This document shows positions 1 through 64,000 of a stretch of DNA of 64,000 nucleotides, one piece after another (positions within the stretch are counted from its first letter, which is position 1; the number at the start of each line of letters is the position of its first letter). The DNA is taken from assembly GCA_016930935.1 (NCBI GenBank), contig JAFGFT010000072.1:1-64000 (forward strand), read 5' to 3'. Source of the stretch: Dehalococcoidia bacterium. GTDB taxonomy: Bacteria > Chloroflexota > Dehalococcoidia > GIF9 > AB-539-J10. The notes under the pieces were generated by a model that was not told where the DNA came from, did not search any database, and saw nothing but the letters and a program-made list of their open reading frames with translations. The translations under genes and the position numbers were made by a program.

Positions 1-20
1 CTGTGGTGGAGAAAAGAAAT

Positions 21-93
21 GGGCCATTGTGGACTCGAACCACAGACCCCGGTCTTATCAGGACCGTGCTCTAGCCGACTGAGCTAATGGCCC
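21..93 (-). tRNA. tRNA-Ile (anticodon GAT)
   Basis: On the minus strand this 73-base stretch folds as a full cloverleaf. The acceptor stem is a 7-bp GGGCCAT/ATGGCCC pairing, the D stem is GCTC/GAGC, the anticodon stem is CGGTC/GACCG around a CTGATAA loop, and the T arm is TGTGG-TTCGAGT-CCACA. The loop gives anticodon GAT, which reads ATC and ATT isoleucine codons. The 3' CCA is not encoded. It lies downstream of the decarboxylase operon but has its own promoter-like sequence immediately upstream. Confidence 0.97.
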
Positions 94-104
94 GAAACGC
101 ATAT

Positions 105-135
105 ACTATACCGCGTTCAGGGTATGTGCTGTCAA
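105..135 (-). promoter_or_regulatory. Probable promoter of tRNA-Ile
   Basis: Reading the minus strand, a perfect TTGACA (130-135) is followed 19 bases later by TATAGT (105-110), 11 bases before the first base of the tRNA. The spacer is slightly long. A 17-18 base spacing to an offset -10 is also possible. Confidence 0.55.
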
Positions 136-157
136 GGTTGACTCGATTTCGCCTTTC

Positions 158-382
158 CTACGCCTCTTCGATTGTGAGGAGTTCATCGCCAATCTGAACG
201 GTTGTGTCGGCCTTGGCCTTCACCTCTGTTACAGTGCCGTTCACTGGAGCAACAATCTCGTTCTCCATCTTCATTGCTTCAATCGTGAGAAGAAGGTCTC
301 CTTCCTTGACTGCCTGTCCGACGGTGACATTCACGTTTAGAACCTTACCTGGAAGTGGAGAAGTCATATACTCTGTGGCCAT
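158..382 (-). CDS. mmdC: Biotin carrier subunit of an acyl-CoA decarboxylase/carboxylase
   Basis: This 74-residue protein is essentially a bare biotinyl domain. It has the SPLPG start of the barrel and the canonical EAMKM biotinylation motif, with Lys38 as the expected modified residue. It carries CO2 as carboxybiotin between the carboxyltransferase encoded upstream and the membrane beta subunit. It lacks the Ala/Pro-rich N-terminal linker found in many gamma or BCCP subunits, so it is a minimal carrier. A GGAGGA ribosome site precedes the ATG. It is the last gene of the operon that starts near 3.7 kb. A role as carrier for a carboxylase is also possible, but no biotin carboxylase gene is in the window. 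Confidence 0.9.
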   Translation of the reverse strand: MATEYMTSPLPGKVLNVNVTVGQAVKEGDLLLTIEAMKMENEIVAPVNGTVTEVKAKADTTVQIGDELLTIEEA

Positions 383-478
383 GTCTTGTTTTTCCTCCTG
401 ACGAATTATGATTATCTCAGCTATTGTCCCAATCGCGTCGAAATATTCCGATTGAGGGTTGAATCCTCTTATTGCGTG

Positions 479-2041
479 CTAGAGCGGCATATTGCCGTGT
501 TTCTTCTCAGGGCAACGCTCCTGCTTGGTCTCCAGGATGTCGAAAGCTCTCGCCAGCTTCATCCTGGTGTCCTTCGGGTCGATGATGTCATCCACTGAGC
601 CTCTTTCCGCTGCCCTGTAGGGATTGGAGAATTGCTCTTTGTACTCCTCGATTCTCTGCTTCCTCACTGCCGCGGGATCCTCGGCGTTCTTGATCTCCCT
701 GGCGAACACAATCTCAGCGGCTCCAGAAGCCCCCATAACGGCGATTTCCGCGGAGGGATAGGCCAGGACCATGTCTGCACCCAGATACTTCGAACACATG
801 CCGACGTAGGCGCCTCCATAGGCCTTTCTGAGTATGAGGGTAACTTTGGGCACGGAGGCCTCTGAATACACGTAGAGCAGTTTGGCGCCGTGGCGAATGA
901 TTCCCCCGTGTTCCTGGGCGGTTCCAGGCATGTATCCCGGTACATCAACCAGTGTGAGAAGGGGGATGTTGAAGCAATCACAGAACCGAATGAAGCGGGA
1001 AGCCTTGTCTGAGGCATTGATGTCCAGAACACCTGCCATGAATTTGGCCTGGTTGGCGATAATGCCGATACTACGTCCGTCGATCCGTGCGAATCCCACA
1101 ACGATGTTCGGGGCGAACAGTCGGTGGACCTCAAAGAACTGTCCATCATCGACGAATTTCGTAATCACGTCTTTCACGTCGTAGGGTTTGTTCGAATCTG
1201 AAGGAATCACGTCCCTCAGGGACACGTCTTCTCTCTCGGCGGAGTCTCTGGTGGTGGTCCTGGGTGCCTCCTCCCTGAAGTTCTGGGGGATGTATGAGAG
1301 AAGCTCTTTGGCTGTGGCGATGGCACCGTCATCATCGCTGGAGAGGAAGTGGGCAACCCCGCTCCTCTGATTATGCACAAGACCTCCGCCCAGTTGTTCA
1401 TGCGTCACTTCTTCTGACAGCACGTCCTTTACAACTGCGGGCCCCGTAATGTACATAGTGCTCGACTTCTTGGTCATGATGATGAAGTCGGTGATGGCGG
1501 GAGAATAGACGGCACCACCTGCCGTCGGTCCCAGTATTATCGATATCTGAGGGATGATTCCTGAAGAGCGCGAATTGCGGAAGAATATCCGTCCGTAGCC
1601 GTCCAGAGAGTCGATGCCCTCCTGAATACGCGCGCCGCCAGAATCAAGCATCGCGATACAGGGGATTCCGGACTGAAGTGCGAGGTCCTGCATTCTCGAT
1701 ATCTTGAGTGCGTGTGTCTCCCCCAGGGAACCACCGAGAACCGTGAAATCCTGCGCGTACACGGCGACCTTGCGGCCGTTCACCTTTCCTACCCCCGTGA
1801 CCACGCCATCTGCGGGCAGGTCCATCTTGTCGAGTCCGTAGTACACGGAACGTGTCTTCATGAAATCGTCGAACTCAACGAATGTGCCTTCATCCATGAG
1901 AAGCGCGATTCTCTCGCGTGCGGTGAGCTTGCCCTTCTCATGTTGTGTCTCAACACGCTTGTCACCACCGTGCTTCCTGATGGTCGCGCGTTTCTCCTGG
2001 AGTTCCTCCAACTTCTTGCTGTTGTCGTTCATTTCTTCCAT
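479..2041 (-). CDS. mmdA: Carboxyltransferase subunit, methylmalonyl-CoA decarboxylase / propionyl-CoA carboxylase beta type
   Basis: About 520 residues forming two crotonase-like halves, the usual length for MmdA/PccB. It moves the carboxyl group between an acyl-CoA (probably methylmalonyl-CoA or malonyl-CoA) and biotin. Visible signatures include the N-terminal GKLTARERI region, the oxyanion-hole glycines in SGGARIQEG, the AGGAVYSPA segment, and the C-terminal GGAYVGMCSK and AEIAVMGASGA segments. The frame is open to a GTG at 2065. The ATG at 2041 is preferred because AAGGGGTG lies six bases upstream. It sits between the beta subunit and biotin carrier genes, which favours a decarboxylase complex. 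Glutaconyl-CoA is less likely because GcdA is longer. Confidence 0.9.
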   Translation of the reverse strand: MEEMNDNSKKLEELQEKRATIRKHGGDKRVETQHEKGKLTARERIALLMDEGTFVEFDDFMKTRSVYYGLDKMDLPADGVVTGVGKVNGRKVAVYAQDFTVLGGSLGETHALKISRMQDLALQSGIPCIAMLDSGGARIQEGIDSLDGYGRIFFRNSRSSGIIPQISIILGPTAGGAVYSPAITDFIIMTKKSSTMYITGPAVVKDVLSEEVTHEQLGGGLVHNQRSGVAHFLSSDDDGAIATAKELLSYIPQNFREEAPRTTTRDSAEREDVSLRDVIPSDSNKPYDVKDVITKFVDDGQFFEVHRLFAPNIVVGFARIDGRSIGIIANQAKFMAGVLDINASDKASRFIRFCDCFNIPLLTLVDVPGYMPGTAQEHGGIIRHGAKLLYVYSEASVPKVTLILRKAYGGAYVGMCSKYLGADMVLAYPSAEIAVMGASGAAEIVFAREIKNAEDPAAVRKQRIEEYKEQFSNPYRAAERGSVDDIIDPKDTRMKLARAFDILETKQERCPEKKHGNMPL

Positions 2042-2104
2042 TTGGTTCACCCCTTGCTTAGTCACACTTCATGCGAGACGCATACCCCGATGTGGCCATA
2101 CATA

Positions 2105-3448
2105 CTAGCCGAGAATACCGAGGAACACGCCGCCGGCTATTGCCGCGCCGATTGCTCCTGCCACGTTGGGACCCATTGCATGCATGAGCAGGAAGTTCCT
2201 GGGATTCTCCTTCTGGCCGAGCACCTGTACAACTCTTGCGGACATGGGCACGGCGGACACTCCAGCGGCACCAATCATCGGGTTAATCTTCTCCTTTGAG
2301 AAGAGGTTCATGAATTTGGCGAGCAGGACACCCGCACCTGCCGCACTGGCAAAAGCGACCACTCCGAGTACCAGAATCAGCAGCGTCCGGGGCTGAAGGA
2401 AGTTCTCAGCCGGCATACTTGCACCGATGGCCAGCGTGAGGAAGATTGTGAGCACATCGACAAGACCGTTCTGAGCAGTGTTGCTCAGACGTTCCGTTAC
2501 CCCGCATTCGCGGAAGAGATTACCTACCATGAAGCATCCCATGAGCGGAGCGGCTGAGGGGACGAAGAGAATGACGACAATAGTGGTGATGAGGGGAAAC
2601 AGTATCTTCTCCACCCTGCTGACGGGACGCAGTTGAGGCTTCATGTAGATCTTGCGCTCTTCTTTCGTAGTGAGGAGTTTGATGACGGGGGGTAGTATCA
2701 CCGGTACCAGCGCCATGTAGGAATAGCACGCAACCGCTGTCGCGCCAATGATGTGCGGCGCGAGCACGGATGTCACATAGATGGTCGTTGGACCCTCTGC
2801 TCCCCCTATGATGCCTATTGAGCACGCCTCGGGGATGCTGAAGCCTGCGACAAGCGCAAGAAAGAATGCCAGGTAAACGCCAAATTGCGCGGCTGCTCCG
2901 AGCAATAGCGTCTTCGGATTGGCGAGCATTGGACCGAAGTCCGTCATGGCTCCCAGGCAGAGGAACATGAGAGGTGGCAGAATCTGCCACATGACGCCGT
3001 ATGCAAATATCCTCGAGAGGAGGCCTATGGGAGTGGTGGGATACTCCTTCTGATTCGTCTGTTCCTGCGTGATGAGTTGCGCAACCACGTCGCCTTCTTG
3101 TATCTGTTCACCGACGGCGACCATTGTGGTGTCGATGCGTCCAAAGACGGGACTCTCAATCGTCCCTGTGTCGAGCGTGATGAGAATCGATTCTTTGCCG
3201 AAGCGCTCACCTTCTTCCTGGTCGATACTGACGACTGTTCCGGCGATAGGGGACTCAAGCGGCATCTCGTAATCCATCATGCCGCCGAGGGGAAGGTTGA
3301 CCAGAATCATGCCGAACCCGATGGGAACGAGCAGCAACGGCTCCATCTTCTTCGCAATGGCGAGATAGATGAGGAGTCCTCCCACGGCGAGCATAAGGAC
3401 ATTGCCCCAGTACAGGTGTTGAAAGCCACTCTCTAGTAATCCAAACAA
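2105..3448 (-). CDS. mmdB: Sodium-translocating decarboxylase beta subunit with an inserted biotinyl-like domain
   Basis: This 447-residue polytopic membrane protein belongs to the OadB/MmdB/GcdB family, which decarboxylates carboxybiotin and exports Na+. Family landmarks are GAMTDFGP (about 167-173), GGAEGPT (215-221), Tyr244 and the NPMIGAAGVSAVPMSAR segment with the conserved Asn, Gly, Ser and Arg. Two features are odd. The family GGADGPT motif has Glu218 in place of the Asp reported as essential in Klebsiella OadB. Residues about 60-132, a loop between membrane segments, resemble a barrel-sandwich (biotinyl/lipoyl) domain, with SPIAG and a second half ending GEQIQEGDVVAQL, but no MKM lysine. 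The start is a TTG preceded by GGAGGA. Confidence 0.92.
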   Translation of the reverse strand: MFGLLESGFQHLYWGNVLMLAVGGLLIYLAIAKKMEPLLLVPIGFGMILVNLPLGGMMDYEMPLESPIAGTVVSIDQEEGERFGKESILITLDTGTIESPVFGRIDTTMVAVGEQIQEGDVVAQLITQEQTNQKEYPTTPIGLLSRIFAYGVMWQILPPLMFLCLGAMTDFGPMLANPKTLLLGAAAQFGVYLAFFLALVAGFSIPEACSIGIIGGAEGPTTIYVTSVLAPHIIGATAVACYSYMALVPVILPPVIKLLTTKEERKIYMKPQLRPVSRVEKILFPLITTIVVILFVPSAAPLMGCFMVGNLFRECGVTERLSNTAQNGLVDVLTIFLTLAIGASMPAENFLQPRTLLILVLGVVAFASAAGAGVLLAKFMNLFSKEKINPMIGAAGVSAVPMSARVVQVLGQKENPRNFLLMHAMGPNVAGAIGAAIAGGVFLGILG

Positions 3449-3502
3449 CGTCAGTCCTCCGTGAGGTCAAAAAGTGAGGGACACGCACGAATGTCTCGTG
3501 CG

Positions 3503-3643
3503 CTATGCTTTGGCCTTGTCCTTGGCAACTCGAAGTAATATGCGCGACCCCGCCCACACGAGACACGCGAGCATCGCAAGAAGAATGAATACCAGCGCAA
3601 AACCGCCGAGGGCGATTTGAACAGCGAAACCCCAGTCAGTCAT
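3503..3643 (-). CDS. OadG-like small membrane subunit of the decarboxylase
   Basis: About 46 residues with one strongly hydrophobic segment and a basic C-terminus ending in KDKAKA. This matches the pattern of OadG/MmdD small subunits, which bind and stabilise the decarboxylase complex at the membrane. The frame extends upstream to 3697. The ATG at 3643 is chosen because it starts MTDWGFAV directly before the membrane segment and has GGGAGTGG upstream. It is the first gene of the operon, 54 bases before mmdB. Similarity is limited by its small size, so the call rests on topology and position. Confidence 0.75.
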   Translation of the reverse strand: MTDWGFAVQIALGGFALVFILLAMLACLVWAGSRILLRVAKDKAKA

Positions 3644-3740
3644 GTGTACCACTCCCGATAGCGGAATCCGTGAAGCTATCCCGACGTGCGCAGGCATTCA
3701 ACGTGGATTGCCTTTGCCGGCCGTTCTGCCGCGGTTCAAT

Positions 3741-3749
3741 AGTTTACCA
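3741..3749 (-). promoter_or_regulatory. Possible extended -10 promoter of the decarboxylase operon
   Basis: The minus strand reads TGG-TAAACT about 100 bases before the small-subunit ATG. It has the same TGG-TAnnnT form as several better placed promoters in the window. There is no convincing -35. Confidence 0.4.
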
Positions 3750-3763
3750 TGCCCGCACGACGG

Positions 3764-4237
3764 CTACGAGTCGGGCTTCTGTGCCCATGCAGCCCTTACC
3801 GCCCTGCCTATGGTTCCATAGTCGTAGCCACGACTGGCAAGGTATCTTGTGAGCCGACGCATGAACACTTCCTTGTCGACGTCCTGCAACATACCTGCCC
3901 GGCGGAGCGCCAGCGCAGTTGCAGTGGATTCGTCGTCTATGTCCTCCGTTGCGTTGTCTGCTGCAGTCTCATCCACTCCCCTGTCAATCAGTTCCTTGGC
4001 GATGAGACGTTTGGAACGCGGTCTGAAGGTCATGCGGCTTTCTGCCCACGCCGCTGCAAATTCGTGGTCATCTATGAAACCCTGTGCTGTCAGTGATGCA
4101 AGGGTCTCTTCGACAACTTCATCGTCGAAACCAGCTGTGTGAAGATGCGTACGCATCTCCGCGCTGCTTCTTGAGCGATGTACGAGAAACCGGTAGGCGT
4201 TTGCGAGGGCCTTCCGACTCTCAGAATGTAGCACCAT
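3764..4237 (-). CDS. recX: Regulatory protein RecX
   Basis: A 157-residue, helical, charged protein made of three repeated three-helix units, the RecX pattern: FLVHRSRSSAEMRTHL near residue 18, GFIDDHEFAAAWAESR near 70 and LTRYLASRGYDYGTIGRAV near 127. RecX binds RecA filaments and limits or adjusts their growth. It starts 27 bases after the recA stop codon on the same strand, the usual recA-recX arrangement. It is probably expressed by readthrough from recA. Confidence 0.9.
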   Translation of the reverse strand: MVLHSESRKALANAYRFLVHRSRSSAEMRTHLHTAGFDDEVVEETLASLTAQGFIDDHEFAAAWAESRMTFRPRSKRLIAKELIDRGVDETAADNATEDIDDESTATALALRRAGMLQDVDKEVFMRRLTRYLASRGYDYGTIGRAVRAAWAQKPDS

Positions 4238-4264
4238 TCTTCTCGTGACCGCTGCTCCAACAGG

Positions 4265-5299
4265 CTAATCGGTGTCGACTGCCGCTTTCGTGGGCTTCGG
4301 GACGAGTGGTAGAGGTGCATTGGCCTCGCGTATCTGCAACTCCAGTTGCCTGGCTACCTCAGGATTCTGTCGGAGAAAGTCACGTGCGTTCTCCCTTCCC
4401 TGGCCCAGCTTGTGTTCCCCGTAGGTAAGGAACGCACCGGCCTTCTTGATAGCACCTGATGCCACGCCCAGGTCAATGAGGTCACCTTCCTTGCTGATTC
4501 CCTGGCTGAACAGGATGTCGAACTCGGCGGTGCGGAATGGTGGCGCAACCTTGTTCTTGACAACGCGGGCCTTCACCCTTGAACCCACCATCTCGGAACC
4601 ACGCTTCAGTGAGTCGCCACGTCTCAGGTCAATGCGGACGGAACTATAGAACTTGAGCGCCCGCCCTCCCGGCGTGACCTCGGGATTGCCGAAGATGATA
4701 CCCACTTTCTCCCGCAGTTGATTGATGAAGATGACAGATGTCTTGGAGCGGTTTATGGACGCAGTCAGCTTGCGAAGAGCCTGTGACATCAGGCGTGCCT
4801 GGAGGCCAACATGTGAGTCTCCCATATCGCCCTCTATCTCTGCCTTGGGGACCAGTGCGGCCACACTGTCGACGACAATGACGTCGACGCCGGAACTCCT
4901 CACGAGTTGTTCCGCTATCTCGAGTGCCTGTTCTCCCGTGTCTGGCTGGGATATGTACAGGTCATCGATATTCACACCACATGCCGCCGCGTATGCAGGG
5001 TCCAGCGCATGCTCCGCATCGATATAGACGGCCTTTCCCCCTTGCTTCTGTGCTTCCGCAATGATGTGCTGTGCGAGGGTTGTCTTTCCTGATGATTCGG
5101 AGCCGTATATCTCTGTGACCCGCCCCCTGGGTATTCCGCCTACTCCAAGGGCCAGGTCGAGAGACAGAGAGCCGGTGGGTATGACGCCCACGTCCTGCCG
5201 GGAGGCAACCTCGCCCAGCCTCATCAGCGACCCTTTACCGAACTGTCGTTCGATTTGCTCTATGGCTAGTTCTACTGCTTTGTCTCTGTCAGTACTCAT
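4265..5299 (-). CDS. recA: Recombinase RecA
   Basis: 344 residues, normal for RecA. It binds single-stranded DNA, catalyses strand exchange and triggers LexA-type self-cleavage. The Walker A box is [10 protein letters not shown] (about 65-74), the [10 protein letters not shown] Walker B strand follows, and the L2 region ([10 protein letters not shown]...[16 protein letters not shown]) is intact. The C-terminus is short and less acidic than in E. coli RecA. No clear SOS box was seen in the 58 bases between its start and the next upstream gene, so SOS control cannot be judged. Confidence 0.98.
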
Positions 5300-5357
5300 A
5301 GCAATTTCTCGCTTCCCTCGGACTTCCGCAACTTTGGCTCATAGTCTGGTGTGAGAC

Positions 5358-6299
5358 CTACTTTCGTCGGCCTTCCTTTCCAACCTTCCACACGTGTTCC
5401 TCTTCGGGGGAGTGCACATCACCGCGTGCCCCACCGCCCTTGCGGCCTTCCCACACAGGCTTCCTCTTCTGCAGAAAAGCGTTCTGTCCTTCATTGCCGT
5501 CACGGGTCAGAGACTGCATCGTTATCAACTCCGTACCATACCTGAACGCATGTCTTTCATCGAGGTCCTGTATCTGGTAAAAGAACTGCTTCTCCCATCT
5601 CACAACGAGAGGCGCATTGGAGGCGATCAACTTCGTCATTTCCCAGGTCTTCTGTTCAATCTCTTCCTCCGGGTGCACATAGTTGACCAGTCCTGCATCG
5701 TGCGCCCAGTCTGCCGAATGTGGTCTGGACGTCAGCAGCAATTCAAACATCCTCTTGCGCAGGACGGACTTGTATGCTCCCACCGTTGGTGTGAAGCATC
5801 CGAATCCGACTCCACCGCCGGGAAGGAAGAAACTGGCGCTTTCCGACGCGAGCACAATGTCGCAACTGCCAGCCAGTGCGACACCGAATGCGCAGCAGTT
5901 GCCTCTCACCAGTCCCACAATCGGTACCGTGGAACCTGTCATGACCTGCAATAGCTTTGGTGGCAACTCGAAGTACCATCGTTGCGTCATCAGGTCCTTG
6001 TTCGTGAAGGCATTGAAATCGCCTCCAGTGCAGAAGTGCTCTCCTGCAGGCCGCAACATGGCACAGTTTATGTCGTCGTTGTCCTCGATGAGACGGAGAG
6101 CATCTATCGTCTCTTCCATGAGGGTCGGGCTGAGCGCGTTCTGTACTGCCGGTCGATTGAGCGTAATGACGGCAACGTGTGTCTCAGTATCCCACTCCAG
6201 CACGATGTCGTTGTACTCGCGGGGTACGACAAACGTGGGAGTGTAGGGGGGGTACGTTCCTGAGGATTGTTGCTTCACCACGGTGGGCTTGAAATCCAT
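5358..6299 (-). CDS. Enoyl-CoA hydratase/isomerase family protein
   Basis: 313 residues with a crotonase fold in the central 220: ITLNRPAVQNALSP near residue 51, the oxyanion-hole segments EHFCTGGDF and GNCCAFGVALAGSCDI, and a CoA-binding helix. The two Glu residues of classical hydratases are not obvious at the expected sites, so isomerase, hydrolase or ring-cleaving activity is possible. It has a 35-residue N-terminal extension and a basic, Gly-rich C-terminal tail beyond the normal 260-residue length. It precedes recA on the same strand by 58 bases. The acyl-CoA substrate is unknown. Confidence 0.8.
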   Translation of the reverse strand: MDFKPTVVKQQSSGTYPPYTPTFVVPREYNDIVLEWDTETHVAVITLNRPAVQNALSPTLMEETIDALRLIEDNDDINCAMLRPAGEHFCTGGDFNAFTNKDLMTQRWYFELPPKLLQVMTGSTVPIVGLVRGNCCAFGVALAGSCDIVLASESASFFLPGGGVGFGCFTPTVGAYKSVLRKRMFELLLTSRPHSADWAHDAGLVNYVHPEEEIEQKTWEMTKLIASNAPLVVRWEKQFFYQIQDLDERHAFRYGTELITMQSLTRDGNEGQNAFLQKRKPVWEGRKGGGARGDVHSPEEEHVWKVGKEGRRK

Positions 6300-6355
6300 A
6301 TTCGATTATCCTCCATGCCGTATCGAAGAGGCCATAGGCCTGAGGCCATTATACA

Positions 6356-7111
6356 TCACCGTCGTCCGCTGTCAGCGACGGCGTCGGGTACGCGTTGACG
6401 GACGAGACGACTCGCTATCTGCACTGTTGCGAATGTTGCGACCGCAAGTGTGGCTGTCATGCTGCCTGCGAGCAGAAACATGTCTTCCCAGAAGCCAAGC
6501 GGGAAAAGTATGACGAGGTAGTCAATGCGTGGGTCCAGTAACCAGAATGAGTTGTCGAAGGCAATAAGATGGAACCCGACGAACATCGAGTTGAAATTGG
6601 AGGCAAAGAGAACCGAGACCAGAGCGAGAGAGACGAACGTGAGCACGGCACCGAACTGGAGGCCTTGCGTGATGTCTCTTTTCCATGCTCTGTCCTGGCT
6701 GGATAGGGCGGCCAGCAGCAGCACGATGACGAGCAGAAGGAGCATCGATTGGGTGGCGGAGTTGAGTTCGAACAGGGTCTTGACGTCAGAAAGATGCACC
6801 AGTTCGTAGTCGTGAAACAGCGCGAACTCGTTTCCGTCCTTTGTTGTCACCTGCATCTGGGGGCTGCTGGAGGTGGAGTTGAAGTAGTCGATGAGTTGTC
6901 GGGTAATCTCGGAGAGTTGCGCGTCATCCAGGCGCGTTGATTCGCTTATGTGATACCGCTCATAGCCGCGCTCGTAGAGACCGGGACTGCTCATCTCCAG
7001 TCTCACGGCAGTGCTGATGAAGAGAAGGGGCAACATCAACGCGAGGAACAGCCGGGATAGTCGGCGGATGCCCCTCGGGTAGCGGTTGCGTGCCTGCTCA
7101 GTCTTTGCCAT
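6356..7111 (-). CDS. DUF1461 (TIGR01906-type) integral membrane protein
   Basis: 251 residues. There is an N-terminal basic stretch, a membrane segment at about 19-38, and an extracytoplasmic domain of about 80 residues containing FALFHDYELVHLSDVK. Three or four further membrane helices follow, then a basic cytoplasmic tail. This topology and the HLxDVK motif match the DUF1461 family, which has no known function. Its start codon is only 25 bases from the divergent dnaE start, so its own promoter must lie inside the dnaE coding region. Confidence 0.75.
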   Translation of the reverse strand: MAKTEQARNRYPRGIRRLSRLFLALMLPLLFISTAVRLEMSSPGLYERGYERYHISESTRLDDAQLSEITRQLIDYFNSTSSSPQMQVTTKDGNEFALFHDYELVHLSDVKTLFELNSATQSMLLLLVIVLLLAALSSQDRAWKRDITQGLQFGAVLTFVSLALVSVLFASNFNSMFVGFHLIAFDNSFWLLDPRIDYLVILFPLGFWEDMFLLAGSMTATLAVATFATVQIASRLVRQRVPDAVADSGRR

Positions 7112-7120
7112 GTGACCCCA

Positions 7121-7129
7121 TGGTATAAT
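7121..7129 (+). promoter_or_regulatory. Extended -10 promoter of dnaE, predicted leaderless
   Basis: TGG-TATAAT is a consensus -10 with the TGn extension. Its last base lies seven bases before the A of the dnaE ATG (7137). Normal initiation about seven bases after the -10 would start the mRNA at or next to the start codon. No ribosome-binding sequence is present. Confidence 0.7.
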
Positions 7130-7136
7130 CGGCGCG

Positions 7137-10100
7137 ATGTCCCCGTCCTTCGTTCATCTTCACGTCCATACTGAGTACAGCCTGCTTGATGGCATGTGCC
7201 GAATCCCTGCGCTTATCTCCCGTGCCGGTGAATCCGGCATGGACAGCATCGCTATCACAGACCACGGCAATATGTATGGGGTGATTGACTTCTATCTTGC
7301 TGCACGGGCTGCAGGTGTCAAGCCAATCCTTGGTTGTGAGGTCTACGTGGCGGCTGGAAGCCGTACAAGTCGTGACCCCAGGGACAGGAGTCCGTATCAT
7401 TTGACCCTTCTTGCGAAGAACGTGCAAGGATACCACAACCTAATGCAGCTGGTCACCAAGGCGCATGCTGAGGGCTTCTATTACAAGCCTCGTGTTGACC
7501 GTGAACTTCTTACTGAGTATGGAGAAGGGCTCGTCGTACTGTCGGGTTGTGCGAATGGAGAACTCATCCGGCTCATCGGGGAGGACCGCATTGAAGACGC
7601 AGAGGCGGCTGCGCTGTGGTACAAGGGCATGTTTCCAGACTACTACATCGAACTGCAGCGCTATCCGATTCCTGAGCTGGAGAAGGCGAACCCGAAGCTG
7701 ATTGCCCTGTCGCGCAAGCTGGATATCCCTCTCGTGGCGACTTTCGATGTGCACTACGTGAACAGATCTGATGCTGAGGCTCATGATTTATTGCTCTGTG
7801 TTCAGACCAACGCCAATGTGTATGACGAAAAACGGCTCAAGATGGCCGGCGACTACTTCTACCTGCGTACTCCTGAGGAAGTGGCAGAGATATATGAGGA
7901 TCTGCCCGAGGCTCTTGAGAACACTGTCCGAATTGCGGAGCAGTGCAATGTGGAGTTGGACTTCGGAGAGCTGCATCTGCCTGAAGTCGGGCTTCCCGAA
8001 GGTGCGTCAGCCGACGAATACCTGGCCAGACTGTGCTGGGAAGGTCTCAGCAAGCGGTATGAGAATCCAACTGAAGAGAGGAAGGAAAGACTCAGGTACG
8101 AACTCGACGTCATTGTAAAGACGCAGTTCGGGCAGTACTTCCTTGTTGTGTGGGACATTGTGGCTCATGCCAAGAAAGAGGGCATATTCTTCGGGGTCCG
8201 TGGAAGTGCAGCGGCGAGCCTGGTTCTGTATTGCCTCTCAATTACCGATATCGACCCTCTTGACTACGGACTCGTGTTCGAGCGGTTCCTCAACATCGAG
8301 CGCCGCGAGATGCCGGATATCGACCTCGATTTTCAGGATGACCGCCGGGAAGAGATGCTGGCGTACGTCAATGACAAGTATGGCACTGACCATGTGGCAC
8401 AGATAATCACTTTTGGCACGATGGGTGCCAGGGGTTCACTTCGGGATGCGGGCAGAGCGCTGGGTATGGCGTATGGTCAGGTGGACGACGTGGTCAGGTT
8501 GATTCCGCAAGAGCTGTCTATCACTCTTGAGAAGGCACTCCTTGATAACCCCGAATTGCGTCAGTTGTATGACGACAATGATGATGTGCGGCGCCTCGTG
8601 GATTCTGCACGGCAGATAGAAGGGTTGTCCCGGCATGCCAGCACGCATGCGGCAGGCGTTGTTATCTCCCGCGATCCTCTCGTGTTGTACGCGCCTCTCC
8701 AACCCATCGGTAGGAACGGGCAGCAGGGAGTGATGACCCAGTACAACATGAAGAACATCGCCAAGCTGGGCTTGTTGAAGATGGACTTCCTCGGGCTGTC
8801 GAACCTGACCATTCTGGCAAAGGCACAGGATGTCATAGCGCGGCGACATAATGTGAACATCGATTTCGCGAGCCTTCCCCTGGATGACGTGAAGACGTTT
8901 GAGCTCCTTGCCTCCGGGGAGACCCGGGATATCTTCCAGCTGGAAAGCAAGGGTATGCGGCGCTACCTTCAGGAATTGAGGCCGTCGGTGTTTGCCGACA
9001 TATCTGCAATGGTCGCACTGTACCGTCCTGGGCCGATGGAGCAGATAGACACCTTTATCAGAGCGAAGCAGGGCGTCATCGACGTTACCTTTCCGCATCC
9101 GGCGCTGGAACAGATTCTTGAGGAAACGTACGGCGTCATCATCTATCAGGAACAGGTGATGTTCATCGCGCGGATTCTCGGGGGTTACTCCATGGGCCAG
9201 GCGGACATCTTCCGCAAAGCCATGGGGAAGAAGATTCCAGAGGTGATGAGGGAACAGGCAAATACCTTCGTCGCTGGCGCGCTGGAGAATGGTATCGAGC
9301 CGGGTCTTGCCCGGGAGGTATTCGCTCTCATCGAGCCTTTTGCGGGTTATGCCTTCAATAAGGCGCACAGTGTGAGTTATGCACTGGTTGCCTATCGCTG
9401 TGCGTATCTGAAGGCCAACTACGCGATAGAGTACCTGACAGCCTATCTCAATACGTATTGGGACAACTCTGACAAGATAAACCTCGTGTGGGAAGAATGT
9501 CGCCGCATCGACATTCGGATACTGCCCCCGGACGTGAACCACAGTTCCCCCGAGTTTGAGATTGAGGAAACGGACGAAGGCCCCGCAATACGGTTTGGTC
9601 TCGCGTCGGTGAAGAACGTGGGGTACTCCGCGGTGGAGACGATAACGATAGCTCGTAGAGAAGGAGCGCCGTTCTCTTCAATAGAAGACTACTGTAGAAG
9701 GGCAGGCGCTCGCGGTGTGAATCGAAAGGTGCTTGAGAGTCTCATTCGTGTTGGCGCGTTCGATTGTCTTGGCTCGAGGGCTGGATTGCTGGCTTCTATC
9801 GACCGAATTGTTGCGCTCTCTCAGGCGGAGCAACGCAGTCGAGATTCGGGACAGACGTCCATGTTCGACATGATGCCTGATGCTCCGGTTGAGTCGGACG
9901 TCTGTATCGACACAGGTGTACCTGAGGTGTCGGCAAAAGACAAGATAGCCTGGGAGAAGGAACTCACCGGCGTGTTCTTCTCTCCGCATCCGATTGCACC
10001 CATTGCAGCAGAATTGGAGGGAATCATCACGGGGCCTTGTGCAAAACTGGGGCAGGAGTACATGGGCAAGGAAGTGGTGGTTGCGGGTCTGGTATCTACT

Positions 10101-10592
10101 GTGCGGCAATCGTATACGAGAGAAGGCAAGCCGTTTGTCGTGGCGGAGGTTGAGGATGAGTCGGGCAGTATAGAGGTTGCCGTATGGCCAAGGGTTCATG
10201 AGACCACCGCAGGGCTGTGGAATGAAGGCGCAGTCATAATCGTGAAAGGCCAGTTGAGGGGAAGGGGCGGCCAGTCCCAGCTGAGTTGCCAGAGTGCTCA
10301 ACGTTATGTGCAATCTAACGGAAAGACACGCCAGAAAGCCAGTGTCAGCACGCACGTGCTCACCGTTGAACTGAGAGAGACGGGAGACTCGGAGGCTGAC
10401 GTTACTCTTCTGTCCAGGTTGCTTGCCGTGCTCAAGGATCACAAGGGGGATGACCGCGTATGCCTCGTCATCCGAGACGTCAATGACGCAAGGACTGAGC
10501 TTGACATGCCGGACCTGCACGTTCGATGCGGTCCGGGACTTGAGCGGCGGCTCGGCGAGATACTGCCTGATGGTGCCTACACGATAGCGTGA
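7137..10592 (+). CDS. dnaE: DNA polymerase III alpha subunit
   Basis: 1151 residues, the replicative polymerase (C-family, DnaE1 type). The N-terminal PHP domain keeps its metal-binding motifs (HLHVHTEYSLLDG at 6-18, ITDHGN, GCEVYV, HLTLLAKN, DVHYVN), so intrinsic exonuclease activity is possible. The palm contains the PDIDLDFQDDRR catalytic motif near residue 394 and the GxRGSAAxS segment just before it. After the helix-hairpin-helix region comes a C-terminal OB domain (roughly 970-1060). No intein was seen. The gene overlaps the convergent ogt gene by 16 bases at the 3' end. The start is unambiguous given the promoter at 7121-7129. Confidence 0.98.
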   Translation: MSPSFVHLHVHTEYSLLDGMCRIPALISRAGESGMDSIAITDHGNMYGVIDFYLAARAAGVKPILGCEVYVAAGSRTSRDPRDRSPYHLTLLAKNVQGYHNLMQLVTKAHAEGFYYKPRVDRELLTEYGEGLVVLSGCANGELIRLIGEDRIEDAEAAALWYKGMFPDYYIELQRYPIPELEKANPKLIALSRKLDIPLVATFDVHYVNRSDAEAHDLLLCVQTNANVYDEKRLKMAGDYFYLRTPEEVAEIYEDLPEALENTVRIAEQCNVELDFGELHLPEVGLPEGASADEYLARLCWEGLSKRYENPTEERKERLRYELDVIVKTQFGQYFLVVWDIVAHAKKEGIFFGVRGSAAASLVLYCLSITDIDPLDYGLVFERFLNIERREMPDIDLDFQDDRREEMLAYVNDKYGTDHVAQIITFGTMGARGSLRDAGRALGMAYGQVDDVVRLIPQELSITLEKALLDNPELRQLYDDNDDVRRLVDSARQIEGLSRHASTHAAGVVISRDPLVLYAPLQPIGRNGQQGVMTQYNMKNIAKLGLLKMDFLGLSNLTILAKAQDVIARRHNVNIDFASLPLDDVKTFELLASGETRDIFQLESKGMRRYLQELRPSVFADISAMVALYRPGPMEQIDTFIRAKQGVIDVTFPHPALEQILEETYGVIIYQEQVMFIARILGGYSMGQADIFRKAMGKKIPEVMREQANTFVAGALENGIEPGLAREVFALIEPFAGYAFNKAHSVSYALVAYRCAYLKANYAIEYLTAYLNTYWDNSDKINLVWEECRRIDIRILPPDVNHSSPEFEIEETDEGPAIRFGLASVKNVGYSAVETITIARREGAPFSSIEDYCRRAGARGVNRKVLESLIRVGAFDCLGSRAGLLASIDRIVALSQAEQRSRDSGQTSMFDMMPDAPVESDVCIDTGVPEVSAKDKIAWEKELTGVFFSPHPIAPIAAELEGIITGPCAKLGQEYMGKEVVVAGLVSTVRQSYTREGKPFVVAEVEDESGSIEVAVWPRVHETTAGLWNEGAVIIVKGQLRGRGGQSQLSCQSAQRYVQSNGKTRQKASVSTHVLTVELRETGDSEADVTLLSRLLAVLKDHKGDDRVCLVIRDVNDARTELDMPDLHVRCGPGLERRLGEILPDGAYTIA

Positions 10593-11104
10593 TGGATTGG
10601 AGGCACTCCTTCCAGTGAAAGGAGTCGCTGCTTCATCTCGATTCCACTTCTGAATCCCGTGAGACTTGAGTCTGCACCGACCACCCTGTGGCAGGGCACG
10701 ATGATTGGCACGGGGTTCCTGTGCAGTGCCTGTCCCGCTGCTCGAGAGGCCTTCGGTTGTCCGGCCGTTGCAGCCACCCACCCGTAGCTTCTTGTTGTTC
10801 CGTAGGGGATGAGGCGTGTTGCTTCCCAGATGCGGGCCTGAAAAGCAGTCCACATGCTTTTGTCGACCTCATCGTCGAATGCAACCTGCTCACCGGACAT
10901 ATGGCGAACGAGGCGCTCGGGCAGAGTGCCGAATGCTGCAGCAGAGGTCTCTCTCATTTCATCATAAGAGTCTGCGAACGACCTGTGGACTGCGGCCACT
11001 GCTGCAGATTCGGACGAACGAGGCAGCACGACCAGTGAGACTTTCGCCCCGTGACGGGCGACTGCCATCCAGCCGAGTTCAGTCGCGAAGGACACGTATT
11101 CCAA
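10577..11104 (-). CDS. ogt: Methylated-DNA-protein cysteine methyltransferase
   Basis: 175 residues. It repairs O6-alkylguanine by transferring the alkyl group to its own cysteine. The active-site PCHRVV motif, the helix-turn-helix recognition segment before it (LIPYGTTRSYGWVA with GQALHRNP), and the GFRSG loop after it are intact. The N-terminal 80 residues form the usual poorly conserved Ogt domain; there is no Ada regulatory domain. It overlaps the end of dnaE by 16 bases in convergent orientation. It follows hpf on the same strand with only 6 bases between. Confidence 0.93.
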   Translation of the reverse strand: MEYVSFATELGWMAVARHGAKVSLVVLPRSSESAAVAAVHRSFADSYDEMRETSAAAFGTLPERLVRHMSGEQVAFDDEVDKSMWTAFQARIWEATRLIPYGTTRSYGWVAATAGQPKASRAAGQALHRNPVPIIVPCHRVVGADSSLTGFRSGIEMKQRLLSLEGVPPIHHAIV

Positions 11105-11110
11105 TGTCGT

Positions 11111-11662
11111 TCATTCCATATCAGGCTCTATCAGCCCGTAGTGCTTGTCCTTTCTGAGGTAGACGAGGTTTGCCTTGCCACTTTCCGAATTGACGAAGAG
11201 GAAGAAGTCGTGTCCCAGCAATTCCATCTGTTGTATGGCTTCGTCCAGGGCCATCGGCTTGAGCGTGAACTGCTTGGTCTTGACCACCCGGCGCACTTCC
11301 TGAACCGGAGTCTCCGATGTCTCTGGCAGAGGTTCCATGGTGCGAACCGATGACTTGCCCTTGTCGGAATGCTTTCCCTTGTAACGGGAGATACGGGTGG
11401 TGAGTGCGTCGACAACCTTGTCCACGGCCGTTGTTATGTCCTCGCCACGTTCCTGTGCGCGTATGAGTACGCCGTTGCTGTCCAACGTGACCTGGACGAC
11501 AAACCGCTGGTCTGGCTGTCGGGCCCCTTCCTTGGATATCTCAATCTTGCCCTCAGCGATACTAGGCAGGTAGCGGTCCATCTTGCCTACGCGCTTCGTG
11601 GCGTAGTCCTTGATGGCGGGAGATACCGTCACATCGTTCTTGACAACAACCTTGAGTTCCAT
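11111..11662 (-). CDS. hpf: Ribosome hibernation promoting factor, long form
   Basis: 183 residues. An N-terminal beta-alpha fold (MELKVVVKNDVTVSPAIKDYATKRVGKMDR...) binds the 30S decoding region. After a linker of about 25 residues, the C-terminal domain (from about 125, TKQFTLKPMALDEAIQQMELLGHDFFLFVN) dimerises ribosomes into 100S particles. The frame is open to 11746. The ATG at 11662 is chosen because GGGAGGT lies just before it and upstream residues overlap the comF coding sequence. It follows comF by 14 bases and is probably co-transcribed with it. Confidence 0.93.
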   Translation of the reverse strand: MELKVVVKNDVTVSPAIKDYATKRVGKMDRYLPSIAEGKIEISKEGARQPDQRFVVQVTLDSNGVLIRAQERGEDITTAVDKVVDALTTRISRYKGKHSDKGKSSVRTMEPLPETSETPVQEVRRVVKTKQFTLKPMALDEAIQQMELLGHDFFLFVNSESGKANLVYLRKDKHYGLIEPDME

Positions 11663-11676
11663 CTTGACCTCCCTTT

Positions 11677-12375
11677 CTATATCTCTTTCGCAACTGTCAG
11701 TCCCTGCACCTCGATAGCCCCTGCTCGACGCAGAGACTGGGCACATGATTCCAATGTGGCTCCTGTTGTACAGACATCGTCAACCACAAGAATCCGTTTA
11801 CCAGAGATGAGTGGACTGTTGCAAGCGAAGGCGTCTGAGACATTCCGTTTCCGTTCTTCCATATTTGGGGTGCGCACCTGGCTGGTGCCTTCCTTGATTC
11901 TGGTCAGAGCGTCTGAACAGACGGGTATCTTCGTCCTCTTTTCAATCTCACGGGCGAGCAGCAGAGACTGATTGTATCCTCTCTGCCGGAGGCGCGCGGC
12001 ATGGAGTGGCACGGGGACTATCATGTCGGGCTCGTATCCCGTTTCGTTGAGGCTTGCGACCATGTAGGCGGCCAACGTGGGGGCAAGCGCCCTCAGATTG
12101 TGATACTTGAGTTGGTGAATCGCCTTGCGTGCGATGCTGTCGAAGCGGAACGGTGAACGAATGGAATATATTGCGCCCGTTGTCCGTGCGCATACCGGAC
12201 ACAACATGCCGCTCGCCTGCGGAGTCCCGCAGCGAGGGCACAATGGGGGAACTATTCTATTGAGCCGGGACTCACAACTGGCGCACAGATATGAACCTGT
12301 CTTGCCACAGCCAACACACGACCGTGGGAACAGAACATCTAGCGCCCAGCCGACAATAGCGTCGAAGCGAAGCAC
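11677..12375 (-). CDS. comF: ComF family protein (phosphoribosyltransferase-like)
   Basis: 232 residues. The N-terminal zinc-ribbon half has Cys pairs CVGCGK, CASC, CPRCG and CPVC (residues about 20-65). The C-terminal type I phosphoribosyltransferase domain has the PRPP loop ILVVDDVCTTGATL near residue 196 and the family segment RLRQRGYNQSLLLA. In B. subtilis ComFC works in DNA uptake. In bacteria without other competence genes its role is unclear, and none are present in this window. It lies between the small zinc-ribbon gene (22 bases upstream) and hpf. Confidence 0.9.
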   Translation of the reverse strand: MLRFDAIVGWALDVLFPRSCVGCGKTGSYLCASCESRLNRIVPPLCPRCGTPQASGMLCPVCARTTGAIYSIRSPFRFDSIARKAIHQLKYHNLRALAPTLAAYMVASLNETGYEPDMIVPVPLHAARLRQRGYNQSLLLAREIEKRTKIPVCSDALTRIKEGTSQVRTPNMEERKRNVSDAFACNSPLISGKRILVVDDVCTTGATLESCAQSLRRAGAIEVQGLTVAKEI

Positions 12376-12397
12376 ACTGGCCTATGCCCGAGTTGTT

Positions 12398-12607
12398 CTA
12401 GTGCGTACGGGCGCGAAGCTCGCCGCTGAGAATAGGCTCGTTGAGATATATCTCGCCATTCCTGATTTTCAGGTTGAAACCACAGTCAGGGTTAGTGCAT
12501 ACCCACGCCTTGTAAGTGATTGGCGCACCTTGGCTTCCGAAGTCTGACAGTGGCACGAGGTCGCCATTGCCGCACTTCAGGCATTTCGGGAATGTAGTAT
12601 TGTCCAA
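12398..12607 (-). CDS. Small zinc-ribbon protein of unknown function
   Basis: 69 residues starting at a TTG with GGAGGAGG eight bases upstream. Two cysteine pairs, CLKCGN near residue 9 and CTNPDC near 37, form a probable zinc ribbon; the second resembles the WVCTNPDCGF type. The gap between the pairs is about 25 residues. No enzymatic residues are evident. It heads a minus-strand group with comF and hpf and has a good promoter just upstream. It could be a nucleic-acid or ribosome accessory protein, but nothing here proves that. Confidence 0.7.
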   Translation of the reverse strand: MDNTTFPKCLKCGNGDLVPLSDFGSQGAPITYKAWVCTNPDCGFNLKIRNGEIYLNEPILSGELRARTH

Positions 12608-12639
12608 GGTAATCCTCCTCCCAAACCGGTAATCGCTAA

Positions 12640-12668
12640 ACTATACCGCAAGACAGGTTTGCTCGCAA
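12640..12668 (-). promoter_or_regulatory. Promoter for the zinc-ribbon/comF/hpf group
   Basis: On the minus strand TTGCGA (12663-12668) and TATAGT (12640-12645) are separated by 17 bases. A start site near 12633 would leave a leader of about 25 bases containing GGAGGAGG before the TTG start. Confidence 0.6.
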
Positions 12669-12695
12669 GCCAAAGCTGAATTCGGCCCTCATCCG

Positions 12696-13286
12696 CTAGA
12701 CCCGCAGCGGAATGGAGCACAGGCATGTGTACATGGCACCCTGTGGCTTGAGATAGCTCTGCATGAGGCTCACGCCAGTCGCAACAAATGAGAGACCTGT
12801 CGGCTGTCGTTCGGAGAGTACCACCTGTCCAAGCTCACTTCTTGCCCGGGCTGCTGCTTCCGGCCTGACCCTGCCGAGCGTCAGGTGAGGGGTGAAAGGG
12901 CGACTCTCTCTGGGGAAGCCTAGTGCAGTGATGCTGGTGTCTATTCGCGAGGCGAGTTCTGACAACTTCTCCACCTCCCCGTCCAGTCCGGCCCATATGA
13001 CTCTCGGTTGCGAGTTGCCGGGGAAGCTGCCAAGCGTGGTAATCTGAAGACGCAGAGGACCTGTTCCTGTGCACGCTGCGGTGACTGCCCTCTGCACTTC
13101 CTCGATCCTCGTAACGGGAAGTTGTCCAAGAAACTTGAGTGTCAGGTGGATTCCACTGACACCAACCCACTTCACGGGTGCGTACGAGTTCCTCTTCAGC
13201 CCGTCAATGATGACAGATAAGCCCTTCTTCAAGTCTGTTGGCAACTCTATCGCTACGAACGCCCGTATCTCATCCTCTTCGCTCAC
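12696..13286 (-). CDS. thpR: RNA 2',3'-cyclic phosphodiesterase
   Basis: 196 residues of the 2H phosphoesterase (LigT/ThpR) family. The two catalytic HxT motifs are HLTLKFLG near residue 46 and HLTLGR near residue 133, separated by the usual 85-90 residues. The protein opens 2',3'-cyclic phosphate ends of RNA in vitro; its cellular substrate is uncertain. The stop codon of the upstream amidohydrolase overlaps its start by 4 bases, so the two are translated together. Confidence 0.92.
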   Translation of the reverse strand: MSEEDEIRAFVAIELPTDLKKGLSVIIDGLKRNSYAPVKWVGVSGIHLTLKFLGQLPVTRIEEVQRAVTAACTGTGPLRLQITTLGSFPGNSQPRVIWAGLDGEVEKLSELASRIDTSITALGFPRESRPFTPHLTLGRVRPEAAARARSELGQVVLSERQPTGLSFVATGVSLMQSYLKPQGAMYTCLCSIPLRV

Positions 13287-14137
13287 GCTGCCTTCTCCTC
13301 CAGCGACAGCAACCGGACGGCATTACCTGCCATGACCATGTCACGAGTCTCAGGCTTCATGATGGCCCCTGCCGCGTGGTCAACCGCACGTTTCTGGCGA
13401 ATCAAGGGGTAGTCCGAACCGAACAGTATGCGGGTGGGGCCTGCCAGGTCATCCACTATGGAGAATATCCGCGGGTCATAGAGATATTGTGTCGCCGCCG
13501 TGTCGAAGTAAACGTTGTTGAGGGTCTCTCTGACCTCCGGCATCAGATGGTAGAAAGGAAGGCCTCCTCCCCAGTGTGCGCAAACCAGTGTGACTTGTGG
13601 AAATAGTCCCGCCAATGCGTACGCCTGCTCGGGTGTTATGGTTCCCTTGCCCGGATAGCGGTGACCCACCGGCTCGGACACGTGGGTGAGCAATATCATG
13701 TGTTGTGATATCGCTGCTTCGACCACAGGGTAGAGTAACGCGCTGTCAGTGAGGGAGAATCCCTGGATGTCGGGACGCAGTTCACCGATGCCACGTGCTC
13801 CGGAGGCGGCACACCTTTCCACTTCTTGAGATGCTTCGTCGGGCGATGCGGGTTGAATGGCGCAGAATGCGATGAGCCTGTCGGGGTGACGGCTGGCAGC
13901 CTCAAGGAGGTAGTCATTGGTGCGCACGCACATCTCATGGGTCGTCCACCCGATGTTGAGAATCACTGAAACGTCGATAGATGACTCATCCATGCTGGCG
14001 AGCAGGTCTTCGGCAGTCGATAGCGTAGCTTTCGGGTCCGAATAGAGGGTTGCGAACCCTGCGTCTATGGCGACGTAGTGTTCACGGTCATCGCGGACCC
14101 ATTCCGGCATTATGTGCGTATGGAAATCGACAATCAT
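13283..14137 (-). CDS. Metal-dependent amidohydrolase (amidohydrolase_2 family)
   Basis: 284 residues with a TIM-barrel amidohydrolase pattern: N-terminal DFHTH (4-8), LTHVSEP with its His near 165, VCAHWGGG near 195, and the FGSDYPL aspartate near 251. This is the PF04909 type, which includes decarboxylases such as aminocarboxymuconate-semialdehyde decarboxylase and other hydrolases. The substrate cannot be inferred. It overlaps thpR by 4 bases and lies 21 bases downstream of the RNase H-like gene, forming a probable operon. Confidence 0.82.
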   Translation of the reverse strand: MIVDFHTHIMPEWVRDDREHYVAIDAGFATLYSDPKATLSTAEDLLASMDESSIDVSVILNIGWTTHEMCVRTNDYLLEAASRHPDRLIAFCAIQPASPDEASQEVERCAASGARGIGELRPDIQGFSLTDSALLYPVVEAAISQHMILLTHVSEPVGHRYPGKGTITPEQAYALAGLFPQVTLVCAHWGGGLPFYHLMPEVRETLNNVYFDTAATQYLYDPRIFSIVDDLAGPTRILFGSDYPLIRQKRAVDHAAGAIMKPETRDMVMAGNAVRLLSLEEKAA

Positions 14138-14158
14138 CGTCCCTGCGGTGTCTTCCAG

Positions 14159-14644
14159 TCACGAAACACCGAGCTTCTCCTTGAGTTCCTTCAGATTCAC
14201 CACATCTTCCCGATTGTAGGCGAGCAACGTTCTCAGCGCGGCCTCATCTTCCTCACGGGCATAGCGCCACCAGAGATTGACGGCATCCAATCCTGTGATT
14301 CCGGTCGTTACCCTGCCGATGTTCAGACATCGCTCTACAACTTTGAGTCCTCCGTAGAGCTTCTGTCGCCAGCAATCGTACATCAGGTCGCGATGCTCCA
14401 TAAGGGACTCCAGCGCAATCTGTAGCTTGGCTTCGATGAAGGTAAGGTCAAACCGGGCACCGTTGTACGTGTAGAGGATCTCAATTCCTTCAAGAGCCTG
14501 AAGTACACTCTCCCTGCTTATGGCGTTTCCGACAAGCTGGATGAGTTCGAACCCCTGTGGAGTCTGCCTGTAGATGCCAATCACCGTGATACTACTCGTG
14601 AGTTGGCTGAGTCCCGTGGTCTCAATATCCAGATATGCTTCCAT
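14159..14644 (-). CDS. RNase H-like (YprB/DEDD-type) exonuclease-like protein
   Basis: 161 residues with a DEDD-type exonuclease pattern: LDIETTGL (5-12) as motif I, a YNGARFDLTFIE segment near 60 as motif II, and YNREDVVNL near 143 as motif III. This matches the YprB-type RNase_H_2 domain, here as a stand-alone protein without the TPR part of B. subtilis YprB. The nucleic acid target is unknown. It is followed by the amidohydrolase and thpR. Confidence 0.82.
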   Translation of the reverse strand: MEAYLDIETTGLSQLTSSITVIGIYRQTPQGFELIQLVGNAISRESVLQALEGIEILYTYNGARFDLTFIEAKLQIALESLMEHRDLMYDCWRQKLYGGLKVVERCLNIGRVTTGITGLDAVNLWWRYAREEDEAALRTLLAYNREDVVNLKELKEKLGVS

Positions 14645-14674
14645 GTTCGAGCCTGCAGTCGGGGTGTGATGTCC

Positions 14675-15205
14675 TCAGGCGGTTGTTCCCCGTATCCTGT
14701 TCATCGTCCATCCCAGAATAAGAGCGCCAATGGCAGTGAGCAGGGTTATGGACAGGCTGAATACCCATCCGAAGTAAGCAATCATGGCAGGAAGGAGGAA
14801 AGGCTTGATTGCCCGGCCAAACAGGAATACCGATATCTGCCCGGCACCTCCTCCGTGTTTGTGGACGGTCCCGAGCAGTGGGTACCACGCATAGGCGGGG
14901 CCGACTGAGGCTATTCCTGCGAGCAGTGAGAGTAGAGAGCCCTTAAGCCCCGAATCCTTGCCTATGAGTGCACTGACTTGTTTTGGTTTCAGAAACAGGT
15001 TGGTGAGAACAAGCGCTGCGAACACCAGTGACAGAGGCACGATGAGTGCTTTCAGCACCGCGAGGGTGAGCGCAAGGGCCTCTTTGCCTGTACTGGGAAA
15101 CACGACAAGGACAAGAGCATAGATTGCTGCCACGATGCCGAAGAAGATGAGTCCTCCCCTTCTGGTTGAACTGCCTTTCGTGCCTTGTCTTGATTCGTTC
15201 TTCAC
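14675..15205 (-). CDS. Permease half-gene (C-terminal half of a DUF318/ArsP-like permease)
   Basis: 176 residues with four or five hydrophobic segments. It contains LAGIASVGPAYAWYPLL and a VFLFGRAIKPFLLPAMI segment, which resembles the second half of DUF318 (ArsP_1-like) permeases. It starts at a GTG that overlaps the TAG stop of the preceding half-gene in TAGTG, so translation is coupled. Together with the upstream half it would make one full-length permease. Substrate unknown; the ArsP relationship does not prove organoarsenical export. Confidence 0.7.
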   Translation of the reverse strand: MKNESRQGTKGSSTRRGGLIFFGIVAAIYALVLVVFPSTGKEALALTLAVLKALIVPLSLVFAALVLTNLFLKPKQVSALIGKDSGLKGSLLSLLAGIASVGPAYAWYPLLGTVHKHGGGAGQISVFLFGRAIKPFLLPAMIAYFGWVFSLSITLLTAIGALILGWTMNRIRGTTA

Positions 15206-15681
15206 TATGCTATTCCACCGAATGCCGAGACGACAACTGCAGTAAGCAGTCCGATGATGATTGCGAGAATGAAAGAGAGAGAATTGCGCAGGACGGCGAA
15301 TCGGTTTCCAAGGGTCATTGCCTCGGCTGGAAGCTGCGCAATCCCCACCGTGACCCAGCTTACGATAAACGCTGCTATCGCGAACAGACTGACTCCATCG
15401 GCGAGCAGTTGCTCAGATATCACATAACTGTTCACGGGGTTTCCTGCGAGTATACTGCCGATAGCCGCACCTGTCAGTGCGTCGGCGAGGGGATGCCCCC
15501 GGAACACGCTTCCCAGTACGGAAGGCGGCAATGCGGCTCTCAGAAGGCCTATCAGCAGCACAACTCCGCACAGAATGGGCAGCAGCGACTTGAATTGCAT
15601 GGCTGCCTTGCGGACTGCCTGGAGCAGTTCGGCGCGGTCCGGCCGACCTGCATGTTGTCTTTCTCTTCCGTTCTGACTCAT
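15205..15681 (-). CDS. Permease half-gene (N-terminal half of a DUF318/ArsP-like permease)
   Basis: 158 residues. After a charged 30-residue start there are about four membrane segments containing the conserved SILAGNPVNSYVISEQLL segment, equivalent to the GNP motif of DUF318 permeases. Canonical family members are single proteins of about 300 residues or more with two related halves. Here the halves are separate genes joined by the TAGTG overlap. No frameshift scar is evident, since both halves have good starts. Confidence 0.7.
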   Translation of the reverse strand: MSQNGRERQHAGRPDRAELLQAVRKAAMQFKSLLPILCGVVLLIGLLRAALPPSVLGSVFRGHPLADALTGAAIGSILAGNPVNSYVISEQLLADGVSLFAIAAFIVSWVTVGIAQLPAEAMTLGNRFAVLRNSLSFILAIIIGLLTAVVVSAFGGIA

Positions 15682-15784
15682 GTGCTCTCCACTGTCTTCC
15701 TCAGGGAGGGGTGCGAGGTGGTTCAGTATGCTCCGTTGCGGGGTCAGACGAGTGAGTGTACTATAGGCGGGCCCGCTTCGTCAC

Positions 15785-18387
<2,603 letters not shown>

Positions 18388-18395
18388 TCACTTTC

Positions 18396-18404
18396 TGGTA
18401 CAAT
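18396..18404 (+). promoter_or_regulatory. Extended -10 promoter of the phzF-like gene
   Basis: TGG-TACAAT lies about 60 bases before the phzF-like ATG. It is back to back with the ligA promoter, with about 40 bases between the two -10 elements. The leader holds GAGGGAAC just before the ATG. Confidence 0.5.
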
Positions 18405-18466
18405 CGAAACAGAGGGTGTTTCTACGCGGGTCTCCCTGATTCTTTCCTGCTCTCTTGTGAGGGAAC

Positions 18467-19351
18467 ATGGAGCGAAGTTTCTATCTGCTGGACGTGTTTG
18501 CCGAAGGCGTCTACTCTGGCAATCAACTGGCCGTATTCAGAAATGCTGCATCTATTGTGGATGAAGATAGACGTCGCCTTGCACGCGAAGTTCACTTCTC
18601 CGAGACGGCCTTCATCCTGTCGGACGTGCCGCGCAACGGCAGCTATGACGTCCGTGTCTTTACCCCCACGGGTGAGGTTCCGTTCTCAGGTCATGCCGTC
18701 CTTGGCGCCGCGTACGTACTGCAGACGGAATTGATTTGTGAACCGCTCAGCACCATGTCAGTCAACCTCGTGGGAGGTCCTGTGCAGGTGAGCTTCACGT
18801 ACCACTACAATGATGTGGATGAAGTGTGGGTCAATCACATGCAGCCATCCTTTGGGGAAGTGCTGGACAAAGAAATGATAGCGTCTGTCCTCGGCCTCAC
18901 TGTGGAGGACATAGTTGACGGCTGTCCCGTGCAGGAGGTCTCAACGGGGCTCCCCTTCATCATGGTGCCGCTCCGTTCCCTTGACGCAATTCATCGGGCC
19001 TGTGTGGTGGCGGAGAAGTATGGACGGCTGATGGAGCAGCAATGGGCCCAATCGCTGTACATATTCGCAGGGGAAACCTATGACCCTGACAACGATTTCA
19101 ACGTGCGCATGTTTGCAGACTGCTATGGCATAGCTGAGGACCCTGCTACCGGCGCAGGGGCTGGCTGTCTGGCGGCTTACGCCTTGCAGTACCTGAGGAG
19201 TGATAGCCCCAGTCTTCACCTTCGCATCGAACAGGGGTATGAGATACGGCGCCCATCAATCCTCTTCGCACGTGCAAGGCACGAGGGAGACCACGCTCGG
19301 GTGTCAGTGGGTGGGCGAGTTGGGTTGGTTGCCCGCGGCAGTTTTGTCTAG
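18467..19351 (+). CDS. PhzF family isomerase-like protein
   Basis: 294 residues of the PhzF/diaminopimelate-epimerase-like fold. The N-terminal signature FYLLDVFAEGVYSGNQLAVF (4-23) and the first-half SETAFIL segment carry the acidic catalytic residue region. The second half has EDPATGAGAGCLAAY near 222. PhzF isomerises a phenazine precursor, but most homologues, like this one, have no known substrate and no phenazine genes nearby. It is a stand-alone gene, divergent from ligA. Confidence 0.85.
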   Translation: MERSFYLLDVFAEGVYSGNQLAVFRNAASIVDEDRRRLAREVHFSETAFILSDVPRNGSYDVRVFTPTGEVPFSGHAVLGAAYVLQTELICEPLSTMSVNLVGGPVQVSFTYHYNDVDEVWVNHMQPSFGEVLDKEMIASVLGLTVEDIVDGCPVQEVSTGLPFIMVPLRSLDAIHRACVVAEKYGRLMEQQWAQSLYIFAGETYDPDNDFNVRMFADCYGIAEDPATGAGAGCLAAYALQYLRSDSPSLHLRIEQGYEIRRPSILFARARHEGDHARVSVGGRVGLVARGSFV

Positions 19352-19462
19352 CTGAAGCCCTTCACCTGTCCTTCTTGCACGACAGTGCCTGCGTTCCTAT
19401 GATGTGGCCCTTTCATGTGGATGGTCTGTCGTCTCCGAGATTGAATCACTCTCCATCATTGA

Positions 19463-20716
<1,254 letters not shown>

Positions 20717-20737
20717 CCGGGGTGACGGGGAGCGCTA

Positions 20738-21457
20738 GTGGACAGCATCTTCGCGCTGAACAACGTCCTCTGGCTTGTGTTTGTGCTCGTTGACCTCATA
20801 TTGGCCGTTGTTGTATTCCGGTTCTTCGGCAAGCAAGGTCTTTACATCCTCATCGTCGCATCTGTCATTGTGGCGAACATCCAGGTAACGAAGACGATAT
20901 TGCTGTTCGGGTTCACCGCGACTCTGGGCAATGTGCTCTACGGCAGTACGTTCTTTGCAACGGATATTCTGAGTGAGCTATACGGAAAGCGGCAGGCACG
21001 GCGTGCCGTCTGGCTTGGGTTCGTGGCCATGGGGTTGGTCGTGGTCTGGATGCAGTTTGGCCTTGCGTTCGTACCTGGCCCTGATGACCTCGCCAGCGAT
21101 GCATTGGCTACCATCTTTGGCATGATGCCTCGTGTCGCGGCGGGCAGTCTGATTGCGTATCTCGCGTCTCAGCATCATGACGTCTCAGCCTTCCATTTCT
21201 GGAAAGCCAGAACGCAAGGCCGGCATCTCTGGCTTCGGAATTGTGCTTCCACTATGGTGTCTCAGGCCATTGATTCCGTGCTGTTCTGCTTCATTGCGCT
21301 GTGGGGACTGTACGACACGGGTACGTGGCTCGAGATACTCGTGACGACCTACGCATTGAAATGGCTGGTGGCGTTGCTGGATACGCCGTTCATCTACCTT
21401 GCTGTAAGGTTGCATCGTCAGGGCTTGATACAGGGTGCGGACAGCCTCGATGGGTAG
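20738..21457 (+). CDS. Queuosine precursor transporter (YhhQ/DUF165 family)
   Basis: 239 residues with six membrane segments, starting at a GTG. The family landmarks are the first-third segment SVIVANIQVTKTI, the FFATDILSELYGKRQARRAVW loop (80s-100) and the late helix with SQAIDSVLFCFIALWG. YhhQ-type proteins import preQ0 or preQ1. The gene follows tgt by 21 bases. No queCDEF genes are in the window, so precursor salvage coupled to tgt is likely. Confidence 0.88.
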   Translation: MDSIFALNNVLWLVFVLVDLILAVVVFRFFGKQGLYILIVASVIVANIQVTKTILLFGFTATLGNVLYGSTFFATDILSELYGKRQARRAVWLGFVAMGLVVVWMQFGLAFVPGPDDLASDALATIFGMMPRVAAGSLIAYLASQHHDVSAFHFWKARTQGRHLWLRNCASTMVSQAIDSVLFCFIALWGLYDTGTWLEILVTTYALKWLVALLDTPFIYLAVRLHRQGLIQGADSLDG

Positions 21458-21882
21458 ATACGGTCTGGCCACGCAGAATCTCTTTCCCCTGCTGAAATGA
21501 GACGTCAATTGCTGTCCCTGTGCGCCTTTGCACCGTGTCCAGTGGGAGACAAATGGGCGGGCGAGTGTAGATAGGCGCACTGAACTCTTGCACCTCTCGC
21601 ATTGGCTGGATATAGTGGCGAGGGGGGCTCTCCGTGTTCGTGGTGCTTGTATGTGTTGGGGCCAACGTGATGAGGCGCTGCCAATGAATTGGAAGCTGGC
21701 GCGCCATGGTCGTGGTGAGGTAGGTGAATGCTGGTTGGAGTCCCGCAGCCGGTTGTGCTCGTGCACTTCCTGGAGGTTGGACGGTCAGACTGGCCTGGCC
21801 GCTGATGTTTGCATGACGTGGAGGAAGCGGATTGACCCGGGGGATACCGGTTGGTTGGTAGATTTCCTGAGGGGGTAGCGCA
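21458..21882. other. Unexplained 425-base spacer
   Basis: No recognisable gene lies between the precursor transporter and nnr. Both strands have open frames of more than 100 codons (for example plus 21528-21878 and minus 21390-21965). They show no familiar motifs, and the minus frame runs into two coding genes. No tRNA, RNase P, tmRNA or riboswitch core was recognised. It may be a long leader for nnr, a decayed gene, or an unknown RNA. Confidence 0.4.
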
Positions 21883-23451
21883 ATGAAGGTGTTCACCGTT
21901 GAAGGCATGAGGGAACTCGACAGGCGCGCGACTGAGGAGTTCGGGCTCTCACCAGATATTCTCATGGAGAATGCGGGGATAGCCGTCTACGAAGTAGCGA
22001 AGGCGGAATTTGGCATCTCCGGAAGGCGCTTCACCGTGCTGTGCGGTGGGGGGAACAACGGGGGCGACGGACTTGTGGCTGCTCGCAAGCTGAATTCGAT
22101 GGGTGCTGACGTGAGAGTCTACCTGCTTGCTGCTGAGGACTCTCTGCGAGGGCCTGTGCGCCGCAATTGCGATGCCGTGGTGAAGGCGGGCATTCTTCTT
22201 GAACAGCTTTCCGCAGGAGATGACCTGTATCTGGGAAGACAGCATGACGTTATTATCGATGCGATATTCGGGACGGGTCTGTCTCGTGGTCCTGAAGGTT
22301 TGTACAGAGAGATAATCGAATGCGTGAATGCGTCGGACTCTCCTGTTCTTAGTGTCGATATTCCTTCTGGTGTCAATGGAAATACGGGAAGAGTAGAGAG
22401 CGTTGCAGTCCGTGCGACATGTACGGTTACGTTTGGAGCCCCGAAACAGGGGAATCTCTTGCCGCCCGGACGTGAGCTGTCCGGGAAACTCTTTGTGTCT
22501 CGCATTTCCTTTCCTCCTCCATTGTATGGGGGCGCATCTGACGTGGTTGCGAATCGCCTCAGTCCGTTGCCACCACGCCCTGTTGAGTGTCATAAGGGTG
22601 ATTTCGGTGATGTGCTGTTTGTTTCCGGTACTCGCACCTATATGGGGGCGCCGTTCTTCACATCGATGTCCTTCATGAAGGCCGGCGGGGGCTATGCCCG
22701 ACTCGCAACCCCATCTTCAATCTCACCATTGCTGTTCATGCGCGCAAGTGAAGCCGTGATGGTGCCCCTGCGGGAGACCGTGGATGGTAACATTGCCCTG
22801 TCGAACCTTGATGACTTGCGGACGCTGAGCACGAGGGCGGACATGGTCGTTGTTGGTCCGGGAGTGTCTCTCAACGCGGAGAGTCAGGAACTTGTGCGAC
22901 AGCTTGTGTCGCAGATTGCCGTTCCCGTTCTTATCGACGGTGATGGCCTCACGGCGGTGGCGGAAGATGTGGCGGGGGTGGCTGGACGGGATGCGCCTAC
23001 TATCCTCACGCCTCATGTTGGCGAGATGGCGCGCCTTCTGGGCACGTCCACGGAAGAAATAGAGAAGGATAGAATCGAGGCGGTACGTGAGGCGGCAAAG
23101 CGTTTCAACGCGGTGGTATTGTTGAAAGGTTCGAGTACTCTTGTCTCCGGGCCGGAAGGCTTGGTGTCAGTGAACCTCAGCGGTAATCCCGGCATGGCAA
23201 CGGCAGGGAGTGGAGATGTACTGTCGGGGACGATTGCCGCCGTACAGAGTCTTGGACTTGGTGTGCGGGAGGCTGCTGAAGTGGGAGCATTCATACACGG
23301 ACTTGCCGGTGACCTCGCTGCCGCAGTGAAGGGGCAGGATGGCGTGATTGCTAGTGACATGATGGAATACCTTTCGTCGGCAATCGACCAATATAGGGAA
23401 AGATTTGATGAGATGCGACGCAACTTCTATGGTCGATTGGTCGTTATATAG
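21883..23451 (+). CDS. nnr: Bifunctional NAD(P)H-hydrate repair enzyme
   Basis: 522 residues. The N-terminal YjeF_N epimerase domain (about 1-215) has CGGGNNGGDGLVAAR and the DAIFGTGL segment. The C-terminal ADP/ATP-dependent dehydratase (about 230-510) has KAGGGYARLATP, the HVGEMARLLG segment, KGSSTLV, and the key NLSGNPGMATAGSGDVLSG segment. Together they repair hydrated NADH and NADPH. The GAGGGGG ribosome site is just before the ATG. The C-terminal extension of about 15 residues is unremarkable. Confidence 0.95.
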   Translation: MKVFTVEGMRELDRRATEEFGLSPDILMENAGIAVYEVAKAEFGISGRRFTVLCGGGNNGGDGLVAARKLNSMGADVRVYLLAAEDSLRGPVRRNCDAVVKAGILLEQLSAGDDLYLGRQHDVIIDAIFGTGLSRGPEGLYREIIECVNASDSPVLSVDIPSGVNGNTGRVESVAVRATCTVTFGAPKQGNLLPPGRELSGKLFVSRISFPPPLYGGASDVVANRLSPLPPRPVECHKGDFGDVLFVSGTRTYMGAPFFTSMSFMKAGGGYARLATPSSISPLLFMRASEAVMVPLRETVDGNIALSNLDDLRTLSTRADMVVVGPGVSLNAESQELVRQLVSQIAVPVLIDGDGLTAVAEDVAGVAGRDAPTILTPHVGEMARLLGTSTEEIEKDRIEAVREAAKRFNAVVLLKGSSTLVSGPEGLVSVNLSGNPGMATAGSGDVLSGTIAAVQSLGLGVREAAEVGAFIHGLAGDLAAAVKGQDGVIASDMMEYLSSAIDQYRERFDEMRRNFYGRLVVI

Positions 23452-23595
23452 CAAAGAGTCAATGTTGATGATTGCAGCATGCCTTGTCCGGAGACGCGTT
23501 GCAGGATGGTGTGCAGGATTCGAGTTCTGGGTTCTGTCCTGGCAAGCGCCTGTGGTCTGGCGCGAAGGTGGATTTGGGTGCCTGTCGCTCGTACG

Positions 23596-23624
23596 TTGAC
23601 ATTCGTGAAGGAGGGAACTAGAAT
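23596..23624 (+). promoter_or_regulatory. Near-consensus promoter of the CetZ-like gene, predicted leaderless
   Basis: TTGACA (23596-23601) and TAGAAT (23619-23624) are separated by exactly 17 bases. Only six bases separate the -10 from the ATG at 23631, so transcription should begin at about the start codon. An AAGGAGGG inside the spacer is too far upstream to serve as a ribosome site and would not be in the transcript. Confidence 0.75.
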
Positions 23625-23630
23625 AACGAT

Positions 23631-24803
23631 ATGAAGCTGCTGGTGATAGGCTTGGGACAATGTGGTGGGCGGATTGCGGATAGATTCGCCCGCTTGAACA
23701 AGAGAGGACATGCGCTCCGTGGAATGGATACCCTTGCCGGAGTGTTTGCAATCAACACAGATGTGACGGACCTCAGTGGTCTGCGGACCATCAAGCCTGA
23801 TTACAGGCACCGCATTCTGATTGGCGCTCAGCGCACGAACGGTCACGGTGTGGGCAAGATCAGCGAGTTGGGAGCAGAGATAGCGAACGAGGATGTCGAC
23901 AAAGTAATCGATGCCATTCGTTCCGCTCCGGGCTTCTATGAAACGGATGCGTTCCTGCTCTGCGCCGGTGCTGCCGGCGGTACTGGTTCGGGTTCAATCG
24001 GCGTGTTGACGAAGCATCTCAAGGAGCGATACATCGGGAAGCCGGTGTACAACGTTGTGGTGCTGCCTTTCCGTCAGGAAGAGACGACCGAAACGAGGAC
24101 TATCTACAATACGGCGACATGTCTGAAGTCGACGTATCTTGTTGCTGATGCCGTGTTCCTGATTGATAATCAGCGCTATGTGAGGAAGGACGCCCCTGCT
24201 CAGAACAACCTCAACACAATCAATGCGAAGGTGGCTGAACCCTTCTATAATGTGTTGTGCGCAGGGGAGGAAACCAACCAACAGTTCGTTGGAGCGAAGA
24301 CACTTGATGCCGGAGACATCATTCAGACTCTGGCAGGGTGGACGGTCATTGGTGGTGGCATGTCACGCTTGGAGCGGAGACTGCCTTTCTGCGGTCCAAA
24401 ACGCGATTTCCGTGACAAGATGATGGAGACGAGTCGGGCTTCGCACGCCATGGACCAGGCCATTAGTGAACTGTCCATGACTATAGACCCGACGGATGCA
24501 GGAAGGGCGCTCTATCTGCTGACGGCTCCTGCTCGTGAGATGAGCATGGATGTCATGAAGCAGTTGGGTGACAACCTGAAGAACCTTGCACCAAACGCAC
24601 TCATCCGTAGCGGTGACTACCCTCGTGACAGCAAGCAGGTTGATGTGACGCTCGTGATGTCGGAGATTGGCAATGTGCGGAAGATAACCGACTACTTCAC
24701 CAAGGCAATCGACCTTATCTCTGTCATGAAGGCGAAGCGTGGACTTGGCTACCAGTCGAGGAAACTCGAAGAGTCATTCGACGAGATTCCTGTACTACTG
24801 TAG
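23631..24803 (+). CDS. CetZ-like tubulin-superfamily GTPase
   Basis: 390 residues. The N-terminal GTPase domain begins LLVIGLGQCGGRIAD (nucleotide-binding glycine loop), with FAINTD near 40, the ILIGAQRTNGHGVG segment at 62-75 followed by ELGAE, and the tubulin signature GGTGSGS at 116-122. The GHGVG...ELGAE segment matches archaeal CetZ proteins better than FtsZ. The FtsZ C-terminal conserved peptide (such as DVPSFLRR) is absent; the tail ends EESFDEIPVLL. A normal ftsZ exists at 49 kb, so this is a second tubulin homologue. CetZ proteins act in cell shape in archaea. Two coiled-coil rod proteins face it from the opposite strand. Confidence 0.88.
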   Translation: MKLLVIGLGQCGGRIADRFARLNKRGHALRGMDTLAGVFAINTDVTDLSGLRTIKPDYRHRILIGAQRTNGHGVGKISELGAEIANEDVDKVIDAIRSAPGFYETDAFLLCAGAAGGTGSGSIGVLTKHLKERYIGKPVYNVVVLPFRQEETTETRTIYNTATCLKSTYLVADAVFLIDNQRYVRKDAPAQNNLNTINAKVAEPFYNVLCAGEETNQQFVGAKTLDAGDIIQTLAGWTVIGGGMSRLERRLPFCGPKRDFRDKMMETSRASHAMDQAISELSMTIDPTDAGRALYLLTAPAREMSMDVMKQLGDNLKNLAPNALIRSGDYPRDSKQVDVTLVMSEIGNVRKITDYFTKAIDLISVMKAKRGLGYQSRKLEESFDEIPVLL

Positions 24804-24828
24804 CTGCTGTTCTTGAAGAATGTAATGA

Positions 24829-24863
24829 AGCTGCCCCCTGCTTTTTGGAAGCAAGGGGCAGCT
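24829..24863. terminator. Hairpin terminator between the tubulin and rod-protein genes
   Basis: AGCTGCCCCCTGC pairs with GCAAGGGGCAGCT across a 9-base loop, 12 of 13 pairs formed. It sits 26 bases after the tubulin stop and 40 bases after the stop of the opposing gene, so it may serve both strands. A short CTTTG follows on the plus strand, and no long T-run is present on either side. Confidence 0.75.
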
Positions 24864-24902
24864 CTTTGTGTCCATTGACTGGGATTGTCTTTGGACCGCT
24901 GC

Positions 24903-25448
24903 TTATCTGCGGGCCTTGGTGAAGACCGTCCACGTGCGGGCCATCGCCTCCGCATGGGCAACCCTGGCCTTCTTCTCGGCTTCGTCTCTTTCCTTCAGCG
25001 CTTGTGTGGAGGCTTCATCAAAGGACTTCTTCGCTGAAACCACGCTGTCTTCGTGCGCCTTGCGCAGTTGAGCGAGGCTTTCCTCGAAGACGCGCTGACT
25101 CTGCGCGGTGCCGTCGTCAAGGGCTTTCTTCGCCTGCGCGATAGTGGTGTCGTAATGCTTCCTTGCCTGAGCTATCGCATCGACGGAGGCATGGCGGGCA
25201 CGGTCGAGGGAATCAGAGTAGGCCTTCTCTGCCTTGTGTTCCTGGTCCTTGTAGGCGTTCTCAAGTTGGCGTTCCGCTTCAACATACGCAACGTACGCGG
25301 CAACCGCGCGTTGTTGAGTCTCATCCAGAAAATCCATGGTTGGCTCGGCCGGTTTCGCAGCCTGCGTTGTGTTGTTGGCCTGTGCGGTGTCATCAGCCTG
25401 CGTTGTGGTCTCTTTCTGCTTGACCGGTGCTTCTTCCACGTTTGCCAT
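24903..25448 (-). CDS. Rod-like protein of eleven consecutive 11-residue repeats
   Basis: 181 residues, not assigned to a known family. Residues 1-38 are a polar Thr/Gln/Ala-rich low-complexity tail. From Tyr55 to Val175 the sequence divides without gaps into eleven hendecads. Position 1 is often aromatic (Y55, Y66, Y77, Y99, F121, F143), position 3 is nearly always Asp or Glu, position 8 is mostly Ala, and positions 9-10 are often basic. It should form a continuous, slightly right-handed amphipathic helix or coiled coil. No signal peptide or membrane segment. The start at 25448 has AAAGGAGGG eight bases upstream. It lies 96 bases after the longer repeat protein, probably in the same transcript, and faces the CetZ-like gene. 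Confidence 0.8.
   Translation of the reverse strand: MANVEEAPVKQKETTTQADDTAQANNTTQAAKPAEPTMDFLDETQQRAVAAYVAYVEAERQLENAYKDQEHKAEKAYSDSLDRARHASVDAIAQARKHYDTTIAQAKKALDDGTAQSQRVFEESLAQLRKAHEDSVVSAKKSFDEASTQALKERDEAEKKARVAHAEAMARTWTVFTKARR
24924..25286 (-). repeat. Protein-level 11-residue tandem repeats (11 units)
   Basis: Codons 55-175 of the 181-residue rod protein encode eleven gapless hendecads. Units begin at residues 55, 66, 77, 88, 99, 110, 121, 132, 143, 154 and 165. An acidic residue is at unit position 3 in ten of eleven. The DNA copies are diverged, so the periodicity is selected at protein level. Confidence 0.8.
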
Positions 25449-25544
25449 TAGTGAAGCCCTCCTTTGTAGTTGAGTCTCTATTGCTGTCTGATGCGAGCAC
25501 GCGTGACGCACCGGAACGTAGTGGGCATGGTGAAATGAATGCCA

Positions 25545-27116
25545 CTAATCATAGTCGTCGTCTTTCTGGGCTTCAAGGGGTTTGTCTTTGTCCGTTGCGT
25601 ACATCTTGGCCAGGAATTTGAGCCTCGATTCTATGTCCCTCTTGGGCTCACGGGACCGGAGAGGTTGTCTTGACTCGTCCAGATCGACGCGGCTGAGAGC
25701 ATCTTCAAAGAGCTGTGAGGAAGGGGTTTCAAGCGGTTCCGGAGCCTCCTGGCTTAGCTTCTCTGCTCCTGCGACCGCATCCTCAAAAATACGTGCGGAG
25801 GCGCGCACTGCTTTGCGCGCGGCCTTGTTCGTCTCTTCAGCCTTCCTGAGTGCTTCCTGTAGAATCTTCACGGATGCGACGACCGTGTCTCGTGCGGCCG
25901 TAACGGACGACTCCGTGGCTTCCCTGACGACTCGTTTGGACTCTTCCGCCACTCGCACTGTCTCACGTTCGGTCTGCTCTGAGCGGCGAATCGCCTCGGC
26001 TGCCAGTCTCTGGGCCTCCTCCGCGGCTTCGGTCGCGAGCTTTCCAATCTCCTCCGTGCGGCTGGATGCCTCCTCCGTAGCTTTCATGGCATCCTCGGCC
26101 AGCCGCGTTGCGGCGGAACTGACCTGTTCGGTTCTTCTTATTGCCTCGCGTGATGCGCGTTCGGCTTCCTCTGCCTTGCCCATTGCTTCCTGAGAGGCGC
26201 GGGTGGCCGATTCTATTGCTTCGTTGCTCTCCCTCACGGAAGCCTCAATTCGAGCGAGCGCTTCCTGAGAGGCCCTGATTTGCTTGTTTGCCTCTCGCTG
26301 GCTGAGCTTGCCTGCCTCATCTGCACGCCGCAGTGCTGCTTCAAAAGCGCGGTTTGACTGCTCTGATGCTGCGTTGGATGCCGCGATGGCTTCCTCGGCG
26401 CGTGCGCGCGCCTCCTCAAATGCGGCTGAGGAAAGTGCGGCTGAATCGGAGGCTGATTGAAAGACTCGCTCGGCGCGGGCCACCGCTTTCTCTGATGCTT
26501 TCTGCGCGTCTCTTGATGCCTTCTCAGAGGAGCGCGCTACACGCTCCGCAGCGTTCTGTGCCTCTTGTGATGCTCTGACGGACTCTTCGGCGGCACGTAT
26601 CGCCTGGTCGCGTTGACTCTCTGCTTGAATCACGGATTGACGGGATGCCTGGCGGGCTTCTTCGGCTTTCTGCTGCGCTGCCTGTGCAGTCTTCTCCACC
26701 TGGGTGAAGAGTCTCTGTGAAGAACTGAGGGATTCCTCCACCGACTTGACCGCTTGGTTCACGAGTTGCTCAAGCCGTGCAACTGACTCATGAAATGACC
26801 GTGCGTTGTTCTGCGCGGCGGCGGTTGATGATTGGAGAGCAGCCTCGGCAGTATCGATGGCTGATTGGGCCATGCCTGTCGTCTTCTCGGAAGACTGTGC
26901 GGCCTTGTGGCTTAGCTGAGACGCCCTTTCCACTGCTTCTTCGGCTAGCCTTCTTGCCTCATCCGCAGAAGCACTTGCCTCGCGCCCGATGTTCTCAAGG
27001 CGCGTGATGGCGTTCTCTGATGCCTTGCGTGACTGTTCTGCTGCATGTCGCGCAGCCAGGTTCATCTGCTCGGCTCGTGCCACAGCCTCTTGGAAGGAAG
27101 GTGACTCGTTGTCCAT
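25545..27116 (-). CDS. Long alanine-rich rod protein with sixteen gapless 25-residue repeats
   Basis: 523 residues, unassigned. Residues 11-410 divide into sixteen 25-residue units with no gaps. Unit position 1 is Ala in thirteen of sixteen, position 6 is Glu or Asp in fifteen, position 4 is often Arg, and several units end RASQE. After residue 410 the phase shifts by 11, and two more units begin at 422 and 447. A 25-residue period equals two heptads plus one hendecad (7 turns), predicting a nearly straight coiled coil about 60 nm long if fully helical. The last 65 residues are non-repetitive, basic then acidic, with no membrane anchor. It is upstream of the hendecad protein and near the CetZ-like gene, so a cytoskeletal or chromosome-organising role is possible but unproven. 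Confidence 0.85.
   Translation of the reverse strand: MDNESPSFQEAVARAEQMNLAARHAAEQSRKASENAITRLENIGREASASADEARRLAEEAVERASQLSHKAAQSSEKTTGMAQSAIDTAEAALQSSTAAAQNNARSFHESVARLEQLVNQAVKSVEESLSSSQRLFTQVEKTAQAAQQKAEEARQASRQSVIQAESQRDQAIRAAEESVRASQEAQNAAERVARSSEKASRDAQKASEKAVARAERVFQSASDSAALSSAAFEEARARAEEAIAASNAASEQSNRAFEAALRRADEAGKLSQREANKQIRASQEALARIEASVRESNEAIESATRASQEAMGKAEEAERASREAIRRTEQVSSAATRLAEDAMKATEEASSRTEEIGKLATEAAEEAQRLAAEAIRRSEQTERETVRVAEESKRVVREATESSVTAARDTVVASVKILQEALRKAEETNKAARKAVRASARIFEDAVAGAEKLSQEAPEPLETPSSQLFEDALSRVDLDESRQPLRSREPKRDIESRLKFLAKMYATDKDKPLEAQKDDDYD
25887..27086 (-). repeat. Protein-level 25-residue tandem repeats (16 units)
   Basis: Codons 11-410 of the 523-residue rod protein. 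Units start at residues 11, 36, 61, 86 and so on to 386 in exact steps of 25 (75 bases). The anchor pattern is A-[VIL]-x-R-x-E at unit positions 1-6; only unit 3 has Ser in place of the acidic residue. The nucleotide copies are diverged. Confidence 0.85.
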
Positions 27117-27180
27117 TTATCTGTTGCCTTTCCACCAATGCTCGCCCGAACAGGGACTACAACTGCGAGCACCAAGCGGT

Positions 27181-27209
27181 ATTGTAGTAGTGCAGTTCTC
27201 TATTTTCAA
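27181..27209 (-). promoter_or_regulatory. Promoter of the rod-protein genes
   Basis: On the minus strand TTGAAA (27204-27209) and TACAAT (27181-27186) are 17 bases apart. The -35 overlaps the last bases of the upstream nitrilase-family gene. The predicted start site near 27174 gives a leader of about 58 bases. Confidence 0.65.
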
Positions 27210-28033
27210 CGAAATAGCGGCAGCATTCGATTATGCAGAGCGGGCAGACGCCGGCGAATCTCTTCCAATTCGGCAAGGTCCAACTGGGCGCTGACAACGC
27301 ATTCTCCGCTCTGTGGCGCACGGGCGAGTACTCTTCCCCACGGGTCAACAATCATGCTGTTGCCATAGGTGGGTATTTCTCCTCCTCCTATTCCTGCCTG
27401 CCCTGGTGCCATGACGAAGCACTGGTTCTCAATGGCCCGTGCCCTCACCAGTGTTTCCCAGTGTGCCTCTCCGGTTGCGGCGGTGAATGATGCCGGAATG
27501 AAGATGAGGTCAGCTCCGACATCTGCTATCTGGCGATACAGTTCCGGGAACCTGACGTCGTAACAGATGGTGAGCCCAACCTTCATGCCCGCCGCCTCGC
27601 TGGTTACGATGTCTGCTCCGGGTGTGTAGCGGTTGGACTCCGCGACTGACTTGTCGCCGATGGTGATGTTGAAGAGATGTATCTTGCGGTAGACCGCCGC
27701 GATTGTGCCGTCGGGGTCAATGAGTACGGACGTGTTGTATGGCATCATGGTGGTGCCGTTCGTTTCGTGAACGCTCCCTGCCAGTATCCACACACGCCGC
27801 TCCTCTGCAAGTGAAATGAGTGGCTCAAGCGCGGAGCCCGGAAGTGGTTCGGCAACGGATGGTATGCGGGACGCTTCGCCCCTGTAGTCAAACGTCTCGG
27901 GTAGGGCCACGAGCGTCGCGCCTTCGTCACAGGCCTGGTTCACAAGTGCGACAGCTCGTTGGATATTGCGTTGTTTATCAGAACCGCTCTCGGTTTGAGC
28001 AATGGCCACACTGATTCTTGCCCTGTCTGCCAT
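27206..28033 (-). CDS. Carbon-nitrogen hydrolase (Nit2/omega-amidase-like)
   Basis: 275 residues of the nitrilase superfamily. The catalytic triad is visible: Glu in VALPETFDY (about 45), Lys in YRKIHLF (about 117) and Cys in LTICYDVRFPELYR (about 153). The DVRFPE context matches Nit1/Nit2-type amidases that hydrolyse alpha-ketoglutaramate or deaminated glutathione, a metabolite-repair role. It is a single gene; the next gene downstream on the strand has its own promoter. Confidence 0.9.
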   Translation of the reverse strand: MADRARISVAIAQTESGSDKQRNIQRAVALVNQACDEGATLVALPETFDYRGEASRIPSVAEPLPGSALEPLISLAEERRVWILAGSVHETNGTTMMPYNTSVLIDPDGTIAAVYRKIHLFNITIGDKSVAESNRYTPGADIVTSEAAGMKVGLTICYDVRFPELYRQIADVGADLIFIPASFTAATGEAHWETLVRARAIENQCFVMAPGQAGIGGGEIPTYGNSMIVDPWGRVLARAPQSGECVVSAQLDLAELEEIRRRLPALHNRMLPLFR

Positions 28034-28210
28034 TCGTATCGTGTTCCTTTCAATGGTTCTCTCAAGGTGGACGAACCAAGCCGCATGATGGAGAGTCGCT
28101 CTGTGGCGGAAGCTGGTTCTGGCCCTTCAATGATAGCATGGACGGTCGTGGCTGCGTGGTTCTGGAAGGTATGGGAGGCTGTGCAGAGTGTGAGGGACTG
28201 CGAGGAGAGA

Positions 28211-28245
28211 ATGAACAGACGCGGCGAGACGCCGCGTCTGTTCAT
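28211..28245 (-). terminator. Perfect 16-bp hairpin after the TRAP operon
   Basis: ATGAACAGACGCGGCG and its exact reverse complement flank a 3-base AGA loop. It begins six bases after the dctM stop codon. No T-run follows on the minus strand, so it is either a U-less terminator or an mRNA 3'-end stabiliser. Confidence 0.75.
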
Positions 28246-28251
28246 GTGCTA

Positions 28252-29586
28252 CTACCTGATCATGTGGCCGGGCAGCCAGGTGACAATCGCAGGGAAGGCT
28301 GCCATCAGCGCGAGGGCAATGGCAATTATTCCGATATACGGGACAGCTCCCCTGATGATATGGCCTGTGTCGATGCCTTGTTCAGGAGTGGTTACCGCCT
28401 TGAGGAAGAATATGGCGTAGGCGAATGGCGGACTGATGAATGACATCTGCAGGTTCACGATAATCATCATTGAGAACCACAGTGGGTCAAAACCTACAGC
28501 CGAGGCAATGGGAGTTACTATGGGAATCATGATCAATACGATGCCCATCCAATCGATCAGCATACCAAGCACGAAGATGATGAACATGATGACCAGCAGT
28601 GCTCCCCATTTGCCGCCCGGGGTTGCAAGGACGAACGCGTTGACGACGTCGCCGCAACCGAGGCCCAGGAATATGCTGGTGAAGAAGGTGGCTCCTACCA
28701 CCACGATGAATACCATGCTGAAGGTGCCCGCAGTGGCGAAACACGTCTCCTTGATGACGCGGAAATTGAGTCTCCTGTATGCGGCGACCATGATGGTTGC
28801 CGCGAGGGCACCCACGGCGGCTGCCTCTGTGGGTGCTGCGATGCCCAGGAATATACTTCCGAGCACTGCAAGAATCAGAATCACTGTTGGTAGCAGGCCA
28901 GTGACCAGTAGATACAGCTTACGGCGCATCGGGACGTTGCGCTCTTCAGGTGGAAGGACGGGCGCTTCCAGAGGCCTCAGCTTACACCTGACGAGGATAT
29001 ACGCCGTGTAGAGACCGGACAGAAGGAAGCCCGCAGGAAACGCGGCCATGAACAACTGTCCGACCGAGATATTGGCCATTGGTCCGTAGAAGATAAGCAT
29101 GATGCTCGGCGGGATGAGAATGCCGAGTGAGCCACCGGCGCAGCATGCTCCTGTCGATAGTTCTTTCGAGTAGCCGCGTTGCAGCATTGATGGGAGAGCG
29201 ATGAGACCGAGCATGGTGACTGACGCAGCGATAACACCAACTGTCGCCGCAAGTATCGTGCCGAACCAGATGGTGGCAACTGCCAGTCCACCTCGTACCC
29301 CGCCCAACCACAAATACAGCGTGTCGAAGAGTTGTTTCGATACCCCTGACTTCTCCACCATGATGCCCATGAATATGAACAGTGGCACGGCGAGGAAGGT
29401 GTAGTTGGAGGTAACGCCGAACAGCCGGTCATAGAAGAGCGAGAAGATGGCCGGACCGAAGAACAGGACACCCGAGATGAGAGCGACGCCACCCAGCGCA
29501 AGACCAAGTGGGAAGCCGCTGCCAACAAGGAGGATCAGGAGAGTGATCATGACGACGGTAATGATTTCGGGACTTGCGTCAATCAT
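28252..29586 (-). CDS. dctM: TRAP transporter large permease subunit
   Basis: About 444 residues with a dozen or so hydrophobic helices, the usual DctM size. Family segments include SGFPLGLALGG near the N-terminus, the GGSLGILIPPSIMLIFYGP loop, and a late QMSFISPPFAYAIFFLK segment. It forms the Na+-coupled channel of a tripartite uptake system. The frame continues upstream to 29691, but the ATG at 29586 overlaps the dctQ stop as ATGA with GGAGAGG before it. Confidence 0.95.
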   Translation of the reverse strand: MIDASPEIITVVMITLLILLVGSGFPLGLALGGVALISGVLFFGPAIFSLFYDRLFGVTSNYTFLAVPLFIFMGIMVEKSGVSKQLFDTLYLWLGGVRGGLAVATIWFGTILAATVGVIAASVTMLGLIALPSMLQRGYSKELSTGACCAGGSLGILIPPSIMLIFYGPMANISVGQLFMAAFPAGFLLSGLYTAYILVRCKLRPLEAPVLPPEERNVPMRRKLYLLVTGLLPTVILILAVLGSIFLGIAAPTEAAAVGALAATIMVAAYRRLNFRVIKETCFATAGTFSMVFIVVVGATFFTSIFLGLGCGDVVNAFVLATPGGKWGALLVIMFIIFVLGMLIDWMGIVLIMIPIVTPIASAVGFDPLWFSMMIIVNLQMSFISPPFAYAIFFLKAVTTPEQGIDTGHIIRGAVPYIGIIAIALALMAAFPAIVTWLPGHMIR

Positions 29587-30104
29587 TGTTCCTCTCCTTT
29601 CCTGAGGCTGGCCAGGTCCTTGATGACCCAGACGAGTGTTGCAAGAACCCACATGATGAGTGCTGCAACCATCATCCAGCGATACGGCCACATTTGCGGC
29701 CGCCAGAAACCTACCTCAGAGAACTCATGGTTTGTGAATGAATAGATGGCCCTCGGGATGGCCCTCTGTATGAGCATGACGTAAAGGGGAAAGAAAAGAA
29801 CTATGTTGAGCACGGAATCGACGATTACCTTTACCTTCCGGGAATAGCGGGTGTAGAAGATGTCGACTCTCACCTGCTCTCGTCGTGTCGTAACCCACGC
29901 CATGCCCAGCAGCATGATTGACCCACCAATCATGTAGGCCATGTCGAACGCCCACACGGTGGGTTTGCTGAAGAGATAGCGCATGAACGTATCGAATGTG
30001 AGCGCAAGAATGAGACCGATCAGGAGCCATGCGACACCCTTGCCGATCCAGATGCTCAACTTGTCCACCAAGTCGAATAGCGGCTTTAAGACTTTCACTG
30101 GCAT
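29583..30104 (-). CDS. dctQ: TRAP transporter small permease subunit
   Basis: About 173 residues with four membrane segments, the DctQ topology. The GMAWVTTRREQVRVDIFY loop is the typical DctQ sequence between helices 2 and 3. It couples to DctM, whose start overlaps its stop by 4 bases. The ATG at 30104 (MPVKVLKPLFD) is preferred to the frame's upstream limit at 30173, since the extra residues lie inside the intercistronic hairpin. Confidence 0.92.
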   Translation of the reverse strand: MPVKVLKPLFDLVDKLSIWIGKGVAWLLIGLILALTFDTFMRYLFSKPTVWAFDMAYMIGGSIMLLGMAWVTTRREQVRVDIFYTRYSRKVKVIVDSVLNIVLFFPLYVMLIQRAIPRAIYSFTNHEFSEVGFWRPQMWPYRWMMVAALIMWVLATLVWVIKDLASLRKGEEQ

Positions 30105-30136
30105 CAATCCTCTGTTTCGAGAATGTAGTGAGAAGG

Positions 30137-30176
30137 CGCATGGATGAGGCCTCCCAAGGGAAGCCTCATCCATGCG
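30137..30176 (-). terminator. Intercistronic hairpin between dctP and dctQ
   Basis: CGCATGGATGAGGC and its exact complement (14 bp) enclose a 12-base loop that can add TCCC/GGGA pairs. It begins 20 bases after the dctP stop. Such a structure would reduce readthrough or protect the dctP message, raising binding protein over permease. Confidence 0.7.
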
Positions 30177-30195
30177 TTAAGAGTTCTATTTGTAT

Positions 30196-31353
30196 CTAGG
30201 GAGTCATCAGGTCAGGGTCAGGCTGTGCGAAGTCCTTGAAGATACGGAAGTTCTTGTCGAAATCCGTCTGGGACTGGTAGACCTTGGCGAAGAACTCGTC
30301 TTCAAGTGCCAGCTCTGCGTACTTCTCGTGCGCGAGTTTGGTGATGGCAATCTGCACATCATCAGGCAGTTTCACGAATTCGGTGCCGTAGTCTTTGAGG
30401 GCTCGAATGGCGACGGTGTCAGCGCCGTCCACGAGTGCCCACGAGCGGAGGAGGGATGCATCACAAGAGTATGCGAAGATCGACTGCATGTCCGCTGGAA
30501 GTGCATTCCAGACGTCCTTGTTTATCAGAACTTCGAACGCTGCCTGTGGCGCGTGGATGCCAGGGCCATGCACGTAGGCGCCAAGCTCATGGAATCCTGC
30601 GCTGAAGTCAACACCAGGGGTGCTGAACTCGAAGGCGTCGATGACACCGCGCTGCAGGGCCTCGTAGACCTCGCCGCCGGGCATGGTTACGACTGAAGCA
30701 CCGGCCTCATTGAGCATCTCGCCCCAAATACCGGCAGTCCTGAACTTCATGCCCTCAAAGCTGTCCATGCCGGTCACTGGCTCTGCGAACCAACCGAACA
30801 GTTCTGCAGAAGTCATGCCGCCCATGAATGCCTTGACGTTCAGGCCCTTGCGGTCATACATCTCCTGGTGCAGGGCGGCTCCGCCACCCTCGTGGTACCA
30901 GACGATGAATTCCCACGGGTCTGTGCCTGCAGGATACAGGTTGTACAGGTCACCGGCGAAGCCAATCTCGCTGGTGTGGTAGTGAGAACCGGTGTAGGTG
31001 GCGTCCAGTACGCCCTCATGAACCGCGCGCATTTCCTTGAGCGAGTCCACGACTGCGCCGCCGGCGTTCATGGTCGCATCGAAGCGGCCGCCGGACATCT
31101 CGTTCAGAGACATGGCCCAGTTGTTACCGGCCTGATACATAATGAAACCGGTTGGGAAGGGGGTCTGCATTCTGAGTTCGACGGTCTCACCCTCGGGGGC
31201 AGAAGGAGTGGGTGCTTCCTCTTCTTCTTCCTCTGGAGTGGTGCCTTCGCCCTCTTCGGCGGGTGCTGCTGCTTCAGGCGAGCAGCCGACAATCGCGAAA
31301 CTGGTGATTGTCAGGACTGCGACGAGAAGCATAAGTAGATGCTTGCCTTTCAC
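30196..31353 (-). CDS. dctP: TRAP transporter solute-binding lipoprotein
   Basis: 385 residues. A signal peptide ends in a lipobox (IVGC, Cys24), followed by a 35-residue acidic, Pro/Thr linker rich in Glu, then a DctP fold of about 310 residues. Central landmarks are FRTAGIWGEMLNEAGASVVTMPGGEVYEALQRG, covering the conserved Arg and PGGE loop that bind substrate carboxylates, and the later DAFEFSTPGVDF region. The FEFSTPG segment suggests the TAXI-unlike, alpha-keto or hydroxy-acid binding DctP clade (the TakP-type), though this is a weak inference. The start is a GTG with GGGAGGTG upstream. Confidence 0.92.
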   Translation of the reverse strand: MKGKHLLMLLVAVLTITSFAIVGCSPEAAAPAEEGEGTTPEEEEEEAPTPSAPEGETVELRMQTPFPTGFIMYQAGNNWAMSLNEMSGGRFDATMNAGGAVVDSLKEMRAVHEGVLDATYTGSHYHTSEIGFAGDLYNLYPAGTDPWEFIVWYHEGGGAALHQEMYDRKGLNVKAFMGGMTSAELFGWFAEPVTGMDSFEGMKFRTAGIWGEMLNEAGASVVTMPGGEVYEALQRGVIDAFEFSTPGVDFSAGFHELGAYVHGPGIHAPQAAFEVLINKDVWNALPADMQSIFAYSCDASLLRSWALVDGADTVAIRALKDYGTEFVKLPDDVQIAITKLAHEKYAELALEDEFFAKVYQSQTDFDKNFRIFKDFAQPDPDLMTP

Positions 31354-31420
31354 GTTTCACCTCCCTAATTACTGTAGCTTGCGATGAATGAATATCCTCG
31401 CAAATGGTGCGTATAGGACT

Positions 31421-31449
31421 ATGATAGACACGACGTGTTCATACGTCAA
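31421..31449 (-). promoter_or_regulatory. Promoter and possible operator of dctPQM
   Basis: TTGACG (31444-31449) and TATCAT (31421-31426) are 17 bases apart on the minus strand. The spacer contains the 11-base palindrome ACACGACGTGT (31428-31438), well placed for a repressor. The rest of the 250-base stretch from here to the secF hairpin shows nothing else recognisable. Confidence 0.6.
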
Positions 31450-31604
31450 GCGCCCCTATGGTTTTCAGTCCTCTATTCCGCTCGCGCGACATGGCTTCGC
31501 TGCAATCTATGGAAACCCGGGATAGGGACTGATGCAGGCAAAGAGCCACACGGGCATGTGAGCCTGTGGTACGTATTCCGCAACCGTCGTGTTGATGAAA
31601 AGAA

Positions 31605-31631
31605 GCTGGCAGACACTTAGTGTCTGCCAGC
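31605..31631 (-). terminator. Perfect hairpin after secDF
   Basis: GCTGGCAGACAC and its exact complement (12 bp) around a 3-base TTA loop, 45 bases after the secF stop. On the minus strand it is followed by TTCTTTTC, a modest T-rich run, so it fits an intrinsic terminator. Confidence 0.75.
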
Positions 31632-31675
31632 CATGAATTCGATTGAGTATTGCAGGGTCTTCTAGTGAATGTGGT

Positions 31676-32593
31676 CTACGCGGAATCTCGGACGGCGCGA
31701 AGCGTTGCCACTACCTGTTTCCATTCATGTTTCTCCCACGTGACCAGCAGAGGGCCGGCGATGAAGACGGAACTGTACGTTCCGACCAGTAGCCCTGCGA
31801 AGAGAACAAGGATGAAGTAGTGGATAGTGGCGCCTCCAAACAGGAGGAGTGCCAGAATCACGCAGAGAGTAGTCAAAGAGGTGTTGACTGTGCGCACCAT
31901 AGTCTCCACCAGGCTGCAATTGACGATGACGCCCATATCGGTGCTGATACCTTTCGCGAGGTTCTCACGCATACGGTCAAAGACAACAACGGTGTTGTTG
32001 ATTGTGTAGCCGACGATAGTGAGTATGCCCGTGATGAACAGCGCGTCCACTTCGACGCCCCGGAACTTCCCCAGAAGCGCGAAGAGTCCGGCGACGATGA
32101 GAACGTTGTGGATGAGGGCCAGAATTGCCGATGCCCCCCACTTGAGAGGACTGGGCATCCGCCTGAAAGCCCACGCGATGTACAGAAGAATGGCTATCGA
32201 GGCGAACACGACGGCTAGCCCTGCCTTCTCTGCCGTTTCTGTCGCTATGGATGCTGAGACAGCGTTGTAGTCGAGCGTGGTAACCGAACTCCCGAGATTT
32301 GTCTCAAGCGTCGCTATGAGCGCGTCCCGTTCGTCGGGAGTGAGCTGTTTGAGCCTCACAAGATAGTCGTCGTTGCTACCTTGGATCGACGCCTCAGTGT
32401 GGCCGAAGTCCCAGACAGTCTGTCTGAGTTCGGTCTGGTCGACCTGTGGCTCGAAGTGCAGTGTCATGGATGTACCGCCGGTGAAGTCGATTCCCGGACG
32501 AAGCCCGAAGGCGATGAGCGCCACGACCGCGACCAGAACCGCTACGGCGGAAGCGAGGAAGAACCATTGTCTCTTGCCCACGAAATCGATCAT
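31676..32593 (-). CDS. secF: Protein translocase subunit SecF
   Basis: 305 residues with six predicted membrane segments. Family segments include the N-terminal FGLRPGIDFTGGTSM, VGYTINNTVVVFDRMREN (near 210) and a late TTLCVILALLLFGG. SecF pairs with SecD to drive late protein export using the proton or sodium gradient. It overlaps secD by 4 bases (ATGA). Confidence 0.96.
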   Translation of the reverse strand: MIDFVGKRQWFFLASAVAVLVAVVALIAFGLRPGIDFTGGTSMTLHFEPQVDQTELRQTVWDFGHTEASIQGSNDDYLVRLKQLTPDERDALIATLETNLGSSVTTLDYNAVSASIATETAEKAGLAVVFASIAILLYIAWAFRRMPSPLKWGASAILALIHNVLIVAGLFALLGKFRGVEVDALFITGILTIVGYTINNTVVVFDRMRENLAKGISTDMGVIVNCSLVETMVRTVNTSLTTLCVILALLLFGGATIHYFILVLFAGLLVGTYSSVFIAGPLLVTWEKHEWKQVVATLRAVRDSA

Positions 32594-33924
32594 GATTTCA
32601 CTCCGTATGCGCGCAGGTTAGTAAACATCTTTGTCGATACGACAACCCTGAGGAATGTTCTTGTGACGAGTACCGCTGTGAACATGCTCAGTGCAACGCC
32701 GATTGCCAGTGTCAGGGCGAAGCCTCTCACCATGTAGGCACCGAACGTGCCACCCAGCCAGAAGAGGATGACGCACGCGATGAGCGTGGTGATGTTGCTG
32801 TCCCAGATGGCTGACCATGCGCGGTCGAAGCCAACCTCTACCGACGAGGATAGCGACCTGCCGGCACGTAGCTCTTCCTTCACGCGCTCAAAGATAAGCA
32901 CGTTCGCATCTACTGCCATACCTAGAGAGAGGATGAACGCGGCGATACCTGGCAACGTGAGAGTCAGTTGCGCAGAGAATACATTGAACAGGGCAAGCAG
33001 CATAGCGCTGTATATTGCGAGACTGATGCAGGCGAGGACACCTGGCATCCTGTAATAGAAAATCATCAGTATCAGGAGCATGAGGAGCCCGATGCTGGCA
33101 GCGAGAAGACTCTTTCGTATCGAGTCGGCACCAAGTGTCGCATCGACATCCCGCTGGTCGATTATCTCCAGTGGCACGTCAAGAGCACCTGAATTGAGCT
33201 TATTGATGAGGTCTGTCGATTCTTCCAGAGTGAATCGCCCCTCAATCTGCCCCCTGGCGGAGATTACCGCATTGACCATCGGTGCGGAGATGATTTCGTC
33301 ATCCAGTGCGATTGCGAGCGGCTTCTGAACGTTTCTCCGGGTTATCTGCTCAAATAGATGCGCTCCCTCACTCGTCCATTCGAAGGCTACGACGGGCACG
33401 CCATAGTCATCGAAATCCTGAGTCGCACTCTTGAGATATTGCCCGGTGAGTGGGATTTCGTCACCATTCGTGCTCTCGGCTGTGGCAGCCTCTTCGCTGA
33501 ACACGTAGTTGCCTTCGCTGTCGATGACGGGGTTGCCGCTGGCGTCCACTTCCAGTTCCCTGAAGTAGAGTAGCCCGGTATCTCCAATCAATCCAATTGC
33601 CCTCGTGATGTCTTTCACCCCGGGCAATTGGACGAGAATCCGGTCGGTTCCCTGTTTCTGGATGGTCGGTTCAGCGGCTCCGAATTCGTTGATTCTTCGT
33701 TGGATCTTCTCTATCGCCGATGCCATTGCTTGCTCATCGGAGACAGAGGGGTCTTTCTTGCTTAGATCGGCCTTGTAGAGCAGATGACTGCCGCCCCGCA
33801 GGTCCAATCCGAGCGTCAGGCCTCCAGGCCCGAGAAGATTGGAGTTGACCGGGACTATCGACGCGAGCGACAGTCCAAGCAGAACTACAATCAAGGTAAG
33901 GAGCGCGATATCTCTTCTTTTCAC
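32590..33924 (-). CDS. secD: Protein translocase subunit SecD
   Basis: 444 residues. After the first helix come GLDLRGGSHLLYKAD and a large extracytoplasmic P1 domain with IQRRINEFGAAEPTIQKQG. Five more helices follow, including the SLGMAVDANVLIFERVKEEL segment. It is shorter than E. coli SecD (615) but normal for Chloroflexota and Gram-positive-type SecD. It overlaps the upstream nucleotidyltransferase gene and secF by 4 bases each, so all three are probably co-translated. Confidence 0.96.
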   Translation of the reverse strand: MKRRDIALLTLIVVLLGLSLASIVPVNSNLLGPGGLTLGLDLRGGSHLLYKADLSKKDPSVSDEQAMASAIEKIQRRINEFGAAEPTIQKQGTDRILVQLPGVKDITRAIGLIGDTGLLYFRELEVDASGNPVIDSEGNYVFSEEAATAESTNGDEIPLTGQYLKSATQDFDDYGVPVVAFEWTSEGAHLFEQITRRNVQKPLAIALDDEIISAPMVNAVISARGQIEGRFTLEESTDLINKLNSGALDVPLEIIDQRDVDATLGADSIRKSLLAASIGLLMLLILMIFYYRMPGVLACISLAIYSAMLLALFNVFSAQLTLTLPGIAAFILSLGMAVDANVLIFERVKEELRAGRSLSSSVEVGFDRAWSAIWDSNITTLIACVILFWLGGTFGAYMVRGFALTLAIGVALSMFTAVLVTRTFLRVVVSTKMFTNLRAYGVKS

Positions 33925-35468
33925 TTTGTAGTCCTCACAGTGCCATGTTCCCTTTCGACGGTATTTCGAGCCAGTTGAAGCGCATCTTCTTTGGAAGAAA
34001 TAACACCTGTGGCGTGAGCCTCCCGTATCTCTTCCAGCAATGTTCCGACCAATGGTCCGGGTTTGAGTGCGAGCGAGCGCATGAGTTCATGCCCGTCGAT
34101 AATCTTGGACGGAACGACAATCGCTTCCTGTCGTCGATGCTCTGCGATAATGAATCTCATAAGGTCACACACGTTGTGCCACTCAATCATGGTGAACAGC
34201 GGTCCTCTGCACGCGAGGTAGTCTGCCATGGCCACGTAGAGTATGCCCGGCCCGGCACCGCTTGTGTCACGGTAGAACCTGTAGACTGCGCGGGCAGTCG
34301 GGAGTCCCTCGTTGGACAGTTGCGCCGGTCGCAGGTGATGATACACCAGTGTTTCAACGTATGCTATCTCGTCCTGGCTGAATCTCAGCCGCTTGAGGAT
34401 TGCTGCGGCCACTGTTGCCCCACGTTGCGCATGGCCGAGGAAGCGCGCGCGTCCTGTGTCGTCGAGCGTTTTCGTTTGTGGTTTGGCAACGTCGTGGAGG
34501 AGACAGGCAAGTTTCGCCAGTGCTCCCCTGGAGGCATCGTTGGAAATCATGCTTGCGAGGTGTGCCTGGCAGTTGGTGTCATCAGGCACCCACTCCAGCA
34601 TCTCGTCGTTGCCGTATCGCCAGTCGCTTTCACCCGCAACGTATTCGTACGTTGCGACTGTCTGGATTGAGTGTTCGAGCACGTCCCAGAAATGGACTGT
34701 GGGCTGTTCCACTCCCCTGCATTCTTCCATCTCTGGAAACAACACTGCGAGGAGGCCAAGGCGGTCAAGGTGCTGGATGCTGTCCGCTGCATTCGGCAAC
34801 GTCAGGATCTTGAGCAGTTCCTCGCGAGTGCGCTCCCCTGCCACGTCGTTCAATCGATGGCACGATGCTGTTATCAGAGACTCCGTAGTTGCATCAAGCG
34901 TGAAGGAGAGTTCCCTCGATAGGCGAACTGCGCGCAGCAGACGTCCGGGGTCGGATTCGAACACCATGGAATCAATGACGCGAAGTACGCCCGCTTCCAT
35001 ATCACGCAGACCTCCGTAGGGGTCGACTGCGTTCTGCATGATTGCGTTGTACAGTGCGGTCTGATCTTCAAGGTGGCGAGCGACCGTAGCCGCGGGTACC
35101 GCGATGGCATTGACAGTGAAGTCCCTTTTCGCAAGGTTGTCACAGATATCGTCGCTATACCCCACGAAATCGACCATGGTCGGTTGGCCGAGTGTGGACG
35201 TATCCTCTGGCGGAGAAGGGATGACCACGCGTGCCACGCCGTGTTGTTCATTGATAGGCACGCAGGTGCCGTGCACCGCCTGAGCGACTTCTGCCGCCAC
35301 TGCGAGGGCGTCGCCCCTGACTACTATGTCGAGGTCGTGACTTTCCCTTTCGAGAACACTGTCACGGACGAATCCACCGACCACGTGTGCAGGGTGTGAT
35401 GGGGTGTCCGAAACCTGAAGAACGTGAACCAACGAGGCACACGTACGTGCGCAAGCAGATAGGGGCAT
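33921..35468 (-). CDS. tRNA nucleotidyltransferase/poly(A) polymerase family protein with HD domain
   Basis: 515 residues. The N-terminal nucleotidyltransferase head has VVGGFVRDSVL near 29 and SHDLDIVV, the DxD metal site. An RNA-binding part follows with RLLRAVRLSRELSF near 155. The C-terminal region is an HD phosphohydrolase (LACLLHDVAKPQT, about residues 318-330). This fits the bacterial class II CCA-adding or A-adding enzymes that carry HD domains. Whether it adds full CCA or only A is not decidable by eye. It overlaps secD by 4 bases. Confidence 0.88.
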   Translation of the reverse strand: MPLSACARTCASLVHVLQVSDTPSHPAHVVGGFVRDSVLERESHDLDIVVRGDALAVAAEVAQAVHGTCVPINEQHGVARVVIPSPPEDTSTLGQPTMVDFVGYSDDICDNLAKRDFTVNAIAVPAATVARHLEDQTALYNAIMQNAVDPYGGLRDMEAGVLRVIDSMVFESDPGRLLRAVRLSRELSFTLDATTESLITASCHRLNDVAGERTREELLKILTLPNAADSIQHLDRLGLLAVLFPEMEECRGVEQPTVHFWDVLEHSIQTVATYEYVAGESDWRYGNDEMLEWVPDDTNCQAHLASMISNDASRGALAKLACLLHDVAKPQTKTLDDTGRARFLGHAQRGATVAAAILKRLRFSQDEIAYVETLVYHHLRPAQLSNEGLPTARAVYRFYRDTSGAGPGILYVAMADYLACRGPLFTMIEWHNVCDLMRFIIAEHRRQEAIVVPSKIIDGHELMRSLALKPGPLVGTLLEEIREAHATGVISSKEDALQLARNTVEREHGTVRTTK

Positions 35469-35496
35469 GGGATTCGATTATATCCTTGCACGTAGG

Positions 35497-36948
35497 CTAT
35501 TGTAAAGCAGACGTAGCTGGTGCTCGTGTGGGCCGCTGGGCGAGCATTGCGAGCGCACGGGCTGCCCGTGCCATGGTGGGCATCACGGGGATTCCGGCCT
35601 CCAGTAGATGCTGCTCCACGACGTTGCGTTCAGGCTCATTTGCGCCATGTGGCATCACCATTACGAGAGGCATGCCGGTTTCTGCGCTTATCCCTTGCAG
35701 GAAATGGTTGACCTGGTCCGTCTCCGGTTGCCCCAGGAAACTCAGCATGATGTCCATGTCTTCTTGAATAACGACTACGTCTATGCCCGGGTCCTGCGTG
35801 ACAGTCCTGATGGCCTCATAGAGCACGTCCATACCTCTGAATTGGGCTGGGCTGACGTCCACGGGGTTGATGAGAATGCTGCCTACCTCTCCAATCAGTT
35901 CCTGGAGCCGGTTCCTTGTAGTGCTGGTGAGGGTGGGAACGCAGAGTCTATTGTCGTTGCACGCGTCGCTTCCGGAAACGGATATGCCTCCGCCTCCGTC
36001 AGCGAGTCCACCAACGACCGCGATATTACTCATCCGCCTCAATCCAAGCTTTTGCAGCAGCAGGAGACAGTCGGTCATCTCCTCAAGATTTCGGGCCTCA
36101 ATGGCTCCTGACTGGCGAAGCATGCCACTCCACACAGGCGCTGAACTGGCGAGCGAACCGGTGTGTGACCTGGCCGCTGCTGCACCTGCCTCTGTCCTGC
36201 CGCCCTTCCAGACGACCGTGGGTTTCGCAGTGGCCGCCGTGAGCAGTGCTCGAAACAGCTTGTGGCCGTTCCGAGTTCCTTCCAGGTAGGCCGCGATGGC
36301 ATTCGTCTTCGGGTCCGCGGCGAAATACTCGAAGAAATCGGCTGCATCGAGGTCTATGCCGTTCCCGAGGCTGATGCCTTTGCTGAAGTTGATTTGCCGG
36401 GCAATCCCGTCCTCGACGAGCTTCCCGCCGACGCCCCCGCTCTGAGATATGAAGGCGACATCGCCGGCTTTGCCAACCTTGCCATCGGGTACCGGGCCAT
36501 AGGATATCCGCGTTTCAGGGCAATAACTTCCCACGCAATTCGGTCCTATGATTCGCAGTCCCGCAGCTCTGGCCGTTTCCAGCATCTGCCGTTCGAGCTG
36601 CTTGCCGTCACTCAGCCCGGTTTCACTGAATCCCGCAGTGAAGAACTGGATGACTTTCACTCCTTTCTCGACGCACTCTTCAACGAGGCCGAGTGCAAAA
36701 CGTGCGGGAACCGAGGCGATGACGTAGTCCACTTCTCCCTGGATTGCGGAAAGGGAGGAGGCGATGTCCAGCCCTGCAATCCGCCCGCCATTAGTGCTCA
36801 CAGGGTAGATACTGCCCTTGTAGCCTGCCTTGACGAGCCCGCTCACCCACTTGGCGCCGGATTTCTTCTCTTCGGCCGAGGCTCCCACCACTGCTATGGA
36901 ACGGGGGTTGAACACAACGTCGAGGCTGCATTTGCCGCTGTCTGGCAT
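35497..36948 (-). CDS. CoA-binding domain protein, ADP-forming acyl-CoA synthetase alpha-like (copy 1)
   Basis: 483 residues. The N-terminal CoA-binding Rossmann domain starts NPRSIAVVGASAEEKKSG. Then come two succinyl-CoA-ligase-like domains with IGPNCVGSYCP (near 153) and the phosphorylated-histidine segment RSHTGSLA (near 259). This is the alpha part of NDP-forming acyl-CoA synthetases, which convert acyl-CoA to acid with ATP formation. No ATP-grasp domain is attached and no beta-subunit gene is nearby. It is divergent from copy 2 at 37 kb. Sequence identity between the two copies is modest. Confidence 0.8.
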   Translation of the reverse strand: MPDSGKCSLDVVFNPRSIAVVGASAEEKKSGAKWVSGLVKAGYKGSIYPVSTNGGRIAGLDIASSLSAIQGEVDYVIASVPARFALGLVEECVEKGVKVIQFFTAGFSETGLSDGKQLERQMLETARAAGLRIIGPNCVGSYCPETRISYGPVPDGKVGKAGDVAFISQSGGVGGKLVEDGIARQINFSKGISLGNGIDLDAADFFEYFAADPKTNAIAAYLEGTRNGHKLFRALLTAATAKPTVVWKGGRTEAGAAAARSHTGSLASSAPVWSGMLRQSGAIEARNLEEMTDCLLLLQKLGLRRMSNIAVVGGLADGGGGISVSGSDACNDNRLCVPTLTSTTRNRLQELIGEVGSILINPVDVSPAQFRGMDVLYEAIRTVTQDPGIDVVVIQEDMDIMLSFLGQPETDQVNHFLQGISAETGMPLVMVMPHGANEPERNVVEQHLLEAGIPVMPTMARAARALAMLAQRPTRAPATSALQ

Positions 36949-37104
36949 GTTGCTGCTCCTGCGCTCAGGTGACTGGTAGGATTGGGGCTAGTCTAGCATT
37001 GCTGCACCGTAGGTGGACTATCTCAAGGGTCTTAGAATTGATATTCTGTTGTGCCTGAGGGCAGACGCCCTGCGCCAATCTACACTCGTGAGGAGCTACA
37101 GATT

Positions 37105-38511
37105 ATGACAACACCGGACCAGATCAGACTTATTGTGGAGCCACGCTCATTCACTGCCGTCGGCGTGTCGCGTCGGACCGGACCTGGTTCGTACAACTTG
37201 CTGGAGCATCTGGTGAGGTACGGCTATAAGGGCCATGTCTACCCGGTCAACCCGTACACCGACGAGATCCTGGGAATCAAGACCTACCCTCGTGTGAGCG
37301 CGGTTCCCGAGGTGACCGACCTCGCCCTTATCAGCCTTCCGCGGTCGTCCGTGGTGCAGGCGGTGAAGGACTGCATCGAAAAGGGCATCAAGGCAATCAT
37401 CATCATATCGCAGGGCTTCGCCGATGCGAACGACGAAGAGGGCAGACGGATGCAGGATGAGATAGTGGCCCTGGCAAAGAGCAGTGGCACTCGTATCCTT
37501 GGTCCGAACACGTTTGGAGTTGCGAATGCGGCACTCCGGTTTTGCACCGCATACCTGCCTATCCCGATGGAGGAGAACGGCGTCGGCACAATCTCTCAGA
37601 CAGGTGCGACATTCGTTGGGTTGAATGACATAAGGCTCGTGGGTAAGGCGATTGATGTCGGAGATGCGTGCGATGTTGATATTGTCGACTGCCTTGAGTT
37701 CTTCGAGCAGGATGATGACACTCGCGTTCTGGCGCTTCATATTGAGGGCATGCCGGACGCGAAGAGGTTTCTGGAGACCGTGCAGAGGGTCGCACTCAAA
37801 AAGCCGGTAGTGGCGCTCAAGACGGGAAGGTCAGGTCGTTCCGCTCAGGCGGTGCAATCTCATACGGGAGCCCTCGCGGGCAGAGATGAACTCTGGGACG
37901 TGGCGCTTCGTGAGGCAGGCGTCGTTCGCGTAGACGACATTGAGGAACTGGCAGATACTCTCCGGGCGTTTCTCACGCTATCGGCCCCGGGCGGAAACGG
38001 TATTGGTGTGATGACGCCCACTGGAGGGTTTGGCATCATTGCGGCAGACGCGTGCAGCAAGTTCGACATGGAAGTGGTCGAGTTCACCGACGGGACGATG
38101 GCCGGCCTGCGTGCACTGTCCCCGGAGTGGCTTGGCGTGGGCAACCCTGTGGACTACTTCCCCGGCGTGTCCATTATGGGACACCCGAGAGATGAGATGG
38201 AGTTGGCCGCGATGCGGCTCATCATGGCGGATGAGCGGGTCGATGCAGTGTTGGGCGTCATGGGTGCATTCGGACCCGAACTCGGCGATGACCTTGCGGC
38301 GATGGCACGAGAGATGTCGCGGGATTTCCCTGACAAGCCGCTCGTCTATTTCCTGTACGGACCTTTTTTCGAGCAGGTCAGGGCGAAACTCGAGAGTGTC
38401 GGTACGTGTCTCGGGTTTTCAAGTCCGGAGCGTGCGGCGCGTGCACTGGCGCACCTGCTGCGCCGCGCCGCATTTCTGTCCAGGTATGAGGCGAGCAGAA
38501 AAGGCGGCTAG
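37105..38511 (+). CDS. CoA-binding domain protein, ADP-forming acyl-CoA synthetase alpha-like (copy 2)
   Basis: About 468 residues, same three-domain layout as copy 1: EPRSFTAVGVSRRTGPGSYN, the ILGPNTFGVAN segment and the histidine motif QSHTGALAG. It lacks an ATP-grasp domain. The frame begins at a GTG at 37051, but the ATG at 37105 has GAGGAG nine bases upstream and begins just before the CoA-binding strand. Its stop overlaps that of the convergent pdxA-like gene by 4 bases. Copies 1 and 2 may form a heteromer or use a beta partner elsewhere. Confidence 0.8.
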   Translation: MTTPDQIRLIVEPRSFTAVGVSRRTGPGSYNLLEHLVRYGYKGHVYPVNPYTDEILGIKTYPRVSAVPEVTDLALISLPRSSVVQAVKDCIEKGIKAIIIISQGFADANDEEGRRMQDEIVALAKSSGTRILGPNTFGVANAALRFCTAYLPIPMEENGVGTISQTGATFVGLNDIRLVGKAIDVGDACDVDIVDCLEFFEQDDDTRVLALHIEGMPDAKRFLETVQRVALKKPVVALKTGRSGRSAQAVQSHTGALAGRDELWDVALREAGVVRVDDIEELADTLRAFLTLSAPGGNGIGVMTPTGGFGIIAADACSKFDMEVVEFTDGTMAGLRALSPEWLGVGNPVDYFPGVSIMGHPRDEMELAAMRLIMADERVDAVLGVMGAFGPELGDDLAAMAREMSRDFPDKPLVYFLYGPFFEQVRAKLESVGTCLGFSSPERAARALAHLLRRAAFLSRYEASRKGG

Positions 38512-39524
38512 TCCGCCGCCCGCTTCTTCGTGCTACACATCACGGCTGCCAGCTTGATGGCCTCCAGCATGCTGGTCGGGTCTGCTGTTCCCTTGCCTGC
38601 CTTACCGAACACTGTCCCGTGGTCAACAGAGGTCCGTATGATGGGAAGCCCGAGCGTCGTGTTCACGCCCTTCTCAAATCCGACCATCTTGATGGGGATG
38701 TGTCCCTGGTCGTGGTACATGGCAATCACAAGGTCGAATTCTCCTCGGAAAGCCCTGAGGAACGCGGTGTCAGGTGGTATTGGGCCGCGGACATCCATGC
38801 CGAGGGCCTTTGCCTCTTCTATCGCCGGTATGATGTGCTCTTCTTCTTCAGTGCCGAAGAGTCCACCCTCTCCAGAATGAGGATTGAGTCCGGGCACGAC
38901 GATTCGTGGCTTTTCAACGCCCATGGACCTCGCTGCCGCTTCTCCAAGCTGCATCACACGGAGGATGCGTTCCTTTGTGACCGCGTCGCACGCATCACGA
39001 AGTGCGACATGAGTTGAGACGTGCACGATACGGAGGGAATCTGCAGTGAGCATCATGACGGCGTCTTTCACACCGCACAGGTGGGCAAGTATCTGAGTGT
39101 GGCCGGGAAAGGAATAGCCTGCCTGATTGAGGGCGTCTTTGTTGAGCGGTGCGGTTACGATAGCATCGACTTCGCCGTCAATGGCCAGCAGAGTTGCCTT
39201 CTCGATTGCTTCGTATGCAGCCTTTCCGCCGCTCGCGGCCACTTTGCCATGGACGAGAGTTGCGACATCGACATCATTCAGGTCCAGCACGTTCAGGATG
39301 TCTTCCCCTTGCCGTACATCCGCAGCGGTGGACACGATGTGCACGTTCATTGGAATGCCGACGATGCGAGCTGCGTTCCGCATGGTGTCGGCATCTCCGA
39401 CAACGACTGCTCTGCAGAGTTGTTGTATTTCCGGGTTGGCAAGTGCTTTGACGACTATCTCAGGTCCCGCACCTGTCGGGTCTCCCATGGTGATTGCGAG
39501 TAGTGGGGTGTCGTTTTTCATCAT
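38508..39524 (-). CDS. pdxA2: PdxA2-type 4-phospho-threonate/erythronate dehydrogenase
   Basis: 338 residues of the PdxA family. MGDPTGAGPEI (16-26), FPGHTQILAHLCG near 138 and the metal-binding YHDQGHIPIKMVGF near 266 are intact. The family oxidises and decarboxylates 4-phosphorylated four-carbon hydroxyacids. The gene directly follows a DUF1537 kinase (2 bases between). That marks it as PdxA2 of the D-threonate/D-erythronate pathway, which yields dihydroxyacetone phosphate, and not the vitamin B6 enzyme PdxA. Confidence 0.85.
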   Translation of the reverse strand: MMKNDTPLLAITMGDPTGAGPEIVVKALANPEIQQLCRAVVVGDADTMRNAARIVGIPMNVHIVSTAADVRQGEDILNVLDLNDVDVATLVHGKVAASGGKAAYEAIEKATLLAIDGEVDAIVTAPLNKDALNQAGYSFPGHTQILAHLCGVKDAVMMLTADSLRIVHVSTHVALRDACDAVTKERILRVMQLGEAAARSMGVEKPRIVVPGLNPHSGEGGLFGTEEEEHIIPAIEEAKALGMDVRGPIPPDTAFLRAFRGEFDLVIAMYHDQGHIPIKMVGFEKGVNTTLGLPIIRTSVDHGTVFGKAGKGTADPTSMLEAIKLAAVMCSTKKRAAD

Positions 39525-39526
39525 TA

Positions 39527-40771
39527 TCAGTGTCCTCTTTCGGAGAAATACCGTGCAACTTGAACCAGGGCGTCCTCGTTTCCGAAGCCTCCCGCTTTTG
39601 TCACTATCCTGAGACCCTCATAGTGCTGGCCGACTGCTTCTCCGACAACCACGCCCGGTTGCAGTTCTCCCAGTATGTGCAGGGCCTGAATCCTCTCTTC
39701 TCCGCACACGGCCCGGGCGACGTCGCCGCCGCACAGGAACAACCCGGTGACATCTCCGCCTTCGAGAATCTTGATGACGATGTCACCCAGGATGTGGGCC
39801 ATGAGGTATCGATACTGCGGCACGAAATCGCTCAGACTTGAACTGAGTATGGCCAACTGCTTGTCCACCAGTTTCCGGCGGGCATCGTGGGCTATCTGGT
39901 TTGCGCGTGGCCTACGGCCGGTGCGTGTGCCGAATTGGCGGGGTTCCACTCCTATAACGGGCGGATTGAGCTTCTCAATGAGCCGGTGTATCTGGCGGAC
40001 GCTGACTTCATTCCTGCTGCCAATTGCCATGAGCGCATATCCCGGAGGTGTGGGAGGGAGACTCTGACCGTGTGAGGTCAGTCCGAATGCGACAGGAAGT
40101 TGGGCGCCAAGGCCGCCGGAACCGCAGGGCAGCCACGACTCTCTGTTCAGAGCGAGCGCATCGGCGATGCAGCGCAAGTGCTTGTCCTCTGTGGCGTCAA
40201 CCACAACTGCTTTGCTGCTGGTGTCAGCGATACGTTGTGCAAGGTGTTGTGGGCCGAGTTCGACATCCGCGAGGCTGATGCTCTCCGACGAGATTCCTGA
40301 ACCTGACTGCAACAGGTCAGCGATGTCAGACTTCGTGACGGGGCTGACGGGATCCTTGGACAAAGCGGTCTGATGAACGGGTACGCCTTCAACCAGAAGT
40401 TCCCCATTGACGACCGTGCGCTTGATTGAGGGGAACGCAGGACATACCACTGCTTTGGATGCCTGAGTGAGGTCCAGCAGTGCCTGTAGTTCGGCCGCGA
40501 TGTTGCCGCGCAGCGTTGAGTCGATCTTCTTATAGATGTAGTAATCCCTGAAGCGTTCTCCAACTGTCCTTACCTGCTTGTACGCTTCTGTCGGCGAGAT
40601 GGCTCGGCTGTCAGTTGTGGCGACAACCGCCTCGGGTTTTAGGTCCGCTATGCTCGAAAAGGTGATTGTTGTGTGCAGACCGGCCTTTGCGAGCCCGACG
40701 CCCGTGTCCATTGCTCCGGTGAGGTCATCTGCAATGACACAGAAATGTATTCCTGTCGCTGATGTTTCCAT
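39527..40771 (-). CDS. Four-carbon sugar-acid kinase (DUF1537 family)
   Basis: About 414 residues. The N-terminal domain has the substrate motif VIADDLTGAMDTGVGLAKAG and the KKIDSTLRGN segment near 84. The C-terminal nucleotide-binding domain has GLFLCGGDVARAV near 345. DUF1537 kinases (DtnK/OtnK/DenK) phosphorylate D-threonate, D-erythronate or related acids, feeding PdxA2 downstream. The ATG at 40771 is preferred over a TTG at 40780 because it follows GAGGCGC. No aldolase (OtnC) or DenD dehydrogenase is present, so the PdxA2 decarboxylating route fits best. Confidence 0.85.
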   Translation of the reverse strand: METSATGIHFCVIADDLTGAMDTGVGLAKAGLHTTITFSSIADLKPEAVVATTDSRAISPTEAYKQVRTVGERFRDYYIYKKIDSTLRGNIAAELQALLDLTQASKAVVCPAFPSIKRTVVNGELLVEGVPVHQTALSKDPVSPVTKSDIADLLQSGSGISSESISLADVELGPQHLAQRIADTSSKAVVVDATEDKHLRCIADALALNRESWLPCGSGGLGAQLPVAFGLTSHGQSLPPTPPGYALMAIGSRNEVSVRQIHRLIEKLNPPVIGVEPRQFGTRTGRRPRANQIAHDARRKLVDKQLAILSSSLSDFVPQYRYLMAHILGDIVIKILEGGDVTGLFLCGGDVARAVCGEERIQALHILGELQPGVVVGEAVGQHYEGLRIVTKAGGFGNEDALVQVARYFSERGH

Positions 40772-40784
40772 GCGCCTCAATTGT

Positions 40785-40814
40785 ACTGTAGACGCCGCCC
40801 ACTGATGCTGTCAA
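40785..40814 (-). promoter_or_regulatory. Promoter of the DUF1537 kinase/pdxA2 operon
   Basis: TTGACA (40809-40814) and TACAGT (40785-40790) are 18 bases apart on the minus strand, ending 13 bases before the kinase ATG. A plus-strand TATACT at 40832-40837 probably serves the divergent acyl-CoA dehydrogenase gene. Confidence 0.6.
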
Positions 40815-40895
40815 TTGGTGCGTTATGGTCGTATACTCGAATCATGGAGTGGCGGACGTGCCGTTTCTCCAATGAATTAGGAGGGAGGGTGTTTC

Positions 40896-42035
40896 ATGGA
40901 CGTGTTGCTAACTGAAGAGGAAAGGATGTTCCAGAGGCAGATGCGGGATTTCGTGAAAGCCGAGATAGAGCCCTGCGTTGCTGAATGGGACCGGCGAAAC
41001 GAACTCGCCTTCGAGGCGTTCGAGAAGATGGCATCCGTTGGACTCACAGGATTGACCGTTCCTGAGGAATACGGGGGACAGGGTGGTTCATTGATGGACG
41101 CATACCTGGCATCGGTAGAACTGGCTCGCGCCAGTATCTCTGTGGCATCCATTATCGGCACGCACACAGGGCTGGCACTTGGCGGACTGTACCGCTATGG
41201 CAATGAGGAGCAGCGCAGGAGATTCGTAGTTCCTGCGGCGAAAGGTGAGAAACTGTGTTCCTACGCTCTTACGGAGCGTGAGGCAAGCAGCGATATCTCT
41301 CGCATGAGTACCACGGCACGCAAAGATGGTGATGAATGGGTCATCAACGGTGCCAAGTGCTTTATCTCGAATGGTGACAGGGCGGACATCATCCTTGTGT
41401 TCGCGACGGTTGACAAGCAACTTGGGAATAAGGGTATTACGGTCTTCGTCGTCGAGAAGGGAACACCGGGGTTCTCCGTCGGCAAAGTGGAAGACAAACT
41501 GGGTATCCGTGCGGAGAGTGCGGCGGAATTGATGTTTGATGACGTACGCATTCCGGTTGAGAACCAGATTGGAGAGGTCGGCAAGGGAATGAGGATAGCC
41601 CTCTCGATTCTTGATGAAGGCAGGCTGGATGTGTCCGGCCAGGGCGTGGGTTTGGCTTCAGCAGCGCTCGATGCGGCAATCGCGTATTCCAAGGAGAGGC
41701 AGCAGTTCGGACAGCCGATATGTGAGTTTCAGGGCATACAGTGGATGATGGTGGATATGGCAAACCAGATTGACGCTGCGTGGCTTCTGGGCTATCGGGC
41801 CGCGAGGTTGGCTGACCAGGGACAGAGGTTCAGCAAAGAAGTCGCGCAGGCTAAGCTGTTCGCAGCCAACACCGCAATGGATGTGACCAGAAAGGCCCTT
41901 CAGATACATGGGGGCTACGGCTACATGAAAGAACTGCCTCTTGAGCGCTACTATCGCGATGCGAAGATACTTGAGATATACGAGGGCACGAGCGAAATTC
42001 AAAGGCTCGTGATATCTCGAGCGCTCCTTTCGTAG
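40896..42035 (+). CDS. Acyl-CoA dehydrogenase
   Basis: 379 residues, standard length. It removes two hydrogens from acyl-CoA using FAD and passes electrons to ETF. The signature YALTEREASSDISRM (about 115-130) forms the FAD/substrate site. GGYGYMKELPLERYYRDAKILEIYEGTSEIQ near the C-terminus contains the catalytic Glu in YEGTSEIQ. This placement is typical of short/medium-chain or butyryl-CoA types. The GGAGGGAGGG ribosome site is strong. It is convergent with ade, with only 15 bases between stops. Confidence 0.95.
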   Translation: MDVLLTEEERMFQRQMRDFVKAEIEPCVAEWDRRNELAFEAFEKMASVGLTGLTVPEEYGGQGGSLMDAYLASVELARASISVASIIGTHTGLALGGLYRYGNEEQRRRFVVPAAKGEKLCSYALTEREASSDISRMSTTARKDGDEWVINGAKCFISNGDRADIILVFATVDKQLGNKGITVFVVEKGTPGFSVGKVEDKLGIRAESAAELMFDDVRIPVENQIGEVGKGMRIALSILDEGRLDVSGQGVGLASAALDAAIAYSKERQQFGQPICEFQGIQWMMVDMANQIDAAWLLGYRAARLADQGQRFSKEVAQAKLFAANTAMDVTRKALQIHGGYGYMKELPLERYYRDAKILEIYEGTSEIQRLVISRALLS

Positions 42036-42050
42036 CTCCTCCAGTCGCTG

Positions 42051-43754
42051 TTATGTGTGGGAGATGATGCGGAACTCCGTCACGTCAACGACTCCCAGGT
42101 CGGTGAGGCGGAGTTCCGGTATGACTGGCAGAGCGAGAAACGACAGGAGCGAAAATGGAGACTGAGGCAGAGTGCCGAGGAGGTGTGCTTCAGTCTGAAC
42201 GCTGTTCATCTGCTGGAGTACCTGTTGAAGAGGAGCAGGGGAGAGGAGCCCCGCAACCGGAAGAGGCAAGGCGGCCTGTATCTTTCCGTCGGCGAAGACC
42301 ACAAGTCCTCCCTGCATCTCGATGAGTGCATTCAGCGCGCCAACGATGTCATGGTCGGTCGTGCCGACTGCGATGAGATTGTGAGAATCATGCGCGACTG
42401 AACTTGCGAGCGCGCCTTTCTTGAGTCCGAACCCTGTGACGAGTCCTTTGCCGATATTGCCCGTCCCTGCGTGCCGTTCAACGACGACCAGTTTGAGGAT
42501 GTCTCTACCGGTGTCGGGCACGATGCAGCCTTCTGACACTGCGGGTGTGGTGAAGCGTTTCTTCGTCACTATCTGTCCGGGAATCAGTTCAATGAGGGGG
42601 AACTCACTTCCGTCAGATGGCATGGATAGTGCCGTTTCATTGAGCGCCTGCGTGCGAACGGTGTCGGTCAGTTCCGCATCAGTGGATGGCAGTTGGAACA
42701 GGGGCACCCCGCCTTCTGCAACCATTTTGCCGCGGTAGAAGACCTTGTCTATGGATAAGTCAGTCAATTCTCGCAGCGTTATGAGGTCGGCACGCTTTCC
42801 GGGACTGATACTGCCGCGGTCGTGGAGCCGGAAGTACCGTGCCGGGTTGATGGTTGCGAGTTGTACGGCTCGTATCGGGTCGAGTCCGAGCTGAATTGCC
42901 TTGCGGACCACGTGGTCGATATCGCCTTCCGCGTCGAGGTCGGCGGCATTTCTATCATCAACCACGAACATGCAACGTGGATAGGTGAGGTCTGTCACCA
43001 GTGGAAGCAGAGCCTCCAGGTTCTTCTCTGATGAACCCTCTCGAATCATGATGTGCATGCCTTTGTGCAGCTTCTCTCGTGCCTCGTCGATGACAGTACA
43101 TTCATGGTCTGACATGATGCCGGCTGCGATGTAGGCATCGAGGTCGTGTCCCCTGACTCCGGGGGCATGTCCGTCAATCGGCTTGCCGGCGGTAGCGGCA
43201 ATCTTGTCGAGGACGTCGGGGATTCCAGCCAGTACGCCGGGATAGTTCATCATCTCTCCGAGACCGATGACGTCCGGTTCCTTGAGAAGCGTGCGTATAG
43301 CATCCGCGGAAAAGCTGGCTCCCGAAGTCTCAAGGGGTGTGGCTGGCACGCACGAAGGTGCCATGAACTTCATATCGAGCGGAAGGCTTCTGCCCCAGCG
43401 CATACAGAACCTGATGCCCGCCTCTCCACACACGTTGGCAATCTCATGCAGGTCCGTGATGACGGTCAGCGTGCCACGGGGAATCACTGCCTCTGAATAC
43501 CGGGCAGGGTGCAGCATGGAACTCTCGATATGAGTGTGTCCGTTTATCAGGCCGGGTGCAACGTATGCATTCTTGAGGTCAATCGTCCGTCGGCCGTTGT
43601 CATAGCTGCCGACACCTGCAATCGTGTCGCCAAGGATGGCGATGTCGGCCTCTTCAATCTCTCCTGCGAGAGTGTTCACGACCCTGCAATTCTTCAGAAT
43701 GAGGTCGGCAGGTTCTTCGCCACGCGCGACACGGACAAGGTCTTGACTACTCAT
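42051..43754 (-). CDS. ade: Adenine deaminase
   Basis: About 567 residues of the two-domain Ade family that converts adenine to hypoxanthine. The metal site begins LINGHTHIESSML near 70, the GLGEMMNYPGVL segment follows near 160, DGHAPG near 195, and DDRNAADL near 276. The C-terminal domain carries SSVAHDSHNLIAVG. The frame is open to 44003, but the ATG at 43754 begins MSSQDLVRVARG as in homologues and overlaps the end of hpt by eight bases. Ade plus the two HPRT genes form a purine salvage operon. Confidence 0.94.
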   Translation of the reverse strand: MSSQDLVRVARGEEPADLILKNCRVVNTLAGEIEEADIAILGDTIAGVGSYDNGRRTIDLKNAYVAPGLINGHTHIESSMLHPARYSEAVIPRGTLTVITDLHEIANVCGEAGIRFCMRWGRSLPLDMKFMAPSCVPATPLETSGASFSADAIRTLLKEPDVIGLGEMMNYPGVLAGIPDVLDKIAATAGKPIDGHAPGVRGHDLDAYIAAGIMSDHECTVIDEAREKLHKGMHIMIREGSSEKNLEALLPLVTDLTYPRCMFVVDDRNAADLDAEGDIDHVVRKAIQLGLDPIRAVQLATINPARYFRLHDRGSISPGKRADLITLRELTDLSIDKVFYRGKMVAEGGVPLFQLPSTDAELTDTVRTQALNETALSMPSDGSEFPLIELIPGQIVTKKRFTTPAVSEGCIVPDTGRDILKLVVVERHAGTGNIGKGLVTGFGLKKGALASSVAHDSHNLIAVGTTDHDIVGALNALIEMQGGLVVFADGKIQAALPLPVAGLLSPAPLQQVLQQMNSVQTEAHLLGTLPQSPFSLLSFLALPVIPELRLTDLGVVDVTEFRIISHT

Positions 43755-44277
43755 CGCGATTCTCCAGTGCGTAGATGTCTGGCAGGTACCGGAACCTGTT
43801 ATCGAAGTCGAGGCCATAGCCGACGATGAACTTGTCAGGTACCGTGAAACCAAGATAGGACACGTCCACAGGTGTCTCTCTGCGTGAGGGCTTGTCTGCG
43901 AGAGCGCACACGGCAACCGAGAGCGCTCCGACGTCTGTCGCGTGCTGCATGACGTAGCTGAGCGTGTAGCCACTGTCGACGATATCCTCGACGATGAGCA
44001 CATCCTTGTCTCTCACTGGTACCGTCATGTCCTGCAGTAACCGTATCCTTCGCGAACTACTGGTGCCGCTGCCGTAGCTCGACACGGTTACGAAATCGAC
44101 CTCAATCGGGATGGTAATCTGCCGCACCAGGTCTGCCATAAAGATGAAGGCGCCTTTCAGGATGCCGACAACAAGCAGATGTCTACCTTCATAGTCCCTG
44201 GAAATCTGGGCGGCAATCCGCGAAACGGTCTGTTCGATATCGCTGTGATGGATGAGTAAGCTCAGGTGTTCGCTCAT
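43747..44277 (-). CDS. hpt: Hypoxanthine phosphoribosyltransferase
   Basis: 176 residues, standard single-domain HPRT. The PRPP-binding loop VLIVEDIVDSGYTL is near 98, the LLVVGILKGAFIFMADL segment near 35 binds pyrophosphate, and the DKFIVGYGLDFDNRFRYLPDI C-terminal segment closes the purine site. It converts hypoxanthine or guanine to the nucleotide. Its start overlaps the stop of the fusion HPRT gene as ATGA, and it feeds into ade downstream. Confidence 0.95.
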   Translation of the reverse strand: MSEHLSLLIHHSDIEQTVSRIAAQISRDYEGRHLLVVGILKGAFIFMADLVRQITIPIEVDFVTVSSYGSGTSSSRRIRLLQDMTVPVRDKDVLIVEDIVDSGYTLSYVMQHATDVGALSVAVCALADKPSRRETPVDVSYLGFTVPDKFIVGYGLDFDNRFRYLPDIYALENRDE

Positions 44278-45728
44278 GATTCCTGGTGCGCGTTGGTGCG
44301 CCTGCCTCCTAATTCCCGTTTCAGTATGCCGATGAAAGGTAGGTTGCGGTACTCACCCAGGTAGTCGAGCCCGTATCCGACAACGAATTCATCCGGAATC
44401 TCGAAGCCCACATAGTCGAGCTTCGCGTTCACGAGCCGACGTGCCGGCCGGTCGAGCAGAGAGCACACGCGCAGGCTTGCAGGCTTGTGTGCGGCAAGGT
44501 GCGACATCAGGTAGTTTAGTGTCATTCCCGTGTCCACGATGTCTTCAACCATAAGCACGTGTCTGCCCACAATGGGCGAATCCAGGTCACGGGTTATCTT
44601 CACGACCTCTCCAGCACCGCTGTACTGCGATATGTCCATGTAGTCGACATTCACCGGAACCGAGATGTGTTGCATCAGGTCAGACATGAAACACAGCACG
44701 CCTTTCAAGACCCCAATCAGGACGAGTTTCTCGCCTGCGTAGTCATGAGATATCTTACGGGAGAGGGCGCGCACTCTGCGCTGTATCTGTGTCTGGCTGT
44801 AGAGTACCCTCCCCACACCCTCGACTTTTGACTCTCCCAGCGGCCCGTATCCGTACTTGGATAGGAGCTTCATGAAATCGTTCTTGGTGAGAAGCCTGAT
44901 GTTGATGCCCGGATACTGCTCTCTCAGTCGTCTCACTTTGCGGTTCTTATGGGTGATGAGCGATTGCTTCATCGTGGTGAGTTCCACATACATGTCGAGT
45001 TCGGGAAGGTAGAAGTCCGGGGTGAACATCTGCGAGATACCACTCCCGTTCCACGCGAGCGGGAATGAGCGTGGTTCGTAGAGCCACTCAATCTTGTAGA
45101 AATCGAGAAGATTGGCGAATTCCGCTTCGCTCTCGTGTGCGAACTCAGTGGGCTGCAATTGGCGTGGCGCAATCTGAGAGAGTGCTGAGGCTCTGGCTCC
45201 CATCCCGGCCTTCTGGATCTGGTCCTTAAACTGCACCAGTTTCGCCCGGTCAAGGACCAGTGCGCATAGATGCGCGGATGCTTTAAGAAAGTCCTCTTCG
45301 GCATCAGACAGGGTTCTGGTCTCTTTCGAGTAGACTCTCAACTGGCCGATGGTGTTGTCACCTGGCACGATAGGAGTAGCGGCGATAAACAGGACGTTCT
45401 GTGATTCGGCCACCTCCTGGTGCTGCACTCTCTCATCCGTTGGCGCGTTTGTCACCACAGTGATGTTGCCTTTCAGTGCTTCAGGCAGGCTCTTTCGTGC
45501 ATCGAGGGGGCCCTTTCTCAGATAGAGGTCGCTCAGCCCGTAGGCACCGAGGGTTGTCAGGTATTCCTTTTTCCCATCAAGAAGGAGAACGCGGCAGCCA
45601 TTCATGTCGAGCGCTTTGGCGATGGTCCGGGCGATGGCGTTACACGTACGTCTCAGCGTGAGCCCGGAGTTCGCGATGATGGCAATCTGTTGCAGTCCTG
45701 TGTAGTGGCGTCCCCTGGATGTAGTCAC
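44274..45728 (-). CDS. GAF - PD-(D/E)XK-like - HPRT fusion protein
   Basis: 484 residues with three parts. Residues about 10-162 look like a GAF sensor domain. Residues 196-290 resemble a PD-(D/E)XK nuclease fold of the Vsr/very short patch type: Glu203 in the first helix, the IEWLYEPRSFPL strand, TPDFYLPELDMYVEL with Asp238 and Glu249, then KNRKVRRLREQYP. The usual lysine of ExK is Thr251, so it may be inactive or use Lys261/264. Residues 305-470 are a full HPRT with VEDIVDTGMTL at 394-404. It starts at a GTG with GAAGGGAAA before it. It is followed by a second, ordinary hpt, suggesting this copy is regulatory or specialised. Confidence 0.82.
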   Translation of the reverse strand: MTTSRGRHYTGLQQIAIIANSGLTLRRTCNAIARTIAKALDMNGCRVLLLDGKKEYLTTLGAYGLSDLYLRKGPLDARKSLPEALKGNITVVTNAPTDERVQHQEVAESQNVLFIAATPIVPGDNTIGQLRVYSKETRTLSDAEEDFLKASAHLCALVLDRAKLVQFKDQIQKAGMGARASALSQIAPRQLQPTEFAHESEAEFANLLDFYKIEWLYEPRSFPLAWNGSGISQMFTPDFYLPELDMYVELTTMKQSLITHKNRKVRRLREQYPGINIRLLTKNDFMKLLSKYGYGPLGESKVEGVGRVLYSQTQIQRRVRALSRKISHDYAGEKLVLIGVLKGVLCFMSDLMQHISVPVNVDYMDISQYSGAGEVVKITRDLDSPIVGRHVLMVEDIVDTGMTLNYLMSHLAAHKPASLRVCSLLDRPARRLVNAKLDYVGFEIPDEFVVGYGLDYLGEYRNLPFIGILKRELGGRRTNAHQES

Positions 45729-45749
45729 TTTCCCTTCTTCCTCACCCTG

Positions 45750-48242
45750 CTAGGAGCATTTCGTGTAGCCGCAGGACGTGCAGATACTGCAGCCCTCCTG
45801 GTGGATTAGCGTTCCTCCGCATTCCGGACATTGAGCTGAGAGTCCCTGTGTCCTGGGCGCTTGGCCTGTAGTGGTGCCTTCATCGATGTATTTCTCAAGA
45901 ACGCCGGCTATCGCGTCTGCACATGAGGTGATAGCGTGGCCCTGTTCCCATGAAATGGAAGGACAGCGGATTCCCTTGAGGTTCTTCACTATGGAAGCGA
46001 GGTCAAGTCCACTCCTGAGTGCGTTGGAGATGAGGCGGCTCGTGGCCTCAAGCTGTGCTGCCGCGCAACCACCAGCCTTTCCCAGGGTGGCGAAAGCTTC
46101 ACAGGGTCCATGGTCGTCGAAGTTGATGGTCACATACATGTTGCCGCAGCCTGTGCTGACACGTTCCGTGACACCGCGTGTGACCTTGGGCCTCGAGCGC
46201 GGTCCGATGGACGGTTTCTGCTCAGGCTTCTCCTCTGGCTTCTGGACACCGGTGGTGAGTACCTGGTCGTCTCGGCTGCCGTCCCTGTATATGGTTATTC
46301 CTTTCAGCGCTTCCTTGTATGCAAGAAGATAGACGTTCGCAACGTCTTCTCTGGTAGCATCGTGCGGGAAGTTGACGGTCTTTGACACGGCGCTGTCCGT
46401 GTGTCTCTGGAATGATGCCTGCATCCTGACGTGCCAGTCCGGTGAGATGTCGTAGGCACACACAAACGTGCGCTTCACGTCTTCCGGTATGTCGTCCATT
46501 CCCCTGAGGCTCTTTCCCTCTGCAAGTGCGCGCATCAGGTCGTCCGAGTAGAAACCTTGTTCGCGGGCAACCTGTTCGAACAGCGGGTTGACCTCAAGGA
46601 ACTCTTCCTTGTCGAGGATGTGCCGGACGTACGTAAGACCGAACACGGGCTCGATTCCGCTCGAACAGTTGGCAAGGATGCTCAGGCTCCCTGTCGGCGC
46701 GATGGTGGTTCTCGACGCGTTGCGGTATCGTGGGCCGTTCGGTACGTCGTATGCGCTTCCCGTGAAAGCAGGGAACACACCGCGTTCTGTGGCGAGTTCG
46801 ATAGATGCAGCGTTGGCCGTGCTCTCGACAAACGCCATTACGTCATCGGCCGCAATTAGTGCTTCCTCGCTGTCGTAGGGGATTCCCAGGAGCATGAGCA
46901 TGTCTGCGAAACCCATCAGGCCGAGTCCTATCTTGCGTGTTGACCGCGTCATGTCCCGAATCTCGGGCAGCGGGAATGAATTGACCTCGATGACGTTGTC
47001 GAGAAAACGGACCGCGATGTGTACTACCTCAGCGATTCGCTCGAAGTCTATCTGAGGTGTTGTTCCTGCCGTGCTCACCATGTGCGCAAGATTGATTGAA
47101 CCCAGGTTGCACGACTCATAGGGCAGAAGAGGTTGTTCCCCGCAGGGATTCGTACTCTCGATTTTTCCAAGTTGTGGTGTGGGGTTGTGCCTGTTTATCT
47201 CATCGAGAAAGACCACCCCGGGGTCTCCGCTCAGCCACGCCATATCAACAATCTGGTCAAACAGGTCTTGAGCGCTGACACGCTGAAACACCTCACCGGT
47301 TCTTGGGCTGACGAGTGCAAACTCAGCTCCCTCGCGGACGGCTTGCATGAAGTCGTCACTGACTCCCACAGAGAGGTTGAAGTTTGTCAGGATTCCTGTT
47401 CCCTTCTTGATTGAAATGAAGCGTTGGATGTCGGGATGGTTGACGTTGAGAATGGCCATGTTGGCGCCGCGACGCATGCCGCCTTGCTTGATGACGTCCG
47501 TAGTCTTATCGAACACGTGCATGAAAGAGAGTGGTCCGCTTGCTACGCCACCCGTGCTTCCCACACGGTCCTTCTCCGGGCGGAGGCGCGAGAAGGAGAA
47601 TCCGGTGCCTCCTCCGCTCTTGTGAATCAGTGCAGTATGCTTGACGGCGTCGAATATGGACTCCATTGAGTCTTCTACAGGGAGTACAAAACAGGCTGAC
47701 AGTTGCCCCAGTTCCCTCCCTGCATTCATCAACGTCGGAGAGTTGGGCAGAAAGTCGAGGTTCGTCATCAGGTCATAGAACTGCTCTTCCCACGCTGCTA
47801 CGTCTGCCTTCGGATTGAGGGCAACTTCGGCACTGGCAATATGGTGCGCAACGCGCCGGAACATCGCTGCTGGAGTCTCGGCGGCTTTGCCATCTGCGTC
47901 TTTGGCGAGGTAGCGTCTCTCGAGGACTCGCAGTGCGTTGTCTGAAAGATGGAGTTCTGAGTCTTTCTCAACTGCATGGTAGGTCGGGAGGACTTTGAGA
48001 GGGGGCCTGGGGACGGCAGGAGAAGGTGGTCGTTTGTGGTGCCGTTCTTTCTCCGCAGGCACGAGTGCCTCCATTCCGGGCAGCGGCTGGGCAACTCCAA
48101 GATTCTGACTGACTTTCTCGGCGAATTGCTCCAGCACTTTGCGGTCGTTGACCCCGACGGATTCTGCCGCGGAGAAGACAGCTCTGGCGATATTCTGCTC
48201 GGTTACGGTGGAATCCGTCTCGGTTCGTTTCTGGCGTGCCAT
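45750..48242 (-). CDS. nrdJ: Adenosylcobalamin-dependent ribonucleotide reductase (class II)
   Basis: About 830 residues. It makes deoxyribonucleotides with coenzyme B12 and needs no oxygen. It has the SACFVLPVEDSMESIFD segment with the redox Cys, the NPCGEQPLLPYESCNLGSIN active-site block carrying the thiyl-radical Cys and Glu, and APTGSLSILANCSSGIEP. A C-terminal TSCGYTKCS zinc-ribbon tail is typical of NrdJ. The frame is open to 48302; the ATG at 48242 is preferred because the earlier one lies inside nrdR. It follows nrdR, whose product probably represses it. Confidence 0.95.
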   Translation of the reverse strand: MARQKRTETDSTVTEQNIARAVFSAAESVGVNDRKVLEQFAEKVSQNLGVAQPLPGMEALVPAEKERHHKRPPSPAVPRPPLKVLPTYHAVEKDSELHLSDNALRVLERRYLAKDADGKAAETPAAMFRRVAHHIASAEVALNPKADVAAWEEQFYDLMTNLDFLPNSPTLMNAGRELGQLSACFVLPVEDSMESIFDAVKHTALIHKSGGGTGFSFSRLRPEKDRVGSTGGVASGPLSFMHVFDKTTDVIKQGGMRRGANMAILNVNHPDIQRFISIKKGTGILTNFNLSVGVSDDFMQAVREGAEFALVSPRTGEVFQRVSAQDLFDQIVDMAWLSGDPGVVFLDEINRHNPTPQLGKIESTNPCGEQPLLPYESCNLGSINLAHMVSTAGTTPQIDFERIAEVVHIAVRFLDNVIEVNSFPLPEIRDMTRSTRKIGLGLMGFADMLMLLGIPYDSEEALIAADDVMAFVESTANAASIELATERGVFPAFTGSAYDVPNGPRYRNASRTTIAPTGSLSILANCSSGIEPVFGLTYVRHILDKEEFLEVNPLFEQVAREQGFYSDDLMRALAEGKSLRGMDDIPEDVKRTFVCAYDISPDWHVRMQASFQRHTDSAVSKTVNFPHDATREDVANVYLLAYKEALKGITIYRDGSRDDQVLTTGVQKPEEKPEQKPSIGPRSRPKVTRGVTERVSTGCGNMYVTINFDDHGPCEAFATLGKAGGCAAAQLEATSRLISNALRSGLDLASIVKNLKGIRCPSISWEQGHAITSCADAIAGVLEKYIDEGTTTGQAPRTQGLSAQCPECGGTLIHQEGCSICTSCGYTKCS

Positions 48243-48271
48243 GTGGTGCGCTGCCTCTCTTCTTGTTCTTG

Positions 48272-48766
48272 TTAGCGATGGCTCTGCAGTGGGCTCTCGC
48301 ATGGCGCCTGCTGTGCTTTGTCGTTGCTGGACAGGCTTTCGAGTGCGTCCTTCAGGGCTCCAATGTCGGTGAACTCGCGATAGACGCTCGCGAAGCGAAT
48401 GTAGGCAATGTGGTCCAGGCTGGCCAGCTGAGTCATGGCGAGGTCACCAATCGCCGTGCTGCTGATTTCCGCCCGGCCGGAATTGAGGAGAGACTCCTCA
48501 ATGGCACTCACGAGCTTGTCTACTGAACCCGCGGGGAGAGGGCGTTTCTCGCAGGCTTTCCTCATGCCCGCGGCGAGCTTGTGGGAGTCGAATTCTTCCC
48601 GGCGGCCATCCTTCTTGACGACATAGAAGGCGTGAGCCTGTACTCGCTCAGAGGTGGAAAACCGGATTCCGCATGCGGAGCACACGCGTCTTCGCCTCAC
48701 TTCTCCCTCAAGGCTGCGTGAGTCTACAACACGGGACTCCGATGCGCCGCAATACGGGCACTTCAT
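48272..48766 (-). CDS. nrdR: Transcriptional repressor NrdR
   Basis: 164 residues. The N-terminal zinc ribbon starts MKCPYCGASESRVVDSR with the second pair in RRRRVCSACGIRFST, followed by an ATP-cone domain (VKKDGRREEFDSHKLAAGM). NrdR senses ATP/dATP and represses ribonucleotide reductase genes. The ATG at 48766 is chosen over one 9 bases upstream because AGGGGGTG lies six bases before it. It is directly upstream of nrdJ. Confidence 0.96.
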   Translation of the reverse strand: MKCPYCGASESRVVDSRSLEGEVRRRRVCSACGIRFSTSERVQAHAFYVVKKDGRREEFDSHKLAAGMRKACEKRPLPAGSVDKLVSAIEESLLNSGRAEISSTAIGDLAMTQLASLDHIAYIRFASVYREFTDIGALKDALESLSSNDKAQQAPCESPLQSHR

Positions 48767-48800
48767 GCAGAACACCCCCTACAACTTGTGGCTTGTGGCC

Positions 48801-48829
48801 ATTCTAGCACCACATATAGGGTGTTTCAT
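48801..48829 (-). promoter_or_regulatory. nrdR-nrdJ promoter with a possible NrdR box
   Basis: TTTCAT complement ATGAAA (48824-48829) and TAGAAT (48801-48806) are 17 bases apart on the minus strand. The 16-base ACACCCTATATGTGGT (48809-48824) lies across the spacer and matches the recalled NrdR box consensus at 11 of 16 positions. The usual second box was not found. Confidence 0.5.
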
Positions 48830-48833
48830 AATG

Positions 48834-48871
48834 AAGAAGGGGAGGATGGCATATGCCATCCTCCCCTTCTT
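48834..48871 (-). terminator. Perfect 38-base palindrome after ftsZ
   Basis: AAGAAGGGGAGGATGGCAT and its exact complement, six bases after the ftsZ stop. It can form a 17-bp stem with a small loop. No T-run of note follows on the minus strand. It separates ftsAZ from the nrdR promoter. Confidence 0.8.
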
Positions 48872-48877
48872 GAAGGT

Positions 48878-50002
48878 CTATTGCCAGGAAAGCCGTGAAG
48901 GCTCGGGTTTCACATCTCCCCTCATAGCCTGTGTCAGTTGACCACTGCTGTGGTGCTGGCCGCGGCGCAGGAAGGAAGGTACATCGAGACTCTCGCCACC
49001 ACCCTTCATCAGCCGGCGCAGTTCCTCGGTGTCGGGTGAGCCCTTGCCGTACTGGCTCGTGAAGCCTGTCGCGATGACGGTTATCTTGATGTCCGCATCC
49101 ATCTTCGGGTCGAACACAACGCCGAAAATGATGTTGGCCCGTGGGTCAACCGCATCACTGATGACACTGGCTGCCTCGTTGCACTCGAAGAGCGTCAAAC
49201 TGGGTCCGCCGGTGATGTTGAACAGCACGCCCTTGGCTCCGGTAACCTGCGCGTCCAGAAGAGGACTGGCGAGTGCAGCCTTTGCCGCGTCGACTGCCCT
49301 GTTCTGGCCGGTGCCTCGTCCTACGGACATCCAGGCGGGGCCTGCGTTCCGCATGACGGATTTGATGTCTGCGAAGTCAAGGTTGATGAGGCCAGGGACT
49401 GTGACGACTTCGGAGATTGCCTGGACACCAAGGAGAAGGGCGTCGTCAGCCATCCTGAAAGCCGAGTCTACAGTGGTCTTGTTGTCACAGAGCTGAAGGA
49501 GTCTGTCATTCGGGATAATGATGAGTGTGTCTACCTTATCGGTTAGGTTGAGAATACCCTCTTCAGCTACCTCTGAGCGGTGTCCACCCTCGAATTTGAA
49601 GGGCTTGGTGACCACGCCGATGGTGAGAGCTCCAGACTCTTTGGCAATCTCAGCGACCACGGGGATGCCGCCGGTTCCGGTGCCGCCACCCATACCTGCG
49701 GCGACGAAAACCATGTCGGCTCCCTCTACGACTTCCTGAATCGTCTGTTTGCTCTCTTCTGCGGCTTTGCCACCTACTCTGTGGTCACCGCCGGCGCCAA
49801 GGCCGCGGGTGAGTTTCTCACCGAGCTGGACGCGGGTCGAAGCCTCGGCCAGTGCGAGAGCCTGGGCATCAGTGTTCATGACGATGAACTCGACGCCTCT
49901 GATATCCTCTCGGATCATTCGATTGATTGCGTTGGTGCCACCGCCCCCGATGCCGATCGCCTTGATCCTTGCCGGAGCGGGTGTATAAGTTGTCTTAGCC
50001 AT
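48878..50002 (-). CDS. ftsZ: Cell division protein FtsZ
   Basis: 374 residues. [15 protein letters not shown] (15-30) and the tubulin signature [11 protein letters not shown] near 110 bind GTP, and the T7 loop is intact ([12 protein letters not shown]). After a linker, the C-terminal conserved peptide DVPSFLRR is present at about 338-345, followed by about 24 further residues. It forms the division ring. It is 41 bases downstream of ftsA. Confidence 0.97.
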
Positions 50003-50043
50003 TTCTACCTCCTAAGTCTTTGCAACTTGTCGCCACTCTGCAG

Positions 50044-51270
50044 CTATCCATGGAAGAGCTTTCGCAACATTCGGGAAATACCGCCGAACATGCTGGTGCG
50101 CTTGCTCTGCCATGCGGAAGGCTCTCGGTTGCGTGCCTGCCACAGAATGAGTCCCAGCGTTGTCGCGTAAGCAGAGTCACGCAGGATGTCAGTGATTCCA
50201 TAGACGCCACTGCCAAGTGGCGCGCCCTTCCGAACGGGCATCTTGAGTTGGCCCTTGCCCAACTCAACCAATCCATCGAGGTTGGCTGTACCACCGGTGA
50301 GAACTAGCCCGCAGGGTGCGAGTCTCTGGTAGTCGGTGGTCGGCAGCTCCAGGAGAATCAACTCGTAGAGTTCCTCCATTCTTGAACGAACGATGTCGCA
50401 GAGTTCTCTGTACGAACCGGCGTGGCCGTTTTCAATGCCCGTCAGTTCTGTCTCTCTGCCGGTGTCAAGACCGGGAGTCACGTTGCCGTAGGTCTTCTTC
50501 ATTCGCTCCGCTACGTGGAACGGAAGGCCAAGGCCTATGGCGATGTCACTTGTTATCTGGTAGCCGGCGACCGGTATGATGGCTGTGTGGTAGATATCGC
50601 CATCCTTGAAGACGGCGATGTCTGTGGTGCCACCTCCGAGGTCGGCCATGATGATGCCGCTCTCGCGCTCTTGTGGGGTGAGGACTGCCTCGCCACTGGC
50701 CAGAGGCTCAAGGACCAGGTCTTCAACCTGTACCCCTATGCTTCTGATGACCTTCACCAGATTCTGGACTGAGGACACTGAGGCTGTGATGATGTGCGTC
50801 TCAACGTCGAGTCGCGTGCCGTGCATCCCCACGGGTTGCTTGACGCGCTCTTCTCCGTCGAGTGTGTAGTAGCGCGGGATTGCATGCAACAGCTTCTTGC
50901 CCTCAGGCACTGTCACACTCTTGGAGGCAGCAAGGACTCTTCGCAGGTCATCGGAACGAACGAGACGGTCGGCTCGTGGTATCGCTACCACTCCCTTGTT
51001 GTTAATGCTACTGATGTGTCGCCCAGTCACTCCGACGAATACCGAGTCGACGCGCGTCCCACTAATCTTCTGCGCTTCCTGGATCGACGTGGCGATTGCT
51101 TCCTTCGCCTCATCCATGTTGACGACGATTCCCTTGTGCAGCCCATGACTGGGCACAACGCCAACACCAAGAATCTCGATGTCGTCCTGACTCCTGACAT
51201 TCGCCACGATAGTGGCTATCTTTGTGGTTCCCACATCAATAGCGGAAATGATCCCTTTGGTCATTTTCAC
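50044..51270 (-). CDS. ftsA: Cell division protein FtsA
   Basis: 408 residues of the actin/Hsp70 fold. IISAIDVGTTKIATIV (8-23) is the phosphate 1 motif, IMADLGGGTTDIAVF near 205 the phosphate 2 motif, and VLTGGTANLDGL near 335 the adenosine motif. A C-terminal amphipathic helix (ISRMLRKLFHG) should anchor it to the membrane. It tethers FtsZ. It lies 38 bases after rsmH with no ftsL, ftsI or mur genes between, unlike walled bacteria. Confidence 0.96.
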   Translation of the reverse strand: MKMTKGIISAIDVGTTKIATIVANVRSQDDIEILGVGVVPSHGLHKGIVVNMDEAKEAIATSIQEAQKISGTRVDSVFVGVTGRHISSINNKGVVAIPRADRLVRSDDLRRVLAASKSVTVPEGKKLLHAIPRYYTLDGEERVKQPVGMHGTRLDVETHIITASVSSVQNLVKVIRSIGVQVEDLVLEPLASGEAVLTPQERESGIIMADLGGGTTDIAVFKDGDIYHTAIIPVAGYQITSDIAIGLGLPFHVAERMKKTYGNVTPGLDTGRETELTGIENGHAGSYRELCDIVRSRMEELYELILLELPTTDYQRLAPCGLVLTGGTANLDGLVELGKGQLKMPVRKGAPLGSGVYGITDILRDSAYATTLGLILWQARNREPSAWQSKRTSMFGGISRMLRKLFHG

Positions 51271-51308
51271 CTCCTAAGATTATGGTCGTCACTCGAACGC
51301 ACGTGTTC

Positions 51309-52205
51309 TCACGCGATACGTTCAGCAACTCGGAGTCGCGCACTGCGACTGCGTGGATTGGAGTGACTCTCCAACGTAGTAGGTCGGATGACCTTCTTCG
51401 TAATGAGCGCGAAGGCGTTGTCGGCGGCCTTCCCGCGCATGAACTGCTTCACGATGCGGTCTTCCAGAGAATGGTAGCTGAGCACAACCAGTCTGCCCTG
51501 TGAGCGTAGAAGGCTCACAGTCTGGTCTAGTCCCAGCGCAAGACTCTCGAGTTCCTTGTTGACCGCAATGCGAAGAGCCATGAATGTGCGGGTCGCAGGG
51601 TGGATTCTTCCACGCCTGTTCCCGAGGACCTGCTGCACCAGGTGCGCAAGTCGTAATGTGGACAGGATTGGCCGGTTCTGGACAATCCTGTGCGCGATTT
51701 GTCGAGAGTACCGTTCTTCACCGTACTCCCAGAGGATGCGAGCTATCTCTTGCTCGCTATAGCTATTGACGATGTCTGCAGCGCTCACCCCTTCATTTGT
51801 GTCAAAACGCATGTCGAGTGGAGCTTCACGCTGGAAGCTGAAACCGCGGTCCGCGGAATCCAGCTGCATCGAGGATATCCCGAGGTCGAAAAATATGCCG
51901 TCGGTTGAGTTGAAGCCCTTCTCGCGGCAGATTTCTCCGAGATGGGAGAAATTGCCCTGTGCGGCGGTGAAGGACTCACCGAATTCTGAGAGTGTCTTCT
52001 GTGCCAGTTCAATGGCCGAGGAGTCTGCGTCTATGCCGAGGAGGCGGCCCGATGGCTGAATCCGCTCAAGTATGGCACGAGAGTGTCCGCCTGCCCCCAA
52101 TGTGCAATCAACGTACGTGCCGCCCGGATGAGTCCGCAATCCTTCCATAACCTCAGTCACCATTACGGGGACATGGGGGGCCAGCGACTCTGTGTCGTTG
52201 CTCAA
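51309..52205 (-). CDS. rsmH: 16S rRNA (cytosine-1402 N4) methyltransferase
   Basis: About 298 residues. HVPVMVTEVMEGL starts the domain, DCTLGAGGHSRAIL is the SAM site, and RGFSFQREAPLDMRFD is the family signature near 125. The frame is open to 52271. The TTG at 52205 is preferred because it overlaps the mraZ stop as TTGA and has GGGAGGA just upstream. It methylates C1402 of 16S rRNA. Confidence 0.95.
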   Translation of the reverse strand: MSNDTESLAPHVPVMVTEVMEGLRTHPGGTYVDCTLGAGGHSRAILERIQPSGRLLGIDADSSAIELAQKTLSEFGESFTAAQGNFSHLGEICREKGFNSTDGIFFDLGISSMQLDSADRGFSFQREAPLDMRFDTNEGVSAADIVNSYSEQEIARILWEYGEERYSRQIAHRIVQNRPILSTLRLAHLVQQVLGNRRGRIHPATRTFMALRIAVNKELESLALGLDQTVSLLRSQGRLVVLSYHSLEDRIVKQFMRGKAADNAFALITKKVIRPTTLESHSNPRSRSARLRVAERIA

Positions 52206-52627
52206 CTTCCTCCCAGGCCTTCCAGTATCTGTTCCGCCTGTTCTTCGGAAGCAGACTTTTCTGCCTTCCAAAGGTCTTCATTCCAGAGTTCTACGGATTG
52301 GTTCACTCCTACGACAACAACGCTCTCCCCGATCTCTGCATGCAGGCGCAGGGGTAGCGGTAGCGCTATTCTTCCTTGCTTGTCGAATGCAGCCGAAAAC
52401 GCCGTTCCGAACACGGCTCTGTTGAGCTTGCGCTGACTCGTCGATGTCACGGCTTTGGCTGCCAGTTCATCTGCGAGTCGCTTCCATTCTGCGAGGGGAT
52501 ACACCCTGATACATTTCTCCGAGCCCTTCGTCAGCACGACGGTATCTCGCATGTCCCGGCGGAACTTGGGAGGTAGAGGCACTCTTCCTTTGTCGTCTAG
52601 TTTGTAGACATGCTCTCCAAAGAACAT
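52202..52627 (-). CDS. mraZ: Transcriptional regulator MraZ
   Basis: 141 residues with two SpoVT/AbrB-like repeats: [19 protein letters not shown] near the start, and [21 protein letters not shown] in the second half. MraZ regulates the division cluster by binding short repeats near its own start; such repeats are present upstream. It heads mraZ-rsmH-ftsA-ftsZ. Confidence 0.96.
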
Positions 52628-52650
52628 CCCAATCTCCCCCTTCAGGGTTT

Positions 52651-52680
52651 TTTGTTCCCTTTCTCCCCACTTTTCCCCAC
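52651..52680 (-). promoter_or_regulatory. MraZ operator repeats
   Basis: Three 10-base direct repeats run in tandem on the minus strand: GTGGGGAAAA, GTGGGGAGAA and AGGGAACAAA. Their spacing of 10 matches MraZ operators, where the octamer contacts TGGG-type repeats on one face. They lie just downstream of the -10 and before the mraZ ATG. Confidence 0.75.
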
Positions 52681-52685
52681 GACAC

Positions 52686-52715
52686 TATTTAAGAACTTCG
52701 CATACTGTTTGTCAA
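52686..52715 (-). promoter_or_regulatory. Promoter of the mraZ cluster
   Basis: TTGACA (52710-52715) and TAAATA (52686-52691) are 18 bases apart (17 to an alternative TTAAAT), minus strand. The MraZ repeats begin six bases after the -10. Confidence 0.75.
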
Positions 52716-52782
52716 GTCCCCGCGCATCACCAGATGGTCATGGGGTCGAACGAGGCACCGAATTCATTTCTGCCTCTGTCTG

Positions 52783-52791
52783 TGGTAAAAT
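52783..52791 (+). promoter_or_regulatory. Extended -10 promoter of trmD
   Basis: TGG-TAAAAT lies 35 bases before the trmD ATG at 52827. It belongs to the recurring TGG-TAnAAT form in this window; no clear -35. Confidence 0.5.
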
Positions 52792-52826
52792 CTTCAGCTT
52801 GGTGGCAACTACTGTGCGGTGCTCTT

Positions 52827-53567
52827 ATGCGTATAGATATCCTTTGTCTGTTTCCGGAGATGTTTGTGTCTCCCTTCAGTCACAGCATTGTGAAGAGGGC
52901 AGAGGATAACGGGTTCGTTAAGGTTGTTACTCACAACATAAGGGACTACACACATGACAGGCACGGCACGGCCGATGACTATCCTTATGGTGGGGGCGCC
53001 GGCATGGTGCTCAAGCCGGAGCCGATTTTCGAGGCATGTGAAGACATCGGGCAGTTGACGGGTGTCGGGAATATCCCGACAATCCTGTTGACGCCTCAGG
53101 GCAGGCCATTTACCCAGCGGATTGCTGCCGAGCTTGCGGCTCAACCCCAGTTGATGTTCATCTGTGGTCACTACGAAGGTGTGGACGAGAGGGTGGCTGA
53201 GCATATAGTGACGGATGAACTCAGTATCGGTGACTACGTGCTCACTGGTGGCGAGATTGCAGCCATGGTGGTGGTAGATTCGGTTGTGAGGTTGATACCG
53301 GGCGTTCTGGGCTCGGATGAGTCCGCGGCGGATGACTCACATTCGGAGGGCTTGCTTGAATATCCGCAGTATACGCGTCCGGAGCAGTTTCGGGAGTGGA
53401 GTGTGCCGCCGATACTGCTTTCCGGTAATCATGGTGAAATCGCAGCGTGGAGGCGTCGCCAGTCTCTCTTGCGGACTGCGTTGAGGCGGCCAGATCTGCT
53501 GGACAAACTTACTTTGACAGACAAGGAGCTAGCATGGATATCAGACAGCTTATCGAGCCAAAGGTGA
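52827..53567 (+). CDS. trmD: tRNA (guanine-N1-)-methyltransferase
   Basis: 246 residues, SPOUT family. [13 protein letters not shown] begins the domain, [16 protein letters not shown] near 51 and the trefoil-knot segments [13 protein letters not shown] and [13 protein letters not shown] (100-140) bind SAM. It methylates G37 of tRNAs. The frame is open to 52734, but homologues start at this ATG. It overlaps rplS by 34 bases; rpsP and rimM, often upstream, are absent here. Confidence 0.96.
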
Positions 53568-53914
53568 ATGAGAACATTCCGCAATTGTTTCCTGGCGATA
53601 CCGCGCGGGTCTCACTGCGCGTGAAAGAGGGTGACAAGGAGCGCGTACAGCATTTCCAGGGAATGGTCATTCGCATTCGGCGTGGCGTTGATGGCGGCCG
53701 TTTCACCTTGAGACGAGTTGCGTACGGCGTGGGAGTCGAGTACACGATTCCGTTCAGTTCTCCCCAGGTTGACGGAGTGGAAGTGCTGCGGCGTGGTAAG
53801 GCGAGGCGCGCCAAGCTCTACTACATGCGTGACCTGAGTGCCAAGAAGGCGAGACTGAAGGAAAAGCGCTCAGATAATCGGCCGTCCGAATCTACCGAAA
53901 ACGACAGCGAGTAG
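53534..53914 (+). CDS. rplS: 50S ribosomal protein L19
   Basis: About 126 residues. The start [23 protein letters not shown], the REGDKERVQ-like [14 protein letters not shown] segment and [18 protein letters not shown] match L19. It lies at the 30S-50S interface. The ATG at 53534 has AAGGAG upstream, and upstream codons belong to trmD in another frame. The C-terminal 20 residues are charged and variable. Confidence 0.96.
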
Positions 53915-53935
53915 TCTCGCCCTTGCTTCAAACTG

Positions 53936-56341
53936 ATGCGCTACGCTGAGGTGGCGGTTGACGCCCCTTCGGGTCGTTCTACTTATTCGTATGGCGTCCC
54001 TGTGGGGTTCATCGCCCACCTCGGCCAGCTGGTCTGGGTTCCATTCGGGTCACGTACTGTACGTGGCGTCGTAGTGGAACTCTCTGCCACTCCCGCATAC
54101 GAAGACACCCGTGACATGCTCTCTCTCGAGAGCAGCGTTTCTCTCTCTCCTCTGCAACTCAATCTGGCACGGTGGATGGAAGCCAGATATCTCTGTTCAC
54201 TCTTCGCAGCCCTCGCGTTGTTTCTCCCTCCGGGTACAGACCGATCCCCTCTGGTTCGCTACGAGCCGACCGGCAACAGTCTCGAATCTGTTCCTGCCCT
54301 GTCTGCGCGACAGGGTGACATTCTCAGGCGCGCCACTGAACGCGAAGGACTGAGTGTTGCCGACATCCGCAAGAACCACGCTGGTGCGAACGGTGTGGCT
54401 GACGCCGAGATTCTGGTCCGGTCTGGACTTCTCAAGCGTGAAGAGACACCACGGGAACGTAGGACGAGGGAAAGCACGCAGCTCATGGTGAGCTCAACGG
54501 TAACTCAAAGGGAATTGCCCTCAAGCGTTGAGGCATTGCGCAGGTCACGAGCCACGAAACAGTTGGGAGTACTGGAGTATCTCCTGGCACAGGGGCGCGC
54601 TGTTGTGCTGGATGAATTGCGTGACAAGTGCAGCGCGACGCCGGCTATCGTTCGTGCACTTGAGGGTCGCGGACTGGTCAAGATTGAAGTGCAACGAGTC
54701 TGGCGGAATCCTCTTGTGCCTCTCTGCATTCGCTCGCTTCCTGTTCCGCGGCTCACAGAGGCGCAAAATCAAGTGTGGACGAGCATCAGGTCGCACTTTC
54801 AGCAGGATTCATCAACTGGTTTTCTCATATTTGGTGTGACAGGGAGTGGGAAGACCGAAGTGTATCTGCGCGCCGCTCATGAGGCGAGAAGCCAGGGGAA
54901 ACGCTCGATATGCCTTGTCCCCGAGATAGCGCTTGCCGCTCAGACTGTCGAGCGGTTTGTCAGTCGTTTCCCGGGGCGGGTAGCCCTGATTCACAGTGGC
55001 CTGACGGAAGGCCAGCAATTCGATGAATGGGAGCGAGTGCGAAACGGTTCTTGCGACGTCGTCGTCGGGCCGCGGAGTGCCCTCTTCGCTCCAGTGGATA
55101 ATCTCGGCCTCATCGTCCTCGATGAGGAGCATGAGTGGACCTACAAGCAGGACGATGCGACTCCGCGGTATCACGCCAGGGCGGTCGCTGAGGAGATGGC
55201 TCGCGCGAGCGGCGCTGTCCTGCTGCTGGGGAGTGCTACTCCTGATGTTGAGACCTTCCATCGAGCCGTCCGGGGCGAACTGCGGCTTCTGGAGTTGCCT
55301 GACAGGATTGGCCCGAATACCACGCTCCCGCCGGTGGAAGTGGTAGACATGCGGCAGGAGTTGCGGACAGGTAACGCCGGACTCTTCAGCCGGTCCCTCA
55401 CGGAGGGAATCAAGGGTGCACTCGCTCGCCATGAACAGGTGCTCCTGTTTCTCAACCGCAGGGGCACTTCCACTATGGTGCAGTGTCGAGAGTGCGGACA
55501 TGTATTCGGTTGTCCACGTTGCTCCGTGGCGCTGGCCCATCATTCGGCCCGGGGCAGGCTCGTCTGTCACCGGTGTGGATACTCGACGCCGGTGCCGGAT
55601 GTATGTCCAGAGTGCAAGAGCCAAAGGCTGAGGCATCTTGGCGTTGGTACGCAGCGCGTTGTGGATGAAGTCGCAGCCGTGTTTCCGAAAGCGCGCGTCA
55701 TCAGGTGGGACAGTGATGTGCCTGCCCGTGTGCGCGGTGAGTCAGGTTTGAGTACAGCCGTGCATGGCGGGCATGTCGACATCATCGTGGGTACTCAGAT
55801 GGTTGCCAAGGGGCTTGATTTTCCGAATCTTACGCTTGTGGGTGTGGTGAGCGCTGACCAGGGGTTGAACGTGCCCGACTACAGGTCCGGTGAGCGGGTG
55901 TTTCAACTGTTGTGTCAGGCTGCAGGCAGGGCCGGTCGTGGGTTGCAGCCAGGTCGTGTCGTCGTTCAGACATATGATCCCGAGAATTACGTTGTGCGCG
56001 CGGCTGCTACGCATGACTACAGAAGCCTGTACAGGGAAGAGATTCGCTATCGTGAGGAGGCCTACTATCCTCCGTTCTGCTCGCTTGTTCGTCTTGTGTG
56101 CGCAAATGTGAATGAGCAGCGCTGCCGGGCTGAGGCAGAACGTGTGTACGCTGCCCTCCTGTGCAGGGCCGACGGGACGGACACACGAGTCTCGAAGCCT
56201 CTATCACCGTACCTGCGAAGGCTCCGGGGCAGATATCGCCTTCAGATTATTCTGCGGGGCAGCGCTCCTGCGGTGGTCCTGGAAGGATTGTCACTGGCGC
56301 GTGGCTGGACGGTCGATGTTGACCCTGTGAGCGTTGCCTAG
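53936..56341 (+). CDS. priA: Primosomal protein N' (replication restart helicase PriA)
   Basis: 801 residues. The N-terminal 3'-end binding domain starts EVAVDAPSGRSTYSY. The helicase has Walker A GVTGSGKTEVYL near 298, motif II DEEHEWTYKQDDATPRY (a DEEH box) and the zinc region CRECGHVFGCPRC...CHRCG...CPECKS near 515-560. The C-terminal domain follows. It reloads DnaB at stalled forks. It begins 22 bases after rplS. Confidence 0.97.
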   Translation: MRYAEVAVDAPSGRSTYSYGVPVGFIAHLGQLVWVPFGSRTVRGVVVELSATPAYEDTRDMLSLESSVSLSPLQLNLARWMEARYLCSLFAALALFLPPGTDRSPLVRYEPTGNSLESVPALSARQGDILRRATEREGLSVADIRKNHAGANGVADAEILVRSGLLKREETPRERRTRESTQLMVSSTVTQRELPSSVEALRRSRATKQLGVLEYLLAQGRAVVLDELRDKCSATPAIVRALEGRGLVKIEVQRVWRNPLVPLCIRSLPVPRLTEAQNQVWTSIRSHFQQDSSTGFLIFGVTGSGKTEVYLRAAHEARSQGKRSICLVPEIALAAQTVERFVSRFPGRVALIHSGLTEGQQFDEWERVRNGSCDVVVGPRSALFAPVDNLGLIVLDEEHEWTYKQDDATPRYHARAVAEEMARASGAVLLLGSATPDVETFHRAVRGELRLLELPDRIGPNTTLPPVEVVDMRQELRTGNAGLFSRSLTEGIKGALARHEQVLLFLNRRGTSTMVQCRECGHVFGCPRCSVALAHHSARGRLVCHRCGYSTPVPDVCPECKSQRLRHLGVGTQRVVDEVAAVFPKARVIRWDSDVPARVRGESGLSTAVHGGHVDIIVGTQMVAKGLDFPNLTLVGVVSADQGLNVPDYRSGERVFQLLCQAAGRAGRGLQPGRVVVQTYDPENYVVRAAATHDYRSLYREEIRYREEAYYPPFCSLVRLVCANVNEQRCRAEAERVYAALLCRADGTDTRVSKPLSPYLRRLRGRYRLQIILRGSAPAVVLEGLSLARGWTVDVDPVSVA

Positions 56342-56379
56342 TTCAGCGAGCGGTGCCACAATGAGCCAGGGGGTGCGAG

Positions 56380-56973
56380 ATGCACATATTGGGAATCATG
56401 GGCAGTCCACGGAGGGCAGGCAACACGGACATACTGCTTGACCGTGCCCTTGAAGGTGCAGTCGAGGCGGGGGCCGAAACGGAGAAGCTGCTGATATCTC
56501 AGTTGGACGTCCGCCCTTGCATGGAACTCTACCACTGTGCTGTCGATGGCACCTGCTCAATTCACGATGACATGCGGGGACTGTATGAGAAACTGGTTGC
56601 CGCTGACGCGGTCATTCTTGCTTCGCCGATATTCTTCTACGGGCTGGCAAGTCAGACCAAGGCACTTGTGGATCGGTGTCAGGCGTTGTGGGTGCGTCGC
56701 TACGTGCTGAAGACGTGGATACCTGAACCGGGGCGCCGCCATGGAGCACTTATTGCAGTAGGTGCGACCGGAGGTCCACGGTTGTTTGATGGTGTGAAGC
56801 TTACCGCGAAGTACTTCTTTGACGCCGTGGGCGTTGACTACTCTGAAGAGTTGCTGGTGAGGGGAGTGGACGCAAAAGGGGAAGTCAGCGACCGCCCTGC
56901 CTATCTTGAGAGTGCGCATGAACTTGGCAGGAGACTCGCAACAGGCAAAGGCACAAGCCGGGATGGAGTCTGA
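56380..56973 (+). CDS. Flavodoxin-fold NAD(P)H-dependent FMN reductase-like protein
   Basis: 197 residues. ILGIMGSPRRAGNTDILLDRA at the start is the FMN phosphate loop of the iron-sulfur flavoprotein/FMN_red group. PIFFYGLASQTKALVDRC near 86 is the family's second signature. The usual Cys cluster for an Fe-S centre is reduced to a few cysteines (PCME, YHCAVDGTC), so Fe-S binding is doubtful. It may reduce flavins or quinones. It follows priA by 38 bases. Confidence 0.85.
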   Translation: MHILGIMGSPRRAGNTDILLDRALEGAVEAGAETEKLLISQLDVRPCMELYHCAVDGTCSIHDDMRGLYEKLVAADAVILASPIFFYGLASQTKALVDRCQALWVRRYVLKTWIPEPGRRHGALIAVGATGGPRLFDGVKLTAKYFFDAVGVDYSEELLVRGVDAKGEVSDRPAYLESAHELGRRLATGKGTSRDGV

Positions 56974-57035
56974 CACAGCCTGCACAACACAGTTCATGCG
57001 CGAGCGCTCTCGTTTCTTTTCTTTGACACTCTCAT

Positions 57036-57161
57036 ATGACGCGGCTACAATCGAATGAAGGCATTGCCCCCCTCGAGTTGGCGGATGACAATGGGGATCT
57101 GGAGGTGTGGCTGAAGGAGATTCGCGAGTCAAGAAGGGATGTACGGGAAACCTCGTCGTGA
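57036..57161 (+). CDS. Possible 41-residue small ORF in the gap before perR
   Basis: The 326-base gap between the flavin reductase and perR holds one peptide-like frame, acidic then basic, ending WLKEIRESRR and a short polar tail. A good promoter (TTGACA 57023-57028, TACAAT 57046-57051) overlaps its 5' end, so the ATG would lie upstream of the transcript start and the frame may not be translated as such. There is no clear ribosome site. Confidence 0.25.
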   Translation: MTRLQSNEGIAPLELADDNGDLEVWLKEIRESRRDVRETSS

Positions 57162-57244
57162 ACACTCGCGGCTGAGGATGCCTTTATCTTCCATCTTCTC
57201 TGTCTTTTCATGGTCGGTTGTCCTCCCATACGTTCAGAGGTAAT

Positions 57245-57292
57245 TTGACAGTTGCCACATTGTGCGGCAAAATAGTAATGATTACGATTATC
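57245..57292 (+). promoter_or_regulatory. Promoter and Fur/PerR-type box of perR
   Basis: TTGACA (57245-57250) and CAAAAT (57268-57273) are 17 bases apart. The 19-base sequence at 57274-57292, read on the minus strand as GATAATCGTAATCATTACT, matches the classic Fur box at about 15 of the first 18 positions. It lies at the start site, suggesting autoregulation. No ribosome site precedes the ATG. Confidence 0.7.
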
Positions 57293-57299
57293 AATAACG

Positions 57300-57689
57300 A
57301 TGAGAACTACCAGGCAGAGAGAAGCGATTCTGAGAGTGGTACGGAGTGCGGATTCTCACCCTACCGCAGATGCTGTGTACGATGCGGTGCGAAAGGAGAT
57401 TCCCGGTATCAGCCTGGGGACCGTGTATCGCAATCTCAAGCTGCTCGCGGAGGCGGGCGAAGTAATGGCCATGGAGAATGCAGGCTGTTCGAGCAGGTTC
57501 GATGGGTGCACTGAGGTTCATCATCATTTCCGCTGCGAAGTGTGCGGGAGAGTGTTCGATGTCGCGGATATGCTCGGGAGCGATATTGACCGTGTAGTTG
57601 AAGCCCAGACGGGTTTTGAGGTGCGTGGGCACTGCCTGGAGTTTCGAGGTGTGTGTGCCAGTTGCGGGGAAGTGAGTGGGCGTGAGTGA
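57300..57689 (+). CDS. perR: Fur family transcriptional regulator, PerR-like
   Basis: 129 residues. The winged helix covers about 1-75 (RQREAILRVV, HPTADAVYDAV, ISLGTVYRNLKLL). The dimerisation domain has the regulatory metal segment HHHFRCEVCGRVFD near 75-90 and a second pair CASCGE near the end, giving a Cys4 zinc site. The short N-terminus suits PerR. Its position ahead of rubrerythrin, rubredoxin, flavodiiron and superoxide reductase genes supports peroxide sensing. A Fur role cannot be excluded. Confidence 0.88.
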   Translation: MRTTRQREAILRVVRSADSHPTADAVYDAVRKEIPGISLGTVYRNLKLLAEAGEVMAMENAGCSSRFDGCTEVHHHFRCEVCGRVFDVADMLGSDIDRVVEAQTGFEVRGHCLEFRGVCASCGEVSGRE

Positions 57690-57739
57690 GAGACGCTGGA
57701 AGACAGGCACCGGCGCGAATATGAAAGAGGAGCAGAACG

Positions 57740-58222
57740 ATGGCAGTATTTACGGCAAGCGAGTTGATCGACGTTGCGGTGGGGATTGAACGCAATGGTG
57801 TTGCGTACTATGGTTCACTTTCGGAGATTGCAGGGGATTCGTCGCTGAAAAAGACGTATGCGGACCTCGCGGACATGGAGCGACACCATGTGGAGCTCTT
57901 CGAGAAGATGAGAAGTGCCGTCAGCGACGAAGGAGCCGGGGCGCCGGAAATCGAGGAGGCCGAGTACGAGGCGTATCTGAATGCGCTCATCGATTCGTCG
58001 GTGTTCACCGATGACAAGGTAGCGAGGGAGCTTGCTCAGAAGGCTGCCGGCCCTGCTGAGGCACTTCAACTTGCTCTGAGGGCAGAAAAGGATTCAATTC
58101 TTTTCTATACGGAGATGCGCGAACTGGTTCCTCAGCGCGACCGCGAAGCTATCGACAACATTATCAAGGAGGAGAGGAAACACGTGCGGGAACTCTCCGA
58201 ACTGAAACAGCGCTATATGTAG
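57740..58222 (+). CDS. Ferritin-like di-iron protein (rubrerythrin family), first copy
   Basis: 160 residues, all helical. Two E...ExxH pairs are visible: Glu17 with E47-R-H-H50, and later Glu with EERKH near 150. It is therefore a four-helix di-iron domain without a rubredoxin tail. It may reduce peroxide using rubredoxin or another donor. AGAGGAG precedes the ATG. It starts 50 bases after perR. Confidence 0.85.
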   Translation: MAVFTASELIDVAVGIERNGVAYYGSLSEIAGDSSLKKTYADLADMERHHVELFEKMRSAVSDEGAGAPEIEEAEYEAYLNALIDSSVFTDDKVARELAQKAAGPAEALQLALRAEKDSILFYTEMRELVPQRDREAIDNIIKEERKHVRELSELKQRYM

Positions 58223-58236
58223 AGGAGGAAAAGGCG

Positions 58237-58761
58237 ATGCAGCAAGACTCGAAGCGGATGGAGATTCTCAGGAAGGCGATGGAGATCGAAGCGGCCGAGA
58301 AGGGCTACTACGAGAAGGCTGCGGCTGCGGCCGAGAACCCCATTGCCAAAAAGCTCTTCGAAAGACTGGCGTTTGAAGAGGATGCTCATGCGAAGAAGTT
58401 CCGTGAACTGGAGGCGCAACTGGGCAAGTCTGCAGACTGGCCTGCTGGGGAGGCTCCCTCCTGGGAGGGCAAGGAATTGAAACTGGTGTTCGCCGGTCTC
58501 AAGAGCGCGTCTCCGCAGGATGTGAAGGTCGCGAAGACCGAACTTGATGCAATGCAGGCAGCGATGGGCCGTGAGCTCCAGGCCTATGACATGTACCGGA
58601 CGCGAAGTGAGGAGAGTACGTCTCCTGCGGAGAAGAGGTTCTATCAGGTTCTGGCCGGTGAGGAGCGCATGCATCACCTTGCGCTTCTGGATTCATACGA
58701 GTACCTGACCGACCCCGCGGGCTGGTTCACTGTGAAGGAGAAATGGACGCTTGAAGGATAG
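58237..58761 (+). CDS. Ferritin-like di-iron protein (rubrerythrin family), second copy
   Basis: 174 residues. The di-iron pattern is Glu21 with EEDAH (47-51) and, in the second half, a Glu in GRELQAYDMY with GEERMHH near 148-154. The C-terminal DPAGWFTVKEKWTLEG tail is characteristic of this subfamily. No rubredoxin domain. Follows the first copy by 14 bases. Sequence identity to the first copy is low outside the metal motifs. Confidence 0.85.
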   Translation: MQQDSKRMEILRKAMEIEAAEKGYYEKAAAAAENPIAKKLFERLAFEEDAHAKKFRELEAQLGKSADWPAGEAPSWEGKELKLVFAGLKSASPQDVKVAKTELDAMQAAMGRELQAYDMYRTRSEESTSPAEKRFYQVLAGEERMHHLALLDSYEYLTDPAGWFTVKEKWTLEG

Positions 58762-58786
58762 TACAGGCTCTCTGGAAGGAGGACCC

Positions 58787-59533
58787 ATGGATGATGTGAT
58801 GCTGTCGGTAGAGGGGTTGCGCGTTGAAGTCGGCGGCGTGGAGATATTGCATGGCATCGACCTGACCATCAGGTACGGGGAGACGGCTGCTCTGTTCGGG
58901 CCAAATGGCAGCGGCAAGAGCACCCTCCTCATGACTCTGATGGGTTTTCCCAAGCACGTCGTTGTTGGAGGTAGCATCATTTTCAAAGGCCAGGATGTCA
59001 CCGGAATGTCCGTCGATGAACGCGCCAGGCTCGGCATGGGAATCTCCTTCCAGAGACCGCCTGTCGTGCGAGGAGTGAAGACACGTGACATGGTTGGCGC
59101 CTGTCTGCGGCGCGAGGCGTCTGAGGGCGAACTTCGTGATATGGCTGCGGCTGCCGGAATGGAGGAATTCCTGGACCGCGACGTCAATTATGGTTTCTCC
59201 GGCGGAGAAATCAAGCGGTCGGAACTGCTACAACTCCTGGCGCAGAATCCTGACTTCGTGCTTCTTGACGAGCCCGAGTCAGGCGTTGACCTTGTCAACA
59301 TCGCCGTAATTGGCGACCTCATCAACAGGCTTCTGCAGAAGGATGTGCGGATTCGTGAACGGAGCCACTCTGGTCTCATTATCACGCATACGGGCCATGT
59401 CCTTGACTACGTGAGCGCACGCACGGGCTACGTCATGATTGACGGCCGGCTCTCATGCGGCGGCGATCCTCACGAAATCCTATCTACCATCAAGCAGCAT
59501 GGCTATGAGGAGTGCGCACAATGCGTGAAGTGA
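58787..59533 (+). CDS. sufC: SufC-like ABC ATPase of a minimal Fe-S assembly system
   Basis: About 248 residues. Walker A GPNGSGKST near 35, signature FSGGEIKRSELLQLL near 143 and Walker B VLLDEPESGVD. SGGEIKR(S/N)E is the SufC form of the ABC signature. It powers the SufB-type scaffold encoded next. The frame is open to 58751, but the ATG at 58787 follows GGAGGACCC. It overlaps the next gene by 13 bases. Confidence 0.93.
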   Translation: MDDVMLSVEGLRVEVGGVEILHGIDLTIRYGETAALFGPNGSGKSTLLMTLMGFPKHVVVGGSIIFKGQDVTGMSVDERARLGMGISFQRPPVVRGVKTRDMVGACLRREASEGELRDMAAAAGMEEFLDRDVNYGFSGGEIKRSELLQLLAQNPDFVLLDEPESGVDLVNIAVIGDLINRLLQKDVRIRERSHSGLIITHTGHVLDYVSARTGYVMIDGRLSCGGDPHEILSTIKQHGYEECAQCVK

Positions 59534-60747
59534 TACCTGAATCCGGCGATGCTCTCAAGGAAATGGCATCGTCGGCGGGTGCGTACAACGAACCTGATCC
59601 CGGTGCTTTCGTTGTTGACGCTCCCGATGTGCCCTACGTGGAAGACCCGTCCAGTCTGCCGGGCAAAGTGAAAGCACGGATGCTCCAGTCAGGCGTCATG
59701 ATTGACGACCTCTCTGGCAGGGCAGGAACCTTCATACAGGTGGACCACACTCCCGTGCATATCTCTCTGGCGCAGGACGGGATTGAGATGATGTCTGTGA
59801 GGGAGGCACGTGAGAAGCATGACTGGCTCTCCGACTATTGGTGGAAAGCAGTCGACGCCGACGCCGACAGGTTCACATCAAACGTGGACCATGGCGACTA
59901 CAACGGCTATTTCATCAGGGCGCTTCCCGGGCAGAAGACACTTCTGCCGCTGCAGGCCTGCCTATACCTGGACACGGATGGCCTTGCGCAGAATGTACAT
60001 AACGTCGTAATTGCGGAAGAGGGTTCAGAACTTCACATTATTACGGGGTGTACATCGGGTACACACAGTGGCATGGGGTTGCATCTGGGTGTTTCTGAGT
60101 TCTACGTGCAGAAGGGAGCGAAGCTGACATTTACGATGATTCATGATTGGCAACCGGGCATCTCGGTTCGGCCTCGCACAGGCATCATCGTTGAAGAAGG
60201 CGGTACTTTCCTGAGCAACTACGTCATCATGAAGCCCGTGAAGGATGTACAGACAAACCCTGTTGCACGCTGTGTGGGACCGGGTGCCACTGTTCGATTC
60301 AACTCAGTAATAGCCGGCTTCCCTGGAGGGCGGATGGATCTTGGTTCAACCGTGTATCTTGATGCGCCTGGCTCGCGTACGGAAGTTATCTCCCGTGCCA
60401 TCGCGGTTGGGGGCGAGATAGTTGCACGCGGCTACATCGAGGGAAACGCGCCTGACGTGAGAGGACATCTTGAGTGCCGTGGATTGATTCTCGACAAGGG
60501 TGGAGTCATTCACGCGGTTCCTGAATTGCGCGGCACGGTTGCCGGAATAGATCTCTCACATGAGGCGGCGGTTGGGAAGATTGCGGAGGAAGAGGTGCAG
60601 TACTTGATGGCGCGGGGGTTGACGCATGACGAGGCAGCAGCGACCATCGTTCGTGGCTTTCTGCACGTTGACATTGAAGGTCTTCCTGATGCCTTGAACC
60701 AGGAGATGCAGCGCGCTATCGAGGCGAGCGAAGGCGACCTCATGTAG
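59521..60747 (+). CDS. sufB: SufB/SufD-like scaffold protein (SMS type)
   Basis: About 408 residues. The core beta-helix has the [23 protein letters not shown] segment near 180 and the [25 protein letters not shown] and HECRGLIL-like segments in the second half. Only one scaffold gene is present with sufC, and sufS, sufU and sufA are absent. This suits the minimal SmsCB Fe-S assembly system of anaerobes and archaea. The ATG at 59521 lies within the end of sufC. Confidence 0.9.
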
Positions 60748-60785
60748 AGCGGGTGGCTCAAACATATGATAGGAGGTTTGTCGAA

Positions 60786-60950
60786 ATGGGCAAGTACAAG
60801 TGCACAGTGTGCGGCTACATCTACGATCCCGCTGTGGGAGACCCCGATAGCGGAGTGGCGCCGGGAACGGCATTTGAAGACCTGGCGGATGACTGGGTCT
60901 GCCCCGTTTGTGGTGCTGCGAAGAGCGAATTTGAGAAGGTTGAGGGATAG
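60786..60950 (+). CDS. Rubredoxin
   Basis: 54 residues with both CxxCG iron knuckles: [10 protein letters not shown] near 6 and [12 protein letters not shown] near 39. The [18 protein letters not shown] stretch is typical. It donates electrons to flavodiiron protein, superoxide reductase or rubrerythrin. AGGAGG lies eight bases before the ATG. The next gene starts 3 bases after its stop. Confidence 0.97.
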
Positions 60951-60953
60951 CAT

Positions 60954-61850
60954 ATGACGACCAGCCCTCTTCTTCAGGGTAGCAGGACTGCTGACGCCCT
61001 GAAGCAAATGATTGCGAACGAGTCCGAGTCGTTTCAAAGATACTCGTACTACGCTGAATTGGCCAAGAAGGCAGGCCTTGAACAAACAGCTGACGTCTTG
61101 ACGGCGACGGCTCGAAATGAGGGTGAGCATGCTCATCGCGGACTCGCGTTTCTGTTGGGCAAGGCTGATGCCTCCAGGTTCCTCGACAATGCTGCCGAGA
61201 GAGAGAAGCGGGAGCGGACCGAGTCATTTGCGGACTTTGAGGGTATCGCACGTGCTGAAGGTTTCGGTGAGATTGCCGACTATTTTGCTGAAGTGATGAA
61301 GGCCGCTGAGAGACAGGAATACATGGTGAGGCTGCTCCGCGATGCTCTGAGTCACGGCCAGACTCTTGAGGGCAGGACTGTGAGCTACTCGGCGGTTGAC
61401 ATGGCGCAGGTCCTGCTGCCTGACCAGTCAAACGCTGCCGGCTACGTGCACGGTGGCGAATTGATGAAGGTCATGGACAATGCGGCCTGGGTCGTGGCAT
61501 GTCGTCACTCAAGAAAGAACGGCGTGACAGCCAACGTTGAAGAGATGAATTTCCACAGCCGTGTCAAGGTCGGCGATCTTGTGCTCATGCATGCGCGGAT
61601 AATCTATGCTGGCAGAACCTCCATGGAAGTGAGGATAGACGTCGAGACGGAGGACTTGTTCTCCGGCAGAAAAGTGAAAGCGCTGACTGCCTATTTCACG
61701 GTGGTTGCGATTGACGCCTACGGAAACCCAGCGTCTGTGCCGCCGCTGATTGTCAGTACGAAGGAAGAGGAAGACCTGTTTGCGGAAGGCAAGGCCCGCT
61801 ACGAGGCCCGCAAGAAACTACGGCAGTCGAAGGGAACGAAAGGAGCCTAG
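60954..61850 (+). CDS. Rubrerythrin-type di-iron domain fused to hot-dog acyl-CoA thioesterase
   Basis: 298 residues in one uninterrupted frame. Residues 12-132 are a rubrerythrin domain with Glu23, Glu56-x-x-His59, Glu87, Glu90 and Glu119 at the expected metal positions. The usual C-terminal rubredoxin domain is missing. In its place, residues about 141-255 form a hot-dog acyl-CoA hydrolase of the YciA/BFIT type: GRTVSYSAVDMAQVLLPDQSN, the YVHGGELMKVMDNAA helix with Asp175, and a VKALTAYFTVVAID strand. A charged tail ends the protein. The combination is unknown to me. It lies 3 bases after rubredoxin, so it should be translated with it. The thioesterase substrate is unknown. Confidence 0.85.
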   Translation: MTTSPLLQGSRTADALKQMIANESESFQRYSYYAELAKKAGLEQTADVLTATARNEGEHAHRGLAFLLGKADASRFLDNAAEREKRERTESFADFEGIARAEGFGEIADYFAEVMKAAERQEYMVRLLRDALSHGQTLEGRTVSYSAVDMAQVLLPDQSNAAGYVHGGELMKVMDNAAWVVACRHSRKNGVTANVEEMNFHSRVKVGDLVLMHARIIYAGRTSMEVRIDVETEDLFSGRKVKALTAYFTVVAIDAYGNPASVPPLIVSTKEEEDLFAEGKARYEARKKLRQSKGTKGA

Positions 61851-61854
61851 TGTT

Positions 61855-62241
61855 TTGAACAGTATGACCACAGAGCAATTCAGCGCGGTGATGGACGCCA
61901 TACCTATGGAACTGGCATTCATCGACGAGAAGGACAATCTTCGCTTCTGGAATCAGGCCGCAACGCGAAGTTCGGCGTGGCAGACTTCCTGCCTGGATAA
62001 TCCTGTGCAGGATTGCCATATGGAGAAGAGTCGTCCCGCGGTGAACAGCATCATTGCCAAGCTGAGGAGTGGCCAGAAAGATGTGGTGGATAGGACGATA
62101 GCAGGAAACGGAAAGGTCAAACGCCTCAGGTGGATTGCTGTCAGGAATGCGGACGGTGAGTACATGGGTACTCTCGAAATGGTGCAGGACGGTGCCGAAG
62201 TAGCAGGCATCTCGCAGGAAGCTGCCGCGAAACCCGATTGA
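61855..62241 (+). CDS. PAS domain protein (DUF438-type PAS), first of a tandem pair
   Basis: About 128 residues. A single PAS-like domain, LAFIDEKDNLRFWNQ near 20 to GEYMGTLEMVQD near 106. It resembles the PAS part of DUF438 proteins. The TTG at 61855 is preferred since AAAGGAG lies nine bases upstream; an ATG at 61864 is the alternative. It keeps the NPVQDCH motif but has diverged in the middle compared with the neighbour. No output domain. Ligand unknown. Confidence 0.72.
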   Translation: MNSMTTEQFSAVMDAIPMELAFIDEKDNLRFWNQAATRSSAWQTSCLDNPVQDCHMEKSRPAVNSIIAKLRSGQKDVVDRTIAGNGKVKRLRWIAVRNADGEYMGTLEMVQDGAEVAGISQEAAAKPD

Positions 62242-62254
62242 TGGGAGGATGGAC

Positions 62255-62644
62255 ATGATTGAGCATCTGACGGGAGAACAACTCGAGCGGGTCCTTGAGT
62301 CGCTGCCACTGGACATCTCTTTCGTGGACGCGAACGACAAGCTGAAGTACTGGAACAGGCATGAAACCAGGGTGTTTAAGAGGCCGTATTCCGCGCTCAA
62401 CACGCCTGTTCAGAAATGCCATCCAGAGAGGAGCGTGGACAAGGTCGAGCGCATCATTGAGGACTTCAAAGCAGGCAAGAGAGACATGGCGGAGTTCTGG
62501 ATAGATATGCGTGGTATGAAACTCTATATCCGCTACTTCCCTGTGAGGAGCGCGACCGGAGAATATCTGGGCACACTTGAGGTGGCCCAGGAGGTATCCA
62601 GGATTCGCGAACTTGAGGGACAGAAGCGGCTACTCGATGAATAG
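62255..62644 (+). CDS. PAS domain protein (DUF438-type PAS), second of a tandem pair
   Basis: About 129 residues. LDISFVDANDKLKYWNRHETRVF, TPVQKCHPERSVDKVERII, the AEFWI strand and YFPVRSATGEYLGTLEVAQE match the PAS domain of DUF438 closely, including the RELEGQKRLL end. GGGAGG is six bases before the ATG at 62255; an ATG two codons earlier abuts it. It is a paralogue of the preceding gene. It may sense a gas, haem or redox state for the operon, but no ligand is shown. Confidence 0.8.
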   Translation: MIEHLTGEQLERVLESLPLDISFVDANDKLKYWNRHETRVFKRPYSALNTPVQKCHPERSVDKVERIIEDFKAGKRDMAEFWIDMRGMKLYIRYFPVRSATGEYLGTLEVAQEVSRIRELEGQKRLLDE

Positions 62645-62656
62645 AAAGGACGGCGT

Positions 62657-63841
62657 ATGAGACCTCGAAAAGTGTGTGACGGTATTCAATGGGTAGGGGC
62701 AATCGACTGGGAGAGAACCCTTTTCGATGAGTTGATTCCTCTTCCCGATGGCACAAGCTACAACGCGTACCTGGTGACCGGTTCGGAGAAAACGGCACTT
62801 GTGGATGCGGTGGACCCGACGAAGAACGACGTACTCTGCTCCATGCTTGACACAGCGGGTGTCAAGAAGCTGGACTACGTGGTTGCCAACCACGCGGAGC
62901 AGGACCATTCAGGTAGCATCCCGTTCATGCTTGAACGGTATCCCGAGGCGCAGCTTCTGTGCAGCACGAAGGCGAAGGGTATGCTCGTGGACCTGTTGCA
63001 GATTCCCGAGGAGCGCATCGTTCCTGTCGCGGATGGTGACACTGTCTCACTGGGTGATATGACGTTGCAGTTCATTCATGCTGCCTGGGTGCACTGGCCT
63101 GAGACTATGCTCACCTATGTACCTGAGCGACGGGCACTTCTGTCCTGTGACCTGTTCGGGTCTCATCTGGCCACTCCCGACCTGTTCGTCTCTGACCCTG
63201 CGAAAGTCTACAGGTCGGCGAAGCGCTACTTCGCCGAAATAATGATGCCGTTCCGAACGAACATCGTGAAGCACATGGAGAAACTGGCTGACTATGACAT
63301 CGATATCATCGCGCCAAGCCATGGACCGCTTCATGACAAACCTGCGTTCATCATGGATGCCTACAGGGAGTGGGTGTCCGGTCCGCCGTTGAACAAAGTC
63401 GTGATTCCTTACATATCCATGCATGGAAGCACGCAGGTGCTAGTGGATAGATTGGTCTCGTCGCTGTCGGACAAGGGAGTGATGGCTGTGCCGCACTATC
63501 TGTCGTCGGGTGACACCGGACGGCTCGCGATGGAACTTGTGGACACGGGTACCGTCGTTCTTGGTACGCCGACCGTTCTGGCAGGGGCGCATCCGCTCGT
63601 GGCCTACGCGGCCATCCTGGCAAATGCCCTGAGGCCCAAGGTGCAGTTTGCCTCTATCATCGGGTCGTATGGATGGGGAGGCAAGGCAGTTGACCAACTG
63701 GTGTCGCTGGTGCCGAATCTGAAGGTGGAAGTGCTGGCTCCTGTGCTTGTGAAAGGATACCCGCGTGAAGCAGACCTCCAGGCGATCGACGCATTGGCTG
63801 CGCTCATCGCGGAGAAACACGGTGCATCGAATCTGAAATAG
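62657..63841 (+). CDS. fprA: Flavodiiron protein (FprA family A-type flavoprotein)
   Basis: 394 residues. The metallo-beta-lactamase-like di-iron domain has HAEQDH (79-84), the WVHWPETM histidine, the CDLFGSH aspartate and the APSHGP histidine. The C-terminal flavodoxin domain begins IPYISMHGSTQVLVD near 257. It reduces O2 to water or NO to N2O using rubredoxin. It ends 44 bases before the superoxide reductase gene. Confidence 0.95.
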   Translation: MRPRKVCDGIQWVGAIDWERTLFDELIPLPDGTSYNAYLVTGSEKTALVDAVDPTKNDVLCSMLDTAGVKKLDYVVANHAEQDHSGSIPFMLERYPEAQLLCSTKAKGMLVDLLQIPEERIVPVADGDTVSLGDMTLQFIHAAWVHWPETMLTYVPERRALLSCDLFGSHLATPDLFVSDPAKVYRSAKRYFAEIMMPFRTNIVKHMEKLADYDIDIIAPSHGPLHDKPAFIMDAYREWVSGPPLNKVVIPYISMHGSTQVLVDRLVSSLSDKGVMAVPHYLSSGDTGRLAMELVDTGTVVLGTPTVLAGAHPLVAYAAILANALRPKVQFASIIGSYGWGGKAVDQLVSLVPNLKVEVLAPVLVKGYPREADLQAIDALAALIAEKHGASNLK

Positions 63842-63885
63842 CGTTTCGCATCTACAGGACTGCTGAGGAAAAAGGAGGATAGGAA

Positions 63886-64000
63886 ATGAGAATTGGAGAT
63901 GTTGTGAAGACCGCTTCTGCTGAAGGGAAAGAGAAGCACACGCCGGTCATTGAGGTGGGCAAAGGCAAGGGAGAAGCCGGCGCCGATATTGTCCACGTGG
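63886..64000 (+). CDS. Superoxide reductase (neelaredoxin/desulfoferrodoxin type), truncated by the window end
   Basis: Only the first 38 codons are seen. The GKEKHTPVIE segment (residues about 14-23) contains the EKH-P motif with the lysine and first histidine ligand of superoxide reductase iron. No N-terminal desulforedoxin Cys domain precedes it, so it is a class II (neelaredoxin-like) start. AAGGAGGA precedes the ATG. Its place after fprA and rubredoxin supports the call. Confidence 0.8.
   Translation, partial: MRIGDVVKTASAEGKEKHTPVIEVGKGKGEAGADIVHV

Follow-up and report, generated by a model that had tools for sequence, protein, structure and literature searches.

A bacterial CetZ-type tubulin conserved beside two coiled-coil rod proteins suggests a cytoskeletal module in wall-less Dehalococcoidia

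CetZ-A, a tubulin-superfamily GTPase of the CetZ type, is encoded convergently to two coiled-coil proteins, RodL and RodS, and the three may constitute a cytoskeletal module conserved among wall-less Dehalococcoidia, in which GTP-driven, membrane-tethered CetZ filaments would operate together with coiled-coil scaffolds in cell shape or division. We assign this reading a probability of about 0.5. Its directly supported elements are the family placement of the GTPase, intact nucleotide motifs, a gene linkage of single origin, the homology of the rods, a C-terminal tail peptide and the near-total absence of FtsW/RodA from carrier genomes.

Within the window, i.e., the 64,000-nucleotide stretch of DNA analysed here, cetZ-A occupies positions 23631-24803 of the plus strand (390 aa), and rodS (24903-25448) and rodL (25545-27116) lie on the minus strand with their 3' ends facing that of cetZ-A, as seen in the ORF map. 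The original prediction of a CetZ-style GTPase convergent to two helical repeat proteins is thus borne out by the ORFs, the Pfam matches and the repeat analysis. The RodS ORF extends over 24903-25511 with a GTG start at 25511, but the ATG at 25448, giving 181 aa, appears to be the likelier start, because AAAGGAGGG lies directly upstream of this codon and the shorter product matches its relatives. The stops of cetZ-A and rodS are 99 bp apart, and the gap folds as a strong hairpin on either strand (24829-24863, not assigned to a strand; fold z -5.1 on plus and -7.2 on minus), a probable bidirectional terminator that likely serves both cetZ-A and the rod genes. The outer limits of the block, 23596 and 27209, coincide with promoter-like hexamers: TTGACA-17-TAGAAT upstream of cetZ-A (23596-23624, plus; 11/12 matches) and TTGAAA-17-TACAAT upstream of rodL-rodS (27181-27209, minus; 10/12 matches), both of them consensus matches only. 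With cetZ-A and the rod genes convergent, their linkage does not imply one transcript. A separate, ordinary ftsZ had been placed near 49 kb and is indeed found at 48878-50002 on the minus strand (TIGR00065, 2.5e-118), with a DVPSFLRR tail; it lies outside the module, in a mraZ-rsmH-ftsA-ftsZ row that has no murein genes in between and whose ftsA spans 50044-51270 (minus; PF14450 and PF02491).

The GTPase is a CetZ according to its Pfam CetZ_C domain, PDB sequence search, predicted fold and phylogeny. It matches PF00091 (1e-31, 111.2 bits; cut-off 33) and the CetZ_C domain PF21011 (1e-13, 51.7 bits; cut-off 21.6), and its residues 70-83 are the GHGVG...ELGAE segment quoted in the original prediction, NGHGVGKISELGAE. 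The best PDB sequence matches are CetZ1, CetZ2 and Methanosaeta CetZ (MtCetZ); in the same search TubZ (4xcq) scored 28.5 bits versus 196.7 bits for CetZ1, and this far weaker score, together with the chromosomal context, led us to reject a TubZ identity. In agreement with the sequence matches, the AlphaFold (AF2) model (pLDDT 85.6) retrieves three CetZ structures, 4b46, 4b45 and 3zid, at Foldseek ranks 1-3, with a TM score of 0.93 against 4b46 (normalised by 4b46). The placement tree, comprising 12 FtsZ, 8 haloarchaeal CetZ and 20 bacterial CetZ sequences (archaeal sample restricted to haloarchaea, no TubZ sequences), separates the 12 FtsZs from archaeal and bacterial CetZs by a 100/100 branch that is 3.5 changes per column long, and CetZ-A groups with archaeal CetZ. 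The GTPase therefore does not fall inside FtsZ, and an FtsZ identity was likewise rejected on its TIGR00065 score (61.5 bits against a cut-off of 295.2) and its lack of PF12327 (FtsZ_C). Viral contigs yielded no relative, and a viral origin was rejected on these grounds.

The nucleotide motifs of CetZ-A are intact. The T3 loop GHGVG (residues 71-75; 23841-23855, plus) is near-invariant within clade A (see below) and is lost from the degenerate bacterial paralogues. The T4 tubulin signature GGTGSG (residues 116-121; 23976-23993, plus) and the acidic residues D226 and D229 of the T7 loop (LDAGDI; 24306-24317, plus), the latter invariant in clade A, are unchanged across 39 sequences; the equivalent FtsZ segment reads NLDFADI. 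Given that the clade shows little or no variation at the T3, T4 and T7 residues, CetZ-A would be expected to hydrolyse GTP on assembly.

Within Chloroflexota, only some Dehalococcoidia carry CetZ_C (22 of 301 genomes), and a CetZ-like protein scoring well above the FtsZ range occurs in 65 of 294 Dehalococcoidia genomes. The named relatives are all MAGs of Dehalococcoidia or Chloroflexi except for a few that are probably mislabelled. Small complete genomes of one family (f16), probably Dehalococcoides and Dehalogenimonas, also carry CetZ. Families f2-f4 carry other CetZs without rods; CetZs in general can therefore function without them.

The linkage of rods to CetZ follows a single clade. In a tree of 129 representative CetZ sequences, 46 Dehalococcoidia CetZs including the window protein form clade A with an SH-aLRT of 100 (99/98 in a smaller tree), and rod genes lie convergently at the cetZ 3' end in 44 of these 46 loci and in none outside the clade. 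Mapped on this tree, the trait was gained once and lost twice, three changes in total; the two exceptions (L157 and L185), read by hand, truly lack rods. One apparent rod match elsewhere (behind L099_9247) was discarded as an artefact of tandem cetZ genes. The commonest neighbours of clade-A cetZ are RodL (41 of 46 loci) and RodS (32), followed by GAPDH (21) and enolase (15). In the window's own family, all 14 further neighbourhoods read around an orthologous CetZ have RodS and RodL in convergent orientation while the neighbours tgt, nnr and nitrilase vary, and the CetZ-A/rod block is found again in nine or more additional families of the class, at CetZ identities down to 54% and with rods that diverge faster. 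Many genomes show a four-gene arrangement, cetZ-A> <rodS <rodL cetZ-B>. A survey of the window's order (84 genomes) found RodL in 21 of the 22 genomes with CetZ-A and a single weak match among the other 62; in the one exception (G015), judging from the positions, the contig stops at the rod genes. Thus, rods accompany GTPases of the CetZ-A type at 44 of 46 loci, RodL does so in 21 of 22 genomes of the order, and the proposed placing of a bacterial CetZ beside rods stands for the clade-A paralogue but not for all CetZs.

The two rods differ in how closely they follow CetZ-A. Within the order RodL is restricted to genomes with CetZ-A, apart from the one weak match, whereas the earlier description as dedicated goes too far for RodS. 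In Dehalococcoides-like genomes and several relatives RodL is present and no RodS was found nearby. Conversely, one genus (g14) keeps RodS, there adjoining a coil whose N-terminus is weakly DivIVA-like (E 0.01, below the cut-off). As this genus has neither CetZ-A nor RodL, RodS has a CetZ-independent role and is not solely a CetZ partner.

Both rods lack a Pfam match at E<=1, and NCBIfam returned nothing above its cut-offs, the sole RodS match (E 0.74) being far below; DivIVA or another known coiled-coil family was accordingly rejected as their identity. A search for DivIVA in the window's own genome and close relatives gave one sub-threshold match in 31 genomes. The repeats of the two rods, of 25 residues in the window RodL (523 aa) and 11 in RodS, are far above what composition would produce; the 25-residue period (7+7+11) is the strongest in 23 of 24 RodL members, and a period of 11 or 22 residues is found in 20 of 20 RodS members. 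Conserved in RodS are the block AYAAYxEAExQVxxAYK and, near its C-terminus, Wx(I/V)(F/Y)xK. The AF2 model of RodL has helices at residues 8-243 and 251-453, a disordered stretch and a short conserved helix at 493-509 (RLKFLAKMY; 25590-25640, minus) preceding an acidic tail; its low confidence (pLDDT 57) is expected for a lone chain of a coiled coil. On this model, with 0.15 nm per residue, the helices would span about 67 nm. An HMM trained on only the C-terminal 55 residues of RodLs from the window's order recovers 45 of 57 RodLs elsewhere in the class at E<1e-3, and none of the other proteins in a set of 2117 ORFs. Because this C-terminal helix model matches RodLs alone, the homology of RodL is real rather than an artefact of composition, and false homology of the latter kind was rejected by this test. 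Two Ala-rich coils that also scored (L103 and L121) belong to a different family away from CetZ, and L121 ends in a membrane helix.

CetZ-A ends in a peptide, EIPVLL (24783-24800, plus; clade consensus DIPSLL), which follows a disordered linker and resembles in sequence the LDVPSFLRR or near variant that terminates the FtsZ of the same genomes. Tails of the form D-I/V/L-P-S/T/V-L-L after such a linker occur in 105 of the 129 tree rows. They are common to all full-length bacterial CetZ paralogues rather than specific to CetZ-A, and are missing from haloarchaeal CetZs, from GTPase-degenerate bacterial paralogues and from four archaeal-like bacterial CetZs. FtsA is encoded beside ftsZ, and the simplest reading of these sequences would be an adaptor common to the CetZ and FtsZ tails.

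The setting in which CetZ occurs appears to be wall-less. Across the 294 genomes of the class, FtsW/RodA is present in 1 of 65 CetZ carriers versus 134 of 229 non-carriers, and the sole positive carrier (G295) has the gene at a contig start, perhaps through contamination. A search of the window's own genome for FtsW/RodA found none, and peptidoglycan synthesis was reportedly lost once at the ancestor of orders 10-25 of Dehalococcoidia (PMC10284905). Both the missing synthase and the published pathway loss in this part of the class (PMC10284905) fit the suggestion that the cell may lack peptidoglycan. Because wall synthesis was lost once, long ago, its absence correlates with CetZ largely through a single event rather than many independent ones; the correlation speaks for the setting and not for a causal link. 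CetZ is also missing from many wall-less relatives.

In the favored reading, CetZ-A would bind and hydrolyse GTP and form CetZ-type protofilaments, as its intact T3, T4 and T7 loops suggest. The DIPSLL peptide on its disordered linker could then tie the filament to the membrane via an FtsZ-type or shared adaptor, for which FtsA would be the obvious candidate. RodL would assemble into straight coiled-coil rods, some 65-70 nm long, that carry a flexible linker and, at the C-terminus, a conserved helix for docking; RodS would be a shorter partner from the same operon, and the rods may align along, cross-link or position CetZ-A filaments. The resulting cortex would help to set the cell shape or the division site without peptidoglycan. 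A more far-reaching version, which we consider speculative and rather doubtful, is that CetZ-A, RodL, RodS and often CetZ-B make up a composite cortex of tubulin and coiled coils that took over from peptidoglycan as the scaffold for shape and division in one Dehalococcoidia branch, with an FtsZ-like tail anchoring it to the membrane through the FtsA-type adaptor.

Other explanations would keep the genes together without such a cortex. RodL and RodS could build an intermediate-filament-like or polar scaffold of their own that does not touch CetZ-A, the neighbourhood reflecting a shared process, such as division or chromosome positioning, or simply a useful shared terminator. The retention of RodS beside the weakly DivIVA-like coil in a genus (g14) that has neither CetZ-A nor RodL, and the separate promoter-like sites of the convergent genes are both in line with this proposal, which is nevertheless harder to reconcile with a RodL that, one weak match aside, occurs in the order only with CetZ-A, with a rod linkage that tracks one CetZ clade and not its paralogues, and with a block that persists while flanking genes change; we regard it as a possible but tentative alternative. 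The adjacency could also reflect chance or an arrangement inherited without selection, given that members of a family can retain a common gene order and that many of the loci come from related MAGs. However, the retention of the block at CetZ identities down to 54%, with rods diverging faster still, and across at least nine families while other neighbours change makes this highly improbable.

It could also be that the module serves cytokinesis without a wall rather than shape, with CetZ-A as a second division protein that joins the FtsZ ring via the same adaptor and its DIPSLL tail, and with RodL and RodS as ring spacers. Although the likeness of the CetZ tail to the FtsZ tail of the same genomes and the retention of FtsA after the wall genes had gone are consistent with this idea, the tail is shared by all full-length paralogues and does not single out CetZ-A, and neither the window nor any of the loci read shows linkage to the ftsZ row, so that we consider it unlikely.

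The shape and division of bacteria without peptidoglycan are an open problem, for which a defined and conserved gene set is now offered from a lineage with cultivated relatives of the Dehalococcoides type. A CetZ-A/rod module predicts GTP-dependent filaments, rod binding and binding of the tail to a membrane adaptor. CetZ has been called archaea-specific (PMC9856176); it also occurs in bacteria, where it has expanded to several paralogues, one of which has its own protein partners and another set of which has lost the GTPase motifs. CetZ-like proteins with CetZ_C similarity, sparse and paraphyletic, were already reported in Chloroflexota-Dehalococcoidia (Santana-Molina et al., 2023, PMC9871819) and are very probably the same family as CetZ-A. 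That text notes coiled-coil genes adjoining other archaeal tubulin-like genes and contains no Chloroflexota CetZ gene neighbourhood, rod module or FtsZ-like tail (PMC9871819). Likewise, a search of the open-licence literature on CetZ in Chloroflexi, Chloroflexota, Dehalococcoidia or bacteria turned up neither the rod module nor the tail. The suggestion of an undescribed cytoskeleton thus needs narrowing: CetZ-like proteins in Dehalococcoidia were known (PMC9871819), and what appears new, by that search, is the rod module and the FtsZ-like tail.

Among known systems, the archaeal CetZs (Haloferax volcanii CetZ1 and CetZ2, PDB 4b46 and 4b45; Methanosaeta, 3zid) stand closest to CetZ-A, sharing PF00091 and PF21011, the GHGVG...ELGAE segment, the same side of the FtsZ/CetZ split and the nearest fold. 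CetZ-A differs from them in being bacterial, in its identity of only ~29% to CetZ1 in structural alignment, in its convergent rod genes and in its C-terminus, since the haloarchaeal CetZ1/CetZ2-type tails that were read end in LF and bacterial CetZ tails in DIPSLL. With bacterial FtsZ it has in common a GTPase core and a short C-terminal peptide (D-I/V-P-S-L/F-L) after a disordered linker, whereas it has no FtsZ_C domain, falls below the TIGR00065 cut-off and lies outside FtsZ on the tree. DivIVA, crescentin and FilP/Scy are long coiled-coil scaffolds tied to shape or poles. RodL and RodS resemble such DivIVA- or intermediate-filament-like coils in being long coiled-coil scaffolds, from which RodL is set apart by its repeat of 25 residues (7+7+11) and by a conserved C-terminal helix of its own.

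Upstream of cetZ-A, the CetZ-type tubulin GTPase gene of the window, only 6 bases separate the end of a promoter-like -10 box from the start codon (23596-23631), an arrangement that would result in a leaderless transcript. At odds with this reading, the spacer that separates the -35 box from the -10 box contains a GGAGGG. Among the 46 neighbourhoods of clade A, the Dehalococcoidia CetZs that include the window protein, a GAPDH gene lies nearby in 21 and an enolase gene in 15 (e.g., L205 4908-5921; L111 3654-4925). The window also carries a reduced division cluster, mraZ-rsmH-ftsA-ftsZ-nrdR (48272-52627), within which there are no murein genes.

The same genome encodes a second CetZ paralogue (C65, locus L034, 8592-9767; 49% identical), which ends in ELPLL and has no adjoining rod genes at its locus. 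In families f2-f4, further paralogues (L062-L067, L049 15070, L051 1212 and L073) lack the T3 loop, carry a mangled T4 signature and are devoid of the FtsZ-like DIPSLL tail; they are probably inactive as GTPases. Several of these paralogues are followed, at their loci, by a co-oriented gene whose 456-aa product begins with MTLFDL.

Genus g14 (L230-L237) retains a homologue of the rod protein RodS followed by a gene for a ~350-aa coiled-coil protein with a weakly DivIVA-like N-terminus, and this pair is present even in genomes without any CetZ. A separate Ala-rich coiled-coil family with an N-terminal KPLPQILDEMD occurs in Dehalococcoides-like and f77 genomes (L103 15636-17501; L112 15845-16150; L121 3710-4948), the L121 member ending in a membrane helix.

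Dehalococcoidia-type CetZs also appear in MAGs labelled Syntrophaceae or Deltaproteobacteria (L157, L164, L169), NCBI labels that are probably wrong. Finally, four bacterial CetZs (L069, L114, L116 and L117, from g15, f50, f35 and f14), all tailless and with the highest CetZ_C score in L069, group with archaeal CetZ in the tree and probably reflect a separate transfer.

Follow-up and report, generated by a model that had tools for sequence, protein, structure and literature searches.

A hendecad-repeat protein of a Dehalococcoidia bacterium, encoded in a conserved set with a CetZ-like tubulin homologue and a 25-residue-repeat rod

The protein P0001, encoded in a 64,000-nucleotide stretch of DNA from a Dehalococcoidia bacterium (hereafter the window), consists largely of eleven contiguous 11-residue repeats. 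It is read here as a cytoplasmic hendecad coiled-coil rod that most likely serves, together with a second rod made of 25-residue repeats, as an accessory of a CetZ-type filament, a reading that is moderately favored. Its most informative property is its membership of a conserved set with the CetZ gene and the 25-mer rod, and the convergent CetZ gene, to which an earlier sequence-only reading makes no reference, is the main clue to its function. This arrangement is kept across the class and P0001 therefore probably belongs to a bacterial cytoskeleton of which little is known.

The hendecad repeat and its register

The gene of P0001 (181 residues) occupies positions 24903..25448 of the minus strand, stop codon included. 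Its ATG at 25448 is preceded by aaaggaggg, a good ribosome-binding site, and the homologues share the start region. Residues 1-39 (25332..25448, minus strand) constitute an N-terminus predicted to be disordered, with pLDDT values below 50 at residues 1-36 and a helix from residue 40. The eleven gapless repeats cover residues 55-175 (24924..25286, minus strand), exactly where a sequence-only reading had placed them, and the unit has the composition announced there: position 1 is often aromatic (six of eleven units: Y55, Y66, Y77, Y99, F121 and F143), position 3 is acidic in ten units and position 8 is Ala in seven. The protein ends with a conserved segment, RTW-x-[VI]-[FY]-T-K-x-[RK] (residues 171-181; 24906..24938, minus strand), whose W173 is invariant in 31/31 sequences.

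The repeat is genuine and exceptionally regular. The self-similarity of residues 41-181, scored with BLOSUM62 against 2000 permutations, gave z values of 8.0, 7.0, 6.6, 5.3 and 4.6 at lags 11, 22, 33, 44 and 55, respectively, each of them reached by none of the 2000 shuffles; the highest z of any shuffle across all 60 lags was 4.67. The 11-residue periodicity noticed in the sequence is thus statistically significant. Hydrophobicity peaks at a period of 3.68 residues (11/3 = 3.667), where its power is 14.0 versus 0.1 at 3.5, and the period lies between 3.66 and 3.695 in 31/31 sequences of the hendecad family, the window's own included.

The register was followed across homologues as the distance from an N-terminal AYxxY anchor to the last W-x-[IV]-[FY] anchor. 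This distance is 78, 89, 100, 111 or 122 residues in 31/31 sequences, values that all equal 1 modulo 11 but vary modulo 7; the first anchor patterns fitted 26/31 sequences and were widened to fit 31/31, then widened again for distant loci. Thirteen more loci, from other families of the class, could be tested and 12 of them keep a distance of 1 modulo 11, which brings the total to 43/44 testable loci at 11k+1 (k = 7-11). An in-frame stop cuts the ORF of L101, which was left out of this test, and L103, whose contig is identical to that of L037 in sequence and length, was counted once. The absence of register-breaking insertions, on which the sequence-only reading had staked its repeat, accordingly holds in all but one distant homologue, L094, which is out by 2 residues and contains an internal duplication. 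In this protein (L094:6223-6978, G317), it is the N-terminal part that is duplicated. One further candidate, G114/L089, matched the family profile at 6.9e-16 but was dropped from the counts because it lacks both anchors and the neighboring genes.

Mapped on a tree of the neighboring CetZ proteins (33 rows, quick method), the lengths require at least 9 changes, 8 of 9 in whole hendecads with only L094 off the grid. At a chance of 1/11 for each, 8/9 in-register changes have a binomial probability of 4e-8, a value that assumes independent changes and ignores repeat slippage. Slippage could itself account for the register if mutation proceeded by whole units in a gene that is a neutral neighbor of CetZ, with no structural selection. 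Repeats can recombine and every in-register change does involve whole units. However, 258 of the 281 hendecad units in the family are distinct sequences, so that unequal exchange would rarely be exact; an off-grid change, not of 11 residues, was seen once, and the adjacency to CetZ holds over many families despite changing flanks. Neutral slippage is consequently considered a quite improbable explanation.

Some homologues show particularities of their own. Two hendecad types (CEESIAQALKI and REEAEQQAxKx) alternate in some genera (L010, L011, L020-L022), which produces an apparent 22-residue super-repeat. In L102:6651-7322 (G408), a DUF2442 domain (Pfam E 1.4e-18) precedes the hendecad homologue in one fused protein, and neither a CetZ nor a 25-mer gene adjoins this fusion gene. 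The hendecad ORF is present in L035, L036, L039 and L052, where it is overlapped by longer antisense ORFs.

Composition and predicted structure of the rod

Published work on hendecads places their core at positions a, d and h, explains that a dimer requires small residues there, Ala above all, and describes a supercoiling close to zero (PMC9858780). In the P0001 family, position a is Tyr (46%), Arg (20%) or Cys (11%), position d is Ala, Ser or Thr (68%) and position h is Ala (65%), with large hydrophobic residues at e (49%), Ala (41%) or Val/Ile (29%) at k, acidic residues at c (76%) and basic residues at j (55%). The family therefore has the Ala-rich a, d, h core of dimeric hendecads, extended by e, with Arg also admitted at a, and it has the contiguous 11-residue period of about 3.67 residues per turn that characterizes hendecad coiled-coil proteins. 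AlphaFold2 models the single chain as one helix over residues 40-180 with block pLDDT values mostly of 96-98, although Ala/Glu/Lys-rich sequences readily give high-scoring single-helix models. Along with the hydrophobic period, this model agrees with the long amphipathic helix first deduced from the pure hendecads. The composition of P0001 suits a hendecad coiled-coil rod, and this is its likeliest structure.

Profile searches returned little for the rod. No Pfam family matched P0001 at E values up to 1, the 31 homologues gave scattered weak Pfam matches with no LEA model among them, and solved relatives sought in the PDB gave weak matches only, the best of which (E 0.011) is a designed helical bundle.

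The sequence-only reading had compared the helix to membrane-surface and desiccation proteins, and neither comparison is borne out. A membrane-surface amphipathic helix of the apolipoprotein, synuclein or perilipin type could be built from strict 11-mers with one face carrying aromatics, as found here, and the stretch around residues 91-110, with a net charge of +3, scores best on the lipid-type measure (1.31). The repeats of P0001 as a whole, however, have a mean hydrophobicity of about 0, a moment of 0.30 and a net charge of -2, and their apolar face is narrow and Ala-rich. On a HeliQuest-type score, with its formula and thresholds of 0.68 and 1.34, 18% of the 18-residue windows exceed 0.68 and none exceeds 1.34, and the net charge ranges from -8 to +1 in all 31 homologues. 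A membrane-surface helix is thus an improbable reading. A stress protein (desiccation or salt) resembling LEA group 3, which would lack order until dried, would share the 11-residue repeats and the richness in Ala, Lys and Glu. Against it stand the absence of a Pfam match for P0001 and of LEA models in its homologues, the conserved Tyr and Trp residues, the confidently predicted helix and the constantly cytoskeletal neighbors, and this identity is regarded as very unlikely indeed.

Genomic partners and their conservation

The gene convergent with that of P0001 encodes P0003, a CetZ-like tubulin homologue of 390 residues (23631..24803, plus strand). It matches Pfam Tubulin (9.7e-32; 111.2 bits for a cut-off of 33) and CetZ_C (9.6e-14; 51.7 bits for a cut-off of 21.6), and its residues 1-361 match PDB entry 4b46, a haloarchaeal CetZ, at E 9.8e-43. 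In its T7-loop D226-A-G-D229 (24306..24317, plus strand), both Asp residues are invariant in 12/12 sequences and D229 aligns with the catalytic E218 of 4b46, so that the catalytic acidic T7 position is kept. The C-terminal tail FDEIPVLL (24777..24800, plus strand) contains P387 and L389, invariant in 12/12. The window also encodes an ordinary FtsZ, whose tail is of the VPSFLRR type, next to FtsA at about 49300-51900 on the minus strand; P0003 is therefore an extra tubulin homologue and not the division FtsZ. A second CetZ-like paralogue lies on another contig of the same genome (L060:874-2049, G000:C65), where the short stretch around it contains no gene for a repeat rod. The named relatives of P0003 that are 88-92% identical come from metagenome-assembled Dehalococcoidia, which very probably places the window in this class. 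Sparse CetZ-like groups have been mentioned in Dehalococcoidia (PMC9871819).

A two-way terminator-like hairpin separates the two convergent genes (24828..24864, both strands), with RNA fold z values of -4.1 (plus) and -6.6 (minus) and none of 200 shuffles as good. Upstream of CetZ, a promoter-like TTGACA-17-TAGAAT (23596..23624, plus strand) matches the consensus at 11/12 positions, which is not proof of a promoter; since it ends 6 nt before the ATG, a leaderless transcript is possibly suggested. No RNA family was found near the locus.

The 25-residue-repeat protein P0002 (523 residues; 25545..27116, minus strand) is encoded upstream of P0001 in the same direction, across a 96 bp gap. Its repeat gives z = 12.6 at lag 25, which upholds the earlier claim of a 25-mer partner, here seen to be encoded in the same direction. 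A promoter-like TTGAAA-17-TACAAT precedes the gene (27181..27209, minus strand; consensus match 10/12, again not proof). P0002 has no Pfam match, and the 25-mer profile matches almost solely designed helical proteins, which was taken as an effect of composition. Its AlphaFold model is of low confidence (mean pLDDT 52) and is drawn on, cautiously, only for a short separate C-terminal helix (residues 492-510). This helix holds the motif RLxFLAxMY (residues 498-506; 25599..25625, minus strand), in which R498, L499 and L502 are invariant and M505 and Y506 nearly so among 19 sequences. In pairwise alignments of 25-mer proteins, the commonest indels of at least 7 residues measure 11, 25, 22 and 7 residues (80, 46, 26 and 24 of 322, from non-independent pairs).

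The two rods had been supposed to have matched helical geometry. This was rejected, as their periods differ in every member tested: that of P0002 is 3.57 and that of its family 3.555-3.590 in 19/19 sequences, including L110, whose genome is a single contig of 1.5 Mb and belongs to another family, versus the 3.66-3.695 of all 31 hendecad proteins. As calculated from these periods, the geometries contrast, the hydrophobic seams diverging by 262 degrees over every 100 residues, so that the two rods cannot co-coil along their length.

Many families of the class have the hendecad and 25-mer genes convergent to CetZ while the other flanking genes change. Of the family's 52 genomes, exactly the 22 with a close hendecad homologue also have a CetZ of the P0003 type (21 complete and one, G017, partial); the gap between the two genes is 72-184 bp in 21/22, the genes of G017 lying on different contigs. 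In the wider class, 15 loci were compared (L090-L104, with L089 dropped). CetZ adjoins the hendecad gene in 13, L097 and L102 having none beside it, and the 25-mer gene adjoins in 13 as well, the contig of L103 ending on that side. All three genes are on one strand in L100, and beyond the 25-mer gene there is often another CetZ (L090, L091, L093, L095, L096 and L104). Across 393 genomes of the class, with CetZ called at E up to 1e-40, 33 have both hendecad protein and CetZ, 6 the hendecad protein only, 70 CetZ only and 284 neither, counts that are uncorrected for relatedness and come from genomes of varied completeness. The 25-mer was found in 37 of these 393 genomes, all with CetZ (relatedness again uncorrected), and beside CetZ in 34 of the 37 by visual comparison of coordinates; the others are G129, G373 and G408, and the two genes are about 1.1 kb apart in G345. 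At 20 CetZ loci that have no adjoining hendecad gene, second paralogues and a genome with its hendecad gene on another contig (G408) included, the 25-mer gene is next to CetZ in 4 and not in 16. In a sample of the phylum, 9/400 genomes matched the hendecad profile, G114 included.

One genus (g10) has lost the CetZ/25-mer arrangement and its hendecad gene is paired with a DivIVA-like gene. Neither a 25-mer gene nor a convergent CetZ is found at the five hendecad loci of this genus that were compared. A DivIVA-like coiled-coil gene instead follows the hendecad gene on the same strand in the 16/16 genomes with both (coordinates compared by eye). Its product matches Pfam DivIVA in 3/5 members at E up to 0.1 (best 2.8e-5, with 24.5 bits for a cut-off of 28) and, weakly, the DivIVA structure 7o39 (E 0.0013). 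The DivIVA-like proteins of this genus (L053-L057) have a conserved C-terminal region. CetZ is absent, at the cut-off given above, from 6 of the 39 hendecad-positive genomes of the class, all six from g10, and is therefore not obligatory for the hendecad protein. The DivIVA-like partner suggests in turn that the role of the rod is probably a general one in the cytoskeleton or a polar scaffold and not tied to CetZ only. Carried further, P0001 could be a rod that scaffolds the pole or the division site in general, with a DivIVA- or FilP-like role and a secondary link to CetZ, as the constancy of the g10 pair, the DivIVA matches and the six genomes devoid of CetZ would have it. Most other homologues nevertheless have retained CetZ and the 25-mer gene as neighbors, the DivIVA-like family recurs outside g10 in only 1/32 family genomes and weakly, and its Pfam score is under the curated cut-off. 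A scaffold of this kind is a rather unlikely alternative.

Proposed role and comparison with known systems

The preferred reading remains that of an accessory rod of a CetZ-type filament. At 1.5 A per residue, one P0001 helix of about 140 residues would be about 21 nm long, and it would probably assemble into a nearly straight coiled coil, two-stranded or higher, with an Ala-rich core; the N-terminus is predicted to be disordered, and the C-terminus, with its Trp and basic residues, is conserved. Together with the longer 25-mer rod, it would most likely act as a crosslinker, spacer or anchor of the predicted GTP-dependent filament of the CetZ encoded convergently. The repeat, its register among homologues, the differing period of the 25-mer rod, the kinship with CetZ and the conserved gene neighborhood are results of computation; we infer the oligomeric state, the CetZ binding and the structural role. 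Several findings count against this reading: CetZ is missing from the six g10 genomes, 70 of the 103 CetZ-positive genomes of the class have no detectable hendecad protein, L097 and L102 have no CetZ beside their hendecad gene, L094 is out of register, and the hendecad gene mostly converges with CetZ and is not co-transcribed with it. A more specific proposal is offered tentatively, as a possibility. Dehalococcoidia would have a dedicated tubulin-type cytoskeleton, in which a CetZ filament would work together with two rods made for the purpose and unlike in helical geometry, the hendecad one near-straight and the 25-mer one left-handed. The hendecad protein would be a quantized ruler, lengthened or shortened in evolution solely by whole 11-residue steps of about 1.65 nm, that spaces filaments from one another or from the envelope.

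The conserved gene set provides concrete candidate accessory proteins for a bacterial CetZ system. The two rod families also amount to a natural experiment on coiled-coil periods, with 3.57 and 3.67 residues per turn held apart over long divergence, and on rod length, since the hendecad rods change in whole hendecads.

Several known proteins invite comparison. LEA group 3 proteins and the 11-mers of apolipoproteins and synuclein have an 11-residue helical period, which P0001 shares, but its charge, hydrophobicity and context do not fit theirs. The stalks of rotary ATPases, i.e. the F-ATPase b subunit and the A/V-ATPase E-G stalks, are hendecad coiled coils (PMC6131620). P0001 resembles them weakly (NCBIfam E 0.12; PDB 9o19, E 0.32) and its 11.8 bits fall far below the cut-off of 220 for the b subunit. 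FilP and Scy are actinobacterial hendecad rods with an Ala-rich core tied to the cytoskeleton and to polar growth, and they have a DivIVA-like N-terminal motif, RGYDxxEVD (PMC9858780). In contrast, this motif is absent from P0001, which has a disordered N-terminus, no Pfam DivIVA match and a CetZ beside it. The hendecad protein is not itself a DivIVA, although a DivIVA-like gene is its partner in g10. In the accessible portions of the open-licence literature, hendecad and 25-mer rods of this kind are not described (PMC2875224, PMC9871819, PMC9858780 and PMC6131620 included), nor was a partner of the Dehalococcoidia CetZ-like proteins found there (PMC9871819 included). A last comparison is with the CetZ tubulin homologues themselves (4b46 and 4b45). 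P0003 is like them in its match to 4b46 and in its CetZ_C domain and differs in being bacterial and accompanied by two repeat rods, which the accessible text on the Dehalococcoidia CetZ-like proteins does not mention (PMC9871819).

Follow-up and report, generated by a model that had tools for sequence, protein, structure and literature searches.

The protein CC, encoded on the minus strand of the window (the whole stretch of 64,000 nucleotides that was analysed), is probably a dedicated long-rod partner of the CetZ-type tubulin homologue CetZ-A in Dehalococcoidia that lack peptidoglycan, a reading to which we assign a probability of about 0.6. We infer binding and function from a linked trio of genes, from a single CetZ clade tied to the coils, from a C-terminal motif present in CetZ-linked coils only, and from the near confinement of CetZ to genomes without transpeptidase. 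As far as can be judged from sequence, the pairing of rod and CetZ points to a previously undescribed part of an internal skeleton; a search limited to the open-access literature retrieved no description of the module formed by CC, the small rod protein SM and CetZ-A. The features of the locus are as follows.

25545..27116, minus strand: CC, long rod protein, 523 aa (open reading frame)
26187..27086, minus strand: CC residues 11-310, 12 gapless 25-residue units (profile and unit scoring)
26145..26186, minus strand: CC residues 311-324, 14-residue stub resulting from an 11-residue skip (profile and unit scoring)
25920..26144, minus strand: CC residues 325-399, three units in shifted register (unit scoring)
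25854..25919, minus strand: CC residues 400-421, irregular, 22 residues (profile and unit scoring)
25779..25853, minus strand: CC residues 422-446, final unit, 31 bits (unit scoring)
25599..25625, minus strand: CC residues 498-506, C-terminal motif RLxFLxxMY, followed by a charged tail (alignment with relatives)
27181..27209, minus strand: promoter-like site 5' of CC, 10 of 12 consensus positions (consensus match only)
24903..25448, minus strand: SM, small rod protein with 11-residue repeats, 181 aa from the ATG common to relatives; open frame from 25511 (repeat analysis, relatives)
23631..24803, plus strand: CetZ-A, CetZ-type tubulin homologue, 390 aa, convergent to SM and CC (Pfam Tubulin and CetZ_C)
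24838..24861, plus strand: terminator-like hairpin 3' of CetZ-A (such sites are no more numerous than in shuffles)

A preliminary description of this DNA had proposed a 25-residue period in CC and had suggested shuffle and Fourier checks, both of which were run; the period is real. When the autocorrelation of residue identity (residues 11-435) was compared with 1000 composition shuffles, in which the maximum z at any lag from 3 to 109 was 4.8, lag 25 ranked first with z = 9.6, followed by lags 50 and 100. The Fourier maximum of the hydrophobic signal lies at 3.568 residues (times 25 = 7.01), i.e., at 25/7, and the acidic, basic and alanine signals likewise peak there.

The stretch previously read as sixteen gapless units (25887-27086) corresponds to CC residues 11-410. 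Unit position 6 is indeed acidic in 15 of these 16 units, but the strict pattern A-[VIL]-x-R-x-E, which had been ascribed to every unit, fits only four of them. Phase breaks were mapped with a 25-state circular profile trained on CC and 20 relatives, which placed a skip of 11 residues at about residue 317 and a second break at about residue 402. In the earlier register, the units at residues 336 and 361 fail with -18 and -5 bits; the shifted units at residues 325, 350, 375 and 422 fit, reaching 24, 27, 20 and 31 bits. The gapless run is therefore 12 units long. The actual layout is 12 units, a 14-residue stub, three units, a 22-residue gap and one unit, and that 12, 3 and 1 also sum to 16 is a coincidence. 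The skip is common to 11 of the 20 relatives and other breaks occur in four; the remaining five (L067, L068, L073, L074 and L075) lack the skip and have the 11 residues in place.

A harder null was obtained by shuffling residues only within chemical classes (2000 shuffles). Here, the lag-25 z of CC was 1.4 for residues 11-324 (202 of 2000 shuffles reach the observed value) and 2.8 for residues 11-446 (10 of 2000), while the chemical-class string of CC gave a lag-25 z of 9.4. With the identity signal weak and the class string strong, it is the pattern of charge and hydrophobicity that is kept. The relative from locus L067 retains its identity signal under the same null (z 11.0). At the DNA level, CC has no remaining tandem repeat of unit length. 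Taken as a 25-residue coiled coil, i.e., a protein that combines a significant 25-residue period with a 25/7 hydrophobic repeat, CC shows both features, the former weakly under the class-preserving null.

In an AlphaFold2 single-chain model of low confidence (mean pLDDT 68, pTM 0.37), residues 8-457 of CC are mostly helix, which fits a long, nearly straight helical rod with a predicted length of about 67 nm at 0.15 nm per residue. The long, near-straight coiled coil of the preliminary description thus fits as far as rod geometry goes (25/7 = 3.571 residues per turn; helix in the model). Composition and charge would also allow a stable single alpha-helix or extended spacer instead of a multi-chain coiled coil, since CC is rich in E, R, K and A and five of eight coils (that of the window included) have i to i+4 as their best charge offset. 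We consider this improbable, because the 25/7 hydrophobic seam is coherent over some 400 residues of CC (21 sequences analysed) and so long a coherent seam is unexpected for a single alpha-helix. In most CC copies the acidic and basic residues run almost in antiphase at 25/4, and partly so at 25/3. Charge complementarity of the coils is highest at an offset of 4 and near 25n+4 and 25n-4, a pattern compatible with i to i+4 salt bridges as well as with staggered rod packing. Such an alanine-rich rod with charge bands and staggered maxima could also be an independent scaffold resembling intermediate filaments (FilP, Scy or crescentin type) that merely shares the cetZ locus. This is unlikely, given that the coils are tied to a single CetZ clade in 14 families, amid flanking genes that vary, and that a C-terminal motif is found in linked coils only; both points are detailed below.

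Within the genus the length of CC is nearly constant (520-530 aa in seven of seven copies, including that of the window), but full-length CetZ-linked coils across the class range from 425 to 910 aa (e.g., 445 and 758 aa in genomes G176 and G200). Lag-25 z values lie between 4 and 17 in most coils of the class and amount to 2.6, 3.4 and 3.2 in three Dehalococcoides-like copies, whose hydrophobic period is 3.58-3.59. The weak lag 25 in these copies and the variable lengths indicate that the coils generally keep the helical phase but not always the strict 25-residue unit; the conserved features of CC are the helical phase and the C-terminal motif, without a fixed length. Strict length had previously been taken to imply contacts along a filament. 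The filament context gains support from the linked CetZ, but the strictness does not hold in general, given relatives of 425-910 residues and the weak identity signal in the Dehalococcoides-like copies. A fixed-length ruler is ruled out class-wide by the same range of lengths, and it is very improbable that the 25-residue unit is matched to a filament lattice, as the earlier proposal would have it: despite the near-fixed length in the genus, the 25-residue identity signal decays elsewhere, and a rise of about 3.7 nm per 25 residues disagrees with the subunit repeat of about 4.3 nm in CetZ and FtsZ. In the CC alignment, 15 of 19 gap runs (a raw count of overlapping runs) measure 4, 7, 11, 14, 25 or 50 residues and the other four (5, 28, 31 and 56 residues) fall outside simple helical steps; the family thus illustrates how a coiled coil grows and shrinks with its helical phase kept. 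The dN/dS of CC is 0.06-0.47 (five pairs with finite dS). Neither CC nor SM has a Pfam match, and the seven matches of CC to solved structures up to E 1 (best 0.004) are nearly all designed helical proteins and uninformative. A further coil of 1613 aa (L132:3873-8714, family f14) has strong 25- and 50-residue lags, no CetZ neighbour and no C-terminal motif.

SM lies downstream of CC on the same strand, and only about 100 bp separate the genes of the trio; as CetZ-A is convergent to CC, the two do not form one operon. SM-type proteins are hendecad proteins, the top lag being 11 or 22 (once 33) in all 22 sequences, and large gaps inside the repeat region of SM measure 11, 33 or 44 residues. Exact 11-residue repeats of this kind resemble the helices of stress-protective or lipid-coating amphipathic proteins (LEA-, phasin- or apolipoprotein-like), and one of 16 CC relatives has a weak Phasin_2 match (1.1e-4); with no such match in the other 15 and with the tight linkage to CetZ, it is distinctly improbable that CC and SM belong there. 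CetZ-A matches Pfam Tubulin (9.7e-32, 111.2 bits, cut-off 33) and CetZ_C (9.6e-14, 51.7 bits, cut-off 21.6). Its best match among solved structures is 4b46_A (9.8e-43), with 4b45 and 3zid also found; these we take to be CetZ1, CetZ2 and a Methanosaeta CetZ. The nucleotide loop GGTGSGS and the T7 acids (LDAGDI) are intact in the alignment, which rules out replaced catalytic acids. CetZ-A does not qualify as FtsZ, with 61.5 bits against a cut-off of 295.2 for the FtsZ equivalog TIGR00065 and FtsZ_C absent from its Pfam matches. For CetZ-A, dN/dS amounts to 0.02-0.04 in all but one of six pairs, the exception being 0.31. A tubulin homologue accompanied by adaptor-like genes also recalls TubZ-like DNA segregation systems, an interpretation we find hardly credible here in the face of the CetZ_C domain, the housekeeping neighbours, the gaps of about 100 bp and the lack of Pfam matches for CC and SM.

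Linkage was followed through the 52 genomes of the family. Relatives of CC occur in 21 of them (source genome included) and CetZ-A, at an identity of at least 59%, in 22 (one match partial); at these thresholds the coil is present in 21 of the 22 genomes with CetZ-A and in none of the other 30, several of which are incomplete and one of which (G003) has a CetZ-A-like fragment of 21 residues. The exception, G015, carries SM and CetZ-A at the start of a contig that begins just before SM. Gene order and convergence are constant in the complete trio loci of the family, and the flanks vary (ten flanking genes scanned at six loci), flanking genes including OAD_beta, TruA-like, phosphoglycerate mutase, DnaJ, chaperonin, SRP54-type GTPase and RmuC.

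Across the class (393 genomes), profile searches returned CC matches in 43 genomes at E 1e-10, some of them false, and CetZ-A matches in 94, so that many CetZ genomes are without a coil match; two coils, those of G148 and G200, escaped the genome search and came to light in loci chosen for their CetZ genes. Neighbourhoods were sampled around the coil matches outside the family and around part of the CetZ matches, and the sample is not random because many loci were chosen for having a coil match. Within it, coil candidates were defined as scoring over 85 bits and having at least 140 aa in loci L066-L105 and L117-L191 (the window being left out). Of these 53 candidates, 47 have a CetZ gene no more than 2 kb away, two (L071, L124) are at contig ends and four (L121, L132, L145, L149) have neither a CetZ neighbour nor the C-terminal motif; the last four are rejected as family members and are still counted in the 53. 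The motif [RK][LM]xxLxx[MT][YF], located 18-38 residues from the C-terminus, is present in 45 of the 47 CetZ-linked coils (with a near match in the other two), in both contig-end coils and in none of the four coils without a CetZ link; it appeared within the last 40 residues in 0 of 4700 shuffles. Its retention in families f16, f63 and f78, where SM was undetected, favours CetZ-A over SM as the target of the motif. In a CetZ tree of 124 rows (FastTree, local support only; CetZ-A of the window is represented by its genus relatives instead of a row of its own), 46 of the 47 convergent coil neighbours group in one clade, which has 50 rows, a local support of 99 and members from 14 families. Its other rows are the one co-directional neighbour, two rows located at contig ends and a third such row, L176_6252; the sole convergent row outside the clade, L117_8247, is a tandem second copy. 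A C-terminal CetZ tail, [DE][IVL]Px[LI], is found in 46 of the 50 coil-clade rows and also in 41 of the 74 others, and is thereby ruled out as a partner-specific mark.

Transpeptidase is encoded in 169 of the 393 class genomes and in one of the 94 with CetZ (G295; lists compared by eye). This mutual exclusion tracks phylogeny, being clustered on the tree, and few events may lie behind the pattern. One study reports that D. mccartyi has no peptidoglycan and places the loss of the dcw genes in the ancestor shared by Dehalococcoidales and the SAR202 cluster (PMC10608941). The source genome (2.38 Mb, 83 contigs, 92% complete), with Dehalococcoidia MAGs as its closest named relatives, has no match to transpeptidase PF00905, which is present in 10 of 14 controls. 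It contains three tubulin-domain genes (FtsZ, CetZ-A and a second CetZ on contig 65) and two MreB-family matches (FtsA and an open frame of 633 aa), and a Mur-ligase-like open frame of 449 aa was also seen. The division genes lie elsewhere in the same window, and within 48878-52271 ftsZ, ftsA and rsmH/mraW are adjacent with no mur genes between them.

48878..50002, minus strand: FtsZ, separate cell-division gene (context)
50044-51270: FtsA, beside FtsZ (context)
51309-52271: RsmH/MraW, beside FtsA (context)

If CC is a dedicated partner of CetZ-A, it would form a near-straight coiled coil with an alanine core, about 65-70 nm long, in which the 25-residue units (7+7+11) would hold the hydrophobic seam in phase. 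The C-terminal motif would dock CetZ-A or a CetZ-A assembly, SM would act as a second adaptor rod, and the two rods together would cross-link, space or anchor CetZ filaments, with the result that cell shape is held or changed. More tentatively, and with doubt prevailing, we envisage that the wall-less members of the class, among them the organohalide respirers Dehalococcoides and Dehalogenimonas, possess a bacterial tubulin cytoskeleton in which the 25-residue-unit rod and the hendecad rod bridge or space CetZ-A filaments, and that this system took over shape control once peptidoglycan and MreB had been lost. The module supplies cultivable species for work on wall-less shape as well as a candidate binding motif, and the trio would, if the partner reading is true, add a bacterial example in which a tubulin homologue has associated rods dedicated to it.

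CetZ-like proteins in Dehalococcoidia have already been published, and in the excerpted text of that publication coiled-coil neighbours are mentioned for archaeal tubulin-like proteins and OdinTubulin and not for Dehalococcoidia (PMC9871819). CetZ-A shares the tubulin GTPase domain and CetZ_C with the archaeal proteins CetZ1 and CetZ2; what differs here is that one bacterial CetZ clade has two candidate dedicated rod partners. In Haloferax, CetZ1 controls shape and cells without it make disks only; this system likewise relies on a tubulin homologue, but no rod partner of the present kind is mentioned in the portion of the report consulted (PMC10869688). The FilP/Scy/DivIVA group comprises long alanine-rich rods with hendecads, as far as the excerpted source describes them (PMC9858780). 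CC is a rod of similar type but differs by its 7+7+11 unit, its link to CetZ and its position outside the Gram-positive division set, and none of 16 CC relatives matched an N-terminal DivIVA domain at E 0.01, which sets them apart from this group.

Several observations concern other CetZ genes. Seven further CetZs lie upstream of a coil, all outside the 50-row clade, and at L118, L119, L122, L123, L127, L129 and L137 the coil has a CetZ on both sides, one upstream and divergent, the other convergent. The second CetZ lineage (L086:5592-8543, on contig 65 of the source genome, G000; also L095 and L097) is paired with a TIG/Ig-domain protein in which a signal peptide and a C-terminal membrane segment were recognised by eye. 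Another CetZ subfamily (L156:2738-8629 and similar loci) is situated between enolase/GAPDH genes and dnaX/ybaB. CetZ paralogues of family f4 (L090, L093, L097, L098, L099, L100, L101 and L103) have a GSLGSGG- or GSVGSGG-like loop in place of GGTGSGS and are perhaps non-hydrolysing partners. Finally, a terminase-like gene (PF17289, 9.8e-6) adjoins a CetZ gene at L097:5790-7151.

Follow-up and report, generated by a model that had tools for sequence, protein, structure and literature searches.

A conserved protein joining a rubrerythrin-derived domain to an acyl-CoA thioesterase in a bacterial oxygen-defence operon

Rubrerythrins exist in classical, reverse and rubredoxin-less forms, and the members described in portions of a 2016 survey either carry a rubredoxin or consist of one domain (PMC5114695). 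A survey of hot-dog proteins distinguishes 18 architectures, names no ferritin-like partner and never mentions 'ferritin'; in its CBS-, HAD- and 3HCDH-associated 'Rosetta' fusions the hot-dog domain is joined to a functionally linked partner (PMC516016). The hot-dog thioesterase YciA has a catalytic aspartate, D44, assembles as a trimer of dimers and is under strong feedback inhibition by CoA (PMC10560148). Oxygen-defence modules of anaerobes include rubrerythrin, rubredoxin, flavodiiron protein, superoxide reductase and PerR.

The protein described here touches all of these systems. It is encoded in a 64,000-nucleotide stretch (the window) of contig JAFGFT010000072.1, assembly GCA_016930935.1. 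With rubrerythrins it shares a four-helix ferritin-like domain, the ligand pattern of the family in most orthologs and a rubredoxin gene or domain nearby. Unlike classical rubrerythrins, it has a thioesterase in the place of rubredoxin, and the window copy is without two of the seven ligands. With TE6 thioesterases (YciA HI0827 and ACOT7/BACH) it has in common the hot-dog domain, an HGG motif at the start of the central helix (the histidine as in ACOT7) and an aspartate and asparagine of the catalytic type, and its C-terminal tail resembles that of the ACOT7 C-domain. However, it is joined to a rubrerythrin domain rather than forming a single or double hot dog. A hot-dog domain fused to a partner recalls the 'Rosetta' proteins, and the surrounding genes are those of an anaerobe oxygen-defence module to which an acyl-CoA thioesterase has been added. 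A search of PubMed Central found no publication combining rubrerythrin, thioesterase and fusion; ten contain the first two words, neither of them in title or abstract. Both domains are of known kinds and their combination is apparently undescribed, in line with the sequence-only reading from which this analysis started.

The fusion gene and its distribution

The gene is a single uninterrupted frame from ATG to stop, and the other two frames hold stops. That it encodes a rubrerythrin domain followed by a YciA-like thioesterase where rubredoxin would normally sit had been proposed from the sequence, and Pfam bears this out. PF02915 (Rubrerythrin) matches residues 15-116 (E=5e-8, 33.8 bits, cut-off 22.8) and PF03061 (4HBT) matches residues 163-234 (E=1e-17, 64.7 bits, cut-off 20.6). 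The match of the first domain to a rubrerythrin profile settles one of the points named beforehand on which the assignment could fail. Among solved structures, residues 7-128 lie nearest to the rubrerythrins 9fj2 and 1b71 (E 1e-13 to 1e-12), with sulerythrins matching too. Residues 139-283 lie nearest to the ACOT7 C-domain (E about 1e-48 for the whole two-domain chain) and match single-domain bacterial acyl-CoA hydrolases and YciA more weakly. The linker is nearly absent: the helix D region of the rubrerythrin domain ends at about residue 135 and the hot-dog domain begins at about residue 139. A full-length structure model from two sequences has a mean pLDDT of 40 and carries no weight here.

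Full-length versions are found in 13 species of one class, spread over four family codes (f1, f2, f47 and f64). Ten copies besides the query, with 43-66% identity, came from a search of 61 relatives, and two more (G111 and G184), in other orders, from a profile search across the class (393 genomes). Judged by one relative, MAG JAUVZB010000041, the class is Dehalococcoidia, and the carriers are uncultured Chloroflexota. Because 13 species carry it at full length, the fusion is not an assembly or frameshift artefact. A chimera joining two genes, also named beforehand as fatal to the original reading, is ruled out by the same junction in 13 independent genomes and by the open frame, and the linker holds neither a frameshift nor an assembly join. 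The product is a genuine two-domain protein and a conserved fusion.

Among 400 genomes of the phylum searched at a threshold of 1e-40, the matches listed from outside the class are all thioesterase-only. A single-sequence scan of 85,000 species matched only the sister species; such a scan needs exact short peptide patterns and is weak evidence of rarity. Plasmids gave 310 matching records, none covering 80% of the query and, among the matches listed, with the thioesterase only. The fusion is absent from the viral contigs searched. Proteins with a rubrerythrin domain occur on 78 contigs of the viral collection (L144-L221), some of them longer than 100 kb.

In a tree of the rubrerythrin domain the fusions form one clade (support 83/57). 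In the thioesterase tree the G184 copy branches apart from the main group of fusions, at an open fork. On these trees a single origin of the fusion is conceivable.

The di-iron and thioesterase sites

The metal residues were at first thought to be kept, which does not hold for the window copy. In Desulfovibrio vulgaris numbering, the di-iron ligands of rubrerythrin are E20, E53, H56, E94, E97, E128 and H131. Aligned to the D. vulgaris protein, the window copy keeps five of the seven (E23, E56, H59, E84 and E87) and has lost both of those in helix D, where A118 stands for E128 and Q121 for H131; this helix contains no histidine. The only fused congener (L023:6596-7474) has instead K23, C59 and D87, which correspond to E20->K, H56->C and E97->D. 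All other orthologs, 11 of the 13, have the complete set. Ligand decay therefore seems, from these alignments, to have gone separate ways within the genus. A one-residue register shift in helix D could bring E119 and E122 near the metal site as substitutes, but the congener aligns to the window copy through helix D without gaps.

The thioesterase site has had a different history. All 13 orthologs carry N160, H166-G167-G168 and D175 unchanged. D175 aligns with the conserved M-D of the ACOT7 C-domain, the HGG also aligns with ACOT7, and N160 is presumably equivalent to ACOT7 N24. The HGG and aspartate are retained in the stand-alone thioesterase relatives aligned as well. Against the NCBIfam YciA equivalog (NF007970) the protein scores 57.9 bits, below the cut-off of 162; by sequence, the thioesterase half belongs to the same superfamily as YciA and is not a YciA ortholog.

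The two halves also differ in rate. The stem of the window's genus carries 0.97 changes per site in the rubrerythrin-domain tree versus 0.42 in the thioesterase-domain tree, on branches flagged as long. Ratios of rubrerythrin to thioesterase log-distance are 1.3-2.2 (mostly 1.5-2.2) for pairs involving the two genus members and mostly 1.0-1.6 for other pairs, with a few exceptions of 1.7-3.1 that come mostly from close relatives, where the ratio is noisy. By these values, the rubrerythrin half in this genus diverges at roughly double the rate of the thioesterase half. Against the NCBIfam rubrerythrin equivalog (NF045767) the protein scores 68.5 bits, below the cut-off of 200, and no rubredoxin-like domain, as in the classical form, is found in the chain; rubredoxin is encoded separately. 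On these comparisons, what the window protein contains is best described as a rubrerythrin-derived domain, rather than the protein being a functional rubrerythrin. Other PF02915 proteins are encoded in the same genome, including one of 211 aa on a different contig whose rubrerythrin ligands are apparently complete.

Ligand loss and faster divergence in the genus are what would be seen if the rubrerythrin domain set only the oligomeric state or location of the protein and had never acted with the thioesterase, operon membership reflecting shared stress regulation. Rubrerythrin and TE6 thioesterases both oligomerise, which suits such a scaffold. This explanation is nevertheless unlikely: the seven ligands persist in the other 11 orthologs, in pairs down to about 42-44% domain identity, which argues for selection on metal binding outside the genus.

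The same intact sites could serve a redox-gated thioesterase, in which detection of H2O2 or O2 by the di-iron domain would turn the attached enzyme on or off. The near-absent linker would permit conformational coupling between the domains, and for the CBS-associated hot-dog subfamily regulation by the attached domain has been suggested (PMC516016). In the window's genus, however, each of the two fused members has lost ligands, and different ones, while the thioesterase residues stayed invariant, and gating of this kind is for that reason rather improbable. It also follows that the job of the thioesterase in this genus cannot depend on an intact di-iron site. The original proposal that peroxide sensing or reduction is coupled to acyl-CoA release is accordingly weakened for this organism, although the orthologs with seven ligands may have such coupling.

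The operon in the window and in relatives

The gene order in the window is PerR, RbrA, RbrB, SufC, SufBD, rubredoxin, the fusion, two PAS proteins, flavodiiron protein and superoxide reductase (Table 1), with a 1-Cys peroxiredoxin next on the contig (PF00578, L022). Each intergenic gap from PerR through the flavodiiron gene is at most 50 nt. An oxygen-defence operon around the fusion, with a free-standing rubredoxin 3 nt upstream, was part of the sequence-only reading, and both features were recovered when the neighbouring genes were identified by Pfam, NCBIfam and comparison with the loci of relatives. The rubredoxin probably starts at the ATG behind an AGGAGG, not at GTG 60753. Upstream of PerR, the best-scoring PerR-box-like site lies at 20-28 bp in all eight loci checked, with 2-4 mismatches.

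Table 1. Features of the fusion locus, in window coordinates
Feature	Coordinates	Strand	Basis and remarks
PerR/Fur-box-like site TGATTACGATTATCA	57279..57293	+	2 mismatches to TGATAATNATTATCA; best site in window; 21 bp before PerR-like gene
PerR/Fur-family regulator	57300..57689	+	PF01475 E=2e-29; best NCBIfam model PerR, below its cut-off
Rubrerythrin-like ferritin-family protein A (RbrA)	57740..58222	+	PF02915; two ExxH motifs
Rubrerythrin-like ferritin-family protein B (RbrB)	58237..58761	+	PF02915; two ExxH motifs
SufC-type ATPase	58796..59533	+	TIGR01978 189.8 of cut-off 212.8; start codon chosen, upstream starts possible
Single SufB/D core protein, nearest SmsB/SufB	59512..60747	+	PF01458; NF052511
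Free-standing rubredoxin, 54 aa	60786..60950	+	NF045768 106 bits, over cut-off
Fusion gene, rubrerythrin domain + TE6-type acyl-CoA thioesterase	60954..61850	+	298 aa, ATG start
Rubrerythrin-type four-helix domain	60972..61358	+	Residues 7-135; PF02915, alignment to 1b71/9fj2, ortholog ligand table
Hot-dog acyl-CoA thioesterase domain	61368..61820	+	Residues 139-289; PF03061, ACOT7/YciA relatives
Small PAS_10 protein 1	61864..62241	+	PF13596
Small PAS_10 protein 2	62249..62644	+	PF13596
Flavodiiron protein (O2/NO reductase type)	62657..63841	+	PF19583 ODP; NF008887 215 bits, below cut-off
Desulfoferrodoxin/superoxide reductase, gene start; continues past window	63886..64000	+	PF01880; L022 (contig 56000-71461)

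Several neighbours deserve mention in their own right. SufC and the single SufB/D-type protein nearest SmsB (58796-60747) resemble a minimal SMS-type Fe-S system within an oxygen-defence operon. The slot of the rubredoxin is filled in relatives by a flavin-reductase–rubredoxin fusion. The latter has no match in the window genome at E 1e-40 and is matched in 46 of 61 genomes searched; its reductase half seems to have been lost here. The two single-domain PAS_10 proteins in tandem (61864-62644) correspond in many relatives to one such protein or to a longer PAS protein of about 400 aa. Directly beyond the peroxiredoxin gene lies a 2-oxoacid:ferredoxin oxidoreductase pair (L022:9303-11829, contig about 65302-67828).

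In 12 of the 13 species the fusion lies within, or adjoins genes of, a conserved oxygen-defence and Fe-S operon and runs in the same direction. The shared genes encode PerR, rubrerythrins, SufC/SufBD, flavin-reductase–rubredoxin, PAS, flavodiiron protein, superoxide reductase and peroxiredoxin. The slot varies: after flavin-reductase–rubredoxin (L023, L024), beside RbrA/RbrB (L025, L031, L032), between a thioredoxin-reductase-like protein and IscS or rubrerythrin (L026, L027, L029, L030), beside rubredoxin and flavodiiron protein (L028), or between RbrA and flavodiiron protein (L065). The operon, whole or partial, occurs without the fusion in 20 relatives chosen by their flavin-reductase–rubredoxin gene. 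Since many relatives have the operon alone and the slots differ, the operon core is old and the fusion is an accessory that has repeatedly been kept there.

Unfused close relatives of the thioesterase are encoded at other loci. One (L067:8004-9602) is followed first by a PNPOx-like gene and then by the gene for a rubrerythrin that has rubredoxin-like domains. Another shares 4 nt with the end of a peroxiredoxin gene (L071:6370-7490), and a third is about 1.1 kb from a peroxiredoxin gene (L068).

A possible role in acyl-CoA turnover

We tentatively favour the view that the protein is an acyl-CoA hydrolase induced by oxygen, and that the di-iron domain attached to it was ancestrally a peroxidase and is degenerating in the window's genus; role and coupling are both read from sequence and gene context. 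Entry of O2 or H2O2 would lead PerR to derepress the operon, assuming co-transcription and PerR control. Acyl-CoA oxidation would stall as its Fe-S and ferredoxin-dependent partners are hit, acyl-CoA would accumulate, free CoASH would drop and reduced acyl-CoA dehydrogenases would leak electrons to O2. Autoxidation of reduced flavoenzymes is a source of H2O2. The thioesterase, if active on such substrates, would hydrolyse the surplus acyl-CoA, restoring CoASH and cutting the electron supply. Feedback inhibition by CoA, as in YciA, would leave it free to work at low CoASH. The di-iron domain of most orthologs might remove H2O2 on the spot, drawing electrons from the rubredoxin encoded next to it. 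Where this site is decaying, as in the window's genus, the domain is probably mainly a structural or oligomerisation module.

Some observations bear on this hydrolase model from outside the fusion itself. Three related genomes (L067, L071 and L068) in which an unfused close thioesterase lies near a redox gene count in its favour. Most unfused close thioesterases in the stretches checked have no redox neighbour, which counts against it, as does the sole exception to the operon context, the G184 fusion (L066), whose neighbour is presumably the gene for arginyl-tRNA synthetase. Dehalococcoidia of lake sediments have been described as scavengers of fatty and aromatic acids (PMC11650866), and 15 acyl-CoA dehydrogenase-family proteins are encoded in the genome of the window; these proteins count in favour of the model, as do the 2-oxoacid:ferredoxin oxidoreductase pair beyond the peroxiredoxin gene and the PerR-box-like site before PerR. 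No match to CdhC/AcsB was found in that genome, a further point against the model.

Whether fusion genomes are richer in acyl-CoA dehydrogenases was compared across 61 genomes. The association has p=0.02 raw and p=0.11 per Mb and is not significant within families; the enrichment is thus not clear after correction for genome size, which again weighs against the model.

An acyl-CoA-rich metabolism, suggested by those 15 proteins, and the operon context would also suit a thioesterase that removes peroxidised or otherwise oxidised acyl-CoAs while the di-iron domain reduces acyl hydroperoxides; removal of oxidatively damaged acyl-CoAs was also proposed in the sequence-only reading. Strict anaerobes, however, usually have few polyunsaturated acyl chains, nothing among the residues or neighbours is specific to lipid peroxides, and the di-iron site of the window copy is incomplete, all of which make such damage clearance a poor prospect.

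A bolder reading concerns the orthologs with intact sites. There, a peroxide-responsive di-iron domain might gate or locally protect the thioesterase, giving a one-protein switch that halts acyl-CoA-fed electron flow on contact with oxygen, and the window's genus would be losing the sensor while keeping the enzyme. We regard this reading as quite doubtful.

The position of the fusion in an oxygen-defence operon suggests that an inflow of oxygen prompts these bacteria to reduce their acyl-CoA. Two independent signs, the fusion of the genes and its place in the operon, would tie acyl-CoA and CoASH homeostasis to oxygen and peroxide defence in anaerobes. This link does not usually figure among the defences listed for anaerobes, and it can be tested directly. 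The differing evolutionary fates of the two halves within one genus may serve as a natural experiment on whether the iron site controls the thioesterase.
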